Source: Niallia alba
GTDB lineage: Bacteria; Bacillota; Bacilli; Bacillales; Cytobacillaceae
NCBI RefSeq assembly: GCF_012933555.1
Contig: NZ_JABBPK010000001.1
Span: forward strand, 4,442,001 to 4,506,000
DNA: 64,000 nt
Direction of reading: 5' to 3'
Part shown: positions 1 to 64,000 of the stretch, one piece after another
How the letters are laid out: every line of letters begins with the position of its first letter
Position numbering within the stretch: position 1 is the stretch's first letter
Position numbers and translations under genes: made by a program
Notes under the pieces: model-generated
Seen by the model: the letters and a program-made list of their open reading frames with translations, nothing else
What the model was told of the DNA's origin: nothing
Databases searched by the model: none

Positions 1-218
1 TGAAGGTAATCTTGCACTCCTTTTCCTTCTTGAATGGACCATTGTGCAACTGGAGTAACTCCTAAGGCTACTAAGTCATCTTCTAGATAAGAACCAATAA
101 CACTTTTAGGCTCTGCTGGAACTGTTACTTCATTTCCGATTGCATCTGTTACTGTACGATCCTTCGCTTTCGGAAGATCCGTTCTCTTTATTTCCATTAT
201 CTTCCTTACTATTATTAT

Positions 219-1830
219 CCTGAGTCCGTGACGTAATTAATAATAAATGTGCCCACAAATCCTGATATAATAATGTTATCAGCTGATTTATGTTGATAAT
301 TTTATTTCACCAGGCAGGTGTTGAAATTGGTTAAGTTTATTTTAGAAGATTCCGATGATACATTAACGACCCATTCGGGTCTAGGTTTAATAGGTTTGCT
401 TTTATCAAAAACAAAATTTTACAAACGTTTTTCATCCTTAAAGGTCCCAGAAATCAAGTCGTCTCCGGCCATTCTTAATGGGGATGTTACCACTTCTTAT
501 GTGGGTCTATTGTGCCAAGGTAAGAATGATTTCGACCATATCGAAGAATTTCGAGATGATCCCTTCTTTTATCGTGCATTGGATATTCAAGTGGTTCCAT
601 CAAGTCCCACACTACGGCAACGACTCGATCAAATTGCCAAGGTGACTGGATGGAAATCCATTGTTCTGGAAGAATCGGCTAAACTAATACGGCAATTTGA
701 TTCTCCTGTCACTCCAACAATTACTAGTGACAAAAAATCATACGTACCTCTGGATATTGATGTATCGCCATTTGATAACTCAAATACTAAGAAAGAAGGG
801 GTTAGTCGCACATACAAAGGATGTGACGGGTATTCCCCTAACTTCTCCTATTTGGGTCAAGAAGGCTACGTTGTAAATGTGGAACTTCGGGAGGGAAGCA
901 CACACGTTCAAAAGGATACTGAGAAATTTCTCGAGAAAAGTATTATATATTCTCGGATGATTACTGATCTATCGTTATTGGTCCGTATGGATGCAGGAAA
1001 CGATAGTGTCGAAAACCTAAAAGTTTGTGTGAATGAAAAGGCCGATTTCATAATTAAACGAAATCCTCGCCGTGAAAAGCCTGAAAACTGGCTCATGGTA
1101 GCTGAACAATTCGGTAAATGCGTTCAGGAGCGAGAAGGAAAACGTGTATTCTATGGTGCTTTAGAAACAACTCCAAAGGGAATGAAAAAAGCCATTCGCC
1201 AAGTCTATAAAGTAACAGAAAGAACGATTGATAAAAACGGCCAAATCCTCTTAATCCCAGATGTTGAGTTTGAGAGCTATTGGACTACCCTACCTAATGA
1301 AACAGAGGAAATAATTAGCCTTTATCACGAACATGCCACTTGTGAACAATTCCACAGTGAATTAAAAACGGATTTAGACCTAGAACGTTTCCCTTCTGGG
1401 AAATTTGCCACCAATGAATTAATCTTACATCTTGGATGTTTAACCTACAATCTCCTTCGGATTATTGGCCAAGAAAGCCTGAAATCAGGGGATGCGCCGC
1501 TTAAAAGAAAGGTCTTCCGTCGCCGAGTAAAAACGGTTATCCAGAATTTGATTACATTAGCTGCAAAATTGGTAAAGCATTCCCGAAGAATTTACTTAAA
1601 GTTTGGAAATCATAGTCCTTGGTTTCCTACTTTTAAACGACTGTATCTTTCATTTACAACATAAGCCTAGGAAACTGAATAGGTAATAAGACCTGAAAAA
1701 AATTATAGGTAAGCAGGTTTTATTTAGTGTACACAAAAAACAATCAATCCAACTTAAATTAGTACGAATGGCAAGAAAATAAGGAATTCCTAAAATTATC
1801 GGAAGAATTATTTTTTATCACGGATTCAGG
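219..1830 (+). mobile_element. IS1380-family insertion sequence, copy A
   Basis: The element is 1612 bp with 13-bp terminal inverted repeats, CCTGAGTCCGTGA at the left and the complement of CCTGAATCCGTGA at the right (one mismatch). It is flanked by the 5-bp direct repeat ATTAT (214-218 and 1831-1835). It holds one transposase gene. The second copy at 44144-45755 has the same length and ends and encodes an identical protein, which points to recent movement. Borders were set by comparing the two copies. Confidence 0.95.
318..1664 (+). CDS. IS1380-family DDE transposase
   Basis: This 448-residue protein has the IS1380-type blocks YKGCDGY (around 165-171), the acidic-rich strand VRMDAGND and the C-terminal block CEQFHSELKTDLDLERFPSG followed by FATNELILHL. 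These contain the expected catalytic Asp and Glu residues of the RNase-H fold. It would catalyse cut-and-paste movement of the surrounding element. The start is taken at GTG 318; TTG 321 is equally possible. The copy at 44310-45656 is identical in protein sequence and neither is interrupted, so both should be active. Confidence 0.93.
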   Translation: MLKLVKFILEDSDDTLTTHSGLGLIGLLLSKTKFYKRFSSLKVPEIKSSPAILNGDVTTSYVGLLCQGKNDFDHIEEFRDDPFFYRALDIQVVPSSPTLRQRLDQIAKVTGWKSIVLEESAKLIRQFDSPVTPTITSDKKSYVPLDIDVSPFDNSNTKKEGVSRTYKGCDGYSPNFSYLGQEGYVVNVELREGSTHVQKDTEKFLEKSIIYSRMITDLSLLVRMDAGNDSVENLKVCVNEKADFIIKRNPRREKPENWLMVAEQFGKCVQEREGKRVFYGALETTPKGMKKAIRQVYKVTERTIDKNGQILLIPDVEFESYWTTLPNETEEIISLYHEHATCEQFHSELKTDLDLERFPSGKFATNELILHLGCLTYNLLRIIGQESLKSGDAPLKRKVFRRRVKTVIQNLITLAAKLVKHSRRIYLKFGNHSPWFPTFKRLYLSFTT

Positions 1831-1948
1831 ATTATTTCCACATGCTGCTAACACTGTGAAGACAAGTAATAAGCATGTAAATAATACAAACTTCACTTTA
1901 CGGTTGTTCATTATGTATCCTCCTAATATGATATAACTAGATTATAAA

Positions 1949-1963
1949 TGATAACGATTATCA
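1949..1963. promoter_or_regulatory. Fur box between receptor and permease genes
   Basis: TGATAACGATTATCA matches the 7-1-7 Fur consensus TGATAATnATTATCA with one mismatch. It lies in the divergent intergenic region between the binding-protein start (1911) and the permease start (2098), so it could repress both directions when iron is plentiful. Confidence 0.85.
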
Positions 1964-2097
1964 CTTTCAATATAAATATCGATTTTCAACTAATTTTATA
2001 GTAGAATTAATTAAAAAGTTTACCACCGTTATTTATTATTCGACAATTTACATATTATTATTATCTTTATTTTACCTAATTGGAAAGTGGGTTCTTC

Positions 2098-3135
2098 ATG
2101 AGTAAAAGTCATTCTATAGAAAGTGAAAAAGCAACGGTATTTCGACCAAAAGCAGCAACTTTAGTTATTATTATTGGACTCATCTTGCTGTTTTTTTCTA
2201 TTTGCATGTCCATCATACTAGGTGTCGCTGACATTAACTTCTCAACTGTTTTGCAAGGGATTTTTCATTATGATAGTACTTCAACCGCTCATCAAATCGT
2301 TTATCGTTTACGTTTGCCGAGAGCGCTTGCGGCAGCCTTTATCGGAGCAAGTCTTGCTGTTTCAGGTGCGATAATGCAAGGGATGACGAGAAATGCACTT
2401 GCTTCTCCCTCTATAATGGGTGTAACATCTGGCGCTATGTTTACTGTATCTATTGCATTTGCTTTTATGCCTTTTGTTTCAAACATGACGATTATGTTAT
2501 TTGCTTTCATTGGCGCAGGTTTAGGTTCGGCTTTAGTGTTTTTAATCGGTGCTCTCTCCAAAAGGGGATTAACACCAATGAAATTAGCCCTTGCCGGTAC
2601 TGCTATTAGTGCACTTCTTGGTTCAATTTCAACTGGCATCGCCCTTCGCTTTGATGTTGCAAAGGATATTAGCTTTTGGTATGCAGGGGGAGTCGCAGGC
2701 GTACAATGGATTAATGTTCAATTACTTATTCCCATAGCAATTTTAGGATTAATTCTTGCTTTTTTCATTAGCAAATCCATTACGATTTTAAGTTTAGGGG
2801 AGGACGTTGCTGCAGGTTTAGGGCAAAAAGTTGGTTTTGTGAAACTATTGGGTACCGTTGTTGTTTTACTTTTAACTGGAGCTGCAGTTGCAGTCGGTGG
2901 AACAATAGGCTTTGTAGGGCTTGTTGTTCCTCACATCGTTCGTTTTATTGTAGGATCGGATTATCGTTTAATTATTCCTTGTTCGGCAGTTGTAGGTGCT
3001 CTTTTATTAGTGCTGTCAGATGTAATTGCACGTTTAGTTCACCCTCCTTTTGAGACACCATTAGGAGCAATAACTGCTATAATTGGGGTTCCTTTCTTTC
3101 TTTATTTAGCACGTCGCGAAGGGAGAGGTCTATAA
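2098..3135 (+). CDS. FecCD-family siderophore ABC permease
   Basis: This polytopic membrane protein forms half of the channel of a type II ABC importer for ferric siderophores. It is about 345 residues with roughly nine or ten hydrophobic segments. FecCD signatures include RLRLPRALAAAFIGASLA, a QGMTRNALASP loop, and GTIGFVGLVVPHIVR near the C terminus, which contacts the ATPase. ATG 2098 (MSKSHS) is preferred over an upstream TTG at 2080 because of the GGAAAGTGG ahead of it. It overlaps the next gene by one base (TAATG). Layout resembles yfiZ-yfhA of B. subtilis, which borrow a separately encoded ATPase. No ATPase gene is present here either. Confidence 0.92.
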   Translation: MSKSHSIESEKATVFRPKAATLVIIIGLILLFFSICMSIILGVADINFSTVLQGIFHYDSTSTAHQIVYRLRLPRALAAAFIGASLAVSGAIMQGMTRNALASPSIMGVTSGAMFTVSIAFAFMPFVSNMTIMLFAFIGAGLGSALVFLIGALSKRGLTPMKLALAGTAISALLGSISTGIALRFDVAKDISFWYAGGVAGVQWINVQLLIPIAILGLILAFFISKSITILSLGEDVAAGLGQKVGFVKLLGTVVVLLLTGAAVAVGGTIGFVGLVVPHIVRFIVGSDYRLIIPCSAVVGALLLVLSDVIARLVHPPFETPLGAITAIIGVPFFLYLARREGRGL

Positions 3136-4151
3136 TGCTTTCTTCAAATTCAACTAATAGGAAATTATATATCATTAGCGCTATTCTAATTGGGACAATT
3201 ATTTTTGTATTTTTTCTTAGTTTAAATATGGGAACCATAAAAATTAGCCCAATAGAAGTTATAGAAACTTTTACTGGCAAAGGCTCCACTCAAAATTTTA
3301 ATATTTTATATAATTTTAGACTCCCACGAACAGTCATTGCCATTTTAATAGGAATTGGAATGGCTATTGCCGGGGCAATTTTACAAGGTATTTCCAGAAA
3401 TAGTTTAGCGGATCCAGGGATTATTGGTATCAATTCAGGTGCTGGCTTCGCAGTTATTCTTTATATCTTCTTTATTCAAGGAAGCTCTTTTCAAGCTGGT
3501 CCCTTATCTGTTTATATCATGCCATTTTTTGCACTGGCTGGAGCATTAGTTGCAGCCGCCTTAATATACATAATCGCATGGAAAGATGGGGTTACACCTG
3601 TCCGCTTAGTATTGGTTGGTATCGGAATTAATTCTGCTTTTGGTGCTTTAATCATCATTTTTCAATTGATGATGGATCCTCGTGATTTTACCCAAGCAAC
3701 TATTTGGCTATCAGGGAGTATCTGGAGTGCAAGCTGGTGTTATGTTCTTGCCCTTTTACCTTGGATCCTTATTCTAGTTCCAATTGCAATGAGTAAGTTT
3801 CAATCAATTAATCTATTGCAGTTAGGAGATAACCTCGCAAAAGGACTCGGTGTTTCCATTGAAAGAGAACGAGGAATACTTTTACTCATTGCTGTCGGAC
3901 TTTCAGGAGCTTGTGTTTCTGTCGGCGGAGGAATCTCCTTTTTAGGACTTCTTGCCCCACATTTAGCAAGAATGCTTGTCGGTCCAAAACATCAGCGACT
4001 CCTACCAGTAGCAGCACTAATAGGAGCCCTTCTGCTCTTAACATTAGATATAGTCGCAAAAAGTCTAATAGTTGGCTCAGAAATACCAGTCGGCCTTGTT
4101 TTATCCTGTTTAGGAGCACCATATTTTATCTATCTTCTTATTAAGGAATAA
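3135..4151 (+). CDS. FecCD-family siderophore ABC permease, second subunit
   Basis: This 338-residue membrane protein is the partner of the preceding permease and would form the heterodimeric channel. It has the same family marks: FRLPRTVIAILIGIGMAIAG, QGISRNSLADPGIIGINSG and GGGISFLGLLAPHLARMLVG. Its ATG overlaps the stop codon of the first permease, so translation is probably coupled. The nearby lipoprotein receptor gene is destroyed by the IS, so this importer may be idle unless another receptor docks to it. Confidence 0.92.
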   Translation: MLSSNSTNRKLYIISAILIGTIIFVFFLSLNMGTIKISPIEVIETFTGKGSTQNFNILYNFRLPRTVIAILIGIGMAIAGAILQGISRNSLADPGIIGINSGAGFAVILYIFFIQGSSFQAGPLSVYIMPFFALAGALVAAALIYIIAWKDGVTPVRLVLVGIGINSAFGALIIIFQLMMDPRDFTQATIWLSGSIWSASWCYVLALLPWILILVPIAMSKFQSINLLQLGDNLAKGLGVSIERERGILLLIAVGLSGACVSVGGGISFLGLLAPHLARMLVGPKHQRLLPVAALIGALLLLTLDIVAKSLIVGSEIPVGLVLSCLGAPYFIYLLIKE

Positions 4152-4286
4152 GGGAAGCAGAGGGGCGGTTCTTTTTGTTCGAATTCGGGGCTGGTTCTTG
4201 TGAGGACTATTTCGTTATTACAAGAGCCTCGATGTGTAAAAAAGCAGAAAAACAGCCCTCAATAAGACCGTCCCTCGACTCTTCTT
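4152..4286. repeat. GACGGTTCT-type palindromic repeat, degenerate copy
   Basis: Begins GGGAAGCAGAGGGGCGGTTC and ends AAGACCGTCCCTCGACTC, that is, the two inverted arms of the repeat family found throughout the window, here separated by about 90 bases of AT-rich filler. It sits between converging gene ends (4151 and 4302). Confidence 0.7.
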
Positions 4287-4301
4287 TCCTTTCAAATAAT
4301 C

Positions 4302-5024
4302 TTATCGAATAAGCAGCGAATGAACTTCTCGAATTTTTAATTTTGAAATGTTTGCGCTTTTATCTGTTCCTTCGAAGTAAGCCAAATAAGATTCACCGAA
4401 TAATTCAATTCGAGTGATTCTCTTTAGGTTTACAAGGAAGGAACGGTGGGTACGATAAAAATACCAAGGTAATCGATCAACAAAAGATAGAAAAGCCTCC
4501 GTTGTTTCATAAGATGACTTTACAGTGTGAATGATTGTCTTTCGAGCTATTATCTCTATGTATAGTATATCTTCTATTCGCAAATAGAAAAAACGATTGC
4601 TTAACTTAATTAGAATTCTCTTGTCTTTTCCGTTCTGAGTAGTTCTTTTAATTATGGAATGTGATTCTTTTATTTTATATAAAAGGGATAGCAGTCGTGA
4701 TTCCTCAATAGGCTTGAATAAATAACCAATTGCTGAATAATTGAATGCTTCTATTGCCAACTTCTTTTCCCTTCCTATTAAAATCAACTCAAAAGCGGGA
4801 AGATAATCCTTATACGCGCTATTAAAAATAGTGGAATGGATAGAGGGTAAATCATAGTCAACAATAATAATATTGGGTCTTTCCAGATAAATTAATTCTA
4901 ATAATTCTTCACCAGTCTTTGCTTCACCTATTATCTTAAAACTAGAATGTATAGCAATAGATTCTTGTAAAAAAGAACTTATATGTGAATCTACTTCAGC
5001 TACCGCTATCGTTAGCGTTTCCAT
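4302..5024 (-). CDS. LytTR-family response regulator
   Basis: A 240-residue two-domain regulator. Residues 1-120 form a receiver domain with the predicted phosphoacceptor Asp in NIIIVDYDLP and the conserved Lys in YLFKP. Residues 140-240 form a LytTR DNA-binding domain (FYLRIEDILYIE, YRTHRSFLVNLKRI). The start has a clear AAAGGAG site. No histidine kinase gene is adjacent, so it is an orphan. It is paralogous to 6533-7258, and an EAL phosphodiesterase gene lies between them. The target is unknown. Confidence 0.88.
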   Translation of the reverse strand: METLTIAVAEVDSHISSFLQESIAIHSSFKIIGEAKTGEELLELIYLERPNIIIVDYDLPSIHSTIFNSAYKDYLPAFELILIGREKKLAIEAFNYSAIGYLFKPIEESRLLSLLYKIKESHSIIKRTTQNGKDKRILIKLSNRFFYLRIEDILYIEIIARKTIIHTVKSSYETTEAFLSFVDRLPWYFYRTHRSFLVNLKRITRIELFGESYLAYFEGTDKSANISKLKIREVHSLLIR

Positions 5025-5377
5025 TCTTTCTCCTTTCTATATAAGACTACACCTGATGATCCATTTGATTATCTCCCATTTCATCTGGGTAATGATTGTA
5101 TAGTTAAGGAGTCCTAAATGCTAACTAAAGTAACCAAAAAGTTTAACATAACCATCTATTCCTTTTACTAGCAACAAGGTTTTCGTCCCATACTCCCTCA
5201 TATATCTCTAAGTCTTTAAGTAAAATATAACTACTTTCTTATAAAATTCCAATGGCATTTTGAACTATTCTCTCGGGTCTTCCATCCTAGCTATACAAAA
5301 ATAGCTGCCCTCAAATGTTTGAATCGCATGTTAGAAAGCGAAATCTAAACAAAGTGTTACGACAGCTTTTTCTATAA
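5025..5377. other. AT-rich intergenic region without a gene
   Basis: This is the upstream region of the LytTR regulator gene. I see no open frame with a ribosome binding site and no clear operator. The regulator's promoter should lie here on the minus strand. Confidence 0.5.
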
Positions 5378-5494
5378 AGAAAACTTCCCTCAGTGGAGGT
5401 TAGTTGCACTTATCGGACCTTTACGGGCAGTTTAGCTTCCTCGATTTTCTGCAGCTTGCGGTTGGGTTTTGCTGCTCGTTAAGAGTGAGATAAA
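5378..5494 (+). repeat. Structured approximately 155-bp element, partial copy 1
   Basis: Shares AAACTTCC, ATCGGACCTTTACGG and a terminal GTTAAGAGTGAGATAAA with the copies at 7509 and 52271. The first hairpin has lost most of its right arm, but the second stem (CTTTACGGGCAGT with GCTGCTCGTTAAG) is kept with G-U pairs. Confidence 0.7.
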
Positions 5495-5571
5495 ACAATA
5501 TTATACCCATTACTCTCTTTATTAAATAGGAGTAGAAGAAGAAAAAAGATGGACCTTTCATTATAATCAGC

Positions 5572-6288
5572 TTATACTAACATTTCTGGTTTCCCTAGCA
5601 GAAACCCTTGCCCAAAAGGAACCTTAAGTGCTTTTGTCATAGCTAAATCTGTCTCTTCTTCAATTCCCTCAAGGATAACTTTCATCTTTTCATCTGCAAA
5701 GTCCATTAGTAAATGAACTATTTTTTGTTTTTCGGGAGAAAAGGCTAAATTATTAGAAAAATAGCGATCAAGTTTAAGATAGTCTGGAGACACCTCCATG
5801 ATATTTTGAAAGTTAGCGACCCCTTTTCCAAAATCATCTAATGCAATCTGAAACTGGTTTTCCTTTAAAAACTGGAGTTTTTCTTTAAATAGTGGTAAAT
5901 CCCATAATTCACTATCTAGCACGGTTTCATTTAATTCGAAAATAATCTTGCCTTTCATAGCAGGAAAATTTTCTACTAATGATAATATAAACGATTCAAA
6001 TAATTCATCTAATAGAGTCGATGGAAATATATTGATAAATAGTGGCTTCTTCCTTCTTGCTGAGAGTGTCTGGTAGTGTTCAATCGTATCGTTGATAAGA
6101 AAGGTATCTAATTTAGATAAATAATTCTCTTTTCTTGCATTAGCAAAAAAAGTTTCTAACGGTAAGTCTGGATCATCAGAAATACGCAACAATGATTCAT
6201 ATCCAATTATTTTCCATTCTTTTATATTCCAAATAGGCTGGTATACATGATAAAAATTTTGGCTTTTTAATCTTTTTATTATATCCAC
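5572..6288 (-). CDS. Stand-alone EAL-domain c-di-GMP phosphodiesterase
   Basis: A 238-residue protein that is essentially one EAL domain and would hydrolyse cyclic di-GMP in the cytoplasm. The usual catalytic positions look intact: YESLLR (EAL variant keeping the Glu), INIFPS (Asn), FELNET (Glu), LDDFGKG (Asp-Asp), LKLDR (Lys), LEGIEEE (Glu) and GQGFLLGKP (Gln). There is no sensor domain or membrane segment. It starts at GTG 6288 behind GGAGG. It is flanked by two LytTR regulators on the same strand, which suggests a shared signalling task, but the gaps (548 and 244 bases) argue against a tight operon. Confidence 0.9.
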   Translation of the reverse strand: MDIIKRLKSQNFYHVYQPIWNIKEWKIIGYESLLRISDDPDLPLETFFANARKENYLSKLDTFLINDTIEHYQTLSARRKKPLFINIFPSTLLDELFESFILSLVENFPAMKGKIIFELNETVLDSELWDLPLFKEKLQFLKENQFQIALDDFGKGVANFQNIMEVSPDYLKLDRYFSNNLAFSPEKQKIVHLLMDFADEKMKVILEGIEEETDLAMTKALKVPFGQGFLLGKPEMLV

Positions 6289-6532
6289 TTAGGGTATCCT
6301 CCAAAATAAACTAAAAGTCCTGATTCTCTCCATTTGACCTAATCATACAAGTAAATGTACCGAAATTGTCATTAATTGTCTATTCGATATACCGCCATTG
6401 AGACGTATTTTCAGTCATTTACGAATGAAAAGCATACATTTTAAACAGAACTTGATACATTTCAGAGCTTCTACAAAATGTTCCACATTTCGACATATTT
6501 ATTTCTAACTAACAGATAAAAAAGAACTACTT

Positions 6533-7258
6533 TTATAAAAACATCAATACCCTTTTCTTGACCTCATCAATTTTCAGCTTGGATATTTTCGCTTGTCTAT
6601 TAACTCCATTAAAGGAAGCAATATATGTTTCCTTATATGGACTAATTTCCGTGACTTTTTCTAGATTGATAATATAGGAGCGATGTGACAGACAAAATGA
6701 GCCATTCAATTGATGCAATAACTCTCCGATATTTTCTCGTGTTTCAAATACATCCCTAGTTGTATAGATAACACATTTCTTATCTATCTTCTCAATAAAA
6801 TATATTTCTTCTTTTTTAATATAGTACATGCCCTTACTATATTTAACTGGCAAATTATTGATAGAGTGGAATGCCTGATTCTCTTTTTGCTTTTTTATTA
6901 TTTGTTTTGCTTTTATAATCGATTTTGATAAGCGAAAATTCCTAATTGGTTTCATTAGATAATCTATTGCTTCTAATTCTAATGCAGTTAGTGCATACTC
7001 TTCAGAATCCGCAATAAAGATAAAGTTAACATCCTTACATAATTTATAACACTGTTGCATTACTTCCAATCCATCCTTGAATGGCAGATTTACCTCAGTA
7101 ATAATTAAATCTGGCTTGAACTTGATAAATTTATCTAGTAAGTCCTTGCCATTATTACACTCATCAATAATTTCAATATCTGAATGTGCTTTTAGATAAT
7201 GACGAATACAGGCATTTATTCGGTTGTCTTTATCAGCTATAATTGTCCTTATTGACAT
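6533..7258 (-). CDS. LytTR-family regulator with altered receiver site
   Basis: A 241-residue paralogue of the regulator at 4302-5024. The C-terminal LytTR domain is intact (KEEIYFIEKID, LSHRSYIINLEKVTEI). In the receiver domain the strand that normally carries the phosphoacceptor Asp reads LIITEVNLP, with Glu in its place, and the N-terminal acidic pocket is ADKD rather than a DD pair. The conserved Lys (YLMKP) remains. It may be always on, or respond to something other than phosphorylation. The start has AAAGGAG at good spacing. No kinase gene is nearby. Confidence 0.87.
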   Translation of the reverse strand: MSIRTIIADKDNRINACIRHYLKAHSDIEIIDECNNGKDLLDKFIKFKPDLIITEVNLPFKDGLEVMQQCYKLCKDVNFIFIADSEEYALTALELEAIDYLMKPIRNFRLSKSIIKAKQIIKKQKENQAFHSINNLPVKYSKGMYYIKKEEIYFIEKIDKKCVIYTTRDVFETRENIGELLHQLNGSFCLSHRSYIINLEKVTEISPYKETYIASFNGVNRQAKISKLKIDEVKKRVLMFL

Positions 7259-7508
7259 AGTTTACTCCTTTCCCTCCGCATCCACTACCTTATTTCTGTC
7301 TTGTTCTTTAAAAAATGACTAATGTTATCGATTAGCCGCTGTATATTTACTATTGCGAATATTATCGTTATTATTAATAGAGGATATTTCATTAATTAGT
7401 TAAGTGACTGAACTATTTTAACACGTTCTTTTTTTTTAAACCACATATATGTTTTCTCAGCAAATTTTTCTCCAAAAAAAAGAGCCACTACGAATAGTGA
7501 CTCCAATA
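7259..7508. other. AT-rich intergenic region without a gene
   Basis: Upstream region of the LytTR gene at 6533. It contains homopolymeric A/T runs and no supported coding frame. Confidence 0.5.
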
Positions 7509-7663
7509 AAGTGAAACTTCCATCCGTAGGGGGTTTCCTTCCTCCCTACTGATGGTTAGTCGAACCAATCGGACCTTTACGGACAGTTGATCTCCCACCA
7601 ATCTTCCTCGTATACTCATAAGCTTGAGGGCGGAGTCTTACTGTCCGTTAAGGGTGGGATAAA
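7509..7663 (+). repeat. Structured approximately 155-bp element, copy 2
   Basis: A full copy. Hairpin 1 pairs CCATCCGTAGGG (7520-7531) with CCCTACTGATGG (7544-7555). A second long-range stem pairs CTTTACGGACAGT with ACTGTCCGTTAAG. The segment CTCCCACC after the left arm can also pair with GGTGGGA after the right arm, which would make a pseudoknot. It lies between the TetR gene end and the LytTR gene start. Confidence 0.8.
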
Positions 7664-7667
7664 CGAT

Positions 7668-8231
7668 TTAATGCCTTTCTAAGCCTTCTATAAAGGTAGA
7701 AACTAAATAATAAAAACTTTCATTCACATCTATCGGCATCCCAAACCCATTATGGTTTTCTATGGATGCAAAGCCATGGAGAATGCTTCTTAAGCCACGA
7801 ATAGCATGAATGGTATCTTCCCTGCTTAAATTGTAAGGGCTTAATACTTCTGTCAACAATGCAATTATTTGATTGGCAGCAGCGGTAATTTCTGTCCCTT
7901 TCTTTGAAGTGGATTCGATAGTTAACTCATATAATCCTGGCTGCTCTCTAGCAAAGGTTAAGTAAGCAATACTTAACGGATGAATCGCCACTTCTTTTTT
8001 GACCTGGGAAACTGCTTGTTTCAGTACTTGATAGAGGTTTTCGAGAGCTCGTAATGTGAGTAGATTCATAATATCGGGTAGTCCGCTAATATGATTATAA
8101 AGAGAAGGAGATTTAACTCGAAGTCGCTTCGCCAAGTTAGCCATCGTTACTTCCTTTATCCCTTCTGTATTGGCAATCTCTATTGCTGATGTAATAATAT
8201 CTTGGGTTGTTATCCCTGCTCGTGGTGACAT
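7668..8231 (-). CDS. TetR-family transcriptional repressor
   Basis: A 187-residue protein with an N-terminal helix-turn-helix (residues 8-55: IEIANTEGIKEVTMANLAKR, then SLYNHISG) and a C-terminal ligand domain of the WHG type (LRSILHGFASIE). It probably represses its own operon with the upstream metallo-hydrolase gene, which ends two bases before its start. The paired palindromes at 8953-8994 are the likely binding site. The ligand is unknown; such pairs often respond to a compound destroyed by the enzyme partner. Confidence 0.9.
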   Translation of the reverse strand: MSPRAGITTQDIITSAIEIANTEGIKEVTMANLAKRLRVKSPSLYNHISGLPDIMNLLTLRALENLYQVLKQAVSQVKKEVAIHPLSIAYLTFAREQPGLYELTIESTSKKGTEITAAANQIIALLTEVLSPYNLSREDTIHAIRGLRSILHGFASIENHNGFGMPIDVNESFYYLVSTFIEGLERH

Positions 8232-8233
8232 AG

Positions 8234-8932
8234 TTATCCCCTTTCTCTTTCAAGTAATGATTCAATGGATAGATGAGCATTTTCAAGTAAGTTTCCATGC
8301 CCAGTGGCAAGAAGACTTATATTAAGAGGAAGTATTTTTTTTGCACTCTTTATCGCTTCTGCTTTATTCCAAGTAGCCATTGCTGGAAATGGAAAAAAAG
8401 CTCTAAATTGACCGCTAACAGCGAGGCCTCCTCTTGTTTGAAAAGCATCTCCAACAATCAAACTATTATCTCGCTTATCAAGAAATCCAAAACTCCCAGG
8501 TGTATGACCTGGTAAAGCAATGCACAACAGAGAACCAATTTGTTCACCATCTTTTATTAAAACGTCTGGTTTTGTTTGAATATTTTTTGGTAGGCCACCT
8601 TTTAAAACAAATGGCTCCTCTTCCTTATCAATGGTATGATCCCCACTCAATATTCGAGCATCTCTTACCGATATATATACCTTTGCGTTCGGTAGTCTCT
8701 CTTTTAAAGCATCCAATGATCCAATATGATCACCATGGGCATGGCTTAAAATAATTTTCGTAATTGGCTTTTTTCTTTCTTCCGCAAACGCTAGAATTTT
8801 TTTATAGCTAAAAGGTAAAGCAGCATCAATTAATGTTAATTCTTCTCCTTCTTCAATCAGATAACAGTTTACTGGAAAAATCATTGGCAGAAATGTTAAC
8901 TGATATAAATAATTACGTTGGATTATTCTCAA
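8234..8932 (-). CDS. Metallo-beta-lactamase-fold hydrolase
   Basis: A 232-residue MBL-fold enzyme with the metal-binding motif HAHGDH (in IILSHAHGDHIGS), downstream ligands in LPGHTPGSFGF and IVGDAF, and a final ATGHG. This fits the broad hydrolase group of glyoxalase II/lactonase-like proteins; the substrate cannot be read from sequence. TTG 8932 is chosen as start because GAGGAGG lies seven bases upstream and the farther ATG at 9001 falls outside the operator region. It is the first gene of a two-gene operon with the TetR repressor. Confidence 0.88.
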   Translation of the reverse strand: MRIIQRNYLYQLTFLPMIFPVNCYLIEEGEELTLIDAALPFSYKKILAFAEERKKPITKIILSHAHGDHIGSLDALKERLPNAKVYISVRDARILSGDHTIDKEEEPFVLKGGLPKNIQTKPDVLIKDGEQIGSLLCIALPGHTPGSFGFLDKRDNSLIVGDAFQTRGGLAVSGQFRAFFPFPAMATWNKAEAIKSAKKILPLNISLLATGHGNLLENAHLSIESLLERERG

Positions 8933-8952
8933 TAGATTAACCTCCTCAACAA

Positions 8953-8994
8953 AACTAATGGTATTAGTTTTTATTTTAACTAATACCATTAGTT
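8953..8994. promoter_or_regulatory. Tandem operator for the TetR/MBL operon
   Basis: Two 17-bp sites, AACTAATGGTATTAGTT (8953-8969) and its reverse complement AACTAATACCATTAGTT (8978-8994), eight bases apart. Each is itself a CTAAT-n3-ATTAG palindrome. They lie directly before the ribosome binding site of the hydrolase gene, the expected place for TetR autoregulation. Confidence 0.85.
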
Positions 8995-9017
8995 TTAGCA
9001 AGAAATAACTTTTAAAA

Positions 9018-9046
9018 CAAAAAAATACTCCTTATCAAGAGTATTA
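9018..9046 (-). terminator. Rho-independent terminator of the 32-residue gene
   Basis: AATACTC (9024-9030) pairs with GAGTATT (9039-9045). On the minus strand the stem is followed by a run of T. It lies just after the small gene at 9077-9175. Confidence 0.75.
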
Positions 9047-9076
9047 TAAAAGTTAATTCATTTATTTATTATAGAC

Positions 9077-9175
9077 TTATATCTCTCTTTTTTTGCCGCA
9101 ACGCACACACTTATTGGAGTAATAGCTAAATTTATGCCGTCTTTTAAGAAAACAGATAATGGAACGTAATTTCAC
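9077..9175 (-). CDS. Small Cys/His (putative zinc-binding) protein, 32 residues
   Basis: GTG 9175 is preceded by GGAG eight bases away. The frame encodes 32 residues, basic, with Cys8, His14 and a C-terminal CVRCGKK, giving a C-x5-H-x8-C-x2-C pattern suited to one metal ion. Short phage and Bacillus proteins of the DUF1660 kind have this look, but I cannot confirm the family. It has its own terminator at 9018-9046 and is followed by the TetR/MBL operon. It is too short for ordinary gene callers. Confidence 0.6.
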   Translation of the reverse strand: MKLRSIICFLKRRHKFSYYSNKCVRCGKKREI

Positions 9176-9550
9176 TTTATCATCTCCATCCCCCAATAAT
9201 TTGAGTATTCAATTGTCTTCCTCTGTGAAGTTGCGCCTTTTTTTTACTTGAAGCCGCATTTTAGTAATTATATTCATTATATAACAACATATTAATAAGA
9301 TAAAATAATATACCTTTAATTTACTGTATATTTAAAATATTTTAATATTAAAATTGATTTCTCTTAATGGATAATTTTTTTTACTAGTATTTAAGGTTCT
9401 AAAATCCACACATACTAGAGGGAGACAACGGATCTTTTTCCCCCTTTTGTGCATAATAATTTCTTGTTGAAAGCAGAATATTTGAATTAAACGATCGCTG
9501 GTGGTAATTTTTAGACAAACAATTAAATTTCAATGAAAGAAGGCTTGGAT
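9176..9550. other. AT-rich spacer upstream of namA
   Basis: This region between the divergent small gene and namA must contain both promoters. I see no additional gene and no clear palindromic operator. Confidence 0.5.
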
Positions 9551-10582
9551 ATGAAAGATCTATTTTCTCCTTTTTCTTATAAAGGATTAGCATTAAAAAA
9601 CCGTGTAGTGATGCCTCCAATGTGTCAATATTCAGTGGAGAAGAAAGATGGAATCGCAACAGATTGGCATTATGTACATTATGTAAGTCGTGCGATTGGT
9701 GGAGCTGGGTTAATCATTATTGAAATGACAGATGTAGAACCCGATGGTCGTATTTCCGATAATGATTTAGGTTTATGGTCTGATGAGCATATCGCACCAT
9801 TAAAACGCATTGTAGATGCATGTCATCAATACGGCGCAAAAGTAGGTATTCAAATTGCCCATGCTGGTAGAAAAGCAGAAGACGCACCACAGCCAGTATC
9901 AGCATCTGCTATTCCATTTGATGATAAGTCAAAAACACCAAGAGAATTATCAACAGAAGAAGTAAAAGGCATGGTAGAGAAATTCCGCCAGGCTGCTGCT
10001 CGTGCTATTAAAGCCGGATTTGATACAATCGAGTTACATGGTGCTCATGGATACTTAATTCACCAATTCCAATCTGCTTACACAAACAAACGGGAAGATG
10101 AATACGGCAAAGATCTAACAAAATTCGGCGTAGAAATCATTAAAGCTGTGAAAGAGGAAATGCCAGCAGATATGCCGTTAATCATGCGTGTTTCTGGTAA
10201 AGAATATGTTGAGGGTGGATATGATATTGAAGACAGTGTTGCATTTTCTAAAAAGTATGAAGAAGCTGGAGTAGATATTTTCCATGTCAGTGCGGGTGGA
10301 GAAGGTCCAATTGCTGCTGCAGGTAAACCAGGAACACATGTCGGATACCAAGTTCCTTTAGCTCGTGCATTTAAACAAGGATTAACTGTACCAGTTATTG
10401 CAGTTGGAAGATTAGACTCACCAGAATTAGCAAACTCTGTTATCGGAAACGAAGATGCAGATCTTGTTGCAGTTGGAAGAGGCATGCTTCGCAATCCATA
10501 TTGGACCATTGAAGCTGCTGCACAATTACGAAAAGAAACAGAAATTCCTAAACAATATACGGTAGCATTTCCACAGAGATAG
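9551..10582 (+). CDS. namA: NADPH dehydrogenase, old yellow enzyme family
   Basis: A 343-residue FMN enzyme that reduces activated C=C bonds of enals, enones and nitro-compounds with NADPH, involved in detoxification. It matches YqjM/NamA closely: the Cys of PPMCQYS, the substrate-binding pair in ELHGAHGYLIHQF, IAHAGRKA, and the C-terminal FMN phosphate loop DLVAVGRGMLRNPYW. ATG 9551 is chosen because AAGAAGG lies seven bases upstream; an upstream ATG at 9533 lacks a site. It is monocistronic, closed by the terminator at 10607. Confidence 0.95.
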   Translation: MKDLFSPFSYKGLALKNRVVMPPMCQYSVEKKDGIATDWHYVHYVSRAIGGAGLIIIEMTDVEPDGRISDNDLGLWSDEHIAPLKRIVDACHQYGAKVGIQIAHAGRKAEDAPQPVSASAIPFDDKSKTPRELSTEEVKGMVEKFRQAAARAIKAGFDTIELHGAHGYLIHQFQSAYTNKREDEYGKDLTKFGVEIIKAVKEEMPADMPLIMRVSGKEYVEGGYDIEDSVAFSKKYEEAGVDIFHVSAGGEGPIAAAGKPGTHVGYQVPLARAFKQGLTVPVIAVGRLDSPELANSVIGNEDADLVAVGRGMLRNPYWTIEAAAQLRKETEIPKQYTVAFPQR

Positions 10583-10606
10583 GGATATGTGATAATTTTT
10601 GATAAA

Positions 10607-10645
10607 CGAGCACCTGGGAAAGAACTTCTCAGGTGCTCGTTTTTC
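10607..10645 (+). terminator. Terminator of namA
   Basis: CGAGCACCTG (10607-10616) pairs perfectly with CAGGTGCTCG (10630-10639), followed by TTTTTC. Confidence 0.92.
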
Positions 10646-10750
10646 TAGAGGGACGCAGAGAGATAGTTCTAGTGATTTCTTTTTTAAAGGCATCACTAGC
10701 AGATTAATTCCATTTTATGGTATTATCTTCTCAAAGGAGCTGATTGCTAA

Positions 10751-10843
10751 GTGATAGATTTTGTTCTTGGTCTCTTAAGCACTGTTGGGGACATTTGCGC
10801 AGCAATTGTAGCATCCGCTTTGGAAAAACTAGAAGGTAAGTAA
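10751..10843 (+). CDS. Possible 30-residue hydrophobic peptide
   Basis: GTG 10751 follows AAAGGAG by eleven bases. It encodes a 30-residue peptide with a hydrophobic centre (FVLGLLSTVGDICAAIVASA) and a charged tail EKLEGK. An extended -10 (TGGTATTAT) lies just before. It could be a small membrane peptide or toxin, but the spacing is loose and no homologue is recalled. A GACGGTTCT repeat follows immediately. Confidence 0.35.
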   Translation: MIDFVLGLLSTVGDICAAIVASALEKLEGK

Positions 10844-10849
10844 TGCTCT

Positions 10850-11208
10850 CAGAGGGACGGTTCTACCGCTTCTCTTTTAATTTAGTACCCCAAAAAAGGG
10901 AAGCAGAAGAACCGTCCGAGGGCACAGAAAAACTGGCTAGTTAATGATGATGGACAATAGCCATTTTTAAACATAAGATGATGGATTTGTTTTCCGAGGC
11001 GTCCGCTCGCTTTCCATGGGGCGAGCGCCAAGCCTCCTCGTCACTACGTTCCTGCGGGGTCTCGGACTTTCTCGCAGCTCCCATAGGAGTCGAGCGGACG
11101 CCTCTCCAAACCAACCTTATTTTACTTTCCAATATGCTTGCTCTTCATTTCACACGAAAAAAAAGACTTTTTCAGTGGGCTCGAACCGTCCCTCTGCTTC
11201 CCTTTTTT
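10850..11208. repeat. Composite repeat block with GACGGTTCT arms
   Basis: Starts with AGAGGGACGGTTCT, continues with GAAGAACCGTCCGAGGGCAC, a unique-looking stretch (10922-10995) that recurs at 49180, then the GC-rich palindrome 10996-11104, and ends GAACCGTCCCTCTGCTTCCC. The whole is therefore a nest of several repeat types between namA and the Big2 gene. Confidence 0.8.
10996..11104. repeat. GC-rich 109-bp palindromic repeat
   Basis: Bounded by a perfect 14-bp inverted repeat GAGGCGTCCGCTCG / CGAGCGGACGCCTC. Inside are CTTTCCATGGGGC, CTGCGGGGTCTC and CCCATAGGAGTC, shared with 14244-14360. It is far richer in GC than its surroundings. Similar GC-rich repeats are common in Bacillus genomes. 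Confidence 0.88.
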
Positions 11209-11282
11209 TGATGATTTTTCCAATGAAAACGTTTATAATCATTCTGTAATACTACTAATCTATTATTGGAAGAAGGGTTCGA

Positions 11283-13378
11283 ATGAAAAGGAATCTAGCT
11301 ATGAAAGCTATTGTTATGCTGTTATTAGTTTTTTCATTAGCGTCAGGAAGTACTACTCTCGATGTACAAGCTGCCGCTAAAACTTTAAAAACCGGGGTTT
11401 ATGTTGTAGGAAAGGATTTATCCCCAGGTTTAAATAAATTTACCATTTCCAGTGGTACGGCATAATTATACGTTGATCGAGGAGATTATACAATTATTGA
11501 GGAAGAAATTGATAGTGATAATTACTATAGTTCCAATCAATTTGTTGCCAGTTTAAAAAAAGGGGATATAGTTGGACTCGATCTATCCCGAGGTTCTTCT
11601 CCAGTAGAAGTCGCGTCTATTTCAAAAATTAACTTAAAGAAAATATCCAATGGTTTTTATGAAGTTGGAACCGATATACCTGCAGGAAATTATACCATTA
11701 ATTTTGATAATCCTGATGATGAAGAAGATGTAGTATATATAGGCATCTACGATAAAAACTATAATGAAAAAAGAACGGATATCCTCTATCCAGAAGACGA
11801 ACCTTATTCGTATACTATCTCTAAAGGAGACATAGTATATGTCTACTATATGATTGGTACAATAAGCTTTACGGAAAAAACATCATACCACAAAGCATTA
11901 CTTTCAATAAATCTAGTGTTTCGCTTAAAGTAAACCAAACTGAAAAATTAACTGCTACAGTACAACCAGCAAATGCTACAAATAAAGGATTGACCTGGTC
12001 AACAAATAATGCGGCAGTAGCTACAGTTGATGCAAGCGGAAATGTGAAAGCCGTAAAAGCAGGAAATGCAACAATCACTGCAACAGCAAAAGGCAATCCT
12101 AATATAAAGAAGAGCATTACCGTTACTGTTACAAAAATTGTACCAACTGATTTGAAACTAAGTAAGTCTACTTTAAATATCACAAAGAATCAGACATTCA
12201 AAGTATCTGCTACTATAACACCTGCAAATGCAGCTGATAAAACGGTGCAATGGAAAAGTTCTAACACAAAAGTTGCAACGGTTGATACAAAAGGGAATAT
12301 AAAAGGAGTGGCTAATGGGAAAGCAACGATTACCGCTACTGCCAAGGATAACTCAAAAGTTTCTAAAACAGTTGCAGTCACTGTCTCTGCTAAAACGGTA
12401 AAAGTAAATAAAACTAGTTTATCTATTTCAGAAGGGAAATCAGAAACACTCAAAGCAACTGTTTCCCCTTCAGATAGTACCGATAAAACAGTTAGCTGGA
12501 AATCTTCCAATACCAAAGTAGCAAAAGTAGATAGTAAAGGGAAAGTAACAGGGGTGAAAAAAGGAACAGCTACCATTACAGCTTCAGTGAAAGGAGCTAA
12601 AGAGGTAAAGGTAAAAGTGACAATTACTGCCCCAGTTGCTGCTAAATCAATAAAGGTGAATAAAACAGCCGCTACTTTAGATAAAGGAAAAACACTAACT
12701 TTATCTGCAACAGTTAGTCCTAGTAATACAACCAATAAAACAGTAAAATGGAAAACATCGAATGACAAAGTAGCCAAAGTAGACAGCAAAGGAAAAGTAA
12801 CCGCACTAGGTGCAGGTACGGCTAAAATTACCGCTTCCACTACCAATGGAAAAAACGCAACTGCAACGATAACCGTACCTTATGTAAAAAGCTTAAGTGC
12901 AGGAACATGGAAAGCAGGCAAAGACCTTCCTGCTGGTCGTTACAAAATTACAACTAATTCTGGTAGTGGCAATTTATTTATCGGAATGGGAACCGATCGA
13001 TTTATAAACGAAATTCTTTCAAGCGAGCAAGATGATTTCGGTGTTATTGCTGTGACAACCGACATTAAAAATGGCGATTCCATTGAAATTGCAGGATTAA
13101 ATAATGTGCAGTTTAAGCAAGTATCCAACGTTAAATCAAATACTCTCCATGCTGGATATTGGACTGTAGGGAAGGATATTAATCCAGGAAAATATAAAAT
13201 AACAACACCAAGCGGTTCTGGCAATTTAATTATTTATAGAGGAAGTAGTTTGTTAGTAAATGAGATCCTTTCTAATAAATCAGATGACTACTCTGTAACT
13301 AGTGTAACCACTACACTAAAAACAGGAGACCGGATAAATATTTCCAGCTTAAATAAGGTTGTTTTCACAAAAAAATAA
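11283..13378 (+). pseudogene. Secreted Big2 (bacterial Ig-like) protein, frame broken twice
   Basis: The start ATG 11283 has AGAAGGG upstream and encodes a signal peptide ending near DVQAAA. The frame meets an in-frame TAA at 11463-11465, continues unchanged to 11875-11880, where loss of one A from an A-run shifts frame, and then runs open to 13378. The conceptual product has two modules of the type GxYxVGxDLxPG, four Big2 domains (each with WxSSNxKVAxVDxxGxV and GxATITA), and two more such modules (KAGKDLPAGRYKI, TVGKDINPGKYKI). It is probably a secreted or surface protein. If only 11869-13378 is translated, it lacks a signal peptide. Recoding or a sequencing error is possible. Confidence 0.8.
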
Positions 13379-13390
13379 TCGACTCTCTCA

Positions 13391-13421
13391 AGATCAGAAG
13401 AATCTCTTCTGATCTTTATTT
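13391..13421 (+). terminator. Terminator of the Big2 gene
   Basis: AGATCAGAAGA (13391-13401) pairs with TCTTCTGATCT (13405-13415), with T-rich sequence following. Confidence 0.88.
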
Positions 13422-13476
13422 GTGTTTTTATTTGCAATATACATATTTACCACATAGAAAGAAACCTATAACAACA

Positions 13477-13517
13477 AAAAAATCGAGTACTTATCAAGTC
13501 TCGATTTTTTATTTTAA
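13477..13517. terminator. Bidirectional terminator
   Basis: AAAAAATCGAG (13477-13487) pairs with CTCGATTTTTT (13500-13510). It has A-run and T-run on the two sides, so it can stop both the Big2 gene and the minus-strand gene at 13555. Confidence 0.8.
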
Positions 13518-13520
13518 TAA

Positions 13521-13549
13521 CCTCAAAAGAACCGTCCCTCTGCTTCCCT
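13521..13549. repeat. GACGGTTCT repeat, single arm
   Basis: CTCAAAAGAACCGTCCCTCT followed by GCTTCCC, the right-hand arm of the repeat family. The matching left arm occurs 290 bases away at 13835-13853, so the two arms flank the 75-residue gene. Confidence 0.7.
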
Positions 13550-13554
13550 CTATG

Positions 13555-13782
13555 TCACATACCTGTTTTATATTTTTTTTCACTTGAAGACGTATTTTTT
13601 GTAACATGTTTTGCCTTTTCTTCTCTTAGCTCTTCTTTTAAATCTTCCATTGGAATAGGATCAACCGTCTGCTCTATCTCAAACTTATCAAATATACTCT
13701 CATTCTCTGTAGGATATTGTTCCGGATTATCCATATCCATTTGTGGATTATTAGAAGCTGACTTCCCTTTATTTTCCGCCAT
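13555..13782 (-). CDS. Small hydrophilic protein of unknown function
   Basis: A 75-residue acidic, probably disordered protein (MAENKGKSASNNPQMDMDNP at the N terminus, many Glu/Lys after). ATG 13782 has GGAGG nine bases upstream; a TTG one codon earlier is less likely. No domain recognised. Small hydrophilic proteins of this kind in Bacillus are often spore-associated, but nothing here proves that. Confidence 0.65.
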   Translation of the reverse strand: MAENKGKSASNNPQMDMDNPEQYPTENESIFDKFEIEQTVDPIPMEDLKEELREEKAKHVTKNTSSSEKKYKTGM

Positions 13783-13834
13783 CAACTATCACCTCCCTAT
13801 TACCTTATTAATACCCGAATTTCATTAAAAGTAC

Positions 13835-13853
13835 TCAGAGGGACGGTTCTACC
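13835..13853. repeat. GACGGTTCT repeat, single left arm
   Basis: CAGAGGGACGGTTCT plus flanks. It is inverted relative to the arm at 13521-13549. Confidence 0.65.
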
Positions 13854-14002
13854 AATTCTTTTTATGAGGTGCGTTAAGCTTAGGGAAGCTGGAGAACTAT
13901 CCCACCGACTCCCAAACCCCACATAATCCCATTTTGCCTAATTCATTCATGTTCAATGTCCTTCAAATCGTCTATATATAAGAAAAAGGGAGGCGTTAAT
14001 AT

Positions 14003-14098
14003 ATGGTTAAAAATGAGGATTTAAAAAACAAAACGGTAGATCGTGATTTTGAGATAACGGAGGAGCAGGAAAAGAAGAAAGAGGATAAAGAGAAATAA
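14003..14098 (+). CDS. Small charged protein, 31 residues
   Basis: ATG 14003 follows GGGAGG at good spacing. The 31-residue product (starts MVKNEDLKNKTVDRDF, ends in a Lys/Glu-rich tail) is highly charged. Function is unknown. The strong ribosome binding site and the hairpin with T-rich tail at 14143-14197 support a real gene. Its stop codon abuts the repeat element at 14099. Confidence 0.6.
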   Translation: MVKNEDLKNKTVDRDFEITEEQEKKKEDKEK

Positions 14099-14142
14099 TG
14101 AAAAATGAGGCTGGGACATAAGTATTCCAGCCAAGGATAATT

Positions 14143-14197
14143 CCGAACAATTATACGAAGATGCTAATGAATGTTCCGTATAATTGTTCGGGCTTTT
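14143..14197 (+). terminator. Hairpin with T-rich tail inside repeat
   Basis: CCGAACAATTATACG (14143-14157) pairs perfectly with CGTATAATTGTTCGG (14177-14191), then GCTTTTATTTG. It could end transcription of the gene at 14003. Confidence 0.65.
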
Positions 14198-14243
14198 ATT
14201 TGTTTTTCAAAGGATGTTTCCATGAAGTTTGGTGCGATTCCCC

Positions 14244-14360
14244 GCAGCCGGAATACACTTCGCTTTCCATGGGGCTCGCGCTGAGCCGCTTCGGCCTGTG
14301 GCCTGCAGGGTCTCAGACTGTCTCGCTAATCCCATAGGAGTCTTCGTGTATTCCGGCTGC
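14244..14360. repeat. GC-rich 117-bp palindromic repeat
   Basis: Bounded by a perfect 15-bp inverted repeat GCAGCCGGAATACAC / GTGTATTCCGGCTGC. It shares the core CGCTTTCCATGGGGC...CCCATAGGAGTC with 10996-11104, and its outer arms with the shortened copy at 31913-31971. Confidence 0.88.
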
Positions 14361-14517
14361 TCTGTTTTTCCAACTAATTATATTTCCTCTTGTAAAAAGT
14401 ATGCGAAAGCAGCCGCTATTTACTAGCTATATTAGAAATTGTTCGTCTTTACAGAGTATCTATTTAGTTATGTCCCATCCTCATTTTTCATATCACTATA
14501 TTTCATTCAAGTAAAAC

Positions 14518-15519
14518 CTATTTCCCCTCTACCACTTCTCTCAATATCTCATAAGAGCGTTTCTGCTTTTCAGGGTCAAAAATATAAGAAACAGCCATTA
14601 TTTCATCGACATTAAAGCGTTCCTGAAAAGCTGTAAGCTGGTTGCGAACGGAATCTTTGCTTCCTAAAAGAGTCACGCTAGACATGGATTTGGCCATTTC
14701 TTCTTCCTGTGGATTCCAAAGACCATCTAAACTATCCACTGGTGGCTGAAGCGGCATTTGTGTTCCACGCACAACATTTAGGAAAAATTGATGAGTAGAC
14801 GTCTGCAATACGGCCGCCTCTTCGTCTGTCTCAGCTGCAATTAAGTTCAAGCAAACCATCATATAAGGCTTATCCAAATACTTTGAAGGCTTGAAACGTT
14901 CACGATAAATCTTGATTGCGTCTGCCATATATCTTGGTGCAAAGTGAGAAGCAAAAGCATAAGGCAAACCTAGACTTGCCGCTAAGTAAGCAGAGTCAGT
15001 AGAAGAACCAAGAATGTAAATCGGTACATTCGTGGCAACTCCTGGATGAGCTTTTACATATCCTTGTTCTTCTTTAGGTCCAAAGTACGTAAGAAGGGCG
15101 TTAACATCCTCAGGAAATGTATAGACTGAATCCTTTTGAGAGCGTCTTAATGCACTCGCAGTCAGCATATCAGTTCCAGGAGCCCTTCCAAGACCTAGAT
15201 CAACTCGATTTGGATAAATCGTTGCCATCGTCCCAAATTGTTCTGCAACCACTAATGGGGAATGATTAGGCAGCATAACTCCACCAGAGCCTACGATAAT
15301 ACTATCTGTGTGTTCAAGCGTATGCTTAATTAAGATTGCAGTTGCCGAACTTACAAGTGTAGAAGTATTATGATGCTCAGCAATCCAATAGCGTTTATAA
15401 CCCATTTTTTCCGTTGCTTGTGCTAAATCCACCATTGATTCAATAGCTTCCTTAGAATTTTGTCCTTCACGAATTGGAGCAAGGTTTAATACAGATATAG
15501 GTATATTTAAATTTGCCAT
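14518..15519 (-). CDS. Luciferase-like flavin monooxygenase
   Basis: A 333-residue LLM-class protein (bacterial luciferase alpha/beta-like TIM barrel) expected to use reduced FMN and oxygen. Marks are an N-terminal [50 protein letters not shown] and a C-terminal [13 protein letters not shown]. It resembles the YceB/YwcH group of B. subtilis; the substrate is unknown. ATG 15519 is chosen with AAAGGAT upstream; the ATG at 15558 has none. It stands alone. Confidence 0.9.
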
Positions 15520-15734
15520 TTTGCAAGATCCTTTCTTGTTTAAGTCATTCTTAATCATATCAATTGCTTAACAAGAAAAAAAATTATTTGCTTGCGGGAG
15601 GCACCACAGGAATAGAAAAAGGAAGAATAAATAGCTATATACCTCATGCATTTTAGAAATATTATTCCCTATTCAGTCACAATTATCCTAATGATCCAAT
15701 CTAAATGAAAAGCAGAAGATACTTCCCACTGCTT

Positions 15735-16012
15735 CTATTTATACCATTGGATAGTTTGGGCTATGCCAGTTTGAAATGTGAAGGTTGGCTGCCAGCCTAA
15801 TGCTGTTATTTTTGTTGGGTCGAAATATCTGCCTTAATAAAGTGATAATTTTCCTTTCCTTCTATTGTTTTATGCTTTATTAAATCACCTGCATATGTTA
15901 GTAAATCCAAATTATAAATTTCATAATCCGGATATTTATTCACCATATATTGAACAAAATTTCCTCCAATAAACCCTGCCCCACCTGTTACTAAGACCTT
16001 CTTTCTCGCCAT
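15735..16012 (-). pseudogene. rfbB: dTDP-glucose 4,6-dehydratase remnant with internal deletion
   Basis: The first part, from ATG 16012 with AAGGTGG upstream, is a perfect RmlB N terminus: VLVTGGAGFIGGNFVQYMV, then NLDLLTYAGD and NYHFIKADIS. About 67 codons in, it jumps directly to the family's extreme C terminus in another frame (DPTKITALGWQPTFTF, then GIAQTIQWYK, stop TAG at 15735-15737). Roughly 240 residues, including the catalytic YxxxK, are missing. The intact enzyme makes the dTDP-4-keto-6-deoxyglucose precursor of rhamnose; this product cannot. No other rml gene is nearby. Confidence 0.85.
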
Positions 16013-16265
16013 TTCACTTACCACCTTCTTTTTTCTATATAAAGTATTTCTCTCTCTACTATTGGAATACAGTATGTCTATATTTATTATAGTGAAAATT
16101 TTCCTGACAATTTAGAAAAACAAAAAAAACTGCTTTCTTCAGTTTTTTTGTTCATCCATATAAGAAAGAGCAGTTGGGTTATAAGAAGAAATTCCTATAC
16201 TTGTTGAAATTTGCAATTCATTGCATCCTTTTAGCAAAGACAGAGACAGGATAATTGTCCCCCCT

Positions 16266-16303
16266 AAAAAAGGTACTAGCTATTGTCAGCTAGTACCTTT
16301 TTA
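16266..16303. terminator. Bidirectional terminator after LCP gene
   Basis: AAAGGTACTAGCT (16269-16281) pairs perfectly with AGCTAGTACCTTT (16288-16300), with A and T runs outside. Confidence 0.9.
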
Positions 16304-16310
16304 ACCTTCT

Positions 16311-17249
16311 TTATTGTAAATTCTCACTCAACATATCATGAACTTTCGTTTTTTCTTCTTCTGGAACATTTAAATAATAGGTTTGTCCAGGAGGAGTGCC
16401 TTGTCCTTTTACTTCATATTGCTCTACGGATTTTCGCACATCACGGTAGTTTTTCTGTATGCTCATCATTTGATCAAACGTAATGTTTGTTTTGACATTT
16501 GCTCCAAGTGCATCTAGTATTTCATCAAAATGAGCTACTGTTGATACTCCTGTAGCTTTATCAATAATAGCTGAAATGACTTCCCGCTGTCTATCATTTC
16601 GTCCAAAATCACCATTTGGATCTAGATGACGCATTCTAACAAATCCCAATGTTTGAGGACCATCTAATGTTAAAGTTCCCTTTTTATAATGATAGCCTTT
16701 TTTATAATATCCTTCATCAATCCAATCCAAGTCATTTTGAACAGTAATTCCGCCAAGGGCGTCAACCAAATCACTTAGCGCTTCCATATTTACTTGGATA
16801 TAATAATCCATTTTAACACCTGTGAAATTTTCTACCGTATCCTTAGCCATTTTCACTCCGCCATAAGCATAGGCTGAATTGATTTTTGTCACTCGCCCAT
16901 CCCCAATGATTTCTGTTTTCGTATCACGAGGAATACTTACCATCAGCATTTTATCATTATTTGGATTCAAAGTCATGACAATGAGAGTATCCGATCTTCC
17001 TACATCACCTTTTCTTTCATCCACACCCATGAGCAAAATAGAGATTGGTTTTGTATTATCAAGCTTTTCTTCTCTTGCTTTTTTCTCGGAATTCGAATCA
17101 CCTTCAAGAGGATTATACATTTTGTTTGCTGTCTCTTCTACGCTATGAAATAGATAAAACGCATAAGACCCTAATCCAATAACAAGTATTCCAATAATTA
17201 CTCCTAAAGTAATCCATATCTTTTTCTTTTTGCTTTTCCTTGTTCTCAT
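16311..17249 (-). CDS. LytR-CpsA-Psr (LCP) family cell-wall polymer ligase
   Basis: A 312-residue membrane-anchored enzyme with a short basic N terminus, one transmembrane helix (about 11-33) and an extracellular LCP domain. It transfers teichoic acid or capsular polymers from lipid carriers to peptidoglycan. Conserved LCP blocks: SDTLIVMTLNP, SIPRDTK, KINSAYAYGG, LGFVRMRH and the Arg-rich FGRNDRQREV. It resembles TagT/U/V and would act at the outer membrane face. It stands next to a degraded rfbB gene, so this may be a remnant of a polysaccharide locus. Confidence 0.93.
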   Translation of the reverse strand: MRTRKSKKKKIWITLGVIIGILVIGLGSYAFYLFHSVEETANKMYNPLEGDSNSEKKAREEKLDNTKPISILLMGVDERKGDVGRSDTLIVMTLNPNNDKMLMVSIPRDTKTEIIGDGRVTKINSAYAYGGVKMAKDTVENFTGVKMDYYIQVNMEALSDLVDALGGITVQNDLDWIDEGYYKKGYHYKKGTLTLDGPQTLGFVRMRHLDPNGDFGRNDRQREVISAIIDKATGVSTVAHFDEILDALGANVKTNITFDQMMSIQKNYRDVRKSVEQYEVKGQGTPPGQTYYLNVPEEEKTKVHDMLSENLQ

Positions 17250-17806
17250 TCACGCTCTCACTTTCCTTGTTAAATTTTTGCTCATCCATTTTAGTATAAA
17301 AAAATGAGAAAATGATGAAAATAAGGATGATTCTCCTAAATTTTCTAAAAAGAAAGCAGGAGAACCATCCCTCCCTATAAAATCCTACATAGGAAATGAT
17401 ATCTTTTGAATTAACTATAAAGAATACTAAATCGTATAACCGCAAATTAATCTAATACTTCACTTCAATCCTTAGTATGTATTCAAAAAGACCATTCTAC
17501 TGCGAATATATCCAACCAATTCATGGTAATTGTCCCTCTATATCCCTCAAATTCCAATATGTAATTTTATTTAAAGGTGAAAAAATAAAAAGGTAAAAAA
17601 TTATATACAAAAGGAACAAACTTCTTTTTTTAAAATTTAGGGGTTTGTCTACAGTCTGAGTTTTTTATTTGTTTTCTCTTCCAAAAAGGAAGCAATAGAA
17701 CCGCCCCCATAATTCTCAATGAAACTGGCACTGAAAGTTGTATACATTAATAAAATACTAAAAAATAATGTGTTTTATCATTCTTATTAATGAGGAGAAG
17801 GGAATT
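17250..17806. other. Intergenic region with repeat fragments
   Basis: Contains two worn GACGGTTCT-family arms (17352-17375, GAGAACCATCCCTCC; 17688-17710, AGAACCGCCCCC). The promoters of the LCP gene (minus) and the HpaB-type gene (plus) must lie here. No gene seen. Confidence 0.5.
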
Positions 17807-19234
17807 ATGGGAGTAGTGAATGGAAAGACATTTTTAGAAAGAATAAATAGGCTAAATACGGAAGTTTGGCTGGACGGAGAAAAAATAGAAAATATCTCTG
17901 ATCATCTTGCTTTTAAGGGCATTCTACAATCTAAAGCATCGCTTTATGATTTGCAATGTGATCCAAACTTCAAGGTGGAAATGACCTTTTCGTCCCCGCT
18001 TTCTGGTGAATCTGTAGGTGTGTCCTACTTACAGCCTAAAACAAAAGAAGATTTGTTAAAAAGGAGAAAAATGATGGAACGGTGGGCGAAGGAAACGGCA
18101 GGTATGATGGGCCGAAGTCCAGATTATTTAAATACGGTTATCATGAGCTTTGCCTCATCTGCTTCCCTATTAAAGGAAAGCGAAAATTGTTTCCCCGATC
18201 ATATCCAATCCTTATATGAAACAGCAAGAGAAAAAGATCTTAGTTTTACCCATACATTTATAACCCCACAAGTAAATCGTTCAAGTCTGTATCTAGAATA
18301 TTCTAATGAGCCAATTGCAGCAAAAATAATCGAGAAAAATAATAAAGGGCTAATTATTAAAGGGGCTCGACTTCTAGCCACACAGGGAGGACTTACAGAT
18401 GAGCTCTTAGTTTTTGGCGCTCCCAAATTTGACCCAGAGGAGGCATTTGCATTTGCCATACCTTCAGACACAAAAGGAGTGAAGTTTCTATGTAGAGAAT
18501 CCTTTGTAGGAGGAGATTCCACTATTGATTATCCATTAAGCTCCAGATTTGAAGAAATGGATTCCATTGTCGTATTTGATCACGTCCTTGTACCGTGGGA
18601 GCGTGTATTTTTCTATGGTGATATCAGAATTGCCAATATGTTTTTAACAAAAAGCTCTTTTAACCCATTTGCTTATCATCAAGTAATTACGAGGCAGATT
18701 GTTAAAACAGAGTTTATTTTAGGCTTAGCAGAAACAATGATAAATACAATTGATGTAGGCGAATATCAACATATCCAAGAAAAAATGGCAGAAATCATTA
18801 TTGGATTAGAAACGATGAAGGCACTATTAGAAAAGTCAGAGAACGACGCTACGGTCAATGAACAAGGATGGATGATTCCAAGTTCAACACCGCTTCAAGT
18901 TGCTAGTAATATTTTCCCGAAAATTTATCCCCGATTTTCAGAAATCATTCAATTAATTGGCGCAAGCGGCTTAGTTTCATTGCCAACTGAAAAAATGTTT
19001 CTCTCTGAAGTGGGGAAAGATTTAAATCAATACCTTCAAGCAACGTGTAAATCTGCAGACGAACGCAATAAAATTTTTCGATTAGCTTGGGATTTGACAA
19101 TGAGCTCTTTCGGTACAAGACAAACGCAATATGAGCGATACTTTTTTGGTGATCCTGTCCGTCTTTCCGGATTTTTATATAATAACTATCTAAAAGATAG
19201 TTATATTGAGAGGATTAATGAATTTCTGAGGTGA
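17807..19234 (+). CDS. HpaB-family flavin-dependent hydroxylase
   Basis: A 475-residue protein of the 4-hydroxyphenylacetate 3-monooxygenase/PvcC/4-hydroxybutyryl-CoA dehydratase superfamily (acyl-CoA dehydrogenase fold). Visible marks: FIERINR-like N terminus, GARLLATQGGLTDELLVFG, VFDHVLVPWERVFFYGD and RQIVKTEFILGLA. It is expected to hydroxylate phenolic substrates with FADH2 supplied by a reductase encoded elsewhere; substrate unproven. ATG 17807 is selected since AGGAGAAGG lies directly upstream. It is monocistronic. Confidence 0.88.
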   Translation: MGVVNGKTFLERINRLNTEVWLDGEKIENISDHLAFKGILQSKASLYDLQCDPNFKVEMTFSSPLSGESVGVSYLQPKTKEDLLKRRKMMERWAKETAGMMGRSPDYLNTVIMSFASSASLLKESENCFPDHIQSLYETAREKDLSFTHTFITPQVNRSSLYLEYSNEPIAAKIIEKNNKGLIIKGARLLATQGGLTDELLVFGAPKFDPEEAFAFAIPSDTKGVKFLCRESFVGGDSTIDYPLSSRFEEMDSIVVFDHVLVPWERVFFYGDIRIANMFLTKSSFNPFAYHQVITRQIVKTEFILGLAETMINTIDVGEYQHIQEKMAEIIIGLETMKALLEKSENDATVNEQGWMIPSSTPLQVASNIFPKIYPRFSEIIQLIGASGLVSLPTEKMFLSEVGKDLNQYLQATCKSADERNKIFRLAWDLTMSSFGTRQTQYERYFFGDPVRLSGFLYNNYLKDSYIERINEFLR

Positions 19235-19266
19235 TGCGCTTACTAAAATTTCATTATACAATAAAA

Positions 19267-19312
19267 AGGAGCTACAAAATCAGTCACTTGACTTTGAGTA
19301 GCTCCTATTTTA
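19267..19312. terminator. Bidirectional terminator between converging genes
   Basis: AGGAGCTAC (19267-19275) pairs with GTAGCTCCT (19298-19306), with T-rich sequence on both outer sides in the relevant strand. It serves the hydroxylase gene and the surface phosphoesterase gene. Confidence 0.85.
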
Positions 19313-19340
19313 TCGAGTTGACGTAATATCTTCTAGTCCC

Positions 19341-22300
19341 CTATGCTTCCTTGCGAATCCTTCGGAAGGAAACTATCACCATTCCAACAATCAATAATAC
19401 TATTCCTACCAACATAATTGTATAATTTGCAGTTGCTGTATTTGGTAAGATAGAAGATTGATTATCTTTTTGCCCACTTTGATTTGTATTGTCCTTGCTT
19501 GGATCTTTTCCTTCACCGTTCCCGTCTGGATTTGGGATCGTCGGGTCTTCACTTCCTCCATCATTATCATCTGGATTCGGGATCGTCGGGTCTTCGCTTC
19601 CGCCATCATTATCATCTGGATTCGGGATCGTCGGGTCTTCGCTTCCTCCATCTTCTCCGTCTCCATCACCCGGTTCTGAAGGTACTTCTGGTGCTGGCTG
19701 TCCTTTTGTGAATGACCAAATATCAGAAATAGCTGTTCCTGTATAATTGTCTGCAGCTATTACATACCAGTCATAGGTTTGCCCTTCTTCAAGGTTTTTC
19801 CAAACAACTTCAGAAGTATCGCCGCTTGCTACATTCTCTTGCTGGCCGATTTCTTCATTCGTATAAACATTTACCGCAAAGTAATCGGTCGCTACTTGTT
19901 TTTCTTGCACAGTTAAATCAAAATCAATCACTAATTCATCTTTTAATGGATATTCATCTGGTTCATAGAAATTATAATCATCAAGATATGGTGAATACGT
20001 ATTAATAACGATACGGTTATTCTTTTGATCAAAATGAAGGAGCTTCATATAGCCTTGTCCGCCTTCCGGACCACCTTGGTAGTCTCCGAGCATTTGATAG
20101 ACTTTTCTATCAGCAATTCCATCTTGATCATCATCAACCTCACTGATTAACGTCTCTGAGTCATGATAATGTCCGGATAACACAAGAAATACATTTTCAT
20201 TCTTTTCTACTACCTTTTGGAAAATTTCTTCTCCGATCGGACTTCGATTTCCAGAAACTAATAGGTATTCATGGAAATTGAGAATTGCTTTTCGATCAGG
20301 ATATTGTTTTAACACATCATTGATCCATTGCATATCCTCATCATTTACACCCCAGCCCATATAAATCATAATGAAATCATTTCCACCAGCTGATATTAAG
20401 TCATAATGACCGCGATTATCTTTATAGGATTCTCCGTAATGGGGTTGATCTTTGAAGCGATCTTCTCCAAACCATTTAGAGAATTCTGTGTAGTCATTAG
20501 ACAATTGATCTACATCATGATTTCCTGCAAGTACGCCATATGGAACACCGTTGTCTTCTAAAACACGCATATATTCATCTGCGTAAAGCCATTGTTGCTC
20601 GTCATCCGATTCGTCCACTACATCTCCAGTATGCAAGACGTACTTAATTTTCATCTCTTCTTGTTTTTCGGCAATCCATTCTGTTTGTCGCTTATAAATA
20701 TATGGATAGCTTTCTGAATAGTATTGGGTATCAGACATCCAGACAAATGTATAATCATATTCATCTGGAGAACTCGGAATTTCGTCTTGAATTAACACAT
20801 TGATTTTGTTAGCCACATCGGCAAACTCACTTATATGCACATCTGCTTTTAATGCAAAATCCTCTGCTCCCGCAATTTTATAGGTTAATAGTTTCCATTT
20901 ATTTTCTTGTATGCTCCATGCATACATGGAAACCTTTCTTCCTTCTAATGATTTTCCATTCCACACTAACTCGACTTGATCTTGTTCATCGATAGAAGAA
21001 TCTAGTTCCACTTCGAAGCGATGGTAAGGAAATTGTGTACTAGAATCTGTTGTTAAGTACTTTCCATCTAAAGAAGAAATAGCGGAAACATCCTCAGCAG
21101 TTAACGCCTTTTCTCCAGCGGGTACAAGCTCTACTGGCGGTTCTGTATCGCTAGCATTTTCAAATGATTTTACTTGACTATCCTTCGCTTCATATTTATA
21201 CCCTTTATAATAAGTAACATCCATTGAATCTTCAGTTGGATCCGTTACTTTAACTTTTAATGCAGGATCTCCATCTACTGCCGTTGCTGCATTATTAGCT
21301 GGTGCAATTAATTCAGGCTTATTAGGATTTTCATTTGTAACAGAGAACGAGATAACAGTCTCTGCTTTATTACCAGCCTTATCTACTGCCACCATTTTTA
21401 AATCATGCGTTCCTGGAGCAAGCTTTGAGGAAGCAGTGTCAAATGGAACACTAATTTTTTCATCATCTAATGTTACTTCTAATGATTCAACTCCAGCGAT
21501 TCCATCTACTGCACTTGCTTCAATCGCGAAGGCTCCCTTGTATTCCTTATTTGCTTCCATATTTGTTTTCATTACTGGTGCCGTATTGTCCACTTGAACC
21601 GTTGCAGTTACTTCATTTTCTTTATCTGCCGCTTTAATGCTGTAAGCTCCATCTGCAACAGCTGTCGTTTCCCAGAGGTACGTTTTTGCTTTCGCTTGTT
21701 CTTCTGTTATTGTAAAAGTAAAGTCTTCGAATGGGCGGTAAGTACCATCATCTCCCATATCAAATACTTGAACAGGATTCGCCTTTTTCGGATCCCTAAT
21801 AACTGTACCATCTGCTAAAATTAAGCGAACATTTCTTAAGTTATAGTCATCTCTATTTTCTTCACTTTCATCTAATTGAAATGGAGATGCTTTATTACCA
21901 GAACGTACAGTAATGATATTTTCTCCGATGGACAATTTATTTGGATCAATCGGAATCGTAAATGTTTTCCAATCGGAATTATTATCCTTATCCAATAAAT
22001 AAATTATTTCATCACCCATTGTAATCGCATTTTTAAAATACATATTTAGCCCGCTAATATCAACGGCAAGATAAGCTTGAGATTCCAAAGAGCTGTACGA
22101 GCTTTGCTCCACTTTTTTTCCATCCACAAAAAGCTCTACATCATCTGCTTTATTTTCTTTTGATGTTGCTTTTAAAATAACATTTCCAGATAAGATATCA
22201 TCCTCTTTGACATTTAAATGAATAGGCTCATTGCTACTATCATTTTTAATGTGGATGACATATTTTTCGGAAGTTACTTCATTTTGCCCATCTGTTGCCA

Positions 22301-25277
22301 CAAAATAATATTCAATGCTTTCTTTAGCAATAAAGTTTGCTGCATATAAAGTCGTAACATAATATTCGATGTCACTTGGATCTACTGTTAAAAGTAATTT
22401 TTCATAATCCGCTTGATCGTTTGTACGGTAATACAGAACAACAGATTTAATCCCCTTGTCATCAGTCGCTTTTGCACGAATTGTTACATCATCATTTTGA
22501 TTGATTTCTTGAATATTTGTAGCATTTGTTAAAGTTGGTGGCACAGTATCATCTTCAACATGGACCGGTTGTGCTGGTACTTGTGTCGGTTCTACAGTTC
22601 CTGGTGTTCCTAGTTTTGTTTTTGCACTAATTTTTACCGATTGGGTAGAACCATCCTCAGGAAACTTATAAAGAATTCCCATATTCATTGCCGCATCTAA
22701 TTGTGTTGCCTCATCATTATAATAAGCAACGTTTATCTCTTCTTTTGTATTCGTAGCGATAACTAATCCACGCATACTGCCATTTGCCATACCGTCACTT
22801 TTTATTCGAACAATGTCTTTATTTTCTACAAGACTAGTACCGTAATTCGCATTAAAATCAGCGACTGTCATTTCGCCATTTTGTGCATTAATAATCCAAA
22901 ATACCAGTGTTTTTTGTGGTTCGATTACGACATTATCTGGAATAGAAGGCCAAATGACATCTGTTGCAGGATCAGCGTTATATCTGTATTGAATTTTATA
23001 ATCCTTAAAGTTAATCGCTTTATCGGTATTATTGTAGATTTCAACATATTCATATCCATCCGCAGTTCCCACATTTGCACTATCTGGCACTACCTCTGTC
23101 ACGAGTAGTTTAGGAATCTTGGTAAAATCAATGTCTGTTTCTTCCACAGAAATATTGTATTCTTCTGTTTTACTTTCGTTGATTCCATCACTGGCAACGA
23201 TATAATAGACAATTTCCCCATCAACTTCAGCCGCCGGAATAGATATCGAATAACGACCTTGCGCATCTTTAGACATTGCTAAAGATTTAAAATTGTCATC
23301 TGCTGATTTTTTATAAAATAAAGTTACAATCGGATTTGCTACCTCGTTATCGGTTACAATTGCTTCGATTGTCATTGCGGTAAATGCCTTTGCTGTTTGA
23401 ATTGGATTATGAGATATAACCGGTGGCTCCGTATCTTTTGGTACTTCTGGTAATTCCACAACATTTGTTGGAACTTGATTCGCTTCAATTGTTCCTGGAG
23501 AAGGATCTGCTAACACTTTGTATTTCGCCATTTCCATTCCTTCATGAGGAAATTGATAATGAACCACTTTGCCATCATTGTCATTTTCAGAACCTAAGTA
23601 ACTAGCTGAAATCATCACTTTCCCATCGGAATCCTTTATTTCAAGCGCCCGATTTCCTCCATTAGCGAATCCCGGGAAGGCTTTATCAGTAAACATAACT
23701 ACTTCATTACTTGTAAGGTTTGTCCCATATTCCTTATTAAAATCCTCTAACGTTTTATCCCCATTATTAAACCAAAAAACAAGCTTTTCTTTTGACTTCA
23801 TCTCTGTTGCTGGCAATTGGAATAAAACTGGCTCTCTTGAAAGATCTGTATATACATAGTAAAAAGAATAAGCAGCTAAATTTAACGTTTGATTGGAGTT
23901 ATTGTATAGCTCAAAATACTCGTAATAATCGGTTCCACCACCAATTGAATTAGGAGCAAGCTCTGTAATCAAGAGTGGACGATCACTATATGTATCAGCT
24001 GGCTCTGGCGCTTCTTCTTTTTCTAGTTCAATCGTATACGTTGATGTTTTAGCAATATTTTTATTATCTGTTGCTTCGAGATAGTAAGCAATATTACCTT
24101 GCACATCTTCTTTTGGTATGTTAACTGTGAATTTGTGCGGATTTGCTGAATCTTGCTGCATCTCGATTGCCTTATATATTTGATCTGGTTCTACTTGATA
24201 ATAGAAGATAGCGGATGGATTTTTATGATCATCTACTATTGTTGCTTCGAATGAAATCGCTTCTCCCGCTTTAGCTGTTGTCTTTGCTTCATGCGTAATA
24301 ACTGGAGCTTCTGTATCTTCTCCTTTTGGATTTTCCTGCAGCGGCTCAGTTGGAACTTGTCCATCTCCTAATACAGCTGGTGTTGGCGAAGCTTTCACTT
24401 GCTGCTTTACCATTTCTGTTCCTTCTGTTGGAAAAGCGTAATGAACATCTAAACCGGTATTATCTGTTTCACCTGATGAATATGTAGCGGATACTACTTC
24501 TTGACCATCGAGATTTTTTATCACAACTCCTCTATTGCCACCATTAGCAAATCCAGGAAAATCTCCTTTAAAGGAAATGACTTGATGTTCTGTTAAGGAA
24601 GTGCTAAAATGCTTGTTAAAATCCTCTATTTTAAGATCTTTTACATTAAACCAAAGGACAATAGATTGTTGAGGTGCTATCGTCGTTGCTGGAATAGACA
24701 TTATTTTGTCCGGAGTACTACCACCAATGTAATGGTAATAAAAATAATAGCTATTTAAGTCAATCGGTTGATTGGTGTTATTATAGAGTTCGATAAATTC
24801 AAAGTTATCGGTTCCTTGTGAATCAGGCGCTAACTCAGTAATAAGTAGTGGTGGTAGCTTTGCATAATCAATGGTTTCTTGCTGATTTTCTTCTTGCTCT
24901 TGTTCTATTTCGGTTAGTGGTTCTTCTGCTTTTTCTTCAGTTTTTTCCTCTTTCACATCATTTTCCTGCTGCTTATTTTCTTCTTTCGTTACTGGTTCCT
25001 CCTGTTTAGAAGACGATGATTCCTCCTCTTCTAAATGAGCCTTTTCCTCTTCGTTTGTTACTTCTTGTTCTTGCTCTACTGTTGTTGCTTCTGTTTCTGA
25101 TGCTTCTAACGTGCTATCCGTTTCTGTTGTTAGTGTGCTTTCATCTACTTTTTCCCCAGTTCGTTCTGCTGCATAAATCGTTAAACCTGGAAATGCTGGA
25201 AAATAAGTAGAAAAGAAAAATACCCCTATAACAAAGACGACAAAAGCCCTCCTTGCTATCCTCTTTTTTAAAGACAC
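19341..25277 (-). CDS. Giant cell-wall-anchored lamin-tail/metallophosphoesterase protein
   Basis: A 1978-residue surface protein. Order: signal peptide (1-37), Glu-rich low-complexity stretch (40-135), three lamin-tail domains starting near 140, 434 and 724 (each LLxTELxPDS ... EYVEIYNN), interspersed Ig-like segments, and a calcineurin-like phosphoesterase domain about 1505-1770 with metal motifs MSDTQYY, LHTGDVVDE, VLAGNHDVD and VLSGHYHD. It ends with a fibronectin-like domain, three 15-residue repeats (GGSEDPTIPNPDDND) and a sorting signal LPNTA plus hydrophobic stretch and RRIRK tail. It should be sortase-anchored and may hydrolyse extracellular nucleotides or phosphoesters. It starts at GTG 25277 behind GGGAGG. 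No sortase gene is nearby. Confidence 0.92.
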   Translation of the reverse strand: MSLKKRIARRAFVVFVIGVFFFSTYFPAFPGLTIYAAERTGEKVDESTLTTETDSTLEASETEATTVEQEQEVTNEEEKAHLEEEESSSSKQEEPVTKEENKQQENDVKEEKTEEKAEEPLTEIEQEQEENQQETIDYAKLPPLLITELAPDSQGTDNFEFIELYNNTNQPIDLNSYYFYYHYIGGSTPDKIMSIPATTIAPQQSIVLWFNVKDLKIEDFNKHFSTSLTEHQVISFKGDFPGFANGGNRGVVIKNLDGQEVVSATYSSGETDNTGLDVHYAFPTEGTEMVKQQVKASPTPAVLGDGQVPTEPLQENPKGEDTEAPVITHEAKTTAKAGEAISFEATIVDDHKNPSAIFYYQVEPDQIYKAIEMQQDSANPHKFTVNIPKEDVQGNIAYYLEATDNKNIAKTSTYTIELEKEEAPEPADTYSDRPLLITELAPNSIGGGTDYYEYFELYNNSNQTLNLAAYSFYYVYTDLSREPVLFQLPATEMKSKEKLVFWFNNGDKTLEDFNKEYGTNLTSNEVVMFTDKAFPGFANGGNRALEIKDSDGKVMISASYLGSENDNDGKVVHYQFPHEGMEMAKYKVLADPSPGTIEANQVPTNVVELPEVPKDTEPPVISHNPIQTAKAFTAMTIEAIVTDNEVANPIVTLFYKKSADDNFKSLAMSKDAQGRYSISIPAAEVDGEIVYYIVASDGINESKTEEYNISVEETDIDFTKIPKLLVTEVVPDSANVGTADGYEYVEIYNNTDKAINFKDYKIQYRYNADPATDVIWPSIPDNVVIEPQKTLVFWIINAQNGEMTVADFNANYGTSLVENKDIVRIKSDGMANGSMRGLVIATNTKEEINVAYYNDEATQLDAAMNMGILYKFPEDGSTQSVKISAKTKLGTPGTVEPTQVPAQPVHVEDDTVPPTLTNATNIQEINQNDDVTIRAKATDDKGIKSVVLYYRTNDQADYEKLLLTVDPSDIEYYVTTLYAANFIAKESIEYYFVATDGQNEVTSEKYVIHIKNDSSNEPIHLNVKEDDILSGNVILKATSKENKADDVELFVDGKKVEQSSYSSLESQAYLAVDISGLNMYFKNAITMGDEIIYLLDKDNNSDWKTFTIPIDPNKLSIGENIITVRSGNKASPFQLDESEENRDDYNLRNVRLILADGTVIRDPKKANPVQVFDMGDDGTYRPFEDFTFTITEEQAKAKTYLWETTAVADGAYSIKAADKENEVTATVQVDNTAPVMKTNMEANKEYKGAFAIEASAVDGIAGVESLEVTLDDEKISVPFDTASSKLAPGTHDLKMVAVDKAGNKAETVISFSVTNENPNKPELIAPANNAATAVDGDPALKVKVTDPTEDSMDVTYYKGYKYEAKDSQVKSFENASDTEPPVELVPAGEKALTAEDVSAISSLDGKYLTTDSSTQFPYHRFEVELDSSIDEQDQVELVWNGKSLEGRKVSMYAWSIQENKWKLLTYKIAGAEDFALKADVHISEFADVANKINVLIQDEIPSSPDEYDYTFVWMSDTQYYSESYPYIYKRQTEWIAEKQEEMKIKYVLHTGDVVDESDDEQQWLYADEYMRVLEDNGVPYGVLAGNHDVDQLSNDYTEFSKWFGEDRFKDQPHYGESYKDNRGHYDLISAGGNDFIMIYMGWGVNDEDMQWINDVLKQYPDRKAILNFHEYLLVSGNRSPIGEEIFQKVVEKNENVFLVLSGHYHDSETLISEVDDDQDGIADRKVYQMLGDYQGGPEGGQGYMKLLHFDQKNNRIVINTYSPYLDDYNFYEPDEYPLKDELVIDFDLTVQEKQVATDYFAVNVYTNEEIGQQENVASGDTSEVVWKNLEEGQTYDWYVIAADNYTGTAISDIWSFTKGQPAPEVPSEPGDGDGEDGGSEDPTIPNPDDNDGGSEDPTIPNPDDNDGGSEDPTIPNPDGNGEGKDPSKDNTNQSGQKDNQSSILPNTATANYTIMLVGIVLLIVGMVIVSFRRIRKEA
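19525..19653 (-). repeat. In-frame 45-bp tandem repeats
   Basis: Three near-identical 45-bp units encode GGSEDPTIPNPDDND in the wall-spanning stalk just before the sorting signal. Copy number may vary between strains. Confidence 0.85.
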
Positions 25278-25429
25278 AAGCCCATTCCTCCCTTAATCTA
25301 TTATCCTACTCACTAGAATCATAGATTTCTTATTTTAAGGAGCCTTTAAGTGAATATTAATAAACATAAAATTTGTGTAAAGAAAAACAGAGGGACTGTT
25401 CCCTTAAAAATTTTTAACATTTTCTTCAT

Positions 25430-25469
25430 CTGTCGTAGTATATATGGTAAAGTATAATTACTACGACAG
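25430..25469. promoter_or_regulatory. PadR operator and promoter
   Basis: Perfect 11-bp inverted repeat CTGTCGTAGTA (25430-25440) / TACTACGACAG (25459-25469). A TATAAT -10 element (25453-25458) lies between the arms, so a bound dimer would block transcription of the downstream PadR gene. Confidence 0.75.
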
Positions 25470-25509
25470 TCATAGTATGTTAGATGAAGTATCAGAAAGG
25501 AGTGATTTC

Positions 25510-25845
25510 TTGATCAGCAGTGATGTCATACGAGGATATAATGACACCATCATTCTTTCTCTATTATTGGAAAAGGATTCTTATGGTTATGAGATTTCAA
25601 AAGATATTCGAACATTTACAAAGGAAAAATACATTATTAAAGAAACGACCCTTTACTCCGCTTTTAATCGATTAATTAAAAATAACTATATTAACTCCTA
25701 TTACAAAGAAGGCGAATTTGGAAAAAGAAGGACATATTACACCATTACTGCAGAAGGAAGGAAGTATTATCAGGAAAAATGCCAAGAATGGGCCGTTACA
25801 CAGGAAGTAGTTAACTTATTTATTAAGGAGGGTTACAATGAATAG
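25510..25845 (+). CDS. PadR-family transcriptional regulator
   Basis: A 111-residue winged-helix repressor. The PadR core is visible: ILSLLLEKDSYGYEIS, ETTLYSAFNRLIKNNYI, and the beta-wing GKRRTYYTITAEGRKYY. TTG 25510 is selected since AAAGGAG lies seven bases upstream and the product then has the usual PadR length. It overlaps the next gene by eight bases, so the two are co-translated. The inverted repeat at 25430-25469 is the likely self-operator. Confidence 0.9.
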   Translation: MISSDVIRGYNDTIILSLLLEKDSYGYEISKDIRTFTKEKYIIKETTLYSAFNRLIKNNYINSYYKEGEFGKRRTYYTITAEGRKYYQEKCQEWAVTQEVVNLFIKEGYNE

Positions 25846-26809
25846 CATTATCAATTATTTGGACAATGTTTTTGCCAGCCTGCCAAAAACATCCGAAATG
25901 GAAAAACTGAAACAAGAAATGCTTTCAAACATGGAAGATAAATATTATGAACTGAAGGAAGAAGGAAAAACGGAAAATGAAGCTATTGGCATCGTAATAT
26001 CTGAATTTGGGAATATAGACGAACTATTGAGTGAACTTGATTTACCATTAAATGAGGAAAAACAACAAGTACATCAACTCTCAGAAGAAGAAGTAGATAC
26101 TTTTTTTCACCAAACTTCAAAAGCTATGAAATCTATTGGAATTGGTGTGATGCTGTGCTTACTCGGTTCCTCTCTATTAGTCTTCTTCATCCAACTATTT
26201 GAGCAAGGTTTTCTAACCGGGATTACAGAAAATACAGCCACCTTAATTGGTGTAGCACAATTACTTTTATTCATAGCAATCGCAGTTAGTTTATTCATTT
26301 ATAGTGGCCAACTATTAGAGAAATATAAATATATTGAAAAAGGTACTAATTTGAAGCTTCCCATCCATTTGAAAAAAAAGATACAAATGGAAAAAGAAGC
26401 ATCTCAGCCAAACTTTTTCCGTTCGCTTATTATCGGTGTGGCATTATGTATTTTATCCCCTATCGCTTTATTAGTGACAATCGCCATTAACGATCAAGCA
26501 GCAAACTATGGCGTCTGTATTTTATTAGTTCTTATTGCCATAGCAGTTTACCTATTTATTGTAAGTGGTGGAAAAAAGGATGCTTACGACAAACTTTTAA
26601 AGGAAACATCTCATTCTTTTGAAAAAAAGCATGAAGATAAAGTAATCGGTGCCTTCGCAGCAATTATCTGGCCACTCGCCGTTGCCATTTTCTTAATTAC
26701 TGGATTTGTGTACGGAAACTGGCATATCAATTGGATTATATTCCCAATATCAGGACTACTTATGGCCATGTTCAGCGGTGCATACAGCATTTTGAAAAAG
26801 GAAGGATAA
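25838..26809 (+). CDS. HAAS-domain membrane protein, partner of PadR
   Basis: A 323-residue protein. Residues 1-70 form the helical HAAS (permease prefix, DUF1700-like) domain: MNSIINYLDNVFASLPKTSE and NEAIGIVISEFGNIDELLSE. Five or six transmembrane segments follow (about 98-118, 128-150, 190-212, 222-242, 268-290, 295-315). HAAS proteins are typically encoded next to a PadR regulator and are thought to transmit an envelope signal; the mechanism is not established. It lacks a catalytic domain. Confidence 0.85.
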   Translation: MNSIINYLDNVFASLPKTSEMEKLKQEMLSNMEDKYYELKEEGKTENEAIGIVISEFGNIDELLSELDLPLNEEKQQVHQLSEEEVDTFFHQTSKAMKSIGIGVMLCLLGSSLLVFFIQLFEQGFLTGITENTATLIGVAQLLLFIAIAVSLFIYSGQLLEKYKYIEKGTNLKLPIHLKKKIQMEKEASQPNFFRSLIIGVALCILSPIALLVTIAINDQAANYGVCILLVLIAIAVYLFIVSGGKKDAYDKLLKETSHSFEKKHEDKVIGAFAAIIWPLAVAIFLITGFVYGNWHINWIIFPISGLLMAMFSGAYSILKKEG

Positions 26810-26814
26810 GAAAA

Positions 26815-26866
26815 GCAGAGGGACGGTTCTCGTGAGGTCCATGCCTCACAAGAACTGTCCCTCTGC
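26815..26866. repeat. GACGGTTCT palindromic repeat, full copy
   Basis: Arms GCAGAGGGACGGTTCTCGTG and its near-complement, 23 bp with two wobble-compatible differences, six-base loop. It lies between converging genes and may act as a transcription stop. Confidence 0.85.
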
Positions 26867-26871
26867 GCCCA

Positions 26872-27267
26872 TTATTTCGCGTCTTTGTCAGGTTGATGAA
26901 TGCCGAATATATTTCCTTCTGTATCGTTGTAATAGCCTTGCCATGCCATTCCAGGTAAAGCGTGTTTTGGCAATGCAACTGTTCCTCCATTTTGAAGAAT
27001 TTTCTCCTCGGCTACATTATAGTCTTCTACTCCCATTGTACAAGCATACCCATTTACAGCTTGGATTTTTTCTGGGAGAGGAACGGTGCGTTTGATTAAA
27101 GCTCCGTTAATACCTAGCTCACTCTCATCCCCGGTCACTGCTCCAAAATACGGCATTCCAGCATAATCACTCCAATCTTCAAACTTCCAATTAAATACCT
27201 CTCCATAAAACTTTTTTGCACGTTCCATGTCATCCACATGAATTTCAAAATGAATTGGTCTCCCCAT
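26872..27267 (-). CDS. VOC (glyoxalase/bleomycin-resistance) family protein
   Basis: A 131-residue protein with two beta-alpha-beta-beta-beta modules of the vicinal oxygen chelate fold: HFEIHVDDMERAKKFYGEVF at the N terminus and CTMGVEDYNVAEEKILQNGG followed by YYNDTEGNIFGIHQPD. It belongs to the YdhF-like/CFP-30-type group; the substrate is unknown. The start has AGGAGG upstream. The stop follows six bases after a palindromic repeat. Confidence 0.88.
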   Translation of the reverse strand: MGRPIHFEIHVDDMERAKKFYGEVFNWKFEDWSDYAGMPYFGAVTGDESELGINGALIKRTVPLPEKIQAVNGYACTMGVEDYNVAEEKILQNGGTVALPKHALPGMAWQGYYNDTEGNIFGIHQPDKDAK

Positions 27268-27467
27268 ATGTATCCTCCTAAATTTTCTTTAATGAATCTT
27301 CTGAATACTTCTATTAGAAACATAGAATTCCTTCACCATTATTGTAATTATTATATTTATTTTTACATGAGCACAAAGGGAATCAGTAATTTTACAAATA
27401 AATACATTAAATTGTAAAACAAACACATATTAAAGGATATCGGAGATTTTTATGGAGGTTGTTTCGA

Positions 27468-28343
27468 ATGTATTCTCATTTTTTAATCGGACTCATCCTA
27501 TTTTCATATGCAGCAATTTTACCAGGCGATTTTTTTAGAACAGTTGAAAGTTCCGCACAGCAAAAGGTTACGGAACAAGAACTTTTATGGAAATCCCCTA
27601 GTTTGCCAGTCATCGATACAAAAGAATTTAATAAAGTGATGGATGAAATAGATAAACAAGTATATATCAAACCAAAAGACGCCAGAATTAATAAATCTGG
27701 GAATATTGTTCCCGAAAAAGTTGGATATCGTCTCCATCGACTGAAATTTATTGATCAAATGTATGCCCATTATTTTAATGATACTTCCAGTAAGCAGGAG
27801 TTCCCCTTAGAAGTCATTTATCCTAAAGTAGATAGCGAACTATTAGAAAGTATTCGCCGAAAAAGGATTGGCAGATATATAACAACCTTTAACAGAAATA
27901 ATAAAGAACGAAGCATGAATATTTCGCTTGCTACAAAAGCAATAAATAATAGTGTAATTTTTCCAAATGAACAATTTTCCTTTAATCAAGTTGTCGGAAA
28001 GAGAACCGTAGAAAAAGGATATTTACAAGCTCCAGTAATCATTAATGGGAAATTTTCAGAAGATATTGGTGGGGGAATATGCCAAGTTTCTTCTACTCTT
28101 TTTAATGCGGTAGATAATGCGGGATTAAAAATTGTCCATCGCTATTCACATAGCAGAAAAATCCCGTATGTTCCACCTAAACGAGACGCCACAGTTAGCT
28201 GGGACGGACCAGATTTTGTGTTTGAAAATAACTACCAACGACCAGTACTCCTCCAAGCAAAAATGCTAGGAAATCATGTACTCATTGAGGTATATTCATC
28301 AGAAGCTATCTCTTATCACCCTATAAATGTTCCATATTTTTAA
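27468..28343 (+). CDS. VanW-family exported protein
   Basis: A 291-residue protein with an N-terminal hydrophobic segment (5-22, signal or anchor) and a C-terminal VanW domain: ISLATKAINNSVIFPNEQFS, then FNQVVGKRT, and EDIGGGICQVSSTLFNA. Function of VanW proteins is unsettled; they accompany vancomycin resistance clusters and YoaR-type proteins and probably act on the cell wall. ATG 27468 is chosen because GGAGGT is eight bases upstream. No resistance genes are near. Confidence 0.88.
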   Translation: MYSHFLIGLILFSYAAILPGDFFRTVESSAQQKVTEQELLWKSPSLPVIDTKEFNKVMDEIDKQVYIKPKDARINKSGNIVPEKVGYRLHRLKFIDQMYAHYFNDTSSKQEFPLEVIYPKVDSELLESIRRKRIGRYITTFNRNNKERSMNISLATKAINNSVIFPNEQFSFNQVVGKRTVEKGYLQAPVIINGKFSEDIGGGICQVSSTLFNAVDNAGLKIVHRYSHSRKIPYVPPKRDATVSWDGPDFVFENNYQRPVLLQAKMLGNHVLIEVYSSEAISYHPINVPYF

Positions 28344-28349
28344 GAGAAA

Positions 28350-28404
28350 GCAGAGGGACGGTTTTGAAGTGAAGTCAATGACCTCACAAGAACCGTCCCT
28401 CTGC
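28350..28404. repeat. GACGGTTCT palindromic repeat, full copy
   Basis: Right arm CTCACAAGAACCGTCCCTCT is perfect; the left arm GCAGAGGGACGGTTTTGAAG has drifted. It lies between two converging genes. Confidence 0.82.
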
Positions 28405-28411
28405 TTCCTCT

Positions 28412-30244
28412 TTATCTACTTAATAATTGTTTGGCAAATCGGCGTTCTTCTTTATCTTTTGTGGTTTTTGTTATTGTTTTTAGTGCATCTTGTATAGCTG
28501 GCTGATTCCAGACTGATGGAGACCAGTTCTCTAGTACAGTTAGTGCTTGCCAGCGTAATCTTTCATTCTCTGATTCGAGCGCTACCTGAATTAACGGTAA
28601 ACCTACACCCTCAAATTCTTGCAAATCTTGAATAATGAATTCTAAACATTCTTGTTCTTCTATCGTTAACCTTGGTAAAGGGAAACGCGTTTCTGCAAAA
28701 GCACAGAGCTCTTTAATAAGCTGAATATCTTTTGTCTCCATTATTGCGGCAAATAAAGCACTGTTTGACGGTTCCTTCTTTAGTATTTTAAGTAATAAAG
28801 AAGTGATGTCCAATTGATAGAATTGTGCAACCTTAATCGCTCGAAAATCAACTTCTGAGTCCTGTTTCAATGCATCAAATGCTAAATGTGACCATTTAGG
28901 ATTATCTAAAAATGGTTGAAGTGCTTCTTGAAGTAACGTACGTTCATGCTGTTTCCATTGCTCCTTCAAACGTTCTTCCCAAATTTCTTCATCAGCATGT
29001 AGAAATTCACTTATTTTTAAAAACGGATAGAAATCCTCCAAGTTTTCACAATGAGTATGTGCATGGTAAAGGAAACGTGTCAGCACAGCAGCAGCATAAG
29101 GATAGTTATCGATACCGTCTGGATTTGACTCATCTAATAAACCTTCAATAATCATGGCTGCTCCAGTGTATAGTTCCTTCGAAATATCCTTTTCATAGAG
29201 TGCCACATCTAACTCTCCCTTTGTAGCACAACGCAGAGCTATAAAATCAGCAAATTTCCTATTTTCACAACCCTTGGTAAGCAGCCAATATTTCATTTCA
29301 GGCGTTTTGGCTTCTACGAGCTCAATCGCTGTTATTTTACCCATCCCTTGGACAGACTGAACCAGACTCCAAATTTGATCATTTACTCCCTTCCCTCCAT
29401 TTCTTATTGCAAATATAACATATGGAGTAAATTCATCGTGCAAGCCAATTGTATATAAGAGATCTTGATATTCTTCGCAATTGGTAAAACCAAGTACAAG
29501 GATAGCAAATTTGACAACATCTCTATGTGCAGCATGTTCGAGAAGCCATAGTGCCTCTTGCTGTAACGCATGCCCATCCAATTCAGCTTGCCCTAATTGC
29601 TCAATGAGCTCATCTCGATAGATAGCAATATGATCAAAAATAATTTGGTCGTATGTCGACTTTCTCGTTTTTACAGTAGGGTGTTCCAGCTGCTCTTTAA
29701 AAAGTTTCATTAGTCTATTCATAAATAAAGGTGTCGGTGGTTCATTCACGATAATATCAAATAGACCTGGATCTAATCTTGGTTTATCTGTACCAAAAAA
29801 GTAGTCATCATCTGGTAGCTGTCCATCTACTATTCTATGATTTGCTTGTACTTGTTTTTGGATATAGGGAACAATTTTTTCTTTATGTTCCCATGGAAGG
29901 AATTCAAGCTTTTCTGATTTATTTATAATAATCTCATGGTCAATTTTGATGATACAGTTTAGTTTAATATAGCCACCAATTTTGACAGAAACCTTATGCT
30001 TTTTCCCATCTTCTAATGTAAGAGTTCCTGATAACTTTGTGTAAGGAATAATATGTGAAAATAAAGACTTTCGTTTATTTTCATCAACTGTTATTCCATC
30101 AATGATTAGAAACTCTTCTTTCATTTGATTGATAACTTCAATACAATGTCCTTTATAATCAATGGTCCAGACCTTATGAACCTCTTTTTCCATATCCCTT
30201 TTTAAATTTTGCATTTCATGTTTTAATTCCTCTTTAAGACTCAT
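28412..30244 (-). CDS. Large HEAT-like helical protein, function unknown
   Basis: A 610-residue soluble protein with no signal peptide. The first 130 residues are mixed (coiled start MSLKEELKHEMQNLKRDMEK, then beta-rich). Residues 190-610 look like alpha-helical repeats of HEAT type, e.g. LQQEALWLLEHAAHRDVVKF, and near the end LRWQALTVLENWSPSVWNQP. Similar long proteins in Bacillus carry names without experimental support; I assign no function. It stands alone. Confidence 0.75.
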   Translation of the reverse strand: MSLKEELKHEMQNLKRDMEKEVHKVWTIDYKGHCIEVINQMKEEFLIIDGITVDENKRKSLFSHIIPYTKLSGTLTLEDGKKHKVSVKIGGYIKLNCIIKIDHEIIINKSEKLEFLPWEHKEKIVPYIQKQVQANHRIVDGQLPDDDYFFGTDKPRLDPGLFDIIVNEPPTPLFMNRLMKLFKEQLEHPTVKTRKSTYDQIIFDHIAIYRDELIEQLGQAELDGHALQQEALWLLEHAAHRDVVKFAILVLGFTNCEEYQDLLYTIGLHDEFTPYVIFAIRNGGKGVNDQIWSLVQSVQGMGKITAIELVEAKTPEMKYWLLTKGCENRKFADFIALRCATKGELDVALYEKDISKELYTGAAMIIEGLLDESNPDGIDNYPYAAAVLTRFLYHAHTHCENLEDFYPFLKISEFLHADEEIWEERLKEQWKQHERTLLQEALQPFLDNPKWSHLAFDALKQDSEVDFRAIKVAQFYQLDITSLLLKILKKEPSNSALFAAIMETKDIQLIKELCAFAETRFPLPRLTIEEQECLEFIIQDLQEFEGVGLPLIQVALESENERLRWQALTVLENWSPSVWNQPAIQDALKTITKTTKDKEERRFAKQLLSR

Positions 30245-30395
30245 GAACGTCCTCCCTTTTTCAATCCATAGCTAAAAATGGATATAATAGTATATCAAAC
30301 CATTTTTAACTATCTTTCATCTTTCTATCTATTAAATACTATCTTCTTCTTATAGGAAAGCCTATTAAGCAAAATTGTCTGAGAAAATATACAAA

Positions 30396-30443
30396 TGGAC
30401 GATTCTTGTAAGTCGAATGACCTCACAAGAACCGTCCCTCTGC
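30396..30443. repeat. GACGGTTCT repeat overlapping araR 3' end
   Basis: Right arm CTCACAAGAACCGTCCCTCT (30422-30441) is intact; the left arm ATGGACGATTCTTGTAAG is worn. The right arm supplies the last codons and the stop of AraR. Confidence 0.85.
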
Positions 30444-31520
30444 CTCCCTAATCGTTTCCCCTTCTATTAATTCAGGCTGATAGTAATTTTCATTTAGTAA
30501 ATCTTTTTTTCCTTGTAATTTCTTAATAATCCAATCAGCTGCATCGTGTCCCATTTTTTCTTGTGGGTGTGTTAAAGTTGTAAGTTTTATATTGGCATTT
30601 TTAGCGATATAAGAATTGTCCTGACCAATAATCGATAATTTGTCCGGTATCGGAATATCAAGTTGTCTGCATACATTTACAACTTCCAATGCAACTTCGT
30701 CGTTATAACATACAATGGCAGTCATTTCTTCGATATTCTCGATTAAAAACCCCTGCAAGTTTACATTTAAATCCAACTTAGTCTCTGTAGTAAAAGAAAA
30801 GACATGTTCAGCCTGAAAGCGCAGCTTGGCTTCACCCAGTGCCTTGATATATCCCTTCATGCGAAATTTCCCTTGTAAATCATCCATTTTTGCAATAAGA
30901 CCAATTTTAGTATGCCCTTTTGAAATTAATTCATTTGTTGCGAGATAACTGGATTCTACGTCATCGAGGCAAAAGAACGGAACTTCTAATTCCTCATAAT
31001 AGGCATTGACCATAATAAACGGAACATCTTGTTCCTTGAATGATAAATAGTAAGCAATATTGGGGTTGTATAGATTACTCTTCGTAGGTTCAACAATTAA
31101 TCCATCTACTCCAAATGCCAGCATCATTTCCAACGCTTTTTTTTCTTGTTCTACATCATTATTTGTACTAGCTAACAGCAACGAATACCCCTCTGCATTC
31201 AATCTCCCTTCAATGCCACGAATAATGGAAGGGAAAATATAATCTGAAATATAGGTGGTGATTACACCAATTGTTTTATTATTTGATTTTCCACTTGTTT
31301 TGGACTGATATTGATTAGAAACATACGTACCCGAACCTTTTTCACTTCTGAGAAAGCCTTCATTTGATAGCTCTAAAATCGCCTTTCGAACAGTATGACG
31401 GCTAACTTTATACTTTTCTTGCAAGGTTGTTTCAGTAGGTATTTGTTCACCTACGCGATAGTCACCTGAAAGAATCTTACTTTTTATATCATCAATAATA
31501 ATCTGATACTTTAATTTCAA
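30423..31520 (-). CDS. araR: Arabinose operon repressor
   Basis: A 365-residue GntR/LacI hybrid. Residues 1-70 form a GntR winged helix (IPTETTLQEKYKVSRHTVRK, EKGSGTYVSNQ), and 80-360 form a LacI-type sugar-binding domain (IGVITTYISDYIFPSIIRGI, VDGLIVEPTKSN, TAIVCYNDEVA, TTLTHPQEKMG). It represses araBDA and itself in the absence of L-arabinose. Transcribed divergently from araB. The final residues REAEGRFL and the TGA are encoded by the palindromic repeat at 30396-30443, so the natural C terminus may have been replaced. Confidence 0.94.
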   Translation of the reverse strand: MKLKYQIIIDDIKSKILSGDYRVGEQIPTETTLQEKYKVSRHTVRKAILELSNEGFLRSEKGSGTYVSNQYQSKTSGKSNNKTIGVITTYISDYIFPSIIRGIEGRLNAEGYSLLLASTNNDVEQEKKALEMMLAFGVDGLIVEPTKSNLYNPNIAYYLSFKEQDVPFIMVNAYYEELEVPFFCLDDVESSYLATNELISKGHTKIGLIAKMDDLQGKFRMKGYIKALGEAKLRFQAEHVFSFTTETKLDLNVNLQGFLIENIEEMTAIVCYNDEVALEVVNVCRQLDIPIPDKLSIIGQDNSYIAKNANIKLTTLTHPQEKMGHDAADWIIKKLQGKKDLLNENYYQPELIEGETIREAEGRFL

Positions 31521-31825
31521 TTAACGCACTTCCTTCATTGTTGATTGCTACCATTTAAAATATTTAAAAGTCCATCGTTTCAATTAAAACTAATAAAGGG
31601 CGAAAATAGTCCCCCGATTAAAACGCTTCTTTATTTGTATGGTCACATTTTAACATAAGTATGAATGAAACTAAATATACTATCAACATACAAATACCAT
31701 ACAATTTTTAAAAAACAATTTTTTTTGATTTTTTTATTAAATAGATAAAAAAACCTTTATTACAAAGATTAAGATAAATACAAAGTATAAGCTTGCCCAT
31801 TCAATACGAACAAATTTATTTATCA

Positions 31826-31854
31826 TTGACAAAAGTACGTACATATATTATCGT
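31826..31854 (+). promoter_or_regulatory. araB promoter with AraR box
   Basis: TTGACA (31826-31831) and TATCGT (31849-31854) are spaced by 17 bases. Between them AAAAGTACGTACATAT (31831-31846) has the GTACGTAC palindromic core of AraR boxes. A bound repressor would cover the promoter. Confidence 0.75.
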
Positions 31855-31912
31855 GAATGTGTAAAGTTTTGAAATAATAAAAGGCTGTTTTCGTAAAATT
31901 CGTTGCGATTAC

Positions 31913-31971
31913 CCGCAACTGGAATACACTTCCGCTGAGCCTATAGGAGTCTACGTGTATTCTGGCTGCTC
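31913..31971. repeat. Shortened GC-rich palindromic repeat
   Basis: GCAACTGGAATACACTTCCG and CGTGTATTCTGGCTGC match the outer parts of 14244-14360; the middle, about 50-60 bases, is missing. It would be transcribed in the araB leader. Confidence 0.8.
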
Positions 31972-32090
31972 CATTTTTCCAACTCATTCTTTTTTTTCGA
32001 TTGAAAAACAACAATCCTTTAGAAAACATCCTAATAAAAAGCAACTCCAATCGATTACAGTATATGAAATCGCTATCAAGGAGGGAATAT

Positions 32091-33702
32091 ATGAAAAACA
32101 ATCAAACAAACACGAAACAAGCAATTGTTGACGGATTAACCTCACTTGGAATTGAATTCGGTTCCACTCGGATTAAAGCTGTATTAATTGACCATAACTT
32201 TGAAACGATCGCATCAGGAAGTTATGAATGGGAAAACCTTTTAGAAGATGGATTTTGGACGTACAATTTAGTGGATATAATCACTGGCTTACAAACAGCT
32301 TATAGTGAAATGAAACAAGAGGTTGAACGTAAGTATGGGATTACTATTCGCACAGTTGGTTCTATTGGATTTTCAGCTATGATGCATGGCTATATGGCCT
32401 TTGATCATACTGGTGAACTACTTGTTCCTTTTCGAACATGGCGCAATACAACAACCAGTAGAGCTGCAAAAAAATTAACCGATACATTCCAATTCAATAT
32501 TCCAGAACGTTGGAGTATTGCCCATCTTTACCAAGCAATATTAAACAATGAAAAGCATATCCCGCGAATCAACCATATCACCACTTTAGCTGGATATATC
32601 CATTGGTTATTGACTGGTCAAAAGGTAATTGGTATCGGGGATGCTTCCGGTATGTTCCCAATTGATGAAACTACAAAAGATTATAATGAAGCAATGATCG
32701 AGCAGTTTGAAGCATTAATTGCCATTAAGGAATATCCCTTGGAAGCTAAAAGATATCCTTCCTAAAGTCGCTATTGCGGGAGAACAGGCAGGAGAATTAA
32801 CGGAAATAGGAGCAAAAATTCTAGATCGTTCACGAAATTTACAACCCGGTATTCCACTATGCCCCCCAGAAGGTGATGCAGGCACAGGGATGGTCGCAAC
32901 CAATAGTGTGAGAAAACGGACTGGAAATATTTCTGTTGGAACTTCCGTTTTTGCCATGATCGTGCTAGAAAAAGAGCTCTCAAAAGTTTATCCAGAAATT
33001 GATATCGTTACAACTCCAGATGGAAGTCCAGTTGGAATGGTCCATGCGAATAACTGTACGAGTGATTTAAATGCTTGGATGCGATTATTCCGTGAATTTT
33101 CAGAGGCAATGGGACAAAAGGTTGATACGGATAAATTATTTAGAGTCTTATTGAACACCGCATTGGAAGCGGATCCAGATGGTGGAGGCTTACTTAGTTA
33201 CGGATATTTTTCCGGTGAAAATATCACAGGTCTAGAAAGTGGGAGACCGTTATTCGTCCGCTCACCAGAAAGCCATTTCAATTTAGCGAATTTTATGAGA
33301 ACACACCTCTTTACTGCCTTTGGTGCATTAAAAATCGGCATGGATATTTTGACAAAAAATGAAAACGTAGCAATTGATAGCATTTTAGGACATGGTGGTT
33401 TATTTAAAACCCCTGTCGTCGGTCAAAAAATTGTTGCAGCTGCTATGAATACTCCTGTATCCGTAATGGGAACTGCAGGTGAAGGCGGAGCATGGGGAAT
33501 TGCTCTTCTTGCTTCTTATATGGTGAATAATAACGAGAATGCTAGTTTAGAAGATTTCCTCGACAAAAAAGTATTTAAAGAGGTTGATAACCAAGAAATT
33601 TACCCTGATTGCTTTGATGTAGAAGGCTTTGAGGAATTTATTGAACGATACAAAAAAGGATTGGCTATCGAGAAAGCAGCAATAGAAAATTTAATTCTTT
33701 AA
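32091..33702 (+). pseudogene. araB: L-ribulokinase with single-base frameshift
   Basis: ATG 32091 follows AAGGAGG. The FGGY-kinase sequence runs through [27 protein letters not shown] and [11 protein letters not shown], but at 32736-32738 a CCC run puts the frame out. Restoring two Cs gives [19 protein letters not shown] and a full-length enzyme of about 536 residues ([35 protein letters not shown]). As read, the product stops at 32765. The enzyme phosphorylates L-ribulose. araD and araA downstream are intact. It may be a true mutation or a sequencing error. Confidence 0.85.
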
Positions 33703-33723
33703 GTCAGAATTGGAGGGATTAAT

Positions 33724-34419
33724 ATGTTAGAACATTTGAAAGAAGAAGTATTCTTCGCAAATTTAGATTTACCGAAACACGGACTAGTAAAATACACGTG
33801 GGGAAATGCAAGTGCGATTGATCGCAATAGTGGTCTATTTGTTATTAAACCTAGTGGTGTTGATTACGAAACCATGCAACCTAGTGATATGGTCGTTATT
33901 GATTTAGAGGGCAATGTAGTGGAGGGAGAATTGAACCCTTCCTCTGATACAGCTACTCACGCAGTTCTTTATAAGCATTATCAAGAAATTGGTGGAATTG
34001 TGCATACACATTCAACTTGGGCCACTATTTGGGCGCAATCCGGTCTAGATCTTCCTGCAATGGGAACCACTCATGCAGACACCTTTTATGGTGCTGTACC
34101 ATGTGCTCGCTTTTTGACTCAAGAAGAAATTGATCGTGGTTATGAGGAAGAAACAGGTCAGGTAATCATCGAAACATTCGAAGAACGCGGATTAGATATA
34201 TTAGCCATTCCTGGAGTTTTACTTCATGGTCATGGTCCCTTCACATGGGGCAAAGATGCCAAATCGGCCGTAATGAACAGTGTTGTATTAGACGAAGTGG
34301 CGAAGTTGAATTTATTTACACGGGAATTAAACCGTTTTTCTCAAGAATTGCCTCAACGTATTTTGGATAAACACTATTTACGAAAGCATGGAAAAAACGC
34401 CTATTACGGACAACAGTAA
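33724..34419 (+). CDS. araD: L-ribulose-5-phosphate 4-epimerase
   Basis: A 231-residue class II aldolase-fold enzyme that converts L-ribulose 5-phosphate into D-xylulose 5-phosphate with a divalent metal. Conserved blocks: VKYTWGNAS, VIKPSGVDYE, SDTATHAVLYK, the metal-binding IVHTHSTWATIWAQ and GTTHADTFYG, and VLLHGHGPFTWGKDA. Length is that of B. subtilis AraD. It begins 22 bases after araB with GGAGG. Confidence 0.96.
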   Translation: MLEHLKEEVFFANLDLPKHGLVKYTWGNASAIDRNSGLFVIKPSGVDYETMQPSDMVVIDLEGNVVEGELNPSSDTATHAVLYKHYQEIGGIVHTHSTWATIWAQSGLDLPAMGTTHADTFYGAVPCARFLTQEEIDRGYEEETGQVIIETFEERGLDILAIPGVLLHGHGPFTWGKDAKSAVMNSVVLDEVAKLNLFTRELNRFSQELPQRILDKHYLRKHGKNAYYGQQ

Positions 34420-34460
34420 TGCAATCTATTAAACAATAAAATTCGAAAAGAGGGACATAT

Positions 34461-35879
34461 ATGTCAACGAGCAAAGTATTTTGGTTTGTTGTAGGTTCAC
34501 AACATCTTTACGGAGAAGAAGCGTTAAAAGAAGTCAAGGCACACGCACAAACAATGACAGACACTTTAAATGAAAGTGGACTTTTACCATATCCACTTGT
34601 TTTACAAGAATTAGCGGTCAGTGCAGATACTATTACGAATGTTATGAAAGAAGTCAACTATCGTGATGAAGTGGCTGGTGTCATCACTTGGATGCATACT
34701 TTCTCTCCTGCGAAAATGTGGATTCATGGAACAAAACTATTGCAAAAACCATTGCTTCATTTAGCAACACAATACAATGAGAGTATCCCTTGGGAAACGA
34801 TTGATATGGATTTTATGAATCTAAATCAAGCAGCACACGGTGACCGAGAATATGGTTTCATCAATGCCCGTTTGAAAAAACAAAATAAAGTAGTTGTAGG
34901 TCACTGGCAAAGAGCAAAAGTACAACAGCAGATTGCTGATTGGATGGACGTAGCAGTAGCTTATAATGAAAGCTTCCATATTAAAGTAGCTCGTTTTGGG
35001 GACAATATGCGTAATGTAGGGGTTACAGAAGGCGATAAAATCGAAGCACAAATACGATTTGGTTGGACAGTTGACTACTTTGGAATCGGAGACCTTGTCC
35101 AATATGTAAATGAGGTAAGCGAAACAGAGATTAATGATTTATTTGCAGAATATGAAACACTCTATGAATTGGATTACGGCACATATAGTAAGGAAGATTG
35201 GGAAGCTAGTGTGAAAGTACAAGCAAGCTACGAAATTGCGATAAAACGTTTTCTAGATGAAGGCGGATACAATGCTTTCACAACTAACTTTGAGGATTTA
35301 TATGGCATGAAGCAACTTCCTGGTCTGGCTGTCCAACGTTTGATGGCACAAGGATATGGTTTCGCTGGTGAGGGTGATTGGAAAACAGCTGCACTTGATC
35401 GCCTTCTAAAAGTAATGAGCCATAATGAATCAACAGGCTTTATGGAAGATTACACCTATGAATTAGCGGTTGGTCAAGAGGCAGCTCTTCAATCACATAT
35501 GCTGGAAGTCGATCCAACTTTAGCAAGGACTAAACCTAAAATGATTGTATCTCCGTTAGGAATTGGCAATCGCGAAGATCCCGCTCGTTTAGTTTTTGAT
35601 GGGAAAGCTGGAGACGGAGTCGTTGTTTCAATGGCTGACTTCGGTACGCATTACAAACTATTAATTAATGAAGTATCAGCATTTGAACCAACTGTTCCAG
35701 CACCAAATCTACCTGTAGCCAGAGTGCTATGGACAATTAAGCCAAATTTCCAAGACGGCGTGAAAGCTTGGATAGAGAATGGCGGAGGTCACCATACAGT
35801 TGTTTCCTTAAATTTAACAACCGATCAAATTATCACTTACGCAAAACTTGTTGGATTGGAGTATGTGGTAATCAAGTAA
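34461..35879 (+). CDS. araA: L-arabinose isomerase
   Basis: A 472-residue enzyme interconverting L-arabinose and L-ribulose with Mn2+. Family marks: FVVGSQHLYGEEAL, WMHTFSPAKMWI, FGDNMRNVGVTEGDK, the metal ligands in FAGEGDWKTAALDR and SHML, and a C-terminal GGGHHTVVSL. It is the third gene after araB and araD, the order araB-araD-araA differing from B. subtilis araABD. No transport or arabinanase gene follows within the window. Confidence 0.96.
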   Translation: MSTSKVFWFVVGSQHLYGEEALKEVKAHAQTMTDTLNESGLLPYPLVLQELAVSADTITNVMKEVNYRDEVAGVITWMHTFSPAKMWIHGTKLLQKPLLHLATQYNESIPWETIDMDFMNLNQAAHGDREYGFINARLKKQNKVVVGHWQRAKVQQQIADWMDVAVAYNESFHIKVARFGDNMRNVGVTEGDKIEAQIRFGWTVDYFGIGDLVQYVNEVSETEINDLFAEYETLYELDYGTYSKEDWEASVKVQASYEIAIKRFLDEGGYNAFTTNFEDLYGMKQLPGLAVQRLMAQGYGFAGEGDWKTAALDRLLKVMSHNESTGFMEDYTYELAVGQEAALQSHMLEVDPTLARTKPKMIVSPLGIGNREDPARLVFDGKAGDGVVVSMADFGTHYKLLINEVSAFEPTVPAPNLPVARVLWTIKPNFQDGVKAWIENGGGHHTVVSLNLTTDQIITYAKLVGLEYVVIK

Positions 35880-35916
35880 TGGAAGCAGGGGGACTCCCTG
35901 CATTGCTAAAAGAAAT

Positions 35917-35965
35917 AGAGGGACGGTTCTTGTGTATGATATGTCCTCACAAGAACCGTCCCTCT
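35917..35965. repeat. GACGGTTCT palindromic repeat with perfect stem
   Basis: AGAGGGACGGTTCTTGTG (35917-35934) pairs perfectly with CACAAGAACCGTCCCTCT (35948-35965). It lies between the ends of araA and the small membrane gene. Confidence 0.9.
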
Positions 35966-35978
35966 GCTTCCCCATCAT

Positions 35979-36152
35979 TCATCCCATTCCTCCTGGTCCA
36001 CCGCTGGAATTAACTCGATTATAATGTACTACTTCTCCTAATTTTTCTGCTTGTTTGTTTTCATCAGGTGCTGTCATGCCAGATTTCTTTTCGAAAAATA
36101 GAACAAGGCCCATCACAATTGCTATTGGTGCAAATAACCATAAAAATATCAT
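35979..36152 (-). CDS. Small single-span membrane protein, 57 residues
   Basis: ATG 36152 has GGAGGTG five bases upstream. The product starts MIFLWLFAPIAIVMGLVLFF (one membrane helix), continues EKKSGMTAPDENKQAEKLG and ends in a Gly-rich NSSGGPGGMG. Function is unknown. Clear signals and amphipathic layout support a real gene. The stop codon is 13 bases from the palindromic repeat at 35917. Confidence 0.7.
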   Translation of the reverse strand: MIFLWLFAPIAIVMGLVLFFEKKSGMTAPDENKQAEKLGEVVHYNRVNSSGGPGGMG

Positions 36153-36243
36153 TCAAACACCTCCATCATACATATATGATTGATTATTCATAATATTCAT
36201 ACGTTATGGTGGTGCAATTGGTTTCATTTAATTGGCAAAATAC

Positions 36244-36299
36244 AGGAGACAGCTGTTGCGAGTCGAATGTCCCCACAAGAACCGTCCCTCTGCTTCCCT
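36244..36299. repeat. GACGGTTCT repeat at M20 gene end
   Basis: Intact right arm CCACAAGAACCGTCCCTCTG followed by CTTCCC; the left arm is worn. The repeat edge touches the stop codon of the peptidase gene at 36298. Confidence 0.75.
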
Positions 36300-37638
36300 A
36301 TGCATAGCTCCGTAATACGGATGCCATAAACTTTATTCCTTCTATATAGTCGGTTAGGTTTATGTTTTCGTTTGGTGCGTGGTTTTGGGAGGTTGCGTTG
36401 CCTACTCCGAATCCAAGGGATGGAATGCCGAATTTTTGACAAAGGTTATACATAGGACCTGTTCCAGCTTGCGAGCGTAAGACTTGTGGCTTTTGGTCAT
36501 AGAACTGCTGAGCAGTGCTGACAACTTTCTCGACAAGTGGATCAGTTAATTCAGTTGTGCCTGCTCTTTGCCCTTTTAACTTGATAACTTCGATGTCACC
36601 AAATCCGTGTTTAACTAAATGCTTTACCAATAGATCGTAAATTTCTTCTGGATCTTGTTCTGATACTAGACGGAAATCGAGTTTTACTTTTGCAGTCGAG
36701 GGAAGAACCGTTTTAGATCCTTCTGCTGTATAACCAGATTCGATCCCGCAAATCGTACAAGTTGGTTGAAAAATTAATTTTTCTTTCAAAGGAAAACCAG
36801 TTAAATTATTTACATAGTTTTTTAACCCTAAATTTTCTAAATCAGCTGCTTCATCAAGTTCCATTTCTTCTGTCAGCTTTCTTTCTTCCTCTGTCAAAGT
36901 TTTGACTTTATCATAAAATCCCTCTATTAATACTTCTTCTTTCGTATTTTTCAATGTAGAAAGGGCCCATACTAATCGCCAAGCCGGATTTTCCACGATG
37001 GCTGCTTTCGCTGAATGCAAGTCAATATTAGCCCCTTTAGCTCTTAACTCTACATACAACATTCCTTTGCAGCCTAAAGTAATCTGCAGTCTCCCATCTA
37101 ATGTTTTAAATCCATTTTCCCAAATACATCCATCTGCTTGGATTTTTTTAGGATTATTGATAATAAACTCTTCTAGATGAGGGCTGCCGATCTCTTCTTC
37201 CCCTTCTACCAAAAACTTCAGATTAATCGGCAATGTACCATATACTGCTTGATACGCATGGACAGCACAAATTCTAGAGAGAAGTGTTCCCTTATTATCA
37301 GCAACACCTCGTGCATATATTTTTCCATCACGGATCTCTGGAGTAAATGGATCACTTAACCATTGATCAATCGGGTCTTCTGGCTGAACATCATAATGAT
37401 TATAAAAGGAGAGAGTTTTCTCCTTGCCATTTTGTATCTCCCCATAAACAACTGGATTTCCTTCTGTTGCCACTAACTCTACTTCTGCCCCTAGGTTCTT
37501 CAAATGGTGCTCAACCATTTCGGCTGTCTCCTTAATCCCTCTATTTTGCGCGGCTACACTCGGTTGCTCGCAAAGATCGAACAACCATTTTACATACATT
37601 TCTTTATGATCTTCAATATATTGATATACTTCTTTCAT
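36298..37638 (-). CDS. M20-family metallopeptidase (dipeptidase-like)
   Basis: A 446-residue zinc peptidase of the M20 CNDP/ArgE type. Metal ligands and catalytic residues: LSFYNHYDVQPEDP (His, Asp), GVADNKG (Asp), EGEEEIGS (catalytic Glu and ligand), and C-terminal SQNHAPNENI (His). It should cleave small peptides or acyl-amino acids in the cytoplasm. ATG 37638 with GGGAG is chosen; the ATG at 37668 lacks a site. It is the last gene of the importer locus, 23 bases after the neighbouring M20 gene. Confidence 0.9.
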   Translation of the reverse strand: MKEVYQYIEDHKEMYVKWLFDLCEQPSVAAQNRGIKETAEMVEHHLKNLGAEVELVATEGNPVVYGEIQNGKEKTLSFYNHYDVQPEDPIDQWLSDPFTPEIRDGKIYARGVADNKGTLLSRICAVHAYQAVYGTLPINLKFLVEGEEEIGSPHLEEFIINNPKKIQADGCIWENGFKTLDGRLQITLGCKGMLYVELRAKGANIDLHSAKAAIVENPAWRLVWALSTLKNTKEEVLIEGFYDKVKTLTEEERKLTEEMELDEAADLENLGLKNYVNNLTGFPLKEKLIFQPTCTICGIESGYTAEGSKTVLPSTAKVKLDFRLVSEQDPEEIYDLLVKHLVKHGFGDIEVIKLKGQRAGTTELTDPLVEKVVSTAQQFYDQKPQVLRSQAGTGPMYNLCQKFGIPSLGFGVGNATSQNHAPNENINLTDYIEGIKFMASVLRSYA

Positions 37639-37661
37639 AGTTGAATTCTCCCTTATACCAT

Positions 37662-38936
37662 TTAACATTTTGATTTATTCTTCTCCAATAATGATGAGGT
37701 AACCTGTTCTAATCCAACTAAACCTAGAATTGTTAATAAGATTTTTTGTGCACCAATGTGGCCATCTGTAGGATTATAATACTCTTGTAATGTATGGAAT
37801 CCTCCCCCTTCACCACCTCCGCCAAGTGTTAAGGCAGGAATACCTAAATGAATAGGAACATTAGAATCGGTACTGCTTGCTTTATCTAAAATCGGCTCAA
37901 ATCCTAGAACGGATGTCGCACATCGAGCAGCTTGCACTATAATAGCATCATTATCTTGTGATCCTGCTGGACGATCACCTACTTTTTCTATTTGAAGACT
38001 TACTTGTGATTCTACGTTCCATCGAGCATTTTCTTCTTCTTTGGCTTGTTCCATCAAATGCAAAAACTTACTTTCGATTATTTCTAGCTCTTCTTGGGAA
38101 TTGGAGCGCAAATCAACTAACATTTCTGCTGTTTCGGCAATGGTGTTAACAGAAGTTCCCCCTTTAATCACCCCTACATTAAAAGTTGTTTTTGGTTCGG
38201 CAGGTGGCTGCAAATCAGAAATTTTAGCAATAGCCCTCCCTAATGCATGAATAGGACTGGGAATACCAAAATTTCCAAAACTATGTCCACCTGGCCCTGT
38301 AAATAAAACGTTAAACCTTTTACTTCCTGTACCTAAATAGGTAATACGGCTTGGATCTCCGGGCTCGATGGAGATAAATCCATCTATATCTTGGCGATTG
38401 TCAAACAATGCCTTCACTCCTCTTAAATCACCCAGTCCTTCTTCTCCAACTGTCGCGCCAATGATGAGATCTCCTTCTGTCTTTATCCCTGCTGCAGTGA
38501 GAGCACGGATAATCGTTAAGACAACGGCTAACCCTCTCCCATCGTCACAAATCCCAGGAGCATAAATTAACCCGTTTTTCCGTATTGCCTTTACATTCGT
38601 TCCTTTTGGGAAGACAGTATCTAGATGTGCACAAACAACAAGGGAAGGACCATTCCCACTTCCAGGCAGCACCCCAAAAACATTCCCTACCTCATCTGTA
38701 GATACTCCTTGAACACCTAGCTCTACTAATCTCTTTTTATACCACTTTCCTTTTTCATCTTCTTCAAAGGTTGGTGCTTCTATTTCCGTGAGCTCAATTT
38801 GTTCCTCAGTCGTTGCTTCATTATCTTCTTTTAAAAACGCTAGCGCTGTTTTGACTTGCTCATTCTGGGCAAGCTTTTTATATACCTGTTCCACCTTTTC
38901 TGTAATAGCCGCTGTTTTTTGTTCTACATTTTCCAT
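37662..38936 (-). CDS. M20-family metallopeptidase, second type
   Basis: A 424-residue zinc peptidase, different subgroup from its neighbour. Key residues: VVCAHLDTVFP (His, Asp), GICDDGRGLAV (Asp), GATVGEEGLGD (Glu-Glu), GPGGHSFGNFG in the dimerization domain and a final His in GGGFHTLQEYYNPTD. It probably trims peptides imported by the adjoining ABC system. ATG 38936 has GGAG nine bases upstream; the GTG/ATG candidates upstream are weaker. Confidence 0.9.
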   Translation of the reverse strand: MENVEQKTAAITEKVEQVYKKLAQNEQVKTALAFLKEDNEATTEEQIELTEIEAPTFEEDEKGKWYKKRLVELGVQGVSTDEVGNVFGVLPGSGNGPSLVVCAHLDTVFPKGTNVKAIRKNGLIYAPGICDDGRGLAVVLTIIRALTAAGIKTEGDLIIGATVGEEGLGDLRGVKALFDNRQDIDGFISIEPGDPSRITYLGTGSKRFNVLFTGPGGHSFGNFGIPSPIHALGRAIAKISDLQPPAEPKTTFNVGVIKGGTSVNTIAETAEMLVDLRSNSQEELEIIESKFLHLMEQAKEEENARWNVESQVSLQIEKVGDRPAGSQDNDAIIVQAARCATSVLGFEPILDKASSTDSNVPIHLGIPALTLGGGGEGGGFHTLQEYYNPTDGHIGAQKILLTILGLVGLEQVTSSLLEKNKSKC

Positions 38937-38974
38937 GTAAATGAACTCCCTCTCCATTAATTTCTTTTTTTCGG

Positions 38975-39976
38975 TTAATCATATAAATGGCAAGCAACGA
39001 CATGTTTATCGTTAACTTGTAATTTTGTAGGTACATCTTGCTTACATCGATCCATTGCAAATGGACATCTTGTATGAAATACACATCCTGTTGGAGGATC
39101 CAATGGTGAAGGCAACTCTCCTTTCAACTGTATTTTTTCTCGTTTTCTTTTTGGATTTGGGATTGGTACGGAGGATAATAAGGCTTTTGTATAAGGATGC
39201 AATGGATTTGCAAACAATTCATCCGTAGTTGCTTCTTCCATCATTCTTCCTAAATACATAACTCCAATCCGGTCTGAAATATGTCTTACAACACTAATAT
39301 CATGGGCAATAAACAGATAGGTTAATTGATACTCTGCTTGAATTTCTTGCATAAGATTAATAATTTGAGACTGAATGGAAACATCTAAAGCAGAAACAGG
39401 TTCATCACAAATGACTAACTTCGGATTAGCAATAAGAGCTCTTGCCAGCCCAATTCTCTGTCGTTGGCCTCCGGAAAATTCATGTGGATATCGATAATAG
39501 TGATCTGCTTGTAAGCCAACCTTTCCCATAATATCCATCACCTTATTCGTATGGTCTTTTTTATCGCCAATCGAATGAATTATCAGGGGCTCTTCTAATG
39601 TATTTCCAATTCGTTTTCGCGGATTGAGAGAAGAATAAGGGTCCTGAAAAACCATTTGTATTTCTTCTCTCATCTTTTTTAATCCCTTACCTTTTTGCTG
39701 AAAAATATCTTGATTTCTATAAATAGCTGTACCTTCCGTTGGATCAGTTAGTCTCATCAATGTTTTGCCTGTTGTACTTTTTCCACAGCCCGACTCCCCA
39801 ACTAATCCATATGTTTCTCCTTCATATAATTGAAAGGAAACATCATTGACCGCCTTAACATAATTTTTTATTCCTCCCAGTTTCCCAAGAGGACTTTTTA
39901 TAGGATAATATTTTTTTAACCCTTGCACATCCAACAGGATTTTCTTCTCTTGTTGTTCAGCTTGAAACATTTGCAT
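38975..39976 (-). CDS. Peptide ABC importer ATPase (OppF/DppF type)
   Basis: A 333-residue ATPase. Walker A GLVGESGCGKSTTGK, signature FSGGQRQRIGLARAL, Walker B LVICDEPVSALD, and the C-terminal oligopeptide/dipeptide transporter extension with GCVFHTRCPFAMDRC, which may bind an iron-sulfur cluster as in related ATPases. It pairs with the preceding ATPase; their genes overlap by 20 bases, which suggests coupled translation. Confidence 0.94.
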   Translation of the reverse strand: MQMFQAEQQEKKILLDVQGLKKYYPIKSPLGKLGGIKNYVKAVNDVSFQLYEGETYGLVGESGCGKSTTGKTLMRLTDPTEGTAIYRNQDIFQQKGKGLKKMREEIQMVFQDPYSSLNPRKRIGNTLEEPLIIHSIGDKKDHTNKVMDIMGKVGLQADHYYRYPHEFSGGQRQRIGLARALIANPKLVICDEPVSALDVSIQSQIINLMQEIQAEYQLTYLFIAHDISVVRHISDRIGVMYLGRMMEEATTDELFANPLHPYTKALLSSVPIPNPKRKREKIQLKGELPSPLDPPTGCVFHTRCPFAMDRCKQDVPTKLQVNDKHVVACHLYD

Positions 39977-40976
39977 AACATTCCTCCTCTTGCGCTATTT
40001 TTTCAAAGTGCCAGCATCGAACCTTTTGATTAGAGGAGGTTTCGGTTAAATCTGGTGCCTTTTCTAAACATACAGAATCAGCAAACGGACATCTTGGTGC
40101 AAACCTACAGCCAATTGGTATACTATCAAGGGAAGGAACAGTACCTTCGATTACATGCAGTTTTTGTGAACGATCTCCCTCCATTTGTGGAATGGACTTG
40201 ATTAATCCTTTTGTGTAAGGATGAAGGGGGCTTTCAAATAAACTTTCTACACTAGCTTCTTCGACGATTTGGCCAAGATACATAACTACTACTCTATGAC
40301 AAAGCTCTGCCACCACACCTAAATCGTGGGTAATAAACATAACGCCCATCTCAAGCTTTTGATTGAGCCCACTAATTAAATCCAATATTTGCGCTTGAAT
40401 CGTCACATCTAATGCTGTTGTTGGTTCATCAGCTATCAGCAATTTAGGCTGACATGCTAATGTCATAGCGATCATGACACGTTGTCGCATACCGCCTGAT
40501 AAATTATGAGGATAGTCATTAACGCGCTTTTCCGGCGACGGAATACCAGTAAGTTTTAGCATTTCGACTGCTCTTTCATAAGCTTCCTTCTTGGTGACAT
40601 CTTGATGAAGCATGATCGCCTCTGCTATTTGAAAACCAATTGTTAACACAGGATTTAAAGAACTAAGAGGATCTTGAAAAATCATGGAAATATCATTTCC
40701 CCGAATCATCTGCATTTTCTTTTTTGAGAGCTTTAATAAATCTGTCTCTCCTTCGAAAAGAATCTCTCCTTCATATTTCACAAGATGCTTTTCATCAAAC
40801 AGGCGCAGAACCGATTGGGAAGTAACACTTTTCCCACAACCTGATTCCCCTACTACTCCAACGATTTCCCCTTTATTGATTTGAAATGAGACACCATCTA
40901 TTGCCGTCACTTTTCCTCTTTCTGTAAAAAAGTGAGTTTTTAAGTCTTTCACATCCAATAACGTATCCGAACTCAT
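39957..40976 (-). CDS. Peptide ABC importer ATPase (OppD/DppD type)
   Basis: A 339-residue ATPase with Walker A VVGESGCGKSVTS, signature NLSGGMRQRVMIAMTL, Walker B LLIADEPTTALD, and C-terminal IGCRFAPRCPFADSVC. It energizes uptake together with the OppF-type partner. Strong AAGGAGG precedes its ATG. It lies 15 bases after the second permease. Confidence 0.94.
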   Translation of the reverse strand: MSSDTLLDVKDLKTHFFTERGKVTAIDGVSFQINKGEIVGVVGESGCGKSVTSQSVLRLFDEKHLVKYEGEILFEGETDLLKLSKKKMQMIRGNDISMIFQDPLSSLNPVLTIGFQIAEAIMLHQDVTKKEAYERAVEMLKLTGIPSPEKRVNDYPHNLSGGMRQRVMIAMTLACQPKLLIADEPTTALDVTIQAQILDLISGLNQKLEMGVMFITHDLGVVAELCHRVVVMYLGQIVEEASVESLFESPLHPYTKGLIKSIPQMEGDRSQKLHVIEGTVPSLDSIPIGCRFAPRCPFADSVCLEKAPDLTETSSNQKVRCWHFEKIAQEEECYANVSS

Positions 40977-40991
40977 GCCCTTCCCTCCTTA

Positions 40992-41897
40992 CTATCTTCC
41001 TTTTTTCCCTTTGCTTATATTAGGATCTAATAAATCTCTTAAACCATCTCCTAACAGATTTAGTCCCAGTACGGATAGAATAATAAGAATCCCTGGAAAT
41101 ACAGTCATCCACCATGCATTAAAAATGACAATTTTCCCATCATATAAAATGTTCCCCCAACTTGGGTTGGGAGCTGGAATGCCCGCACCTAGAAAGCTTA
41201 ACGCCGCCTCTGTAATGATGGCATCTGCGAAAATAAAGGATGCTTGAACAACTAATGGGGAAATCGTGTTTGGCGCAATATGCAGAGCAATAATTCTCCA
41301 AGTACTCGCTCCTTGCGCTCTAATCGCTTCAATATAAGTCTCTTCTCTTATGACCAATGCCGTAGATCGAACAATTCGAGCTACGTTAGGAATAAAAACA
41401 ATCACAAGGGCAATGACTACATTTTGTTTTAATGGTCCTAATGCAGCGACTAAAGCAATGGCTAATAAAACTCCTGGAATAGCCATTAATCCATCACAAA
41501 TGCGCATCAAAATATTATCCAATGTTTTAAAATAGCTTGCGAGTAACCCGATAATTAACCCAATTAAGCAGGCGAAAAATGCTACCATCGCCCCTATTCC
41601 TAAGGAGACTCTTGCACCATATGCAATTCGGGAAAGCAAGTCTCTCCCAAAGTTATCTGTTCCTAGTAGATGATCGACACTTGGAGCTTTCAGACGATTT
41701 TCCACTTGCATTTCATATGGACCGTATGGAACAACGACCGGAGCAATAAGTGCTATTAATGTTAATAGCGTTAGAATAACTCCCCCCGTTACAATCAGCT
41801 TATTACCTATAATTCTGTGAAAAAGTAAAAGACGTTGCTGCTTTTTTAAATCATTCTTACTTTCTATAAACTTCAAATCTCGCTCTAATACACTCAT
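40992..41897 (-). CDS. Peptide ABC importer permease (OppC/DppC type)
   Basis: A 301-residue membrane protein with a cytoplasmic N terminus, about six transmembrane helices and the ATPase-contact EAA motif ECAIRAQGAST-like (YIEAIRAQGASTWRIIALHI). Further OppC marks: HLLGTDNFGRDLLSRIAYGA and the C-terminal LNLLGDGLRDLLDP. It forms the channel with the gene at 41954. Confidence 0.94.
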   Translation of the reverse strand: MSVLERDLKFIESKNDLKKQQRLLLFHRIIGNKLIVTGGVILTLLTLIALIAPVVVPYGPYEMQVENRLKAPSVDHLLGTDNFGRDLLSRIAYGARVSLGIGAMVAFFACLIGLIIGLLASYFKTLDNILMRICDGLMAIPGVLLAIALVAALGPLKQNVVIALVIVFIPNVARIVRSTALVIREETYIEAIRAQGASTWRIIALHIAPNTISPLVVQASFIFADAIITEAALSFLGAGIPAPNPSWGNILYDGKIVIFNAWWMTVFPGILIILSVLGLNLLGDGLRDLLDPNISKGKKGR

Positions 41898-41953
41898 CCA
41901 TTCCCCTCCTCTGCTGTTTATCGCTAAATATCACCATTTTTCACCATAAGCTT

Positions 41954-42904
41954 TTATTGCCTCTCCAATCTCACCCTTGGATCAATGACGCCATATAATA
42001 AATCGACGATTAAATTAATAATGACGTAGATGAAGGTCACAAACAGCACTACTCCCTGAATGACCGCATAGTCTCTTCGCTCTACCGAATTAATGATTAA
42101 TTGCCCAATTCCTGGAATATTAAAGATTGTTTCTGTTACAACAGCCCCAGCTACCAATGAGCCAAAGGTTTGACCAATAACCGTTAATATAGGAAGAAAA
42201 GCATTTCGAAGGGCATGTCTATAAATAATCAGTTTTTCTGTAACACCTTTCGCTCTTGCTGTTTTTATATAGTTGGTATTTAATGTTTCTAATAAACTTG
42301 AGCGAGACATTCGGGAAATCAATGCTGTATGCATCGCTCCAAGGGAAATAGATGGCAAAATTAAGTATTTTAAATGTTCCCATATCCCCTCACTCAATGG
42401 CCGATATCCTGCTACAGGTAACCATTGCAGTTGAACACCAACGAGCAATACTAAAAACAACCCTAGCAAAAAACTAGGTACACACATTCCCAATAAAGAT
42501 ATTCCCATTATCGTCTGATCCGTTCCTGTCCCTCTATGCATGGCAGCTAGAATACCAAGTGGCAATGAAAAAACTAACGATATTATCCCAGCTAAAATAG
42601 CTACAGAAATGGTTGGACCGAGATGACTGGTAATTGCCTCAAGGACAGGCATTTTCATAAAATAAGAAACACCAAAATCACCTTGAACCGCTCCTTTTAT
42701 CCAGTTAAAATACTGTTCGATGATCGGTAAATCCAATCCCATTTCCATTCGCAATTCCTTAATTTGCTGTTCTGTTGCTTCCTCTCCAAGGAGAACAGCA
42801 GCAGGATCGCCAGGCGTTAAGTGAATGATAGAGAAGATAACAACCGATACAACAAATAAAACGGGTAGTAAAGAAAACAATCGATTAACAAGATACATTT
42901 TCAT
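41954..42904 (-). CDS. Peptide ABC importer permease (OppB/DppB type)
   Basis: A 316-residue membrane protein with about six helices. OppB family marks: TPGDPAAVLLGEEAT, MGLDLPIIEQYFNWIKGAVQ followed by GDFGVSY, the EAA loop TARAKGVTEKLIIYRHALRN, and the C-terminal DLLYGVIDPRVRL. AAGGAGG precedes the ATG. Between it and the receptor gene (43056) lies a partial structured repeat, yet the genes are probably one operon. Confidence 0.94.
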   Translation of the reverse strand: MKMYLVNRLFSLLPVLFVVSVVIFSIIHLTPGDPAAVLLGEEATEQQIKELRMEMGLDLPIIEQYFNWIKGAVQGDFGVSYFMKMPVLEAITSHLGPTISVAILAGIISLVFSLPLGILAAMHRGTGTDQTIMGISLLGMCVPSFLLGLFLVLLVGVQLQWLPVAGYRPLSEGIWEHLKYLILPSISLGAMHTALISRMSRSSLLETLNTNYIKTARAKGVTEKLIIYRHALRNAFLPILTVIGQTFGSLVAGAVVTETIFNIPGIGQLIINSVERRDYAVIQGVVLFVTFIYVIINLIVDLLYGVIDPRVRLERQ

Positions 42905-42933
42905 CTAATTTCCTCCTTTTACATTCGATGAAA

Positions 42934-42990
42934 ATAAGAAAACTTCCATCAGTGGCGCCTTACCCACTGATGGCTAGTGGCACTTACCTC
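42934..42990 (+). repeat. Structured element, partial copy 3
   Basis: Only the first hairpin remains: CCATCAGTGG pairs with CCACTGATGG across a short loop, followed by CTAGTGGCACTTA. It sits between the receptor and permease genes of the importer operon. Confidence 0.7.
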
Positions 42991-44143
42991 CTAAAAAGGA
43001 ACAAGAGTTATAGCTAAGCATTGTCCTATTTAAGTGAGTTATGAAGAAAATGAATTTACTGCGTTTTTTTTACGTCCCATAAAATAGGTCCTTGAAATAC
43101 AGTGAAGTCCTCCAATTTATCTGTAGCCGTGATAATACTTGCATAATGTCCAAATAGGGTATAAGGAACATAGTCATTCCACATATAGGATTGCATCTCA
43201 GCCCAGAGTTCTTTTGCTTCCTCTTTTGTTGCTGCTGTACGAATTTTTTGCAAGGAAGTTGTCATTGTTTCATCATTTGTCCAGCCTACATAATCTGGGT
43301 TAACTACTAATAATTGTGATGGCGTGGTAACATAGCCAGTACCTACAATTAACAAATCCCAATTTTCTGGATTAGCACGTTTTTCGGTCAAAGTTGGCCA
43401 ATCATAGAGTTCTAGTGACACTTTTATTCCCATTTGCTCTAACTGTTCTTTTAATACAACAGAAGAATTGTATTGATGGTCATAATCCCTTGTAGAATAG
43501 AGAATAATTTCTTCGCCATTATACCCAGCATCTTTTAGCATTTGTTTCGCTTTTTCTACATCACCTAAGTTAAAGACTTCTTTTCCCGCATCTGTAGCCC
43601 AGTCTTTTTGTTCTGGACTCATATAACCAGGATCTAAATTATATAAATCTTCACTACCAAAGCTGGCAAGCATAATAGCATTCGCATTAATACCAGTATT
43701 AATTGCTTTTCTTATCTCCGGGTTTGTCATTATCCCTTGCTTTTTGTTATAAGCTACATTCAACGTTCCAGAATCGAAGGAAGCAAAGGTTTTAAGATTT
43801 GGTGTATTCTTTAATTGCTCATAGTTATCAAAAGGCATGCTATTTGCAATATCATATTCTCCTGTTTGAATGCCAGCTAGTCTTGTAGACGAATCTGGAA
43901 CAATATGATAAGTAACATCATCTATATAGACGGTCTTTTTACCGGATAGACCACTGGATTCTTGCTCAGATGCTACATAGTCGGCAAACTTTTCTAACTT
44001 GATATATTGATCTTGTTTCCATTCCACAAACTTAAGTGGTCCAGTACCAATATATTCGGAAACCCCATCTTTACCAGCATCCTCTATTACTTCAGATGGC
44101 ATAATAGCGGGAAACTGCCCTTTTCCTGCCATAATATCTAACA

Positions 44144-45755
44144 CCTGAATCCGTGATAAAAAATAATTCTTCCGATAATTTTAGGAATTCCTTATTTTCT
44201 TGCCATTCGTACTAATTTAAGTTGGATTGATTGTTTTTTGTGTACACTAAATAAAACCTGCTTACCTATAATTTTTTTCAGGTCTTATTACCTATTCAGT
44301 TTCCTAGGCTTATGTTGTAAATGAAAGATACAGTCGTTTAAAAGTAGGAAACCAAGGACTATGATTTCCAAACTTTAAGTAAATTCTTCGGGAATGCTTT
44401 ACCAATTTTGCAGCTAATGTAATCAAATTCTGGATAACCGTTTTTACTCGGCGACGGAAGACCTTTCTTTTAAGCGGCGCATCCCCTGATTTCAGGCTTT
44501 CTTGGCCAATAATCCGAAGGAGATTGTAGGTTAAACATCCAAGATGTAAGATTAATTCATTGGTGGCAAATTTCCCAGAAGGGAAACGTTCTAGGTCTAA
44601 ATCCGTTTTTAATTCACTGTGGAATTGTTCACAAGTGGCATGTTCGTGATAAAGGCTAATTATTTCCTCTGTTTCATTAGGTAGGGTAGTCCAATAGCTC
44701 TCAAACTCAACATCTGGGATTAAGAGGATTTGGCCGTTTTTATCAATCGTTCTTTCTGTTACTTTATAGACTTGGCGAATGGCTTTTTTCATTCCCTTTG
44801 GAGTTGTTTCTAAAGCACCATAGAATACACGTTTTCCTTCTCGCTCCTGAACGCATTTACCGAATTGTTCAGCTACCATGAGCCAGTTTTCAGGCTTTTC
44901 ACGGCGAGGATTTCGTTTAATTATGAAATCGGCCTTTTCATTCACACAAACTTTTAGGTTTTCGACACTATCGTTTCCTGCATCCATACGGACCAATAAC
45001 GATAGATCAGTAATCATCCGAGAATATATAATACTTTTCTCGAGAAATTTCTCAGTATCCTTTTGAACGTGTGTGCTTCCCTCCCGAAGTTCCACATTTA
45101 CAACGTAGCCTTCTTGACCCAAATAGGAGAAGTTAGGGGAATACCCGTCACATCCTTTGTATGTGCGACTAACCCCTTCTTTCTTAGTATTTGAGTTATC
45201 AAATGGCGATACATCAATATCCAGAGGTACGTATGATTTTTTGTCACTAGTAATTGTTGGAGTGACAGGAGAATCAAATTGCCGTATTAGTTTAGCCGAT
45301 TCTTCCAGAACAATGGATTTCCATCCAGTCACCTTGGCAATTTGATCGAGTCGTTGCCGTAGTGTGGGACTTGATGGAACCACTTGAATATCCAATGCAC
45401 GATAAAAGAAGGGATCATCTCGAAATTCTTCGATATGGTCGAAATCATTCTTACCTTGGCACAATAGACCCACATAAGAAGTGGTAACATCCCCATTAAG
45501 AATGGCCGGAGACGACTTGATTTCTGGGACCTTTAAGGATGAAAAACGTTTGTAAAATTTTGTTTTTGATAAAAGCAAACCTATTAAACCTAGACCCGAA
45601 TGGGTCGTTAATGTATCATCGGAATCTTCTAAAATAAACTTAACCAATTTCAACACCTGCCTGGTGAAATAAAATTATCAACATAAATCAGCTGATAACA
45701 TTATTATATCAGGATTTGTGGGCACATTTATTATTAATTACGTCACGGACTCAGG
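44144..45755 (-). mobile_element. IS1380-family insertion sequence, copy B
   Basis: 1612 bp, ends as in copy A at 219-1830 but in the opposite orientation. The 5-bp target duplication is TAACA (44139-44143 and 45756-45760). It interrupts the peptide-binding protein gene. Confidence 0.95.
44310..45656 (-). CDS. IS1380-family DDE transposase, copy B
   Basis: 448 residues, identical in protein sequence to the transposase at 318-1664, including YKGCDGY, VRMDAGND and CEQFHSELKTDLDLERFPSG. The frame is intact, so this copy too should be able to move. It lies in the same orientation as the gene it interrupts, so read-through from the operon promoter could enter it. Confidence 0.93.
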   Translation of the reverse strand: MLKLVKFILEDSDDTLTTHSGLGLIGLLLSKTKFYKRFSSLKVPEIKSSPAILNGDVTTSYVGLLCQGKNDFDHIEEFRDDPFFYRALDIQVVPSSPTLRQRLDQIAKVTGWKSIVLEESAKLIRQFDSPVTPTITSDKKSYVPLDIDVSPFDNSNTKKEGVSRTYKGCDGYSPNFSYLGQEGYVVNVELREGSTHVQKDTEKFLEKSIIYSRMITDLSLLVRMDAGNDSVENLKVCVNEKADFIIKRNPRREKPENWLMVAEQFGKCVQEREGKRVFYGALETTPKGMKKAIRQVYKVTERTIDKNGQILLIPDVEFESYWTTLPNETEEIISLYHEHATCEQFHSELKTDLDLERFPSGKFATNELILHLGCLTYNLLRIIGQESLKSGDAPLKRKVFRRRVKTVIQNLITLAAKLVKHSRRIYLKFGNHSPWFPTFKRLYLSFTT

Positions 45756-46263
45756 TAACACATCAGTAACGGCTTCAGCTAGTTTTAATGTGACCGTATA
45801 CTCATCGGCTGTTTCAAATTTCCCTCCACTCAATAATAATTTTGCTCGAGAGGATTGCTCCAGCCATCTATTCATGGAAACAACAACATCTTCTGAAGTC
45901 ATCTCTTTTCCGTTATGAAACGTTATCCCTTCTCTTAACTTAAACGTATAAGTTAAGCCATCCTCACTTGTTTCAATCGATTCTGCCAACATCGGCACTG
46001 CTTGTTGGTCCTTGTTTTGCGTAACCAATGTCTCATAAATATTTCTCATTATTTCAATAGCATCAGAAGAAGTAGTCAAATGAGCATCCAATGTTGGCGG
46101 CTGGACACTAATTGCAATATTCAAACTCCCGCCATAGGAATCTTCACTTGATGTCCCACCAGAACTTGAGGACTTACTACAACCAACACTTATAAGTAAA
46201 AATAAAACAGAAATAATCATTGCTAACTTTTTCAAAGCATTTCCCCCTCTATTAATATTAGAA

Positions 46264-47601
46264 TTATAAAAAGATTCTGTCTATTTTAGCCGCAGTTATT
46301 TTTTCATTTAAACGAATGACTCCTATATTTCCTTCTATATTGATTTTTGTACCATATGGCTCTGAGAGTTTAGCTAGTCTTAGCAATATGTCCTGATTAT
46401 CTGATAGAACTGGCCAACCTCTTTCATATCTGTCTTTACCATAGCCTAATTCCACTGGATAAAGCTTTAGCTCTATCAATTCTCCTTTTTCCATTGTCCA
46501 AACAGGGATGACTGATTCCCAGATTTTATGATTGATTCCGAATCCTATTGTGTTATTCTTACTTCTTTTATCTAAGGCATCTGCGACATTATCTGTATGA
46601 CTTAATTGATACTTTTCATAAAAGTCTGTTGGCAAATAAGGAACAGTATCATTTTGAAAAATAAAATTACCCAAGCTATAAAATATTGGTCGATTTTTAT
46701 AAATTTCTATCCCTCTTAATACATGAGGTCCATGTCCGATGACAGCATGTGCTCCTTCATCAATGCATACTCTTGCAAATTCCTCTAAAAACTGAGCAGG
46801 TAGTTCCTTCTCTCCTTTTCTCATTTCATGTGCGTGAATACTAACAATAATATAATGAGCTTGCCTTTTTGCTTGTTTGATACTTCTTATAATTCGTTTC
46901 ATATCCTGCTCATCAGGAGTCGTCGATTGACCTTCTTCATTACTTTCTTCGAATAAATATTCGCCAAATGAATAGATTCCATCATTTCTTCTTAAGCGAA
47001 AACCTTCTTTAATTGACAATTCTTGGGTTGCATTTATATAAGTGGCTGAGGCAATTTTTTTTAAAGTGTTCATATTCTCTGATGTAATCTGGTGGATGGT
47101 ATTATAACGTAGTGGATTGATGCCAGGTCTTCCGATCATGTCAGGGCGCTGCTCACCTGCCACCCAAGACTCATGAAAGGTTGATGTGGCTGATATCAAG
47201 GCAACTCTTCCCGTCTCCGCTTCCAAGTATCTTGGTTCGCTAGCATATGCCATATTCTGTCCAGCCCCTGCATGCACAAATCCTGACTGATTTAAATATT
47301 TTTCTGTTGCTTTTAGGCCATCAATAGAATAATCCAATGTATGATTATTCGCCCATGCTAACGTATTAAATCCATAATTCCTTAAATCAGACAGCAATTC
47401 TGGAGAACCCATGGCCCAAGTTCCTCCACTTACCGCTCCTGGGATGCCTTCATTCTGATGGAGCGTTACTTCTAAATTTGTAAATCGAAAATCAGCTTGA
47501 TTAATGATGTCGGCAATTTCTTTATAAGATTTATTTTTTGCTGGAAGTTTACGAGTGATAAAGGAATCACCCGTTGCAGCAAATGTAATCATATCTTGCA
47601 T
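46264..47601 (-). CDS. CapA-type metallophosphatase-fold protein, cytosolic
   Basis: A 445-residue protein of the CapA/PgsA family (calcineurin-like fold). Motifs: FAATGDSFITRK, RFTNLEVTLH, LAWANNHTLDY, VSIHAHEM, VIGHGPHVLRGIE and FYSLGNFIFQ. CapA proteins take part in poly-gamma-glutamate capsule formation, but those carry a membrane anchor; this one has neither signal peptide nor membrane segment, so it should act inside the cell. It is the first gene before a peptide importer and two M20 peptidases, which suggests work on imported peptides or their derivatives. GGGGGAG precedes the ATG. Confidence 0.88.
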   Translation of the reverse strand: MQDMITFAATGDSFITRKLPAKNKSYKEIADIINQADFRFTNLEVTLHQNEGIPGAVSGGTWAMGSPELLSDLRNYGFNTLAWANNHTLDYSIDGLKATEKYLNQSGFVHAGAGQNMAYASEPRYLEAETGRVALISATSTFHESWVAGEQRPDMIGRPGINPLRYNTIHQITSENMNTLKKIASATYINATQELSIKEGFRLRRNDGIYSFGEYLFEESNEEGQSTTPDEQDMKRIIRSIKQAKRQAHYIIVSIHAHEMRKGEKELPAQFLEEFARVCIDEGAHAVIGHGPHVLRGIEIYKNRPIFYSLGNFIFQNDTVPYLPTDFYEKYQLSHTDNVADALDKRSKNNTIGFGINHKIWESVIPVWTMEKGELIELKLYPVELGYGKDRYERGWPVLSDNQDILLRLAKLSEPYGTKINIEGNIGVIRLNEKITAAKIDRIFL

Positions 47602-47834
47602 TTTGCTCCCCCTTTATTTCCATCGTTATATTCGGAATTATTCCTTAATTGTTCCTTAAATTAAAGTATAGAGAGACAAATTATTAAAGTCAATAATGCA
47701 TATTAAAAACACTGTTAGATTATCTGACATAAAAAATCCACCTATCATTTATTACAGAATTATTACGGAAATATAATTTGCAAACCTTTTATTTTGTATA
47801 GTATACTCTAGAAAAAGTACAGTTGGAGGCATAC
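47602..47834. promoter_or_regulatory. Divergent control region of the CapA/importer locus
   Basis: Contains the 11-bp palindrome GGAATTATTCC (47634-47644) near the CapA start. A likely plus-strand promoter is TTGCAA (47778-47783), 18-base spacer, TATACT (47802-47807), for the regulator gene. AATTATTACGGAAATATAATT at 47757-47777 resembles part of the palindrome and may be a second site. Confidence 0.5.
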
Positions 47835-49130
47835 ATGAAGGCAAAAGCTGGTCTGCTAGGACCAAAAGACTCGGTGCAAAATATAATGGAAATTGCTGCA
47901 GATTTTCAATCTAAGCTGGAAGTTATCCCCTATATTTATAACGAACCAAGTGAATCAGAAGCAATTGTGGAACAAAATCAGCATTTTGTTGATTTTTGGA
48001 TATGTACAGGATATACCCCTTACTATCTAACGAAAAAATATCATAAACAACAATTATTCTTTTATCCACGCTTTAATCAAGGGTCCATCGCAATAATACT
48101 ATTAAATATTCTATATAAGGATAGAAAAAATATTGAAAGAATTAGTATCGATAGTTTTTTTAAACAGCAATTTATCGACCTTTACCAGGAAAATCATATC
48201 CCTTTAGGCCAATTACATTTATTACATAATGTAGGACTTCCATCCAGTGAAATTGTAGAATATCATGCTAATCTCTTTCGAACTAGGAAAGTAGATATTT
48301 GTATCACCTCCCTACGTTCAGTTTATGAAAAGCTTGTTTCGATGAATATTCCTGTTTATCGAGTGACTGCTACAAAGGAAAATATTAAACAAACTATTAG
48401 CGAAGGATATGAAAAATGGGAAAAGTTTCATTTCCGTAATTCCCAAATTGCGGTCATGATGATAAAAATCGGGGAGATGATGGATACAGCAGCAAAGGAT
48501 TCGATTTCCTATGATTTACATCGATTAAACTTAAAAATCCAAAACTCGGTATTAGATTTTGCCGAATCTGTTTCAGGATCTTTTATTACGACCGGCATTG
48601 GAAGCTTTCTTATTTTCTCTACAAGGGGCTCGATAGAAAGGAATAGCCAAGAAGGAAATTCTCTTCTTTTCCAGATAGAGCTACTCACAGATTCTAAAGC
48701 AAATGTTGGCATCGGCTATGGGGATACTGCCATGATTGCTGAAAAAAATGCAATCCTAGCACTTGAACACGCCGAAGCATATGGTACCTATACAGGATTT
48801 CTTGTCGATGATAAAGGAAATATCACCGGTCCTCTTCATCAAAAAAAGACGATTGGATTTAATTACAGAGTGACAGATGAAGAACTTAGCAATAAACTCA
48901 AAAAAGCTGGAGTAACCATTAGTACTTACAATAAAATGGCTTCTGTCCAAAAAAATTTAGGAAAGCACGCAATAACAGCAGCAGACATCTCGGAATGGCT
49001 TAAAATGACCGCGAGAAATGCAAGAAGAATACTTACCAACTTAGAAGAACAAGGACTTGCCAAAATAATCGGTGAAGAAGTTCCACTTACAAGAGGAAGA
49101 CCAAGGAAGATTTACCGGATAGGTACATAA
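47835..49130 (+). CDS. Transcriptional regulator with PrpR-N-like and degenerate GGDEF-like domains
   Basis: A 431-residue protein, probably the local regulator. Residues 1-190 alternate helices and strands like the PrpR N-terminal sensor fold (FWICTGYTPYYLTKKY; VDICITSLRSVYEKL, then MNIPVYRVTATKENIKQTI). Residues about 200-330 resemble a GGDEF/cyclase-type domain, ending in VGIGYGDTAMIAEKNAILAL, but the active-site turn reads TGIGSF, so catalysis is unlikely. Residues 365-430 form a winged helix (ITAADISEWLKMTARNARRI, RGRPRKIYRI). ATG 47835 has GGAGG five bases upstream. It is divergent from the CapA/importer locus. Domain names are inferred from pattern only. Confidence 0.7.
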   Translation: MKAKAGLLGPKDSVQNIMEIAADFQSKLEVIPYIYNEPSESEAIVEQNQHFVDFWICTGYTPYYLTKKYHKQQLFFYPRFNQGSIAIILLNILYKDRKNIERISIDSFFKQQFIDLYQENHIPLGQLHLLHNVGLPSSEIVEYHANLFRTRKVDICITSLRSVYEKLVSMNIPVYRVTATKENIKQTISEGYEKWEKFHFRNSQIAVMMIKIGEMMDTAAKDSISYDLHRLNLKIQNSVLDFAESVSGSFITTGIGSFLIFSTRGSIERNSQEGNSLLFQIELLTDSKANVGIGYGDTAMIAEKNAILALEHAEAYGTYTGFLVDDKGNITGPLHQKKTIGFNYRVTDEELSNKLKKAGVTISTYNKMASVQKNLGKHAITAADISEWLKMTARNARRILTNLEEQGLAKIIGEEVPLTRGRPRKIYRIGT

Positions 49131-49134
49131 AAGC

Positions 49135-49272
49135 ATAGAGATGGACGGTTCTGGAAAGGAATCACAAGAACCGTCCGTGGGCACTGAAAAACTGGCTAGT
49201 TAATGATGATGGGCAATAGCCACTTTTTAAACATAAGATGATGGATTTGTTTTCCGAGGCGTCCCTCTGTTT
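49135..49272. repeat. Composite repeat, internally deleted relative to 10850-11208
   Basis: GACGGTTCT arms at 49143-49178 are followed by CACTGAAAAACTGGCTAGTT through TTTTCCGAGGCGTCC, nearly identical to 10923-11003, then directly CTCTGTTTCCCTT, which in the other copy comes about 200 bases later. The GC-rich palindrome is missing here. Confidence 0.82.
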
Positions 49273-49275
49273 CCC

Positions 49276-49560
49276 TTAATTACTAATTACTTCTAGGAGT
49301 TGGTTAATGTCTTCCGCTGAAGCTGCATAAAGATGGGCATAATGATTAGATCTTGCTGTAAAATAGACATTGTGCTGCTTACCAGAATATCCGTATTTTA
49401 GTAGATTCGCATATTGCTCAGTACTTAGCTGTACTTCAATATTAATACCATTTGAATAATAAGATCCCGTATCATAAAAACAAGTCTCTTGAATTGGCTT
49501 CACATGAAAACCTTTGACATAACCATCAATATTTGAAAGCGTTTGATTATTAGAGTACAT
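49276..49560 (-). CDS. Hypothetical 94-residue protein
   Basis: A small soluble protein (MYSNNQTLSNIDGYVKGFHV at the start, aromatic-rich centre, YAASAEDINQLLEVISN at the end). The start at 49560 has GGAGAGAAGTG upstream. No domain recognised. The gene ends four bases after a composite repeat. Confidence 0.6.
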   Translation of the reverse strand: MYSNNQTLSNIDGYVKGFHVKPIQETCFYDTGSYYSNGINIEVQLSTEQYANLLKYGYSGKQHNVYFTARSNHYAHLYAASAEDINQLLEVISN

Positions 49561-49722
49561 TTCACTTCTCTCCTTCTTTCCTTTATACCCCTATTTTACT
49601 CCAGTTACTTTGAAAACACTCCAATTTGTGTACTATTTCACATATATTTCATAATTCTTTTATATAACACACTGTTCGAACAAAAAAAGCGATATACTTT
49701 ATACAGAATAGAGGTGAGTTAT

Positions 49723-50250
49723 GTGGTACGTCTAATACCAAATATAATTTCTGGCATTAGAATCCTTTTATCATTGACCTTATTATTTTTCCATAGCGGA
49801 TTGGGGTTTTGGATAGTTTATTTTATCTGTGGTATTAGCGATATGTTAGATGGCTATCTTGCACGGAAATTTCAAGTTACAAGTAAACAAGGGGAAGTTT
49901 TAGATACGATTGCAGATATGACGTTTTTAGCAATTGTTGGTATGATTGTCCTCCCATCTACCGTGCTTCCAATTTGGATCTGGAGTATGATAATGCTTAT
50001 TGGATTGATAAGAGTTTGTGCTATGGCTATTGGCTATTATAAATTTCACACATTTACTTCCATTCATACATATGGAAATAAACTAACTGGTTTCGCCTTA
50101 TTTCTCTATCTTCCATTTTTTTTATTAAATAACAGCATTTTTTTCTTATATACGCTTTTAGCGATTGCTCTATTGTCAGCAGTTGAGGAGTTACTTCTAC
50201 AATGCTTATTAAAAGAAGTTTCAAGAAATAAAAAAAGTATATTTTTTTAA
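49723..50250 (+). CDS. CDP-alcohol phosphatidyltransferase family protein
   Basis: A 175-residue membrane enzyme with five or six helices. The family signature DxxDGxxARx8GxxxDxxxD is exact in DMLDGYLARKF followed by GEVLDTIAD. Such enzymes join a CDP-linked lipid head to an alcohol (phosphatidylglycerophosphate, phosphatidylserine or cardiolipin-type products); which one here is unclear. GTG 49723 is chosen since GAGGTGA is six bases upstream; the open frame extends farther upstream without a site. It is probably accessory, since the housekeeping pgsA normally lies near recA/cinA. Confidence 0.88.
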   Translation: MVRLIPNIISGIRILLSLTLLFFHSGLGFWIVYFICGISDMLDGYLARKFQVTSKQGEVLDTIADMTFLAIVGMIVLPSTVLPIWIWSMIMLIGLIRVCAMAIGYYKFHTFTSIHTYGNKLTGFALFLYLPFFLLNNSIFFLYTLLAIALLSAVEELLLQCLLKEVSRNKKSIFF

Positions 50251-50357
50251 GTTAATGCTTGTTGACAAAAACCTAGAGGGATGGTTCAAGATACTGAAAA
50301 ACTCCCACTAAGAATCTTGTATTCTTGAGGTGATCCCAAAAAGTTAGAGTTTTATAT

Positions 50358-50405
50358 TTAAGCAGCTAATTGGCTGGTATGGATTTGATATTGAACTGGA
50401 CTCAT
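50358..50405 (-). pseudogene. IS3-family (IS150-like) transposase tail
   Basis: Only the last 15 codons remain, reading MSPVQYQIHTSQLAA and stop, the typical end of IS150-type OrfB. The adjacent TGATCCCAAAAAGTTAGAG (50331-50349) looks like the element's terminal repeat. The rest of the element is gone. Confidence 0.7.
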
Positions 50406-50415
50406 GATTTAAAAA

Positions 50416-50453
50416 CACCCCAAAAGTTAGATTTCACTCTAGCTTTTGGGGTG
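50416..50453. repeat. Fold-back of two IS3-like terminal repeats
   Basis: CACCCCAAAAGTTAGA (50416-50431) and TCTAGCTTTTGGGGTG (50438-50453) form a 16-bp stem with a six-base loop. Both arms resemble IS150-type ends, as in an element collapsed to its tips. The rest of 50251-50620 shows a worn GACGGTTCT arm at each side and no gene. Confidence 0.65.
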
Positions 50454-50620
50454 CAGTACAATTTCAGAGGAGGTTTTTAACCCCATTACCACTAGTTATT
50501 CGCAATTGACACTTAACATCAAAGTTACATTTCGTTTACATTATCCAACATTCCGCTCTAACTTAGGCCAACTATATTCTTTTATTAGGTTACGTTAGAA
50601 CCGCCCCTCTACTTCCCATC

Positions 50621-51505
50621 TCAATGAAGTATTTGCTTCTCTTTTAAGCTTTGTTTTATCCATTTGGACTCTTCTCCGCCAGCCCAAAATAGGTCTCCGT
50701 CGCTAACAGCTCCGCAAAAGCAATGACCCTTTATTGTTTCGACTAGCACTAATTTCATTTGCAACAAGTCACAATAATAGATTCGCGAATAGCCATATTC
50801 GTCCTTGCTGGAGCAAACGTAAATTTTATCATCAGAATGTACCATACTTAAAAATACACGTTCTTCTATTTGAGAAGAAAACGAATGCCATTCGTTTTCT
50901 CCATGATTCCGAAAGGAGATTGTGCCTTTTTTGGTTTGACATGCCCCTGTTGTCATCCAAAGAAAAGAATTGTCTACATAAATAGATGAAACCATCTTAT
51001 CTTTTTCATAACGTAACGATTCCAGTCGATTGGAATACAATGAGTATTTCCATAACCCACCATTCTGTTTATGTATTAGTGTACCTACGTATATCTCTTC
51101 ATCATTTAAGTTTAATGAACGAATAATCGGTCTTACGGAAAGTTCTTTAAAAAGAGAAATTATGCTCCATTTCTGCCCAAAATCATATGATACTAGTAAT
51201 TGTGTCCCTGCATGGGTAATAACTAGCCCACTCTCATTGCCAATAATATCCCATAGGCGCTGCCTAGTTGGAAAGAAAGATGTTCTCCATCTTCCTGATT
51301 TCAAATGAAGCTGAATATATCTTCCCCTCTCACCAACCCCCATTATATATTCACCAATTCTCTTTAGCTGATAAATAGAGTCATGTAATGGAATCACAAG
51401 CTTCCATTTATTATTTTTAAAAGAAAAAATTCCTTTCCTCTTTATCGAGACTAAAAATTCTTTTGGCGAAGTAGAAATGACAGCGGTCGCCCCATTAGCG
51501 TGCAT
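50621..51505 (-). CDS. YkuO-like protein of unknown function, iron-regulated operon
   Basis: A 294-residue cytosolic protein made of repeated short beta segments, like a propeller of the BNR/WD type (SYDFGQKWSIISLF, SFRNHGENEWHSFSS, GLWKYSLYSNRLESL). It starts within the flavodoxin gene (11-base overlap). In B. subtilis the Fur-controlled ykuNOP operon has the same order, flavodoxin then YkuO of similar length; identity with YkuO is inferred from position and size. The third gene, a second flavodoxin, is missing; a worn palindromic repeat lies where it would be. Confidence 0.65.
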   Translation of the reverse strand: MHANGATAVISTSPKEFLVSIKRKGIFSFKNNKWKLVIPLHDSIYQLKRIGEYIMGVGERGRYIQLHLKSGRWRTSFFPTRQRLWDIIGNESGLVITHAGTQLLVSYDFGQKWSIISLFKELSVRPIIRSLNLNDEEIYVGTLIHKQNGGLWKYSLYSNRLESLRYEKDKMVSSIYVDNSFLWMTTGACQTKKGTISFRNHGENEWHSFSSQIEERVFLSMVHSDDKIYVCSSKDEYGYSRIYYCDLLQMKLVLVETIKGHCFCGAVSDGDLFWAGGEESKWIKQSLKEKQILH

Positions 51506-51971
51506 GACTTGTATCCTTTTCCTTTACCCACTCATACACACCGACTTCAAATTGTTCACATTCCAACACTTCCTCCTCACTATCCGGACTGAACTCAATT
51601 TTTAATAAGGAGCTAAACACATCTCCCCCTCTTTCCTTTACCTTGTCTGCTAAAAGATCTACAGCTTGACAAAAGGCAGGATAAAAACGATCACCTGAGC
51701 CGAAGATTCCAAAGGAAATTCCAGTTAGATCCACATCATCTAAGTCTTCATACATATCCTCCAATTCATATGGTAAATCGCCATCTCCCCATGTATAGCT
51801 TCCGAAAAGAACAAGATCATACGCGGATAATTTTTGGAGGTGGACAAAGTCTAATTCCTCTACTTTAACCTCACAATTTAATGTTTCTAATTTATTCTTT
51901 ATAACAATCATTATGTCTTCTGTATTGCTTGTCATACTCACATATCTAATTAATACCTTCACTCTGACCAC
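51495..51971 (-). CDS. Flavodoxin, short-chain YkuN-like
   Basis: A 158-residue FMN electron carrier. The phosphate-binding loop is SMTSNTEDI, the isoalloxazine loops are GSYTWGDGDLPYE and FGSGDRFYPAFCQAVD. This is the pattern of YkuN/YkuP, which replace ferredoxin under iron shortage and feed P450, desaturase or nitric oxide synthase. Two Fur boxes lie directly upstream (51980 and 52014), supporting iron-starvation induction. Confidence 0.95.
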   Translation of the reverse strand: MVRVKVLIRYVSMTSNTEDIMIVIKNKLETLNCEVKVEELDFVHLQKLSAYDLVLFGSYTWGDGDLPYELEDMYEDLDDVDLTGISFGIFGSGDRFYPAFCQAVDLLADKVKERGGDVFSSLLKIEFSPDSEEEVLECEQFEVGVYEWVKEKDTSHAR

Positions 51972-51979
51972 CTCTTAAA

Positions 51980-51994
51980 TGAGAATAATTTTCA
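51980..51994. promoter_or_regulatory. Fur box, secondary
   Basis: TGAGAATAATTTTCA matches the 7-1-7 Fur consensus with two mismatches, between the flavodoxin start and the strong site at 52014. Confidence 0.75.
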
Positions 51995-52013
51995 TTTGTA
52001 AATTAACTATAAG

Positions 52014-52028
52014 TGATAATGATTATCA
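52014..52028. promoter_or_regulatory. Fur box, perfect consensus
   Basis: TGATAATGATTATCA is an exact 7-1-7 Fur box, 43 bases upstream of the flavodoxin start. Confidence 0.93.
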
Positions 52029-52270
52029 TTGTTAAATTGATAAATGATTCAATATTTGACAAAACGGCGAAGAATTTTGTCAAATATATCCTATCAATTC
52101 CCAACCAGTTAAATGCTCTCGTCTTTTTAACAGAACGTTCTATTATCCTAGCATTACATATACTTCATTGATCTACTGACTATTATTTACTATTTCATTC
52201 CATCCGTATCAGTCAGGGGGGGCTTCATCCTTTTGAATCCTTTGACAACTAAGAAGATTGTTCTTATAAT

Positions 52271-52426
52271 AAAGTGAAACTTCCATCAGTGGGGGTTTTC
52301 CTTTATCCCCACTGATAGTTAGTTGAACCAATCGGACCTTTACGGACAGTTGATCTCCCACCTAGCTTCCTCGTATTTTCATAAGCTTGAGGCGGAAGTC
52401 TAACTGTCCATTTAGAGTGGGATAAA
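52271..52426 (+). repeat. Structured approximately 155-bp element, copy 4
   Basis: A full copy. Hairpin 1: CCATCAGTGGGG (52283-52294) with CCCCACTGATAG (52307-52318). Long-range stem: GGACAGTT with AACTGTCC. CTCCCAC with GTGGGA can form the same pseudoknot as in copy 2. Base pairs differ from copy 2 in a compensatory way. Between it and the Fur boxes (52029-52270) I see nothing else. Confidence 0.82.
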
Positions 52427-52490
52427 TTACGAATGGAATAATAAAACCTTACGTAGGACGTGGATTTTTCTAGAGGAAACTCTATTTTCG

Positions 52491-52527
52491 CCACACAATT
52501 GTCTATAGACAGTTGTGTGGCTTTTTA
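52491..52527 (+). terminator. Terminator or attenuator upstream of EamA gene
   Basis: CCACACAATTGTC (52491-52503) pairs with GACAGTTGTGTGG (52508-52520), followed by CTTTTTA. It ends 24 bases before the transporter start, and no gene lies upstream on this strand, so an attenuator role is possible. Confidence 0.75.
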
Positions 52528-52550
52528 TGTTGAAAAGGAGGATATTCATT

Positions 52551-53441
52551 TTGAAAAAATGGAACTATGCATTAATTGTTTTTTTAGGAGGGTGCTGCTA
52601 CGGCATTTTATCTACATTTGTTAAACTGGCATACGCAGCTGGATTTTCAGTGGCTGAGGTAACAGGAGCACAATATTTATTTGGTACATTAATTACTTGG
52701 ATACTTGTTTTATTTACAAGGAAATATAAGGTTACGCGCGTTCAAGCTATCAAACTACTATTATCTGGAATTCCGTTTGGATTGACGGGAATCTTTTATT
52801 ATCAAGCATTGCAAACAATTAATGCTTCACTAGCAATCATTTTATTGTTTCAATTTGTATGGATTGGTACACTTTTCGAAACGATCATTTATAAGAAAAA
52901 ACCTACCTTAGAGAAGGTAATTGCGATCATCATTCTCCTATTCGGTTCCATCTTAGCTGGAGGCGTTTCTTTAGAAGGGGGAATGAACCTTTCCTGGCAA
53001 GGTGCCGGTTGGGGACTACTCTCAGCCTTTACCTTTGCAACATTCATTTTTCTTAGCGGATCCGTCGGAAAAAATACCGCTCCTCTTCTGAAGAGTGGTC
53101 TTCTTTCAGCGGGTGGTTTATTCGTTGTTTTTCTAGTTTTCCCACCCGTTTATTTAGTTGATATTCCAACCTTAATAGGAGTAGCACCATACGGATTGCT
53201 GCTTGGAATTTTCGGTGCTGTTCTTCCGCCTCTCCTCTATTCCATTGGGATGCCGCAGATCGGTCCAGGACTTGGCACTATCTTAACAGCATCTGAGCTT
53301 CCAGTAGCTGTCTCCATGTCTGCGCTAGTTTTAGGAGAACATGTGGGAATGTTACAATGGATCGGCGTTGCTCTTATATTAGGGGGAATTGCGTTTAGTA
53401 ATGTTCAGCTTTCAAAAGCCAAAATGATGGTGGAATATTAA
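52551..53441 (+). CDS. EamA-family (DMT) transporter
   Basis: A 296-residue membrane protein with about ten helices in two homologous halves: YALIVFLGGCCYGILSTFVK at the start and GWGLLSAFTFATFIFLSGS opening the second. Members export metabolites, amino acids or drugs; the substrate is unknown. TTG 52551 is chosen with AAAGGAGG nine bases upstream. The terminator-like hairpin at 52491 may control it. Confidence 0.9.
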   Translation: MKKWNYALIVFLGGCCYGILSTFVKLAYAAGFSVAEVTGAQYLFGTLITWILVLFTRKYKVTRVQAIKLLLSGIPFGLTGIFYYQALQTINASLAIILLFQFVWIGTLFETIIYKKKPTLEKVIAIIILLFGSILAGGVSLEGGMNLSWQGAGWGLLSAFTFATFIFLSGSVGKNTAPLLKSGLLSAGGLFVVFLVFPPVYLVDIPTLIGVAPYGLLLGIFGAVLPPLLYSIGMPQIGPGLGTILTASELPVAVSMSALVLGEHVGMLQWIGVALILGGIAFSNVQLSKAKMMVEY

Positions 53442-53452
53442 ACAAGGAATAC

Positions 53453-53502
53453 GGAGGGACGGTTCTTGAGGGTCGAGTGACCTTATAAGAACCGTTCCTC
53501 TA
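53453..53502. repeat. GACGGTTCT palindromic repeat
   Basis: Arms GGAGGGACGGTTCTTGAGGG and CCTTATAAGAACCGTTCCTC with a short loop, 12 bases after the transporter gene. Confidence 0.8.
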
Positions 53503-53735
53503 TTTGTTTCCACCAAAACAAACCTGACGATTGGTTAAATAAACCATATTTTGTTTATCATTAATAGAACTATAATCTTTTATTTTCTATGGGTACCATT
53601 GATTCAAGGACTTTTCTCGTTTACCAGAAACTAAAAAGAATTACCAAGGATATCAATACCAGCAACTAAATAATTTGTCACAATTATTACCTCTTCATCG
53701 TCTTGTTTATGAAAATAACAATTGGAGGTTATCAG

Positions 53736-55022
53736 ATGATTCAAAAGTGGGATGTTGTTATTGTTGGTGGGGGACTGTCGGGGTTCGTGGCAGCAAATTA
53801 TTTAGCGCGTAACGATTTATCCATATTGGTACTCGAAAAAGGGAAAAAGCTTGGTGGAAGGGCTAGAACGGATCAGATACGACGACAATATTTCAATTTA
53901 GGTCCACATGCACTATATAAAAGAGGAAAAGCCAAGTCAATTCTCGAAGAATTAAATGTACAGCTTCCAGGAAAGTCACCTAAATTAGGAGGTATTTTAG
54001 TTAAAGATAGCCTAAAATATACTGCACCTTTTACTTTTCCAAGCATTATTAAAACAAATTTTTTAAATTGGAAAGAACGAATGGAATGGGCGAATGTTTT
54101 GATAAAAGTAGTTTTCGTTAATGAGGAAAAGCTAGCACAACAGACCTTCAAACAATGGGTTCAGAAAACAACCAGTTCAGAAAACATTCAAGCATTACTC
54201 TATTTACTAGGTAGACTTGCTACTTATTGTCACGCTCCCGAAAAAGCAAGTGCCAAAATTATTGTATCCCATTTAAAAACTGTCATTAGTGGCGGCGTAC
54301 ATTATTTAGATAACGGTTGGCAGACAATGATAGACCAGCTCCATAATAAGGCTGTTATCGCTGGTGTGCAGATTCAAACACATAAGCAGGTTAAGCACAT
54401 CGCACCCCTTGCACCTGACAATTTTAAAATAGTTCTATCAAATGATGAGAAAATATTTGCAAAACATGTAATATGTACAACAGGACCACACGAACTTCAT
54501 CATATGTTAGGAGAAAACTCTCCCTTCGCTCCAAATGACACTATTACCAAAATTATACCTGTAAAGGGAGCCACGTTCGATGTTGCTTTATCACAATTAC
54601 CTAATCCTAAACAATTGTTCGCCATGGACTTAAAGAATCCAATCTATTTTTCCGTCCATTCCAATTACGCCCGACTCTCTGACGATGCAAAAGGGACAGT
54701 CATGCATGTCTTTAGATACCACCATCCAGATGATACGATAGATAGCAAGCAGATTAAAATGGAACTTGAACAATTCTTAGAAAAGATACAGCCTGGGTGG
54801 AAAAACTATGAAATAACTAGCCGTTTCCTTCCTAAAATTACAGTTAATCAACGCTTACCTCAGATAGGAGATGAGCAGATGCTACAGTGTTCTAAATTAG
54901 GAATTCCTGGATTATATATAGCAGGAGATTGGACTTCTCCAAATTCTATTTTGTCAGAGGGGGCAGTCAGTAGTGCGAAGGAAATTGCAGAGGAAATTTT
55001 AAAAAGGAGGATTGTTTTCTAA
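53736..55022 (+). CDS. FAD-dependent amine oxidase/phytoene desaturase-like protein
   Basis: A 428-residue flavoprotein. N-terminal Rossmann motif VVIVGGGLSGFVAANYLARN, then LEKGKKLGGRARTDQ, and a C-terminal FAD contact GLYIAGDWTSPNSILSEGAV. It is an oxidoreductase of the phytoene desaturase/protoporphyrinogen oxidase-like superfamily. ATG 53736 follows TTGGAGG at seven bases. The SigJ-type sigma gene 156 bases downstream is probably co-transcribed; such pairs are common, though the pathway is unknown. Confidence 0.88.
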   Translation: MIQKWDVVIVGGGLSGFVAANYLARNDLSILVLEKGKKLGGRARTDQIRRQYFNLGPHALYKRGKAKSILEELNVQLPGKSPKLGGILVKDSLKYTAPFTFPSIIKTNFLNWKERMEWANVLIKVVFVNEEKLAQQTFKQWVQKTTSSENIQALLYLLGRLATYCHAPEKASAKIIVSHLKTVISGGVHYLDNGWQTMIDQLHNKAVIAGVQIQTHKQVKHIAPLAPDNFKIVLSNDEKIFAKHVICTTGPHELHHMLGENSPFAPNDTITKIIPVKGATFDVALSQLPNPKQLFAMDLKNPIYFSVHSNYARLSDDAKGTVMHVFRYHHPDDTIDSKQIKMELEQFLEKIQPGWKNYEITSRFLPKITVNQRLPQIGDEQMLQCSKLGIPGLYIAGDWTSPNSILSEGAVSSAKEIAEEILKRRIVF

Positions 55023-55178
55023 AAGATTATTACTTTTGCAATGGGATAAAAATGACTTAAATATACTGAACAGTCTGATACACGTAAAATCCACAGAAAG
55101 CAATAGCAATGTGTTTCAGGCTGCGGGTTCATTGCAACAAACTTTGCGAAAACAGCCTAAAAGAAAAGAGTGGATATT

Positions 55179-56045
55179 GTGCAGATTAGCACTGAAGAAT
55201 ATCAACAATTTAAACCTTTGTTGTTCTCCATAGGCTATCGTATGTTAGGTTCAATGGTGGATGCCGAAGATATTGTGCAAGAAACCTTTTTAAAAGCGTA
55301 TCAAATGGAAGAACAGAAAATAGATAATAAGAAAGCGTATCTCTGTAAAATGGTAACTAATCGCTGTCTTGATGAATTAAAGGCAGTACGACACAAAAGA
55401 GAACAATATGTGGGACCATGGAATCCTGCGCCATTATTGCAAGAGGAAACCAATGATTCAGATCCATCTGAAATTATATTGAAAAAAGAAGGAGTGAGTA
55501 TTGCCTTTTTACGAATGATGGAACATTTATCACCAAATGAGCGAGCAGTCCTTCTTTTAAGAGAAGTCTTTGATTTTTCCTATTCAGAAATCGCTACTAT
55601 CATAGGTAAGAACGAAGATAACTGTCGAAAAATTCTCAGTCGTGCTAAGCAAAAAATCCCTTATATAGGGGATGAAAGTTTAAACTATGAAAAGAATAAA
55701 TCTATTATTAATCGCTTTATTCAAGCATTTCAAACGCAAAACATGGATTCCCTATTAGAACTTATATATGAAAATGTCACCCTTTACTCAGATGGTGGAG
55801 GAAAAGTTAGGGCTGCTGTTCGCCCAATCGTATCTCTGCCCAATGTTTTATCCCTATTATACGGTATCATAAAAAAAGTCCCAAAAGACTTTTATTTTGA
55901 GATTAGAAATGTCAATAGTCAGCCCGCGATCGTTATTTACATGAATGGAACACTTCATAGTATCTTGAGCTTTTACATCATCAAGGACAAAATTAAAGAA
56001 ATGTATATGACTATGAACCCTGATAAATTACCATTATCCAAGTAA
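55179..56045 (+). CDS. SigJ-type ECF sigma factor
   Basis: A 288-residue ECF sigma factor of the class with a C-terminal SnoaL-like domain. Sigma-2: FSIGYRMLGSMVDAEDIVQE and TFLKAYQ. Sigma-4: LSPNERAVLLLREVFDFSYS and EIATIIGKNEDNCRKILSRA. Residues about 170-288 form the SnoaL fold that regulates activity instead of an anti-sigma factor. GTG 55179 (AAAGAG at eight bases) is preferred over GTG 55170. It probably directs transcription of its own neighbourhood. Confidence 0.88.
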   Translation: MQISTEEYQQFKPLLFSIGYRMLGSMVDAEDIVQETFLKAYQMEEQKIDNKKAYLCKMVTNRCLDELKAVRHKREQYVGPWNPAPLLQEETNDSDPSEIILKKEGVSIAFLRMMEHLSPNERAVLLLREVFDFSYSEIATIIGKNEDNCRKILSRAKQKIPYIGDESLNYEKNKSIINRFIQAFQTQNMDSLLELIYENVTLYSDGGGKVRAAVRPIVSLPNVLSLLYGIIKKVPKDFYFEIRNVNSQPAIVIYMNGTLHSILSFYIIKDKIKEMYMTMNPDKLPLSK

Positions 56046-56097
56046 AATATAATCGGCACCAGTTCCTAAGCCATGCTCTATCAAAGCTCTCATCTGA

Positions 56098-56145
56098 AAG
56101 TGCCATCCTTCGCAGAATCCCGTTAAGAATGGCACTCTCTTTTTA
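56098..56145 (+). terminator. Terminator after sigma factor gene
   Basis: AGTGCCAT (56099-56106) pairs with ATGGCACT (56129-56136), followed by CTCTTTTT. Confidence 0.7.
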
Positions 56146-56191
56146 TCTAAGCTAAAGGACATGATTAAAACCCTCTTTATAAAAACTAATT

Positions 56192-56216
56192 TTTGTCTTT
56201 TTATGGTGCCTGACAC
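56192..56216. repeat. GGTGCCTGACAC repeat, copy 1
   Basis: A 25-base sequence beginning TTTGTCTTTTTATGG and ending GTGCCTGACAC, exactly repeated at 57031-57055. Similar short repeats are known from Bacillus intergenic regions. Confidence 0.8.
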
Positions 56217-56298
56217 TGATTTTGGATTGGAAGTATCCACCGTCCTTTGTTATGATGGGGATAGTAGCCTTATTTCTATAATAATGGAGGGAACTTCC

Positions 56299-56496
56299 GT
56301 GAACGATAATCAGACAAATGAGCAAGAAAGCAAAAAGAAAATTAGCTTGCAGGAAGCGATGAAACAACAGTTGGCAAATAAAACGCAGCAAGGACAAGGT
56401 GGCAAAGCAAGTTTAAGCGGCAATCAAAAAATGCAGAAAATGAAAAGTCAGCTGACGAAAAAGCCAAATAATCAAAGAAAACGCATGGGTGTGTAA
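56299..56496 (+). CDS. Small basic protein, partner of YwbE
   Basis: A 65-residue Gln/Lys-rich protein (MNDNQTNEQESKKKISLQEA at the start, KKPNNQRKRMGV at the end). GTG 56299 follows GGAGGG. It overlaps ywbE by one base (TAATG), so the two are translated together. No known domain; the composition suggests a nucleic acid-binding or disordered protein. Confidence 0.75.
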   Translation: MNDNQTNEQESKKKISLQEAMKQQLANKTQQGQGGKASLSGNQKMQKMKSQLTKKPNNQRKRMGV

Positions 56497-56693
56497 TGAA
56501 CGGCCAGAATAGAAAAGACATAGCTCCAGGCTTGCACGTTGAAATTGTGCTGAAGCAAGACCAAAGAACAGGGAAACGAACAGAAGGCATTGTAAAAGAT
56601 ATTTTAACAAAGTCTCCATTTCATCCTCATGGAATTAAGGTTCGCCTAGAAGATGGACAGGTAGGACGGGTGCAGTTGATTAAAGAAAGATAA
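56496..56693 (+). CDS. ywbE: YwbE family protein (DUF2196)
   Basis: A 65-residue protein fitting YwbE along its length: IAPGLHVEIVLKQDQRTGKR, then GIVKDILTKSPFHPHGIKVR and GQVGRVQLI. The fold is a small beta-barrel; function not established. It is coupled to the preceding small gene and closed by the terminator at 56692. Confidence 0.93.
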   Translation: MNGQNRKDIAPGLHVEIVLKQDQRTGKRTEGIVKDILTKSPFHPHGIKVRLEDGQVGRVQLIKER

Positions 56694-56744
56694 AAAAAGG
56701 ACGTTCTCGGTATAAGAGTCTTTTACCGAAAACGTCCTTTTTTT
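56692..56744 (+). terminator. Terminator of ywbE
   Basis: AAAAAAAGGACGTTCTCGGT pairs with ACCGAAAACGTCCTTTTTTT, one bulge, ending in a T run. Confidence 0.9.
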
Positions 56745-57063
56745 GAAGGCTGCACTATTATTAAAATCGCCTATAAAAGAATACAGCCATTTTCTTTGCT
56801 CATTGAAACAGAGAGTCAAATTGTTGTTTGAAATTCTCCGTTTAAAAGATATAGAGATATTGCAGCACAAGGAGTTATACCATTACACCAGATTTTTGGC
56901 AGGTCACCTTAGATGAAATTGTTTCTGAGTATTAAGGGAGAAAGCCTAAAAAATAATTGATGGACACAATAAGCTTATCGAAATTATTCTACACTTTTAC
57001 CGTCCTGCTGATAAACACAAAATGATATGATTTGTCTTTTTATGGTGCCTGACACCGACTGTC
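56745..57063. other. Intergenic region with GGTGCCTGACAC repeat copy 2
   Basis: The 25-base repeat recurs at 57031-57055, just before the end of the PrpD fragment. The rest shows short open stretches without ribosome binding sites. I see no gene. Confidence 0.55.
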
Positions 57064-58197
57064 TTACCAACCTTCTATTCCTCCAGCAAAATACTTGTTT
57101 AACGTATTTGCTTGTTCGCCCAATAGAGTGTTAGCTTTATTGACTAAATCCTCCATTATTAGCGGCTTACCTGGTGAACCTGTTGGCGCATCCACTCTAG
57201 AAACCAACTGTCGACCATCGTTTAAAGTTACTTTTACCATACAATATCTATCTTTTGGATAGCTATCCACTTTTACTGGAATTCGGTGATCATACTTTCG
57301 ATGAATTTTTTTCATTACTTGATTGACATCAGTAGCAATTTGATCGACAGAAAAGTTCTCTATAGATAACGCTTCCCCCAGTAATAATAAAGCTACACAG
57401 TATTCTACGCTAAAGCGCCCTTGCTCCCCATTCTGTGGGTGGGTGTAAACTAATGCAGCATCACCATTGGGTGGGAAGTACAAATCCACAAAGGCAACCT
57501 CATCTACAGAAAATTTTTTCTGTGTCTTTATATACTGGATTGCATCAATTGCATGTGCATTCGCAGAACAACATGGATATAATTTAAACCATAGTCCTGG
57601 TTTATCTATTGCCCAAGGGTCTCCCCACTTTTCGAAAATCTCAAATGGATTTTCTCTTTGCTCCACATACATAGAGATTAAACCATTTTTTGCTTGAATT
57701 GTATTAATACTTCCTGCAATCCCTTTATCAATAAAATGAAGAATCTGCCAAGCACTTTGGGCTGTCATACCAGCATGCAACGGTTTAACCATTGTTCCAA
57801 ATTGACTCCGAGAACCGCTTAGTTTTGAGACACATAAGTTAATAGCTTGCGCGAATTTCTCCGAGTCGAAATTTAAATAATGGGCTCCAGCAGCAACCGC
57901 TCCGTAAATTCCTGCAGTTGCTGTTGTATGGAACCCTTTTTCATAATGCTGTGCACCTAATAATTGAGCAAAGCACTTCATCGTTTCAATCCCTATTAAA
58001 TAAGCCTCATAGAAGCGTTCTCTATCACGCTTCTTTTCTATTAGTGAATGTAATAAGCTCAAAATAATCGCAGACGGATCTCCTCGAATTTCCGAATGAA
58101 CATCATCTAAATCTAGAGCATGTGCAGAATATCCATTAATCAAACACGCATCAAAAGGATGAATCTTTAAATCAGTGCCTATTACTGATGCTTCCTC
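57064..58197 (-). pseudogene. MmgE/PrpD-family protein, 5' truncated
   Basis: The open part (from ATG 58143) begins INGYSAHALDLDDVH, which in MmgE/PrpD proteins lies about 75-90 residues from the N terminus. In-frame coding similarity continues upstream (ASVIGTDLKIHPFDACLING) to a TAA at 58198-58200, beyond which the phosphatase gene begins at once. The conserved HTTATAGIYGAVAAGAHYL and GTMVKPLHAGM blocks and the C-terminal lid are present. Intact members act as 2-methylcitrate dehydratase or related hydro-lyases. No ribosome binding site precedes ATG 58143. Confidence 0.75.
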
Positions 58198-58251
58198 TTA
58201 TCCAATAGTGCCGGGAAGCCAAAAGAAGTCCTCTCTTATTTTAAAAAATGA

Positions 58252-60300
58252 TTACTTTTTTAGAAAACTATGTCTAAAACTATCCTTATTAAAAGCTAGC
58301 CACCCTAAATTATTCTTTGTATCAATCATCGATCCATTTGCTAAAACTTGATGGGAGATTATTTCCTTCCATAGAAAGGATGCAGAAGCCTCTTTTTCAT
58401 GAATTACATAATCATTCCCGCAATATCGCGACATTTTCTGTTGCTTTGTACTACTCTTTCTAAAGTGAAGAATGCTTTTTAATGCCATTCCAGATAATCC
58501 ATCAAAAGACTGATTTTTTATGGGACTGCTTGTAAATTGATGAAGACTTCGTTTTTTTTGCTGCTGAAAATATACCTCTACCGCAATCGAAGAAGCCATA
58601 TGGGCATCTCCAGAAAGAATTATGCAATTGCTTGGATTCCATTCAGCTATTTGTTGATGGAAAAAGGAAAAACCTCTTCCGTTAAATTTCCACCATTCCA
58701 AATCTAAACTTTTTTGCAGAGAAGGAAGGATATTCGTAAGAGGCAGAATGAAATTTTTTAGAAAGGACTCAATCAAATGAACCCCGTATAAGGGAGTCGC
58801 AGAGATGATGACTAATGGCGTTTGCGTTTGCCATCCACTTGAAAATAATAGTTCTGATAAATGATTCCATTCCTTTTTCCGGATTAAATTCGGTCCGTTT
58901 GTCCGCTGCTTTAGGACATTTCCAATAACATAGGTCCGTTCTGCTGGATAAGCTCGTTGTGTTCGAGTGTCTAATATGAGGCTTCTCGGATTTGTTGGTG
59001 CTACATAACTCCATGAACGAAAGGTTAATATCGTCTGAAGCCACTCTGTATATGCTAATGTGTGTACTTTTAACCTTTTTATATAGTTTCCTATTTTTGT
59101 GAAAAAAGAAAGAGGGAAAGCTTCCGGATTATTACCCCAGCCTTGAAAAGCCCAATAAGCAGTTAAAGCATTAGCAATGACATGATTTCCAAGCGGCGAA
59201 CTCGCTACTTTTTCCTGCCACTCTTTTGTTATATTCCAATCATCTGTTACATCATGGTCATCAAATATCATATAAATCGGGATATTTGCCAATAAACGGC
59301 GCACCTTTGGCAGATATTGCTGGAACCTTTCCATATCTTTTTGCTGCTGATTAAATTCTTTCCTTATTATATTGATTTTTCTTCCATACTCTTTTGGTTG
59401 TTCTTTATCACTATCTATATAAATCTCGTCATCTACTAAATAGTCATCAAAATCTTTCAAATACCCCGCCTTGTTTGCCAGCTCCCAAATTTCAGGATTC
59501 CAGTTCATGATATACATTGCCGCATACTCACCCAGTGTCATAAGGTGATTATCAGCCTTCCTTGAAGTAAACTGGCAGTATTTCTTTATTAGTTCTTTTC
59601 TTCCATTTAACTGGCTGAAGGCTGTTTGGAGGGATTTGCTATTAAAGTCCTTGCATAATTCCTTTAACGGTTCCTCCTTACCTATCAGTTGCTTACCTAA
59701 TGCAGATAAGAAAGGAGCGACTGGCGCTGGGACATCATCTGCATAAATTTGGTCACCTGTCAGAAAAAGTGCATTTGGTCTTTTTTCTAACTGAAAATAG
59801 TATTCCTGCAGTTTTTCGTCTCCTAAGCTTAACGCATCCTTGCCAATTCCATGTAGTTTACGACAGGAACCATATAAGATGTTTGATTGATCCCTTGCTG
59901 GAATAAAAAAAGTGGGGTATTGTAAATTTCCATAACAAATAGAAGCGGGATGTGTTGGGGACAGCAAGCCAAAGTCACTTAAATCATAGCTTCGTTTCCC
60001 TTTTTTTAGTTCAATATTGTATCCTAACAAAGTTTGAGAAGGAAGGATTTTGGAGTTAGGCTGGATTTTGATCAAATATACATATACTTTTTTTCCTAAG
60101 CGAAAGATTTGCGCATCCGACTGGATACTAATTGGTTGATAATCATATTCCCCTGTTTCTGGATTTATTTCAATGGAGTAAACCTTAGCGTTCAATCGGT
60201 ATTTTTCACTTAAAGCAATCCAAAGATAGGCGGAGGTTACCTCCACCCTACGCACCATCGGCCCAGACAAAATTAACGGCAGATCCATCATTACCACCAT
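58252..60300 (-). CDS. PhoD-like metallophosphatase, apparently cytosolic
   Basis: A 682-residue protein of the PhoD-like phosphatase group. Motifs: LYGSCRKLHG, FLTGDQIYADDV, MIFDDHDVTDDWNIT, LDTRTQRAYP and CIILSGDAHMASS, which supply the metal ligands. Classical PhoD enzymes are Tat-exported phosphodiesterases; this one has no twin-arginine signal, so location is unclear. Start is at ATG 60300 or the ATGs at 60291/60288 behind GGATGGTGG. It stands alone. Confidence 0.87.
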   Translation of the reverse strand: MVVMMDLPLILSGPMVRRVEVTSAYLWIALSEKYRLNAKVYSIEINPETGEYDYQPISIQSDAQIFRLGKKVYVYLIKIQPNSKILPSQTLLGYNIELKKGKRSYDLSDFGLLSPTHPASICYGNLQYPTFFIPARDQSNILYGSCRKLHGIGKDALSLGDEKLQEYYFQLEKRPNALFLTGDQIYADDVPAPVAPFLSALGKQLIGKEEPLKELCKDFNSKSLQTAFSQLNGRKELIKKYCQFTSRKADNHLMTLGEYAAMYIMNWNPEIWELANKAGYLKDFDDYLVDDEIYIDSDKEQPKEYGRKINIIRKEFNQQQKDMERFQQYLPKVRRLLANIPIYMIFDDHDVTDDWNITKEWQEKVASSPLGNHVIANALTAYWAFQGWGNNPEAFPLSFFTKIGNYIKRLKVHTLAYTEWLQTILTFRSWSYVAPTNPRSLILDTRTQRAYPAERTYVIGNVLKQRTNGPNLIRKKEWNHLSELLFSSGWQTQTPLVIISATPLYGVHLIESFLKNFILPLTNILPSLQKSLDLEWWKFNGRGFSFFHQQIAEWNPSNCIILSGDAHMASSIAVEVYFQQQKKRSLHQFTSSPIKNQSFDGLSGMALKSILHFRKSSTKQQKMSRYCGNDYVIHEKEASASFLWKEIISHQVLANGSMIDTKNNLGWLAFNKDSFRHSFLKK

Positions 60301-60462
60301 CCGTTTTCTATTCTCTTACAGCCTATTCAGAGAAAGCCGCTGATATGTTTTTGAATGATGGATACAGGGAATCAAGGAAATTAGGGGACGGTTCCCTTTG
60401 ATTCGATTAGAATATTGGATAAAACAGAAGATCCTATTCAACTAGTGGAGGTGCAATTAAAC

Positions 60463-61025
60463 ATGAAAGGTAATAAAATTTTTTCATCACAATGTTAGCT
60501 TTAGTCGGAGTTATTTTAGCTGCTTGTGGAAAAACAACTGATGGTACTGTTTCATCCTCAGATAACCTGCCTTCTAATAATGACTCTACTCAAACGGAAG
60601 AAAGCGACTCCTCGTCAAATGAGGATACTGCTACTGAACCGAATGACAAAGAAGATACTTCTAACAGTTTGAAAGATGAGTATTTAGTTAAACTAAACGA
60701 AATGGATAAAAAAGACAGAGAAGTACCTGCAGACACCTCAAAGGCTAGTACTACAGTAGAGTTGGAAAAAGAGGAAGCAGAAAGATTGGATCGTTGGGAC
60801 GAAGCATTAAATGAAATATATAGCATCCTAAATGAACAGCTTTCTGCCGAAGAGATGGAGCAATTGCGAGAAGAACAACGGGATTGGATAAAGGAAAGAG
60901 ATCAAAAAGCTAAAGAGGCTTCCCTCAAATATGAAGGTGGCACAATGGAAGGATTGGAATATGTGGCAACACAAGCGTCTGTTACAAAAGACAGATGCTA
61001 TGAATTGGTAGCTAAGTATATGTAA
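60463..61025 (+). pseudogene. LprI/DUF1311-like lipoprotein with frameshifted signal peptide
   Basis: GGAGGTG and ATG 60463 start a frame that stops after 11 codons; a T6 run (60479-60484) with one more T would give MKGNKIFFITMLALVGVILA then AC, a perfect lipoprotein signal. As read, translation could only start at the internal ATG 60492 without the basic N terminus. The rest is a Ser/Asp/Glu-rich linker and a C-terminal LprI-N/DUF1311-like helical domain (LNEQLSAEEMEQLREEQRDW, VTKDRCYELVAKY). Predicted to be a surface lipoprotein if the frame is intact. Confidence 0.75.
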
Positions 61026-61176
61026 GGAAGGAAACAGAGGGAAGCCGTAGAACCCTCCCTCTACGCCCTTTCAAATATTTTTTCAGCACTAAATGCTGTT
61101 CATATCCTTCTTCTAAATCTCGTCGAAACGTTTTTACTAATGATTGACTACCAACATGAAAGCCTCAAAAGAAAAA

Positions 61177-61216
61177 TAAAACACCATCTGCTTTTTTACA
61201 AAATGGTGTTTTTTTT
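61177..61216. terminator. Bidirectional terminator
   Basis: AAAACACCAT (61178-61187) pairs with ATGGTGTTTT (61203-61212), with A-rich and T-rich flanks. It overlaps the last codons of the gene at 61196 and can stop transcription on both strands. Confidence 0.82.
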
Positions 61217-61675
61217 CACAAATACTTTGATTAATTTTCTTATTACCAACCCAACGATTACTCCTGGTATAACAAAAAGTATTGGTAAAAATATAGGACC
61301 TATCAAATGCCCAAATAGCTTAACTTCTGATGAATAGATTAATCCTACCGTTACAAAATAGGCAGCAAACACAAAAGGTAGGAATAAGAAGGAAGAATTT
61401 TTTCCTTGATCATCAGCATCTTTAACTGCATCCCACATAGCAAAAAAATAGAGACATGGATAAAACATTAGCCACCTCAAATTAACTTCCTCTAAAGATG
61501 CAGAAATATCTCCATGAAAACTTGAAATAATCGCTATGTTAAAGTTTGATTGTACATTCACTACTACCTCAAGAACAATAAGAATAATTCCTTTTGTATA
61601 TTTCTTATTAAGTAGCTGCCCAAATCCAGGTAAAGCGATAGACCATAGAAGTTTTTCAAACGAATTCTTATTCAC
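61196..61675 (-). CDS. Small polytopic membrane protein of unknown function
   Basis: A 159-residue protein with three or four membrane helices. The start LLWSIALPGFGQLLNKKYTK with a following hydrophobic helix recalls TM2/DUF5683-like proteins (PGxGQ...Gxx). The middle has FYPCLYFFAMWDAVKDAD, and the C terminus two further helices. Function unknown. It lies 41 bases from the DUF3231 gene on the same strand. Confidence 0.7.
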   Translation of the reverse strand: MNKNSFEKLLWSIALPGFGQLLNKKYTKGIILIVLEVVVNVQSNFNIAIISSFHGDISASLEEVNLRWLMFYPCLYFFAMWDAVKDADDQGKNSSFLFLPFVFAAYFVTVGLIYSSEVKLFGHLIGPIFLPILFVIPGVIVGLVIRKLIKVFVKKNTIL

Positions 61676-61716
61676 ATCATTCCCAGGCCACCTTTTTTAA
61701 AAAATATGATTGATTT

Positions 61717-62676
61717 TTATGTCTGATTTCCAGATGAATGCTTAGAAAGTTTTTTCCTGTCCGCTGCTGTATATGGTTCTTCCAACCATCCTTGTTCAAT
61801 CATTATATTTAATCCATCATTATTATATTTTCCAATAGTAGGAATTAACGCTATATACTCTGCAACTAAATCGTGCCTTAACATTTCCGAAAGGGCAGTA
61901 CCAATATTTTCTAAAGCCATGTTTCCTGCCAACGAAACATGATACATCAAAAGCTTATCTGAAAAAGGAGATGCTGTTGAATCAGTTATGTGAGTATCCA
62001 TTAATTTAGGTGATGGTAAATCTTGATTGATTAAGCGATTCGTGTAAATCTTAATTTGTTTACTAGCTAGTTTTGCGCCTTCTTGAAAATATTCTCTTAA
62101 CTTTTCTGAAGAGGCGACTTGACTAAATCCTATCATCAAAGATTTTCCTAATATGTTCGTAATAATATTATAATGATAATGTTTTATTTCATTAGCAGTA
62201 AGCGGTCTATCTCTTCCAGTAAAGATAGAGATAAATGATTTTTTTCCCACAAAGTCCACTTTCTTAGGATACGGAATCGTAGGATGGCTAATATCCACTC
62301 CTTTTAAAAACAATAAATGTATACCTTTTTCATAGGTTTCAACTGCATCGTCTATATTGTTTCTGAAATAGTCCATTATGTCCTGTCTTGTCGCATTGGT
62401 ATAAGCATGACCATATGTAATTACAGCTGCTCCGGCCATTTGAGTAATATAAAAAATCATAAAGATATCACTAAATAAACGTGGTCCATCCTTCCGAACA
62501 TCCTGCTCCCCAAATCCAACAGGAATAGGAATATTTTCTCGATTGAAGATGTTTTCCATTTGCTTAAGATGTTTTTGAGAAAGTGTAATAGCAAACTCGA
62601 TATAGTTTTTTACTTCTCCATCTTCAACAACCTGAAGGAAGTGATCAAACACACAACAAAGCATCGATCCTCCCAT
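61717..62676 (-). pseudogene. DUF3231-family protein, 5' end replaced by repeat
   Basis: The 319-residue frame matches DUF3231: two homologous four-helix halves (MGGSMLCCVFDHFLQVVEDG; LMYHVSLAGNMALENIGTAL), ferritin-like. Family members have about 25 more residues before NYMGGSM. In-frame sequence upstream reads SLFANY and then runs into a palindromic repeat arm (62694-62722), so the natural start is missing. A GGGAGG before an internal ATG (62664) might still allow translation. Function of DUF3231 is unknown; many occur in spore formers. Confidence 0.65.
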
Positions 62677-62693
62677 ATAATTAGCAAATAAAG

Positions 62694-62722
62694 AGAAGCA
62701 GAAGATCCGTCCCTCTGCTTCC
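62694..62722. repeat. GACGGTTCT repeat arm joined to DUF3231 gene
   Basis: GAAGCAGAAGATCCGTCCCT followed by CTGCTTCC. It lies exactly where the first codons of the DUF3231 gene should be. Confidence 0.7.
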
Positions 62723-62724
62723 TT

Positions 62725-63252
62725 TTATTCATAAACCTCTATTTCAACTGGCAATTTGACTTTATCTTTTGGGAAGGTAGCATACCATACCCATAGGTTA
62801 TCTCGAAGGAAGAACTTATTGGGTTGTCTATTGCCTTCACTAGTAATTACGATAGTTTTAACGTTATCTTCGGCAAACCCATATATAATGGAGAAATCCT
62901 TTTGAACATTATTATCCGCTTGCCAGGTAATGGAATCTCTCTCCTGTTTCTCCTCTTTAAACTCCTGAAAATCCAATATGGGATAAATAAATTTTTTAAA
63001 GTCCGTAAATTCATTATTAGTAAGTACAGGAATGATGCCCGAACTACTTTCAGCAAATACTAAATGGGACTGAGCATCAAACAAAAGAATTCTTTTGCAA
63101 TCGCCAAACTGTGCCGATACTTCTTCACATACACTTTCTTCCAAGGAGGTAGTAGGAATAATGACAGGCTTAGTCGGACTAGGACGTGTGGCAATAAAAT
63201 AAATTACCACAACTGTTAAAGCAAACGCAGCTATTAAAAGAATGTTTCTCAT
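62725..63252 (-). CDS. Membrane-anchored hypothetical protein
   Basis: A 175-residue protein with an N-terminal membrane helix (4-21: ILLIAAFALTVVVIYFIA) and an extracytoplasmic domain containing two Cys (VCEEVSAQFGDCKR) that could form a disulfide. The C-terminal part is beta-rich (WVWYATFPKDKVKLPVEIEV). No family recognised. The stop is two bases from the repeat arm at 62694. Confidence 0.68.
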   Translation of the reverse strand: MRNILLIAAFALTVVVIYFIATRPSPTKPVIIPTTSLEESVCEEVSAQFGDCKRILLFDAQSHLVFAESSSGIIPVLTNNEFTDFKKFIYPILDFQEFKEEKQERDSITWQADNNVQKDFSIIYGFAEDNVKTIVITSEGNRQPNKFFLRDNLWVWYATFPKDKVKLPVEIEVYE

Positions 63253-63471
63253 CTCATGTTTTCTCCCTTCTCCCTTAATTCATTAATGAAAATTTATGCA
63301 CTATTATGCGAAACTGCAAAAAAAATATCGCATAATCAATACACGACACCTTATTACTACTCCCTCAAATATATAATTTTCTTTTAACAAAAGGAAGCTG
63401 ACTTCAAGAAGTTGTTTTGTTAACGCCTCCTGAGTCAGCCTCTGATTCTATATCATTTATTCAATAAGGGA

Positions 63472-63498
63472 GACACAAGAACCGTCCCCTTGCTTTCC
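63472..63498. repeat. GACGGTTCT repeat arm
   Basis: ACACAAGAACCGTCCCCTTG followed by CTTTCC, adjoining the stop codon of the aldehyde dehydrogenase gene. Confidence 0.7.
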
Positions 63499-64000
63499 TT
63501 ATTGCATGGAAACCCAAACGCTCTTTACTTCGGTGTAGTTATTTAATGCGTAGGAGCCCATTTCGCGACCAATGCCAGATTGCTTGTAGCCGCCGAATGG
63601 GGAAGCTGCGTCAAATGTGTTATAGCAGTTGACCCAAACGGTTCCGGCGCGTAATTTGCTGGCGATATAGTGGGCATTGGCGATATCTCGTGTCCAAACG
63701 CCTGCTGCCAATCCGTAATTACTGTTGTTTGCACGATTGATTAACTCATCTAAATCGTCATATGGCATAGCAGAAATAACTGGTCCAAAGATTTCCTCCT
63801 TGGCAATCGTCATTTCATCCCGCACATCTGCAAAAACGGTTGGAGAAACGAAGTAACCTTCTTCACGTGGATTGAAACCACCCGCGACAAGTTGTGCTCC
63901 TTCGTTTAACCCTCTCTCAATATAGCCAAGAACTCGCTGTTGCTGCTCAACGGAAACAAGTGGTCCAATTTCTGTATCAGCATGGATTCCAGCACCTTGT
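63499..64000 (-). CDS. Aldehyde dehydrogenase, C-terminal part
   Basis: The gene runs off the right edge; about 167 C-terminal residues are visible. ALDH blocks: EIGPLVSVEQQQRVLGYIE, YFVSPTVFADV, EEIFGPVISAMPYDDLDE, NNSNYGLAAGVWT, VWVNCYNTFDAASPFGGYK and QSGIGREMG. The ending NNYTEVKSVWVSMQ is typical of DhaS-like NAD-dependent enzymes that oxidize aldehydes to acids. The catalytic Cys lies outside the window. Confidence 0.92.
   Translation of the reverse strand, partial: QGAGIHADTEIGPLVSVEQQQRVLGYIERGLNEGAQLVAGGFNPREEGYFVSPTVFADVRDEMTIAKEEIFGPVISAMPYDDLDELINRANNSNYGLAAGVWTRDIANAHYIASKLRAGTVWVNCYNTFDAASPFGGYKQSGIGREMGSYALNNYTEVKSVWVSMQ

Follow-up and report, generated by a model that had tools for sequence, protein, structure and literature searches.

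The PrpR proteins are sigma-54 activators in which an N-terminal sensor domain (PF06506) of about 200 residues with a two-lobe fold is accompanied by AAA+ and Fis domains, and which act at sigma-54 promoters. A GGDEF domain (PF24898) is combined with a DHH phosphodiesterase part in GdpP/YybT, and the one-component regulators PucR/CdaR carry a degenerate GGDEF-like domain (GGDEF_2, PF17853) together with HTH_30. In the E. coli AbgR-abgABT system, the neighbours of a LysR-type regulator are M20 hydrolases and an AbgT transporter.

A regulator encoded in a stretch of 64,000 nucleotides of the Niallia alba genome (hereafter referred to as the window) resembles each of these systems in part. The two-lobe fold is located at the N-terminus, as in PrpR, but is followed by a GGDEF-like domain and a winged helix in place of the AAA+ and Fis domains, and the promoters look like sigma-A promoters. 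The middle domain has the fold and the GIGxGxTAxxA motif in common with the GGDEF domain of GdpP/YybT and with archaeal GTP cyclohydrolase III (PF05165, 2qv6), but the DHH part is absent, the metal ligands are lost in this member, and the domain is likely to be a soluble adaptor. A degenerate GGDEF-like domain in a one-component regulator recalls PucR/CdaR; however, HTH_30 is absent, the sensor domain differs and separate PucR/CdaR proteins are encoded elsewhere in the genome. The position beside M20 and AbgT genes (AbgT transporters are present in 48 of 81 loci of the family) is as in AbgR-abgABT, but the architecture of AbgR is unrelated. The regulator belongs to a coherent, widespread and unnamed family of bacterial gene switches and is probably a one-component, ligand-inducible repressor of operons for the uptake and hydrolysis of peptides or N-acyl amides. 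No paper describing the regulator or its operator was found in a wide search of the open-access literature. The features of the locus are collected in Table 1.

Table 1. Features of the regulator, the intergenic region and the divergent operon (positions in the window unless residues are stated)
Feature	Position	Strand	Details
Regulator gene	47835..49130	+	ATG 47835, stop 49130; 431 aa
PrpR-N-like sensor fold	residues 1-203		
Degenerate GGDEF/GCH-III-like domain	residues 204-325		followed by a linker
Winged helix	residues 362-429		recognition helix RNARRI 394-399; GRPRK wing 421-425
Weaker predicted promoter, regulator	47778..47807	+	TTGCAA-N18-TATACT
Right operator (predicted), two half-sites 11 bp apart	47752..47770	-	TTCCGTAATAATTCTGTAA; one of two TTCYKTAANNNTTCYKTAA matches
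Predicted sigma-A promoter, CapA operon	47665..47693	-	-35 TTGACT 47693-47688, 17-bp spacer, -10 TATACT 47670-47665
Left operator (predicted), three half-sites	47626..47665	+	GGAA-N3-TTCCTTAAT-N2-TTCCTTAA; PWM, Infernal
CapA/PGA_cap gene, first of divergent operon, cytosolic	46264..47601	-	PF09587 E 4e-53; motifs
Peptide-binding lipoprotein gene (SBP_bac_5)	43056..46235	-	split by the insertion sequence: 45738-46235, 43056-44144
Insertion sequence (IS), 1612 bp	44144-45755		DDE_Tnp_1_4 transposase; ends CCTGA(A/G)TCCGTGA; TAACA target duplication
Dipeptide/oligopeptide ABC importer	38975..42904	-	permeases 41954-42904, 40992-41897; ATPases 39957-40976, 38975-39976
Two M20 amidohydrolase/peptidase genes, operon end	36298..38957	-	37662-38957, 36298-37668; PF01546

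The start codon of the regulator gene is preceded at six bases by GGAGG, and an in-frame TTG at 47823 is a less likely start because it overlaps this Shine-Dalgarno sequence. The open reading frame delineated in an earlier reading of the sequence alone and its landmarks, TGIGSF and VGIGYGDTAMIAEKNA, were recovered where that reading had described them. The protein is 89% identical over its full length to one encoded in another Niallia genome (G012) and 89% identical to one in N. circulans NBRC 13626; homologues with 22-39% identity are encoded in many Bacillales. The family is present in 31 of 101 related genomes and at 181 loci of a species collection, 80 of which were taken with their flanks for analysis; about 17 full-length matches came from a phylum-wide sample of 299 Bacillota genomes, and further matches from plasmid-collection records of Nonomuraea and Prescottella. 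S104, D106, H144, T158, G294, G296, R398 and G421-P423 are invariant in all 109 aligned members. The full-length Niallia homologue, the Bacillales homologues and the invariant columns thus identify the regulator as a real gene. A family present in about one-third of the sampled Bacillales genomes and annotated as hypothetical protein gains a function that can be named and a predicted site that can be tested. In another Niallia genome the gene is apparently reduced to a remnant (L029, G007:C1:3165667-3165882), which matches the regulator over its 72 C-terminal residues alone (81% identity). Under the title Chryseobacterium sp. ISL-80, the record JAGGQZ010000009.1 contains a regulator and an operon that hardly differ from those of Cytobacillus oceanisediminis; the assembly is probably mislabelled or contaminated.

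No part of the protein reaches the cut-offs of Pfam or NCBIfam, none of the PDB sequences is a good match, and the Pfam candidates Ribosomal_S25, TFIIE_alpha and ATLF were rejected as sub-threshold noise or generic winged-helix similarity; the domains were therefore assigned from their folds and from better conserved relatives. An AlphaFold2 model built with 29 family members has a mean pLDDT of 86 over the whole regulator. Foldseek matched its first domain to PrpR N-terminal domains (2pju_B/C, TM to target 0.78-0.79; 2q5c_A, 0.75), with an rmsd of 3.2-3.3 over about 200 residues. The sequence-only reading had called this domain a PrpR-N-like sensor, which holds for the fold but not for the sequence family: PF06506 is matched by none of the 29 members at an E-value of 0.1, and hhalign against the PrpR_N profile gives a probability of 31%, out of register. 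The secondary structure places S104, D106 and T158 at the ends of second-lobe strands and H144 within a helix; we infer that a ligand in the cleft would sit there. The winged helix is visible in the model and agrees with the invariance of R398 and GRP421-423 in 109 members and with weak profile matches to MarR and HTH_Crp_2.

For the middle domain, Foldseek retrieved diguanylate cyclases, class III cyclases and GTP cyclohydrolase III (2qv6, rmsd 3.0 over 122 columns), and the fold was unchanged in a separate model of residues 204-431. Sequence support independent of the folding is provided by a match of the family profile to GTP cyclohydrolase III (2qv6) at E 2.9e-4 and by two homologues, one (L028) above the Pfam GGDEF_GdpP cut-off, below which the window protein falls, and one (L030) retaining DIDKFK and GGEEF. 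Both fold and family motif thus place the domain in the GGDEF/GTP cyclohydrolase III superfamily. A PucR-type GGDEF_2 assignment was rejected, there being no Pfam match and an hhalign probability of 1% against the GGDEF_2 proteins of this genome. The proposed order of a PrpR-N-like fold, a degenerate GGDEF-like fold and a winged helix is therefore supported by structure prediction and fold search, neither sensor nor middle domain proving unrelated to the fold suggested for it.

The divergent operon comprises the CapA gene, a peptide-binding protein gene, four Dpp genes and two M20 genes, the last two of which were missed when the locus was first described as CapA/importer. PF00528 names the 41954-42904 permease, the other three importer genes being named from their ORF sequences, and PF01546 matches at G000:C1:4479740-4480633 and 4478310-4479407 lie inside the two M20 ORFs. 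M20 hydrolases are present in 75 of 81 family loci, within two genes of the regulator in 73 and usually with an importer; the 23 M20 domains in the 5.24-Mb genome correspond to an expectation of about 0.08 per 18 kb. The common partner of the regulator family is therefore the M20 genes and not CapA, and the regulon points to uncharacterised M20 and AbgT substrates. Other family loci carry Dpp importers or SSS or DcuC carriers, and six an HpaB-type monooxygenase set; since the operon genes differ between clades (CapA, AbgT, Dpp, HpaB-type monooxygenase), the substrate is not fixed. The model nearest to the CapA protein is that of the lasso-peptide epimerase MslH (NF038314; 294 bits, below the 700-bit cut-off). 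The protein, in which no signal peptide was seen by inspection, retains GDSF, NNHTLD, HAH and GPH motifs resembling Asp11, Asn87-His88-Asp91, His259/His261 and His295 of MslH (PMC10406935). It may epimerise peptides in the cytosol before the M20 hydrolases act on them, which is only a suggestion, as such motifs are common in the superfamily. The insertion sequence splitting the binding-protein gene has five identical copies in the genome, with a further one in the window at 219-1830; a search of four other Niallia genomes gave none. This strain probably has a defective importer.

The 233-bp gap between the CapA and regulator genes (47602-47834) contains repeats phased at 11 bp. A weight matrix (PWM) trained on five loci from other genera, none of them Niallia, scored 34.4 at 47626-47665 against 16.0 at the next best position in the window. 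The motif, refined on 80 loci and present in 65, reads wTTAaGGAA-N3-TTCCTTAAT-N2-TTCCkTAAT, with a predicted operator core of GGAA-N3-TTCC-N7-TTCC and half-sites spaced 11 bp. With an Infernal sequence model of 47 sites, the window species left out, this site, matched at 47627-47664, ranked first in the genome (29.8 bits, E 3.4e-6; next 18.1). The tandem half-site pattern TTCYKTAANNNTTCYKTAA has exactly two matches in the genome, 47641-47659 (+) and 47752-47770 (-), both in this gap, and the right operator is kept in N. circulans NBRC 13626. The same motif precedes quite different operons beside family members in other genera. Across 101 genomes, some of which, or their close kin, supplied training sites (the window genome did not), each of the 15 Infernal matches that exceed 23.5 bits has a family member at a distance of 0.1-7.4 kb; in a genome not knowingly used in training (G095), a site of 21.8 bits is located 134 bp away from the regulator. 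Control of the divergent locus, as proposed earlier, is thus supported, the best predicted operator of the genome lying in the gap between the two genes and not solely at distant promoters, and 47626-47665 is probably the operator of the regulator. A plasmid of Bacillus badius carries a second strong match (L131 4232-4271; 34 bits, PWM) near permease and deacetylase genes, which suggests a wider regulon on that plasmid.

Three recognition-helix types carry three operator types. Members with N395/R397 have GGAA sites (57 loci) and those with N395/Q397 have CGAA sites (nine loci, of which L019 and L020 were scanned after the rule had been seen and were not used to define the class). Among the Q397 members, L072 has a partial site, and L090, from Paenibacillus wulumuqiensis, has no recognisable operator or M20 gene nearby. 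The S395/R397 members (12 loci) have a GGtCATaACC-TTAAAT-N2-ACC type site, weak in L107, with the same 11-bp spacing and also right after the -10 box. Each helix change arose once on the tree, that is, in two evolutionary events; counting the R/Q covariation as nine independent cases was therefore rejected and its weight lowered, so that the covariation supports direct reading of the site by the helix without alone proving it. The three clades constitute a test bed for specificity change in winged helices.

The left operator begins at the end of the CapA promoter and spans the predicted start region of that operon, and the right operator lies just upstream of the predicted promoter of the regulator itself. 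Over 93 sites in several genera, the commonest arrangement is a -10 box that ends at the operator edge, and 37 strong promoters were observed in that slot against 3.7 expected (maximum 8) from shuffles. Recurrence of the operator just behind a sigma-A -10 box across relatives fits a repressor; as a positional argument it suggests repression, short of proof.

From the computed folds, family, neighbourhood, operator and operator position we infer DNA binding, repression rather than activation, a ligand and an adaptor role of the middle domain, as follows. The guarded operons would serve amide-linked nutrients (peptides, N-acyl or aminobenzoyl amino acids). The winged helix would bind TTCCKTAAT-type half-sites, an inverted pair with a tandem copy 11 bp further on, and as the predicted operator follows directly on the -10 box of the CapA-SBP-DppBCDF-M20-M20 operon, bound protein would block the start of transcription. 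The second element, of two half-sites, before the promoter of the regulator points to probable autoregulation. A substrate or hydrolysis product would enter the PrpR-N-like cleft at S104, D106, H144 and T158, the degenerate GGDEF-like domain, probably a dimer-forming adaptor and not an enzyme, would relay the change, and the repressor would leave the start site, releasing the operon.

With the same DNA targets, the protein might instead be an activator, or repress the operon and activate its own gene. The right site lies directly upstream of the weak -35 box of the regulator gene, a class-I-like place, and at some loci with an operator no promoter could be recognised in the usual slot; however, on the operon side the operator occupies the start region of a good promoter (TTGACT-17-TATACT), a spacing that recurs across genera, and this reading appears unlikely. 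It is very improbable that the GGAA/TTCC sites belong to another, merely linked factor, the regulator binding elsewhere or sensing without binding. That each recognition-helix change happened only once leaves room for such a factor, but the sites track the regulator gene, 12 of the 31 genomes that have it, and none of the 70 that lack it, containing a match above 23.5 bits (Fisher p 1e-7), they are at most 8 kb away from it irrespective of the genes around, and their class follows its recognition-helix residues.

The remaining alternative concerns the middle domain of the putative repressor, which might function in sensing a nucleotide (GTP, ATP, ppGpp or a cyclic dinucleotide), the operon then answering to both metabolite and nucleotide. 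The fold is common to GTP cyclohydrolase III and GdpP, the GIGxG glycines are invariant across 109 members, position 211 is Glu in 80 of them, and weak ATPase activity has been reported for the GGDEF domain of YybT/GdpP (PMC3164647). Against this, both canonical metal ligands are replaced in the window protein (K211, G256), K211 and GIGSF standing in place of the DxD-type metal residue and GG(D/E)EF loop of an active diguanylate cyclase; only six of 109 members retain the acidic loop residue, and no role was found for the ATPase in S. aureus GdpP (PMC3164647). A working sensor is thus somewhat unlikely, the nucleotide signal suggested in the sequence-only reading is not borne out, and in the window protein an adaptor is more likely than an enzyme. 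A two-input switch, in which the cleft of the first domain would read an amide or amino-acid ligand and the GTP cyclohydrolase III/GGDEF-like domain would bind GTP or ppGpp without catalysis, is a doubtful variant; if true, amide-scavenging operons would open only with substrate present and a low energy or nitrogen state, a CodY-like logic in a protein unrelated to CodY. The adaptor reading would have the cyclase/GGDEF fold reused inside a putative repressor with a relative that still carries a GGEEF signature; that relative (L030:1474-2838) and the homologue above the GdpP-GGDEF cut-off (L028:1489-2811) may be intermediates with a working nucleotide site.
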